Shown here: positions 1-10,775 of the stretch, piece after piece
Layout: the number at the start of each line of letters is the position of its first letter
Numbering within the stretch: the first letter of the stretch is position 1
From: Streptosporangiaceae bacterium
Lineage (GTDB): Bacteria > Actinomycetota > Actinomycetes > Streptosporangiales > Streptosporangiaceae
Length of the DNA: 10,775 nucleotides
Direction: 5' to 3'
NCBI GenBank assembly: GCA_030038715.1
Contig: JASHSO010000092.1
Coordinates: forward strand, 1 to 10,775
The notes under the pieces: generated by a model
Told to the model about the DNA's origin: nothing
Databases searched by the model: none
What the model saw: the letters and a program-made list of their open reading frames with translations, nothing else
Position numbers and translations under genes: made by a program

Positions 1-297
1 GATCTTCCCGCTTTCCCTAATCACCCAGTCCTCAATCTCGGCAGCGTTCGCCTCCCACAGCCCGGCCGCCCTACGCAGGATCGCTGACCGCTCGGTATGC
101 GGAAGGATGGCCCAGGCCGGCTGCGCCGCGGCAGCCTGGTGCGCAGCGCGTGCGACATCGGCCGGCGTCGCGATGCCGATGCGGCCTAGCTCGCGGCCGG
201 TGGCGGGCTCCCTGACGGGCATGTCGCCGCCCTCAGGGGCGATCCAGCCGCCCGAGTACACCTGCCCGGTCCAGGTTTCTTCCTTCAGGAATGACAT
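1..297 (-). CDS. Benzaldehyde dehydrogenase-like aldehyde dehydrogenase, N-terminal part (runs off the window)
   Basis: Ninety-nine codons are readable from an ATG at 297 to the left edge with no stop. The start is supported by a purine-rich GAGGAAG two bases upstream. The protein opens MSFLKEETWTGQVYSGGW, then has a PATGRELGRIG segment, an AAHQAAAAQPAW helix and WVIRESGKI. This is the N-terminal layout of NAD(P)-dependent aldehyde dehydrogenases, and the WTGQ-YSGGW opening and AQPAW helix resemble the benzaldehyde dehydrogenase (XylC-like) branch. Such cytosolic enzymes oxidise aromatic aldehydes to the acids. The cofactor lysine and the catalytic cysteine and glutamate lie outside the window, so activity cannot be judged. 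Its promoter carries a dyad shared with the gene at 4211. The ALDH family is certain; the aromatic substrate is inferred from similarity I recall. Confidence 0.88.
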   Translation of the reverse strand, partial: MSFLKEETWTGQVYSGGWIAPEGGDMPVREPATGRELGRIGIATPADVARAAHQAAAAQPAWAILPHTERSAILRRAAGLWEANAAEIEDWVIRESGKI

Positions 298-325
298 TGC
301 TTCCTCACAGCGGGAAGGTCTCTTG

Positions 326-341
326 CCGGGCTGCCGCCCGG
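326..341 (-). other. Hairpin in the leader of the leftward aldehyde dehydrogenase
   Basis: CCGGGC-TGCC-GCCCGG is a perfect 6-bp GC stem with a 4-base loop. It lies between the predicted transcription start (about 356) and the start codon at 297. No T-tract follows in either direction, so it is not a canonical terminator. A role in leader stability or translation is possible but unproven, and such stems are common by chance at this GC content. Confidence 0.3.
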
Positions 342-351
342 TCTTACGCTG

Positions 352-392
352 TAGTCACAGCGAGACTACTGTCCTGGGCGAGGCGATGTCCA
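352..392 (-). promoter_or_regulatory. Promoter with overlapping dyad operator for the leftward aldehyde dehydrogenase (site 1)
   Basis: On the minus strand a -35-like TGGACA (387-392) is followed after 18 bases by TAGTCT (363-368). This predicts a start near 356 and a leader of about 60 bases. The -10 box is embedded in CAGTAGTCTCGCTGTGACTA (352-371, minus strand). Its dyad is GTAGTC, 7 bases, GACTAC (perfect 6-bp arms at 351-356 and 364-369). The same 20-mer with two central changes lies upstream of the gene at 4211. Protein bound here would cover the -10 and start site, so repression is the simplest reading. The dyad and repeat are seen directly; promoter and operator functions are inferred. 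Confidence 0.6.
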
Positions 393-630
393 TGACGCAA
401 CTGCGACGCCGGGACGACGACGGAGGCTGTGATGACCTCGGTGGCGACGCGAATACTGGTCAGATCACGGCAGCCGACCGGGCGCCACCGCTGTCCAGGA
501 CGAGTGGCCCATTCGGCGGCTCCAGCCAGACCGAAGCCGACCGCGAATCCGCGCAGCCATGGGGCGTTCGAGTTCACCCGTACGTCGTGAGCGTTCCGTC
601 TTCCTAGCGACCAACGGAGGTCAGCAGACG
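393..630. other. Non-coding remainder of the divergent intergenic region
   Basis: The gap between the two divergent aldehyde dehydrogenase genes is 333 bases (298-630). Beyond the leftward promoter and hairpin I see no convincing gene here. The only clear element is GGAGG at 616-620, the ribosome binding site of the rightward gene. No strong -35/-10 pair for that gene could be picked out, and the dyad of site 1 is not repeated near it. Confidence 0.5.
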
Positions 631-2130
631 ATGAGCATGGCCGATGAGATCAAGGCGCCGCTGCGCAACACCGACCGATTCTTCATCGGCGGCGTATGGG
701 TGCAGCCTTCATCGAGCGCGACGATCGACGTTATCGACTCGGGGACGGAAGAGGTGTACTTCAGCGTTGCCGAGGCGCAGGCGAGCGACATCTCGCGGGC
801 GGTCCGGGCGGCCCGGCACGCGTTCGACCAGGGACCCTGGCCGCGGATGACGCACGGGCAGCGGGCCGAGTACATGCGCGCGATCGCGTCCGGCGTCAGG
901 GACCGGGCCAACGCCCTCGGCCAGATCTGGCCCAGGGAGTCGGGTGGCCTGCATGTCCTCGCCCCGTACTTTGCGGGGGACGCCGCTCATACCTTCGAGT
1001 ACTACGCCGACCTGGCCGAGACGTTCAGCTGGGAGGAGCCCGCACAGCCGACGGCCGGCGGCGAGTTCGCCCTCATCGTCCGGGAGCCTGTCGGCGTCGT
1101 CGGCGCGATCATCCCGTGGAACGTCCCAATCGGGCTGCTGGCCAGTAAGGTCGCCCCAGCGCTGATCGCCGGCTGCACCGTCATCCTGAAGTCTTCACCA
1201 GAAGCGCCGGGTGAGGGGTATCTGGTAGCCGAAGCAGCACAGGCAGCGGGGCTGCCACCGGGCGTGCTCAACGTCGTAACCGCCGATCGTGAGGTGTCCG
1301 AGATGCTGGTGCGAGACCCCGGCGTCGACAAGATCGCCTTCACCGGGTCTACAGCCGCGGGACGCCGGATCGCCTCCATTTGCGGCGAGCGGATTGCCCG
1401 CTGCACCCTTGAACTGGGCGGGAAGTCGGCGGCGGTGATCCTCGATGACATGGACATCGCGACCGCTGCCCAGGCCATCGCCGGAGCAGAGTGCTTCCTG
1501 TCCGGCCAGGTCTGCTCCTCGCTGACCAGAATCGTTATTCCTGCTGGCCGCCACGACGAGTTCGTTGACGCGCTGGCCGACACGTTCTCGAAGGTACGGG
1601 TCGGCAATCCGTTCGACGTGCGAACCCAGATGGGTCCGCTGGTGGCAAGCCGGCAGCGGGACCGGGTCGAGGGGTACATCGCTCGTGGCGTCGCCGATGG
1701 GGCGACGCTGGTCACGGGCGGCGGGCGGCCCAAGGACCTGGACCGGGGCTTCTACGTCGAGCCAACCGTGTTCGGCAATGTCGACAACTCCTCGGTGATC
1801 GCGCAGGAAGAAATCTTCGGCCCAGTCCTGTCGGTTGTCCCGGCACGGGACGAGGCCGATGCGATTCGGGTCGCCAATGACACGATCTACGGACTGAACG
1901 CGTCGGTGTTCACCAAAGACGTCGACCGTGCCCGCATGGTTGCTGGGCAGCTGCGGTCGGGAACTGTCGGTCACAACGCCTTCCGGACCGACTTCGGGAT
2001 CGCGTTCGGGGGTTTCAAACAGTCCGGCATTGGCCGCGAGGGCGGGATCGAGGGCCTGCGCAATTACCTCGAAGTCAAGACGGTCATCCTCGAAGGCCGC
2101 CCAACTGGGTACAAGAACCAAGCCGGCTAG
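631..2130 (+). CDS. NAD(P)-dependent aldehyde dehydrogenase
   Basis: This 499-residue protein has the usual ALDH length and oxidises an aldehyde to a carboxylate in the cytosol. Visible family elements, in order: the PWN segment with Asn164; cofactor-binding Lys187 in VILKSSPE (KPSE is more usual); FTGST near 237-241; general-base Glu261 in LELGGKS; nucleophile Cys295 in GQVCSS; QEEIFGPV with Glu394; and a FGGFKQSGIGRE tail. All catalytic residues are present, so it should be active. The ATG at 631 is chosen because GGAGG ends 10 bases upstream. The open frame extends back to 559, but that extension is not ALDH-like. The substrate is unknown. The divergent benzaldehyde-dehydrogenase-like gene hints at related chemistry, but this one lacks the shared dyad. 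The methyltransferase follows after 244 bases. Confidence 0.95.
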   Translation: MSMADEIKAPLRNTDRFFIGGVWVQPSSSATIDVIDSGTEEVYFSVAEAQASDISRAVRAARHAFDQGPWPRMTHGQRAEYMRAIASGVRDRANALGQIWPRESGGLHVLAPYFAGDAAHTFEYYADLAETFSWEEPAQPTAGGEFALIVREPVGVVGAIIPWNVPIGLLASKVAPALIAGCTVILKSSPEAPGEGYLVAEAAQAAGLPPGVLNVVTADREVSEMLVRDPGVDKIAFTGSTAAGRRIASICGERIARCTLELGGKSAAVILDDMDIATAAQAIAGAECFLSGQVCSSLTRIVIPAGRHDEFVDALADTFSKVRVGNPFDVRTQMGPLVASRQRDRVEGYIARGVADGATLVTGGGRPKDLDRGFYVEPTVFGNVDNSSVIAQEEIFGPVLSVVPARDEADAIRVANDTIYGLNASVFTKDVDRARMVAGQLRSGTVGHNAFRTDFGIAFGGFKQSGIGREGGIEGLRNYLEVKTVILEGRPTGYKNQAG

Positions 2131-2374
2131 TGTCCTCGCCCCGTCACTCGTCCAGCCACGCAAGGCGGGCAACGGGGCGAGTCGATCTCAGAGCCGACCG
2201 GGCGGGCGAGGCTGTCCTGCGGGTTGCCGCCGAGCGCGTCACGGCCTACTACTTACCAAGCACGGGCCGCCGCCAAGCGCGGACGGTACAGGGTCGGCGT
2301 CGAGCAAGGGCACCAGAACATACGGCGCGCCACAGCCGGTCGGTGTTGCGTATCGCCTGTTCAAGGGGAAACTT

Positions 2375-2998
2375 GTGACTGGCTCGGCCGGGGAGATGTG
2401 GGACCGGCGCTACGCCGAGCGAGCCTGGCCGACCGATCCAGACCCCTACCTGGTCGAGCTGGCCGCCCCGCTGCCGCCCGGTCGCGGACTCGACCTCGGT
2501 GCCGGACCGGGCCGCAACAGCTTGTGGCTTGCCGCAAAAGGCTGGGACATGACCCTGGTCGATGTGTCCAGAGTCGGTCTGGACCAGGCACTCGCTGCCG
2601 CAGGCGCCCTCGCGGCCACGATCGCCCCCGTGCTTGCCGACGTGTACGACTGGCAGCCCGACGCGGCGGGCTTCGATCTCGTCATCGTCGCCAACCTCCA
2701 CCCAGAACCCGATGCTCTAGCCGTCGTCCTCGCCCGCGCCACTTACGCACTTCGCCCCGGCGGTCACCTGTACGCCGTAGGGCATCACGTCAGCAACCTG
2801 GGCCGTCACGGGCCGCCCGATCGCGGCCGACTCTTCACGGCCGATCGCCTGCGAGGCGCCCTGCCTGCGGGCCTTCGCGTCGATGTGCTCGACACTCGCC
2901 CTCGCGCGTTCGGGCACGACCGCCCCGACGAGCCGAACGAATCGGTCGTGCTCACCTGGGCTACTAAACTGTCAACGCTCCGCCACATCCACCGGTGA
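2375..2998 (+). CDS. Class I SAM-dependent methyltransferase
   Basis: The 207-residue protein starts at a GTG with AAGGGG six bases upstream (2363-2368). The frame is open further upstream, but those codons do not look coding. The N-terminus (GEMWDRRYAE) resembles small Rossmann-fold methyltransferases of the TehB/thiopurine-methyltransferase-like group. Motif I is LDLGAGPGRN (Asp40 to Asn48), which binds S-adenosylmethionine. Asp63 in TLVDVS ends strand 2 and should contact the ribose hydroxyls. FDLVIVANLH (100-109) corresponds to motif IV, and ALRPGGHLYAVG to the motif VI loop. No membrane segment or signal peptide is seen. The acceptor substrate cannot be told; detoxifying methylation is one role known for relatives. 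It may be transcribed with the upstream aldehyde dehydrogenase, but the 244-base gap leaves this open. Confidence 0.9.
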   Translation: MTGSAGEMWDRRYAERAWPTDPDPYLVELAAPLPPGRGLDLGAGPGRNSLWLAAKGWDMTLVDVSRVGLDQALAAAGALAATIAPVLADVYDWQPDAAGFDLVIVANLHPEPDALAVVLARATYALRPGGHLYAVGHHVSNLGRHGPPDRGRLFTADRLRGALPAGLRVDVLDTRPRAFGHDRPDEPNESVVLTWATKLSTLRHIHR

Positions 2999-3507
2999 GT
3001 GCCTCTGCTCACCTGGCGCGGCTGGCGTCGGAGCAGGAACGGAGTCTGCCGGAAGGCACCGGGCCGTCAGGGTAGCGCGGGCGGTCCAGCCAGCAGAGCA
3101 GCCGCGCGTGGTCAAGGCCGCCCGGCTCATGCCGCCCTTCCCGGTAAGGCTGGGCGATCTTTACAGTGCCGCGCTCGCTCCGGTTGAGGCCCGCCTGGAT
3201 TGGCGTGGTCCCCCGCTCATGGTGGCTGGTGGGACAACGCCCGCCCAGGCGAAGTGCGAGTTCCGCTGGCGTCATGCTGGCCCCGGACGTCAGCGCGTGT
3301 GCCTTGGAGATGTCTCGCGTCCAGATGCCGGCGCTGAGACTGTACGTGGTGTCGTTCGCCTGTGCGGCTATTTCGTCGCGGCTGCTGAACTTCTCTGCTA
3401 CCACGACCGGGCCGAAGATCTCCTCGCGGACGACCTCCATGTCCCGCGTACAAGCCCCGGCGCGTGCAGCGGCGGCAGACCTACGCGTTTGCCTGGAGGA
3501 GACAGGA
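2999..3507. other. Gene-poor stretch between methyltransferase and PadR regulator
   Basis: These 509 bases contain no intact gene that I can support. Several long open frames cross them on both strands, but none has a consistent start, ribosome binding site or recognisable protein sequence beyond the aldehyde dehydrogenase relic at 3291-3443. The rest looks like eroded former coding DNA, an inference from the relic within it. No insertion-sequence ends or long direct repeats were noticed. Confidence 0.5.
3291..3443 (-). pseudogene. Relic of an aldehyde dehydrogenase gene (C-terminal-half fragment)
   Basis: About 51 codons on the minus strand read as a typical ALDH segment: DMEVVREEIFGPVVV, then a variable stretch with DEIAAQANDTTYSL, then AGIWTRDISKAHAL. 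In intact enzymes this block lies roughly at residues 380-430. It contains the conserved EEIFGPV glutamate and the AND-Y-L motif. Similarity stops abruptly on both sides. The preceding cysteine-containing domain and the following FGG-KQSG-GRE tail are absent in all three frames I checked nearby, although the frame stays open. It differs from the corresponding region of the intact gene at 631 (VIAQEEIFGPVLSVV), so it is not a recent duplicate of it. It sits 64 bases downstream of the PadR gene on the same strand, which suggests a former regulator-target pair. Confidence 0.8.
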
Positions 3508-4050
3508 CTACTCGGGAACAGCTTGGAGGGCGAGGGCGTCAAGGAAGCGGAGGGTCGCCGCCATGGTCTCGCAGCGCCACAAGACCAGGGTCTTGTCGAA
3601 GCCCGTGGCCGCGTCGAGGCGGTCGTGAAGGGCACGCGCGACAGGGACCAGCTGCTCCCGCTGCGCCTTCACCAGCCGCCTGGGGTCACCGCCCTGCCGG
3701 GCAAGCAGGGCGAGCTTTACCAGCAGTTCCGACCGGACGTCGCGGTTGTGGCAGGCGGGTCGGGTCAGCCAGCCCGCAGCGGCCCGGCGCCCGGCAGGAG
3801 TCGCGTCCACCAGTGAGCGAACCGGTCCCTGGCTTGACGGCTGATGCTCGGTGGCCTGTACCAGGCCCAGATGCTCGAGCCTCTGCAGCGCTCGGTACAC
3901 CACCGGCTTGGGAATACGCCAGACCCGGCCCATCTCGCCCTCCGCGCTCAGTAGCACGGCGAGCGCGAACCCGTGTGTGGGCTGCTCGCAGATCAGGCAG
4001 AGCACCAGCCACTCAGCCAGTGAGAGCGACGGTTCCCCCTCGGCAGCCAC
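3508..4050 (-). CDS. PadR-family transcriptional regulator
   Basis: This 180-residue protein begins at a GTG that directly follows an in-frame TGA, so no longer form is possible. Residues about 9-95 form the PadR winged helix: SLAEWLVLCLI, the characteristic PTHGFALA turn (24-31), a recognition-helix region PKPVVYRALQRLEHLGLV (47-64), and a wing ending in DATPAGRRA. Residues about 100-180 are helical (VRSELLVKLALLARQG...), as expected of the PadR C-terminal dimerisation arm. PadR proteins are usually repressors released by small phenolic or hydrophobic ligands. Neighbouring aldehyde-oxidising genes, intact and decayed, fit that theme. No Shine-Dalgarno sequence precedes the start; it is probably leaderless. 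It is divergent from the zinc-finger/HTH gene and is one candidate to bind the shared dyad. Confidence 0.92.
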   Translation of the reverse strand: MAAEGEPSLSLAEWLVLCLICEQPTHGFALAVLLSAEGEMGRVWRIPKPVVYRALQRLEHLGLVQATEHQPSSQGPVRSLVDATPAGRRAAAGWLTRPACHNRDVRSELLVKLALLARQGGDPRRLVKAQREQLVPVARALHDRLDAATGFDKTLVLWRCETMAATLRFLDALALQAVPE

Positions 4051-4062
4051 TCACCCAGGTTA
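4051..4062 (-). promoter_or_regulatory. Probable leaderless promoter of the PadR gene
   Basis: On the minus strand TAACCT (4057-4062) matches the TANNNT -10 pattern and lies six bases before the GTG start. Transcription would then begin at or next to the start codon, consistent with the lack of a Shine-Dalgarno sequence. Leaderless genes with exactly this spacing are common in actinobacteria. No convincing -35 box was found. Confidence 0.5.
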
Positions 4063-4148
4063 TTACCGCGTTCCCGCCTGCTGGCCGATCATCAGCGTTC
4101 GGTCGGCAGCGTGCTGGCCGACTGCGGCCTCCGGCAGCCGGGCGGCGC

Positions 4149-4188
4149 ATGACAGGACCCGGAAACCTCAGTAGTCTCAATGTGACTA
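4149..4188 (+). promoter_or_regulatory. Promoter with overlapping dyad operator for the zinc-finger/HTH gene (site 2)
   Basis: ATGACA (4149-4154), 17 bases, then TAGTCT (4172-4177) forms a good -35/-10 pair, predicting a start near 4184 and a leader of roughly 27 bases. The -10 lies inside CAGTAGTCTCAATGTGACTA (4169-4188), 18 of 20 bases identical to site 1. The dyad is TAGTC, 7 bases, GACTA, and two inner pairs (CA with TG) also match. Outer bases CTCAG and CTGAG extend the symmetry with a one-base offset. The overlap with the -10 and start site suggests repression. The binder could be the PadR protein, the downstream protein acting on itself, or a factor outside the window. Confidence 0.65.
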
Positions 4189-4210
4189 GCTGAGTGGTGG
4201 GAGACGGGCG

Positions 4211-5299
4211 TTGTCTGCTGAAATCATCAGCGCAGCCGGCGGGCGCCGCCGCGGCGGGTGGCCGCGGCCCGGCGTGGGGCTGCGTCCCGTGGTCGGCGTC
4301 CTGGCCGACGGTGCCCCGTTCTATGCGCCGGTCGGCGAAGTCGCGGTCGAAGGCTCGCTGGTGACATGCCACTTGTGCGGCCGGTCGTTCCGTTCGGTTA
4401 CCGCCCACCTGACCGCGCATGGCTGGACCAAGCGGCAGTATTGCGAGGCCTTCGGGCTGGAGTTCGGCCAGTCCCTGGAGGGACCGGAAACCCGTAAGCT
4501 CCGCGCCGCCGCTTTCACGGCCCGGCTGTTGTTCGAGCCAGCCGTCCGCGAAGGCAGCGCCGCCGGCCGTCATCGGGCCCGCACCGGCGACCTCGCCCGG
4601 GACGCGGCCGCGGCCGCGCGCGGCCGCCCGTTCCCCCAGCAGCGCCGCAGGAAAGTCATGCGAGCGCGGGCGGCAAACCCGTCTCCGCGGCTAGCCGAGC
4701 CCGGCAGAATGCACGCTGATCGCCGCCTCCGGGCCACGGCCGAGCAGGCAGCCCGGCAGGTCGGCTATCCCGATATCGGGGCGTTCGTCCTCGCCCGGAC
4801 CCAGGACGGCGCCAGTATGGCCGCGATCAGCCGTGCAGCCGGGCTGCACAAGGACTGGCTGTCCCGCCACCTCGGCCGCGTTGACCCGGCCGTCGCGGCC
4901 GCGGCGCGGCAGTACTCCGGAGAACTGCCCGACCTCCGATTGCGCCCGATTCTGCGGCGGCTCGGATACCCCAACGTGGGCAGCTATCTGCGGGAGCGGC
5001 ACGTTGAGCAACATCAGACCGTCAACGCGATCGCCGACGAGCTCGGCCTCTCCCATCATGCCGTCAGCGCGGCACTACGCAGGCATGGTCTAGCCCCGGT
5101 CCCCCACTCCGCCAAGCGCCATGAAGCTCTGCAGCGGGCAGCTGACGTCGCCGGCCGCCTGGGCTACGCAGACGTGGCCGGTTACATCGGCGACCGCAGA
5201 TCCGCAGGCTGGACCTGGAAGGCTATCGCCGCCGAGTCCGCCCAGCCGGAGTCCTGGCTGCGCCGACACGCAGCCAGGCCGACACAGTCCGCGCAGTGA
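4211..5299 (+). CDS. MucR/Ros-type zinc-finger protein with three C-terminal HTH-like repeats
   Basis: The 362-residue protein starts at a TTG with GGGAG seven bases upstream (4199-4203). No ATG lies before the zinc finger. Residues 51-83 match the MucR/Ros DNA-binding domain: Cys53, Cys56, His66 and His70 (C-X2-C-X9-H-X3-H), then GWTKRQYCEAFGL. A basic, Arg/Ala-rich linker follows (about 95-175). Then come three similar segments at about 181-222, 248-292 and 313-354, each with a GY-x-[DN]-[IV] turn (GY at 185, 252 and 318), an aromatic three residues on, and an AI/IA...L..H helix pair that reads as a helix-turn-helix. All four zinc ligands are present. It is probably a cytoplasmic DNA-binding regulator. 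Targets are unknown; the dyad over its own promoter makes autoregulation possible. MucR identity is firm; the repeat interpretation is mine. Its stop overlaps the next gene. Confidence 0.82.
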   Translation: MSAEIISAAGGRRRGGWPRPGVGLRPVVGVLADGAPFYAPVGEVAVEGSLVTCHLCGRSFRSVTAHLTAHGWTKRQYCEAFGLEFGQSLEGPETRKLRAAAFTARLLFEPAVREGSAAGRHRARTGDLARDAAAAARGRPFPQQRRRKVMRARAANPSPRLAEPGRMHADRRLRATAEQAARQVGYPDIGAFVLARTQDGASMAAISRAAGLHKDWLSRHLGRVDPAVAAAARQYSGELPDLRLRPILRRLGYPNVGSYLRERHVEQHQTVNAIADELGLSHHAVSAALRRHGLAPVPHSAKRHEALQRAADVAGRLGYADVAGYIGDRRSAGWTWKAIAAESAQPESWLRRHAARPTQSAQ

Positions 5300-5496
5300 C
5301 GCCGGGCAGTCCGATGGCGCGGATTCTCGTCGCCTACCACGCCGGCGAAATGGCACCCGACGTGGCCTCCGTAGCGGATGCGCGCCGGGCGTTCGTGCGC
5401 TGGGCGGAGCTGGCCGGTCCGGCAGCCCTCTGCGTTGTGCGGCGTCACCCGTTCCTCAGCCTCGGCGGCACCCTGCAGATCAGCGACCCCGTCTGA
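5296..5496 (+). pseudogene. YCII-like small protein gene, probably missing its central third
   Basis: The frame opens with GTG overlapping the previous TGA (GTGA) and ends at TGA, giving 66 residues, or 60 from an ATG at 5314. Neither start has a clear ribosome binding site, so coupling to the upstream gene is likely. The first part, MARILVAYHAGEMAPD, then a helix ending RWAELAGPA, looks like the first half of YCII-related ferredoxin-fold proteins. The last part, VVRRHPFLSLGGTLQISD, looks like their C-terminal strand. In relatives as I recall them, about 35-40 residues lie between, including the VDPG turn and the GYSV strand. Here the halves are joined in frame. An internal deletion leaving a non-functional or reduced protein is the simplest explanation, but a genuine short variant cannot be excluded. 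Confidence 0.55.
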
Positions 5497-5665
5497 GGCC
5501 TGAACTGACTACGACGGATCGCCATGCGCTCCGGTACGAGGCACCGAATCTGGCCTGCCCCGCTGCAAAACTTTTCCTGGCCTGTCCAACACGGGGTCGG
5601 TCGTTCGTCGGTCAAGAAACGGGGCACGTCTCCGGCGACGGATTGTCCGGTGATGCTGCGCCTTA

Positions 5666-5711
5666 CCTGGCGTCAGGGCTCGGTGCCGACACCAGGCAGG
5701 GACTGCCCCTG
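5666..5711 (+). other. Tandem stem-loops in the leader of the DUF899 gene
   Basis: CCTGGCGTC (5666-5674) pairs with GACACCAGG (5688-5696) with one mismatch, and the inner GGC (5677-5679) and GCC (5685-5687) extend the stem. Directly adjoining is CAGGG-ACTGC-CCCTG (5697-5711). The ribosome binding site begins 20 bases later. Alternative short hairpins use the same bases: CCTG-GCGT-CAGG at 5666-5677 and GGTG-CCGA-CACC at 5682-5693. There is no T-run, so a simple intrinsic terminator for the upstream genes is not well supported. It may be a structured leader. Folding was done by eye. Confidence 0.4.
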
Positions 5712-5742
5712 ACCCGCTGTCCGTTAGCTCAAGGAGGAACTG

Positions 5743-6453
5743 ATGAGCCTGCCAGAGATAGTGACGCCGAAGGAGTGGCTCGCGGCCAGAAAAGAGCTGC
5801 TGGTCAAGGAGAAGGAGCACACCAGACAGCGCGACGCCCTGAACGCCGAGCGTCGGCGGCTCCCGATGACCGAGGTCACGAAGGACTACCGGTTCGAGGG
5901 CCCGGACGGCGAGGTGAGCCTGGTCAGCCTATTTGACGGCTGCAGCCAGCTGATTATCCAGCATGTCATGTTCGGTCCTGACTGGGATGCTGTATGCCCG
6001 GGCTGCACGGCCTCGCTGAATGCGCTGCCTGCGGCGGTCCTCTCCCAACTGCGCACCAGGGACACGGCGTACGCGGCCGTGTCCCGCGCGCCGGCAGCGA
6101 AGATCGCTGCGGTGAAGGCAGCCAAGGGCTGGGCGGTCGACTGGTACTCCTCCTTCGGCAGCGACTTCAACTATGACTTCCAGGTGACGATCGACCCGGC
6201 TGTAGCGTCGCCGGTCTACAACTATGAGCCGACGGAGTCGAGCCAGGTCTTCGAGGCCGGCGGCCATAGCTGCTTTCTGACCGACGGCGACAAGATCTTC
6301 CATACCTACTCGACCTACGCCCGCGGCTCCGAACTGACCATCGGCGCGTATGCGCTGCTCGACCTCACGGCGCTCGGCCGGCATGAGGACTGGGAGGAGC
6401 CCAAGAGCAGGGTAGCCAGCCCGCACCCGGCCGATCCGACGTTCACATCCTGA
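5743..6453 (+). CDS. DUF899 family thioredoxin-like protein
   Basis: The 236-residue length fits the family. The ATG has a near-perfect AAGGAGG five bases upstream (5731-5737), the strongest ribosome binding site in the window, suggesting high translation. DUF899 hallmarks, in order: an N-terminal helix with WLAARKELLVKEKEHTR; QHVMFGPDWDAVCPGC (Cys85 and Cys88, a CxxC pair); AAVSRAPAAKIAAVKAAKGW; WYSSFGSDFNYDF (134-146); FLTDGDKIFHTYSTYARG; and LTALGRHEDWEE. The family is classed as thioredoxin-like, but its reaction is not established. The CPGC pair could be redox-active, though this is inference. No signal peptide or membrane segment is seen. It is transcribed alone behind the stem-loop leader and converges on the VapC gene 59 bases away. 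Confidence 0.93.
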   Translation: MSLPEIVTPKEWLAARKELLVKEKEHTRQRDALNAERRRLPMTEVTKDYRFEGPDGEVSLVSLFDGCSQLIIQHVMFGPDWDAVCPGCTASLNALPAAVLSQLRTRDTAYAAVSRAPAAKIAAVKAAKGWAVDWYSSFGSDFNYDFQVTIDPAVASPVYNYEPTESSQVFEAGGHSCFLTDGDKIFHTYSTYARGSELTIGAYALLDLTALGRHEDWEEPKSRVASPHPADPTFTS

Positions 6454-6512
6454 TGGCCGGAACAGTGATGACCTGCCCGGCCTAGCGACGCAGCAGAAGT
6501 GGCTGGCCCGGA

Positions 6513-6938
6513 TTACAAGTCAGCCGGCAGGACTGTAAAGACGCCGCCCTGCGGTGGCTTTGCCGCCCGGAAATGCCTCTGATCGAACGTCAGGACCCGC
6601 GTGGTGCCGTAGCGCTGCGGAGCGGCCAGGATCATGGTATGCGCATCGGATATGCCGAGCTTAAGGTCGGCATACTGTTCGACCAGTATCGCGACGCGTA
6701 CAGCATCCTGAGCGGTGAAGGCTGCGACCTGGTAGACGCTATCGGCGAGATCGTTCAGCAAGATCAGCTCCGCCTGGACTCCCGCCCGGGTAAGCAACAT
6801 GTAGTCGAGTTCGGCTAGCACGAAAGGCGAAACGACCAGGCTGCCGGCCTCCGCATCAAGCAACTTCCGCACAGCAGGGCCGCTCGGCTCTAGCTGATCG
6901 TAGGCAGCCAGCAGGCCACTGGTATCGCAGAGGATCAC
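6513..6938 (-). CDS. VapC-like PIN-domain toxin (ribonuclease)
   Basis: This 141-residue protein is the toxin half of a type II toxin-antitoxin pair. The PIN fold is recognisable by its acidic metal-binding residues: Asp5 in ILCDTSGLLAA, Glu43 in SPFVLAELDYML, Asp98 in LGISDAHTMILA, and a fourth acidic position at Asp119 in VLTFDQRHF. All are present, so it is probably an active Mg2+-dependent endoribonuclease; VapC toxins typically cut tRNA or rRNA. The start codon overlaps the antitoxin stop by four bases (ATGA), so the two are translationally coupled with the antitoxin first, the usual vapBC order. The RNA target cannot be predicted. Confidence 0.92.
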   Translation of the reverse strand: MILCDTSGLLAAYDQLEPSGPAVRKLLDAEAGSLVVSPFVLAELDYMLLTRAGVQAELILLNDLADSVYQVAAFTAQDAVRVAILVEQYADLKLGISDAHTMILAAPQRYGTTRVLTFDQRHFRAAKPPQGGVFTVLPADL

Positions 6939-7162
6939 AGCTCGCCGAAACCCTCGGCGAGCACCTCGTCCACCTTGTGCGCGAGCCCCGTGTCGGTGAA
7001 TCGGATCGTCCCCCAGCGGCCGCGCTTGCGAGGAAGCACTGCATCGGTGCGCTGCTCAATGGCTGTACGAATGAACTCGGCCTCCGACTGGCCAGATCGA
7101 CGAGCCGCCTCAGCTACTCGTTGCTTGGTGTTCTCCGGAAGATACACCGTTGTCTTAACCAT
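6935..7162 (-). CDS. VapB-like ribbon-helix-helix antitoxin
   Basis: This 75-residue protein has a CopG/Arc-type N-terminus: the MVKTTVYLPE strand (1-10), a helix NTKQRVAEAARRSG, a turn, and a second helix SEAEFIRTAIEQR. Two copies of this unit would bind a palindrome as a dimer. The C-terminal tail (about 45-75, ending EVLAEGFGEL) should be the extended toxin-binding segment. The stop overlaps the VapC-like start by four bases. No Shine-Dalgarno sequence precedes the ATG, but a -10-like TACCAT lies six bases upstream, so a leaderless transcript is likely. The pair is probably autorepressed through the palindrome in that promoter. Confidence 0.92.
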   Translation of the reverse strand: MVKTTVYLPENTKQRVAEAARRSGQSEAEFIRTAIEQRTDAVLPRKRGRWGTIRFTDTGLAHKVDEVLAEGFGEL

Positions 7163-7168
7163 ACGTAG

Positions 7169-7190
7169 ATGGTACCAGCTATAGCTGGTA
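7169..7190 (-). promoter_or_regulatory. Promoter and palindromic operator of the VapBC-like pair
   Basis: TACCAGCTATAGCTGGTA (7173-7190) is an 18-bp perfect palindrome centred at 7181/7182. On the minus strand the -10-like TACCAT (7169-7174) overlaps its edge, and six further bases lead to the antitoxin ATG. A ribbon-helix-helix dimer or VapBC complex bound here would cover the -10/-35 spacer, the standard autorepression arrangement. No clear -35 is visible. The palindrome is certain; its binder is inferred from context. Confidence 0.75.
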
Positions 7191-7225
7191 AAGCGGCGCT
7201 GAGCGACGAGGCGGGCAGGCCGGAC

Positions 7226-8371
7226 TCAGAAGGGCTCGTGCGTGCTGCGGATGATGTCGCGCAGTGCGAGCTTGGCTGGGTAGCGGCTGACAATCTGATC
7301 ACGGATCCTGGCCGTTGCCCTATGCCGCACGAACATCGCCCGGCCCAGGCGCCGCGACTCGGCCTGCGCGCGCTCCGCCCACGCACGGCACCGTCTCTCG
7401 TAGCGCTCGAACGCCAGCGGCACCGTAGCCGCGTCGGCTCTGGATAGTTCGTCGGCCAGTCCTGCGGCCGCACGCATCGCAACAGAAGCACCGACACCGG
7501 CTGTCGGCATGAACGCGACCGCCGAGTCGCCGCACAGCGCTACCCGGTGGTTGAACCAGCGCCGGCACCGCCGGTCCGCCATGGCCCAGGGATGCGGCCC
7601 ATCCAGCTCGTCGATGGCAGCGGCCACTCCCGGCTCACGCTGGCACAGCACCGCCAGTTGCCGCCGCAGCAGCGAGCGCACTTCGCTGCCGCGCACGGCA
7701 CCGGAGGGACCGCCCGCCGCGCACATCACCTGGCCCGGCACCGGGTATACGCCGAAGAAGGAGCCCGGGCCGCACCACTCCCGGGCCACGTTCGAGTCGA
7801 ACGGACCGCCTCCCGCCCACCAGGTCCACAGCAGCCAGCCCGACTCGAATCCCCGGGCCGGGCCGAACACCATGTCTCGGGTGAGCGAATTCATGCCGTC
7901 GCAGCCCACCACGGCATCGAACTCCTCGGCCGAACCATCATCAAAGGTCACCATCGCACTGCCCTCCGCCTGGGCCAGTGACGCGACCGTCACCCCGCGC
8001 CGCAGCTCCGCCTGTCTGCAGGTCGGCTCGAGCAGACCCAGCAGGTCCGCGCGCGTGACCATGTGCAACGGTCCCGCCGCAGCGGTCAGCACCGCCATGT
8101 CGAATGACTGCAGGACCCGGCCGGCCGCACTCGTCAGCTCATACCGGTCCAGCGTGATCGCCCTTCGAGTCAGCTCGTCATAAGCTCCCAGGCCGTGCAG
8201 CACGCAGCTGCCCATCGGATACAGGCCGATCGCATAGCCACCACTATCGGCTGACACAGCTCGCTCAACCAGCACCGGTGGCCGGCCCTGCTGGCACAAC
8301 CGTCCGGCTAGCGTCAGCCCGGCGATACCCGCACCGATGACCAGCAGCCGCAGATCCGAGGGAGGGCTCAT
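7226..8371 (-). CDS. FAD-dependent monooxygenase (class A flavoprotein)
   Basis: The 381-residue protein carries the three para-hydroxybenzoate-hydroxylase-type signatures. The Rossmann GxGxxG is VIGAGIAGLTL (Gly13, Gly15, Gly18), with Glu36 in VLVER for the FAD ribose. The DG motif is VVGCDGMNSLTRD (Asp158-Gly159). The GD motif is VALCGDSAVAFMPTAG (Gly281-Asp282). Arg107 in VTRADLLGLL is the usual FAD-contacting arginine. Relatives use NAD(P)H and O2 to hydroxylate aromatic or polyketide-like substrates, including some antibiotics; the substrate here is unknown. The frame extends upstream to 8503, but the ATG at 8371 gives the normal spacing to the FAD motif. It has no clear Shine-Dalgarno sequence and overlaps a preceding stop by four bases, so it is probably translationally coupled. 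Confidence 0.93.
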   Translation of the reverse strand: MSPPSDLRLLVIGAGIAGLTLAGRLCQQGRPPVLVERAVSADSGGYAIGLYPMGSCVLHGLGAYDELTRRAITLDRYELTSAAGRVLQSFDMAVLTAAAGPLHMVTRADLLGLLEPTCRQAELRRGVTVASLAQAEGSAMVTFDDGSAEEFDAVVGCDGMNSLTRDMVFGPARGFESGWLLWTWWAGGGPFDSNVAREWCGPGSFFGVYPVPGQVMCAAGGPSGAVRGSEVRSLLRRQLAVLCQREPGVAAAIDELDGPHPWAMADRRCRRWFNHRVALCGDSAVAFMPTAGVGASVAMRAAAGLADELSRADAATVPLAFERYERRCRAWAERAQAESRRLGRAMFVRHRATARIRDQIVSRYPAKLALRDIIRSTHEPF

Positions 8372-8478
8372 GGCCCGGCGTGGCGGCGGCCGCTCGCCAG
8401 GGCTGCCAGCCGCCCCTCGCGGGCAACCTCGGACTCCAGCTTCGGCAAGCGCTGCTCTTCCCCATCCGTCAAGCTCAT
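8368..8478 (-). CDS. Short DUF3040-like reading frame between CLC and monooxygenase
   Basis: The frame reads MSLTDGEEQRLPKLESEVAR and ends LAALASGRRHAGP after 36 residues. It resembles the N-terminus of DUF3040 proteins (M-x-L-S/T-x-x-E-x-x-x-L-x-x-L/I-E), which normally continue for about 100 residues with two membrane helices absent here. Its codons favour G/C in the third position, unlike those just upstream. The stop overlaps the monooxygenase start (ATGA). The same frame is open back to an ATG at 8643 that overlaps the CLC stop in the same way, giving a 91-residue alternative, but residues 1-55 of that version look non-coding. No ribosome binding site precedes 8478. It may be a decayed remnant, a tiny coupling cistron, or chance. 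Confidence 0.35.
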   Translation of the reverse strand: MSLTDGEEQRLPKLESEVAREGRLAALASGRRHAGP

Positions 8479-8639
8479 GAAAGCGGACCAGCGCGGACGG
8501 CACGCGCGGGGAGCCGTCGCCGCCCCCTGCCGACCTCGCCAGGGACTTTGACGCGGTCGCCAGCAGCGGTGAACGGGGCTAACCGGAGAACCCGGGGGGT
8601 GAATGTCGTCGGCCTGCTGGTCCTGGCCGGTCCGCCATG

Positions 8640-10736
8640 TCATGGCTGAGCGCCCGAAGAGGCGTTCGTGCCGGGTCTGGATGGGTCGGCCGCGTCGCCG
8701 TCGCAGCTGTGCGCCCCGCGTGCGCGGGCCTTCGGCGCCGGGCGGGCGGAGACCGGCGCGAGCAGGCTGACCCTGTCCCCGGCCCCCAGCGTCAGGTCAG
8801 GGCTGGGATCTTGCAGGGCCCGGTCGTGCAGCACCGCGACGGGTATGCTGCCGGACGGCCAGCTGACGCTGCCCAGCAGCCGTCCCGCCGCGGGTGAATC
8901 GTTACCGATGGCAACTTCGAGCACCCGGTAGCCGGACAGCGGCGTGGGTGCCGGCTCGGGCGCGTCTGGCTGTGCCAGACCTGGCTGCCCCTGCAGGCGC
9001 GGCGGCGCTGGCGCCGTTCCCTCCGCCGACGGGGCGGTGCCGATCCGGGCAGCCACCGTCCGCAGCACGCTGTGGTTGGTGATCCAGCCGAGCACCTGCC
9101 TCCCGTCCGCCGACAGGACCGGCAGGCCATCGCGTCCGTAGATTTCCAGCTGGCGCAGCGTCTGCGTGAGCGACTCGCCGGAGTAGACGGCCTGCGGGAC
9201 GGCCTCGTAGACCAGCTGGCCCGGCAGCTGACCGTCCGGCTGCCCGGTTCCACCGCCATCTTGGCGGTCTGGTACCAACAGCGCGGCCGGGAACGGGCGC
9301 ATCGCCTCCGCGGCCTTGAGGTCCCCGAAAGCCCGCCACGGCGCGGCGCGATCGACGTCCTGGCCGCGGCGCAGCAGCTTGGTGGTGTAGATGGTGCCGT
9401 AGCTCAGCGCGCGCGAGGTGGCGGTGGCGATGGCCACCGCGAGCATGACCGGCAGGGTGAGGGTGTAGTCGCCGGTCATTTCCACGACGCTGGCGACCGA
9501 GGTCAGCGGCGCGCGGGCGGCGGAGGCGAATACCGCGCCCATCGCCACGACCGCGTACAGGGCAGGCTGCCCGGCGGCCGGACCGAAGACGTGGCCGGCG
9601 ATCTCGCCGAAGGCCATCCCGGACGTGACGCCGATGAACAGCGACGGAGCGAACACGCCGCCGGAGCCGCCGATGCCCAGCGTGGTACTGCAGGCGATGA
9701 TCTTCCCGGCGCACAGCACAAGCAGGAACCACAGCACGTAGTTGTGGGCCACCGCCTTGTACATCACCGGGTACCCGACGCCGTACATCTGCGGCAGCGC
9801 CAGCAGGATCAGCCCGAGCGCGATGCCGCCGACCGCCGGGCGGGCCCACTCTGGCCGGCTCTTCCATACCAGGTCCCATAGGTCCTCGACCTTATACAGC
9901 ACGGTCTTGAAAAGCAGCCCGATCAGCCCGGCCACCACCGCCAGCACCGCGACCAGCAGGTAGTCGGCCGGGTGAACCAGCGTGATGCCAGGCGGGAAGC
10001 CGTGCAGGAACGGCCGGTTGCCCAGGAACGGGATGGCCACCACGTCCGCGACCATCGCCGACAGCATCACCGTGAACAGCGCGTCGATCGAGAACTCCCG
10101 CAGGATTATCTCGACTCCGAAGAACACCCCTGTGATCGGGGCGTTGAAGGTTGCGGCGATGCCACCGCCCGCGCCGCACGCAACCAGGATCCGCATCCGG
10201 TTCTCCGGCATCTTCACCCACTGGCCGAAGCTGGAAGCCAGCGCGGAGCCGATCTGCACGATGGGCCCCTCCCGGCCGACCGACCCGCCGACGCCGATGC
10301 ACAGCGCCGAGGCGACGGCCTTGACGACGCTGACCTGCGGGCGGATCCGGCCGCCGTTCTCCGCGACCGCGATCATCACCTCAGGAACACCGTGGCCACG
10401 GGCTTCGCGCGCGTACCGGTAGATCAGCGGCCCGTAGATGACGCCGCCGATGACCGGGATGACGACGAAGAACCCCAGCCCAAGGAACGCCAGGTGCGAG
10501 CTGCCCACGTAACCCTGCTGGCCAAATTGCGAATGCCCGGTGGCGAGCCAGGTGAAGAAGTAGATCAGGTAGCGGAAAACCACCGCGCCCAGCCCGGACC
10601 CAGCGCCGACCAGCAGGGCGACGACGAACAGCCCGGCGCGCGAGTCGCGCAGCGCATCGGCTGTCCTGGCCGCCCACCTCGAGCTACGCGGCGCGCTCTC
10701 CCCCGGGTTGCCGGCAGTCGTGCGGCCTGCGGTCAT
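8640..10736 (-). CDS. CLC-family chloride channel/transporter with CBS and TrkA-C-like C-terminal regions
   Basis: The 698-residue membrane protein has about 450 residues of CLC core. Signature motifs: GHGVPEV (114-120; GSGIP in the E. coli protein), GREGP with gating Glu156, GGVFAP (359-364), and Tyr450 matching the inner-gate tyrosine. The internal proton-glutamate position, by alignment of TFNAP-x8-E, is Ile210 rather than Glu. After the core, residues about 470-565 contain CBS-type sequence (SLTQTLRQLEIYGRDGLPVL, then VLGWITNHSVL) interrupted by a low-complexity insert at about 491-508. A Pro/Ala-rich linker (567-600) follows, then a TrkA-C-like region (601-660) and a hydrophilic tail. 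CBS and TrkA-C domains in other transporters bind nucleotides or small ligands, so gating by a cytosolic ligand is plausible. The ATG at 10736 lacks an obvious ribosome binding site; its promoter lies beyond the window. Confidence 0.93.
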   Translation of the reverse strand: MTAGRTTAGNPGESAPRSSRWAARTADALRDSRAGLFVVALLVGAGSGLGAVVFRYLIYFFTWLATGHSQFGQQGYVGSSHLAFLGLGFFVVIPVIGGVIYGPLIYRYAREARGHGVPEVMIAVAENGGRIRPQVSVVKAVASALCIGVGGSVGREGPIVQIGSALASSFGQWVKMPENRMRILVACGAGGGIAATFNAPITGVFFGVEIILREFSIDALFTVMLSAMVADVVAIPFLGNRPFLHGFPPGITLVHPADYLLVAVLAVVAGLIGLLFKTVLYKVEDLWDLVWKSRPEWARPAVGGIALGLILLALPQMYGVGYPVMYKAVAHNYVLWFLLVLCAGKIIACSTTLGIGGSGGVFAPSLFIGVTSGMAFGEIAGHVFGPAAGQPALYAVVAMGAVFASAARAPLTSVASVVEMTGDYTLTLPVMLAVAIATATSRALSYGTIYTTKLLRRGQDVDRAAPWRAFGDLKAAEAMRPFPAALLVPDRQDGGGTGQPDGQLPGQLVYEAVPQAVYSGESLTQTLRQLEIYGRDGLPVLSADGRQVLGWITNHSVLRTVAARIGTAPSAEGTAPAPPRLQGQPGLAQPDAPEPAPTPLSGYRVLEVAIGNDSPAAGRLLGSVSWPSGSIPVAVLHDRALQDPSPDLTLGAGDRVSLLAPVSARPAPKARARGAHSCDGDAADPSRPGTNASSGAQP

Positions 10737-10775
10737 GCCGGCTCGCCGGTGCTCGGCCGGGCCGGCTGGCCGGGA

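Follow-up and report, generated by a model that had tools for sequence, protein, structure and literature searches.

Two nearly identical inverted repeats on one actinomycete contig raise the question of which protein might bind them and which genes they would place under common control. The 17-mer TAGTCTCNNTGTGACTA occurs exactly at 352-368 (minus strand) and 4172-4188 (plus strand) of the window, i.e., the whole 10,775-nt stretch of Streptosporangiaceae DNA that was analysed, and both sites are full, perfect 17-bp dyads of the form TAGTCWCNNNGWGACTA. Putative operator 1 (352..368, minus strand; TAGTCTCGCTGTGACTA in the minus-strand reading) is located between the divergent genes ALDH-c and ALDH-a, and putative operator 2 (4172..4188, plus strand; TAGTCTCAATGTGACTA) between the divergent padR and mucR-like genes. 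An earlier note on this DNA had described a near-identical dyad pair at these positions and had judged a chance match very unlikely; both statements are borne out. The 20-mers of the two sites are alike at 18 of 20 bases, and four matches with up to three mismatches to the 17-mer (two places, each on both strands) were seen in the window, against a mean of 0.07 in dinucleotide shuffles. From the window composition, exact dyads are expected at 2.5e-5 per 10.8 kb, or 0.008 per 3.35 Mb. The genome scan that the note had called for found the 17-mer, at up to two mismatches, at the two window sites and nowhere else in the draft genome (3.35 Mb, 72.7% complete). Scanned for exact matches only, the symmetric form also occurs there twice; one further place in the same genome, L006, differs from the symmetric dyad by two mismatches. 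The own-genome sites at three mismatches (L003-L007) gave no reference-protein match at E 1e-3.

As each dyad lies between divergent genes, there are four candidate targets: two aldehyde dehydrogenases, padR and a MucR-like zinc-finger gene (ALDH-a, ALDH-b and ALDH-c are labels coined for the present analysis). ALDH-c (1..297, minus strand; PF00171) runs off the end of the contig and is represented by its N-terminal part, which shares 88% identity with the full-length gene of L053; the ALDH-c start lies 54 bp from operator 1, compared with 55 bp at the orthologous L053 site. ALDH-a (631..2130, plus strand; PF00171, E 2e-153 for the 559-2130 frame) begins 262 bp downstream of operator 1 and is a possible second target of it; in L025, L029, L053, L054, L129, and L132, the dyad is found 35-65 bp upstream of such genes. 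The padR-family gene (3508..4050, minus strand) encodes a 180-aa protein of subfamily-1 size, and the predicted target gene on the other side of operator 2 (4211..5299, plus strand) encodes a ROS/MUCR-type C2H2 zinc-finger protein with three helical HTH-like repeats. The earlier note had assigned one driven gene to each site: the genes it named stand as candidates, but the single-gene picture does not hold, since both sites separate divergent pairs and padR and ALDH-a had been overlooked as further possible targets.

In our assessment, the PadR protein encoded at 3508-4050 probably uses both dyads as its operators and acts as an autorepressor within a molybdenum/aldehyde-oxidation regulon. The proposed binder of both operators contains a PadR winged-helix domain (PF03551, 39.7 bits against a cut-off of 27), and its structure model (pLDDT 90) returned PadR structures as Foldseek matches. 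Its 180 residues and the four helices past the wing in the model place it in subfamily 1, which the available text of PMC3506622 defines by a length of about 180 aa and by several helices in the C-terminal domain.

Orthologous loci retain the dyad, and it recurs before the same gene types in different genera. Among 41 PadR orthologues, 25, the most distant of them with 44% identity, have it upstream, matched at 13-14 of 14 positions, and the remaining 16 upstream regions (2 incomplete) score 11 or less, among them all seven examined from genus g53. (The PadR listing held 44 places; the second place in G120 and partial hits in G333 and G036 were dropped.) The exact dyad is present in 20/43 PadR-positive versus 2/254 PadR-negative genomes of the family (Fisher p 3e-17), with a reversed-pattern control in 1/297; G047 has an exact dyad and no PadR match, and in G008, which also has one, PadR was not found. 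By our own reading of the locus and site tables, 26 of 27 exact sites either touch the estimated start of a padR, mucR-like or ALDH gene or lie upstream of such a gene at a distance of up to 350 bp. The named PadR loci came from an alignment search of genome contigs, a single-protein search having given no match; 53 of the 56 were scored upstream (L195, L200, and L201 were dropped), largely in genomes already in the 41-orthologue set. Their best scores were 12-14 in 25 loci and 9 or less in 28, with none between; the dyad is absent upstream of PadR in those 28 (2 incomplete), where most Pseudonocardia loci fall. Two of the 25 high-scoring loci, L196 and L197, are symmetric variants. The site table was partly drawn from loci picked for holding sites, so its 63/82 is not an unbiased rate; of its 19 rows without an assigned target, five from Saccharopolyspora were set aside (L177, L180, L184, and two in L185) and 14 were examined further.

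That the two copies arose by chance, or are mobile-element relics without function, is very improbable. Both window copies lie on one contig, and the genome-wide count of one-mismatch sites hardly exceeds that of the reversed control, if at all (25 vs 20 in 22 genomes; with a looser pattern, 26 vs 11 in 13 genomes), so that the meaning of such sites rests on their position. Exact dyads, however, are very rare (3/394 genomes at class level) and, in genera that have diverged, are found again ahead of the same kinds of gene; this conservation rules out chance or relics, unless a conserved coding or RNA element that escaped recognition accounts for it.

The earlier note had proposed either local regulator as repressor, and comparison of the genomes separates the two. 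The zinc-finger protein matches the ROS/MUCR C2H2 model (PF05443, 29.2 bits against a cut-off of 25.4), residues C53, C56, H66, and H70 are invariant in 13 sequences, and the three HTH-like repeats are seen in a structure model whose fold search against the PDB gave no match at E 0.001. If this protein bound the dyads, it would repress padR and the dehydrogenases as well as the gene that encodes it. The dyad does precede its gene in 8/8 Streptosporangiaceae relatives with the upstream region covered, in one orientation (14/14 rows); in Saccharopolyspora, L177, L180, and L184 have it upstream of the zinc-finger gene but lack it upstream of padR, and one of the L185 sites was likewise placed before the zinc-finger gene. 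Against this, of the 25 genomes with the dyad at padR, 14 have no zinc-finger match and 3 a distant partial match only (for 5 genomes counted as without, or nearly without, the gene, 46 of 51-62 candidates were scored). In addition, a two-fold dyad would suit a PadR homodimer better than three unlike HTH repeats. PadR is favoured, since its gene retains the dyad even where no zinc-finger gene was found; the zinc-finger protein was demoted as main binder, a role that now appears improbable. The dyads, their conservation, their positions and their co-occurrence with PadR are sequence-based; by this comparison PadR is well supported as the putative binder; binding itself, the sign of regulation (repression) and the effector are inferred.

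The position of the dyads relative to putative promoters suggests how repression could work. The putative -35 hexamers and their spacers are exactly those previously given: ATGACA (4149..4154, plus strand) lies 17 bases before TAGTCT, and TGGACA (387..392, minus strand) 18 bases before it, the latter hexamer and spacing recurring in L053. Read on the strand of the zinc-finger gene, all 14 of its site rows (12 genomes) carry TAGTCT, and in 21 zinc-finger rows the -35 match was better than in any of 1000 shuffles; in 21 pooled dehydrogenase rows, -35 enrichment is absent. A general sigma-70 promoter scan found no promoter, so the -10 assignment rests on orthologue orientation and -35 alignment. 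The reading of TAGTCT as a -10 box is supported for the zinc-finger gene; for ALDH-c, its basis is a single orthologue. A PadR dimer would cover TAGTC-N7-GACTA and, since the left TAGTCT half resembles a -10 box, its binding should block RNA polymerase at the zinc-finger gene and ALDH-c. Operator 2 would control padR itself and the divergent mucR-like gene, and operator 1 ALDH-c and probably also ALDH-a.

A regulon uniting aldehyde-oxidising enzymes and regulators, as the earlier note had envisaged, is strongly supported by the retention of the dyad and its recurrent placement before the same gene types. In relatives, its predicted extent is wider and would include StyD-like aldehyde dehydrogenase, molybdate uptake, molybdenum-cofactor and molybdenum hydroxylase genes. 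Operator-like sites there are located ahead of modA, molybdenum hydroxylases, MoeA and aldehyde dehydrogenases, and molybdenum-related genes adjoin 9 of the 14 otherwise unassigned sites. The molybdenum sites are partly dependent, since the genes at L136 and L138, and likewise those at L134 and L139, are nearly identical; CoxL, CoxS, and CoxM serve here as names for the large, iron-sulfur and FAD subunits shown by Pfam. Molybdate-transport or Mop genes are found near PadR orthologues at 10/56 named loci, with modA, modB or Mop over the NCBIfam cut-offs in the PadR flanks. Dactylosporangium fulvum is one strain with modABC near padR. Upstream of transport genes, a score of at least 11 was reached at 7/11 loci, or 6/10 without L024, which had been found through its own site (mononucleotide shuffles, 1.5%; L192, at 10 of 14, was not counted as a site). 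In the window, no molybdenum gene was recognised.

These observations suggest that the PadR switch ties aldehyde-oxidising enzymes to molybdenum supply, with release by a molybdenum-status signal or, at lower probability, by an aromatic acid or an aldehyde. In the latter case the effector would be as in PadR/VanR-type relatives, and molybdenum genes would be included only since molybdenum hydroxylases also oxidise aldehydes. The Foldseek matches do include VanR-vanillate and B. subtilis PadR structures, and the phenylacetaldehyde-dehydrogenase-like ALDH-b (670 bits, under the StyD cut-off of 850) is a frequent padR neighbour in relatives (16/56 named loci, one a fragment); in the window, a remnant of this StyD-like enzyme (residues 393-443, 88% identity; Pfam Aldedh fragment) persists at 3291..3443 on the minus strand. 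However, in six loci of distant lineages (L186, L191-L193, L196, and L197) PadR stands beside molybdate genes, with no dehydrogenase-probe match in the flanks examined (E 1e-8), a pattern suggesting that the molybdenum signal is the older one; an aldehyde or aromatic effector is rather unlikely. Under the molybdenum reading, PadR might further replace ModE in these Actinomycetota as sensor of molybdenum or its cofactor: when molybdenum is short, modABC would be released and NAD-dependent aldehyde dehydrogenases turned on in place of molybdenum aldehyde oxidoreductases, and the zinc-finger protein would act as a second-tier regulator. This molybdenum-sparing swap is put forward tentatively.

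ModE usually targets molybdate transport and molybdenum enzymes, and the proposed PadR control resembles it in that respect. The PadR protein is nevertheless without sequence relation to ModE: it matches PadR models only (TrmB under the cut-off) and none of the ModE models, including the repressor domain, and no known molybdate-binding domain was recognised in it (Mop/TOBE not found at E 0.001). Among the 43 PadR-positive genomes, none has a ModE domain over the TIGR00637 cut-off, and 31 have matches under it (best 30 of 98.5 bits). With subfamily 1 (PadR, AphA, LadR; VanR by fold) the protein shares the winged helix, the length of about 180 aa, the multi-helix C-terminal part, a putative operator at its own gene and divergent candidate target genes, but the predicted targets here join aldehyde oxidation and molybdenum genes. 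The putative operator also differs: it reads TAGTCWC-N3-GWGACTA, whereas the classical PadR operator is given in the available text of PMC3506622 as an ATGT/ACAT inverted repeat with a spacer of 8-10. ATGT-N8-10-ACAT has no match in the window, and the base counts of the dyad sites differ from the classical operator. The zinc-finger protein resembles ROS/MUCR regulators in its C2H2 finger over the model cut-off, and differs in its three extra HTH-like repeats and in being a predicted target and not the probable binder.

Among the matches listed in a search of full-text literature, in which subscription papers are thinly covered, no description of such a regulon or of a PadR regulator of molybdenum genes was found. 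PadR proteins would gain an operator type unlike the described ATGT/ACAT one, and the named regulator, operator sequence and target list are directly testable, e.g., in Planotetraspora and Herbidospora strains. If the molybdenum link is true, actinomycetes in which ModE stays under the model cut-off would have a candidate molybdenum regulator, and aldehyde oxidation might be a case of a metal-sparing swap. One minor observation, left out of the argument because related sites are not independent, concerns the variable sequence flanking the dyad, where complementarity shows a weak excess (110 vs 90 pairs at offsets 1-4 in 57 sites, permutation p 0.0006).

The window makes up the whole of contig C282, one of 607 in a draft genome that totals 3.35 Mb and is 72.7% complete. 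It carries the start of the aldehyde dehydrogenase gene ALDH-c (297-1, minus strand), operator 1 (352-368), the aldehyde dehydrogenase gene ALDH-a (631-2130), a methyltransferase gene (2375-2998), an aldehyde-dehydrogenase remnant (3291-3443, minus strand), padR (4050-3508, minus strand), operator 2 (4172-4188) and the mucR-like zinc-finger gene (4211-5299), 3' of which the genes appear unrelated. Both operators match the symmetric dyad TAGTCWCNNNGWGACTA exactly, and about 0.008 copies would be expected in the whole genome, where two are present. An earlier proposal of a repeated, non-random motif is borne out by the genome-wide scan, in which the only places with at most two mismatches to TAGTCTCNNTGTGACTA are operators 1 and 2. 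Of 297 genomes of the same family (Streptosporangiaceae), 22 carry the exact dyad, as against one of 297 for the reversed-pattern control; in a class sample that overlaps the family set the count is three of 394 genomes. With one mismatch allowed, the dyad only slightly outnumbers its reversed control across whole genomes (25 vs 20 in 22 genomes; 26 vs 11 in 13 genomes for a looser pattern), so that lone one-mismatch sites count only together with their position.

Orthologous upstream regions, many of them from draft genomes, reveal the same arrangement. Among 100 relatives, nine genomes beyond the window's own have a zinc-finger gene at least 52% identical to it. In all eight for which the upstream region is available, the dyad closely precedes the gene with no more than one base mismatched; the gene of the ninth (G008) is cut by a contig end. 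In the same genomes additional copies precede padR as well as aldehyde dehydrogenase genes of three kinds, as anticipated by the suggestion of a regulon joining an aldehyde-oxidising enzyme to a regulator. The counterpart of operator 1 in locus L053 is flanked by the same two gene types, 55 bp from ALDH-c (54 bp in the window). The padR and zinc-finger genes are divergent around one common site in the window, L009, L024, L027 and L030, and stand in tandem with one site each in L026, L028 and L029.

The earlier note had read TAGTCT within the dyad as a -10 box at both promoters. The dyad starts with TAGTCT on the zinc-finger gene strand in all 14 site rows, which come from 12 genomes, and a TTGACA-like hexamer is enriched 16-19 bases before it (mean match 3.6 vs 2.4 in shuffled sequences, with none of 1000 shuffles as high); together, this orientation and the -35-like enrichment make it most likely that the -10 box of the zinc-finger gene lies within the dyad. 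The same is most likely for ALDH-c, with one orthologue in support, but dehydrogenases as a group lack the hexamer enrichment (2.3 vs 2.4 in shuffles). On the padR strand the dyad reads TAGTCA in 23 of 32 cases. The simplest consequence of a protein occupying the dyad over a -10 box would be repression.

As for the candidate repressor, formerly left between PadR and the zinc-finger protein, the distribution of the dyad argues for PadR. Orthologues of padR occur in 43 of 297 family genomes, and 25 of the 41 padR upstream regions scored contain the dyad, matched at 13 or all 14 of its positions (15 of the remaining 16 do not exceed shuffled sequences at the 10% level). In those 25 genomes the zinc-finger gene has an orthologue in eight, a distant partial match in three and no match at E 1e-5 in 14, with 46 of 51-62 candidates scored in five of the 17 genomes without an orthologue; the dyad is thus kept at padR where the zinc-finger gene is not matched. 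The exact dyad is found in 20 of 43 PadR-positive vs two of 254 PadR-negative family genomes, although the Fisher value for this co-occurrence overstates certainty, since sites at orthologues do not count as independent events. A set of 53 named PadR loci, mostly from the same genomes but with other families added, falls into 25 whose best upstream score is 12-14 and 28 that reach 9 at most. The PadR of the window belongs to subfamily 1 on the evidence of its domain, its size and its structural model. Near two distant PadR members the dyad is altered symmetrically on both sides, to TAGTGTCAGTGACACTA and TGGTCTCATCGAGACCA (L196, 3199-3215, and L197, 3886-3902, inside the divergent modA/padR region), a pattern that fits a site changing along with a homodimeric binder. 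Exact dyads also occur in G008, where PadR was not found, and in G047 (C40:46457-46473, locus L145), which has no PadR match and whose neighbouring genes were not recognised. Seven padR genes of genus g53 and several from Pseudonocardia have no upstream dyad; since five of six sites in G208, a g53 genome, precede dehydrogenase genes, PadR may act there without autoregulation.

Many sites in relatives adjoin molybdenum-related genes, namely nine of the 14 that have no padR, zinc-finger or dehydrogenase gene downstream. Five are next to genes for the large or the iron-sulfur subunit of a molybdenum hydroxylase (L134, L136, L138, L139 and L140, two being near-copies of two others). The other four involve an FAD subunit about 500 bp from the site, a weaker case (L058); MoeA (L169); a molybdopterin-oxidoreductase domain with a weak score (L142); and a molybdate/tungstate-like transporter that stays below NCBIfam cut-offs (L024). 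None were seen beside the L052, L130, L137, L143 and L145 sites. Similarly, the flanks covered around padR contain modA, modB or Mop above NCBIfam cut-offs in 10 of 56 named loci (L171, which coincides with the contig stretch L030 and was scanned through the L030 proteins; L174; L186; L191; L192; L193; L196; L197; L198; and L200, with a partial PadR match), and L194 has a tungstate/molybdate-type transporter near PadR below the cut-off. Regions upstream of the transport genes score at least 11 in seven of 11 cases (L191, L193, L194, L196, L197, L171 and L024), or six of 10 when L024, a locus picked up through its site, is left out, compared with 1.5% of shuffles; such a score is missing at L174 (128 bp examined), L186, L192 (10 of 14) and L200. 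In Acrocarpospora corrugata (L051/L163), a padR with an exact dyad adjoins a large frame for a putative formate-dehydrogenase-like molybdopterin enzyme.

What the targets share is aldehyde oxidation, carried out by two unrelated classes of enzyme (NAD-dependent and molybdenum-dependent), together with molybdenum supply. As effector of PadR, molybdenum status is preferred over its main rival, an aldehyde or aromatic acid, because distant PadR orthologues keep molybdate genes, while dehydrogenase probes have no match in the flanks of L186, L191-L193, L196 and L197. With molybdenum status as the signal, the two window sites would place the aldehyde dehydrogenases, padR and the zinc-finger regulator on one switch. 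The six molybdenum-hydroxylase domain matches in the window's own genome indicate that there are molybdenum enzymes to manage. The known molybdate regulator ModE gives no domain match over cut-off in the 43 PadR-positive family genomes (weak matches in 31); among control genomes it is matched in seven of 14, including E. coli, with two over cut-off. The published PadR operator (PMC3506622) consists of ATGT and ACAT as an inverted repeat separated by 8-10 bases; it differs from the window dyads and is absent from the window. No account of this regulon is among the literature matches listed.

Among the neighbours of PadR in the 56 named loci, the StyD-like dehydrogenase ALDH-b is frequent (16), though not the most frequent, a zinc-finger match being present in 18. 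Beside padR it is reduced to a fragment in two genomes (3291-3443, minus strand, in the window; 6785-6886 in L024). No intact StyD-like copy was found at E 1e-150 in the window's incomplete genome, and the intact copy located elsewhere in G039 (C28) has no dyad within three mismatches in the fetched stretch. The mucR-like protein, matched by no NCBIfam model at E 0.001, is a zinc-finger protein fused to three helical HTH-like repeats, with relatives in Pseudonocardia, Saccharopolyspora, Dactylosporangium, Asanoa and Lapillicoccus. Further along the window, a PIN-domain gene (6513-7162, minus strand) is preceded by a small overlapping gene for 75 amino acids that resembles its antitoxin, and a chloride-channel-family protein (8640-10736, minus strand) carries a TrkA_C domain.
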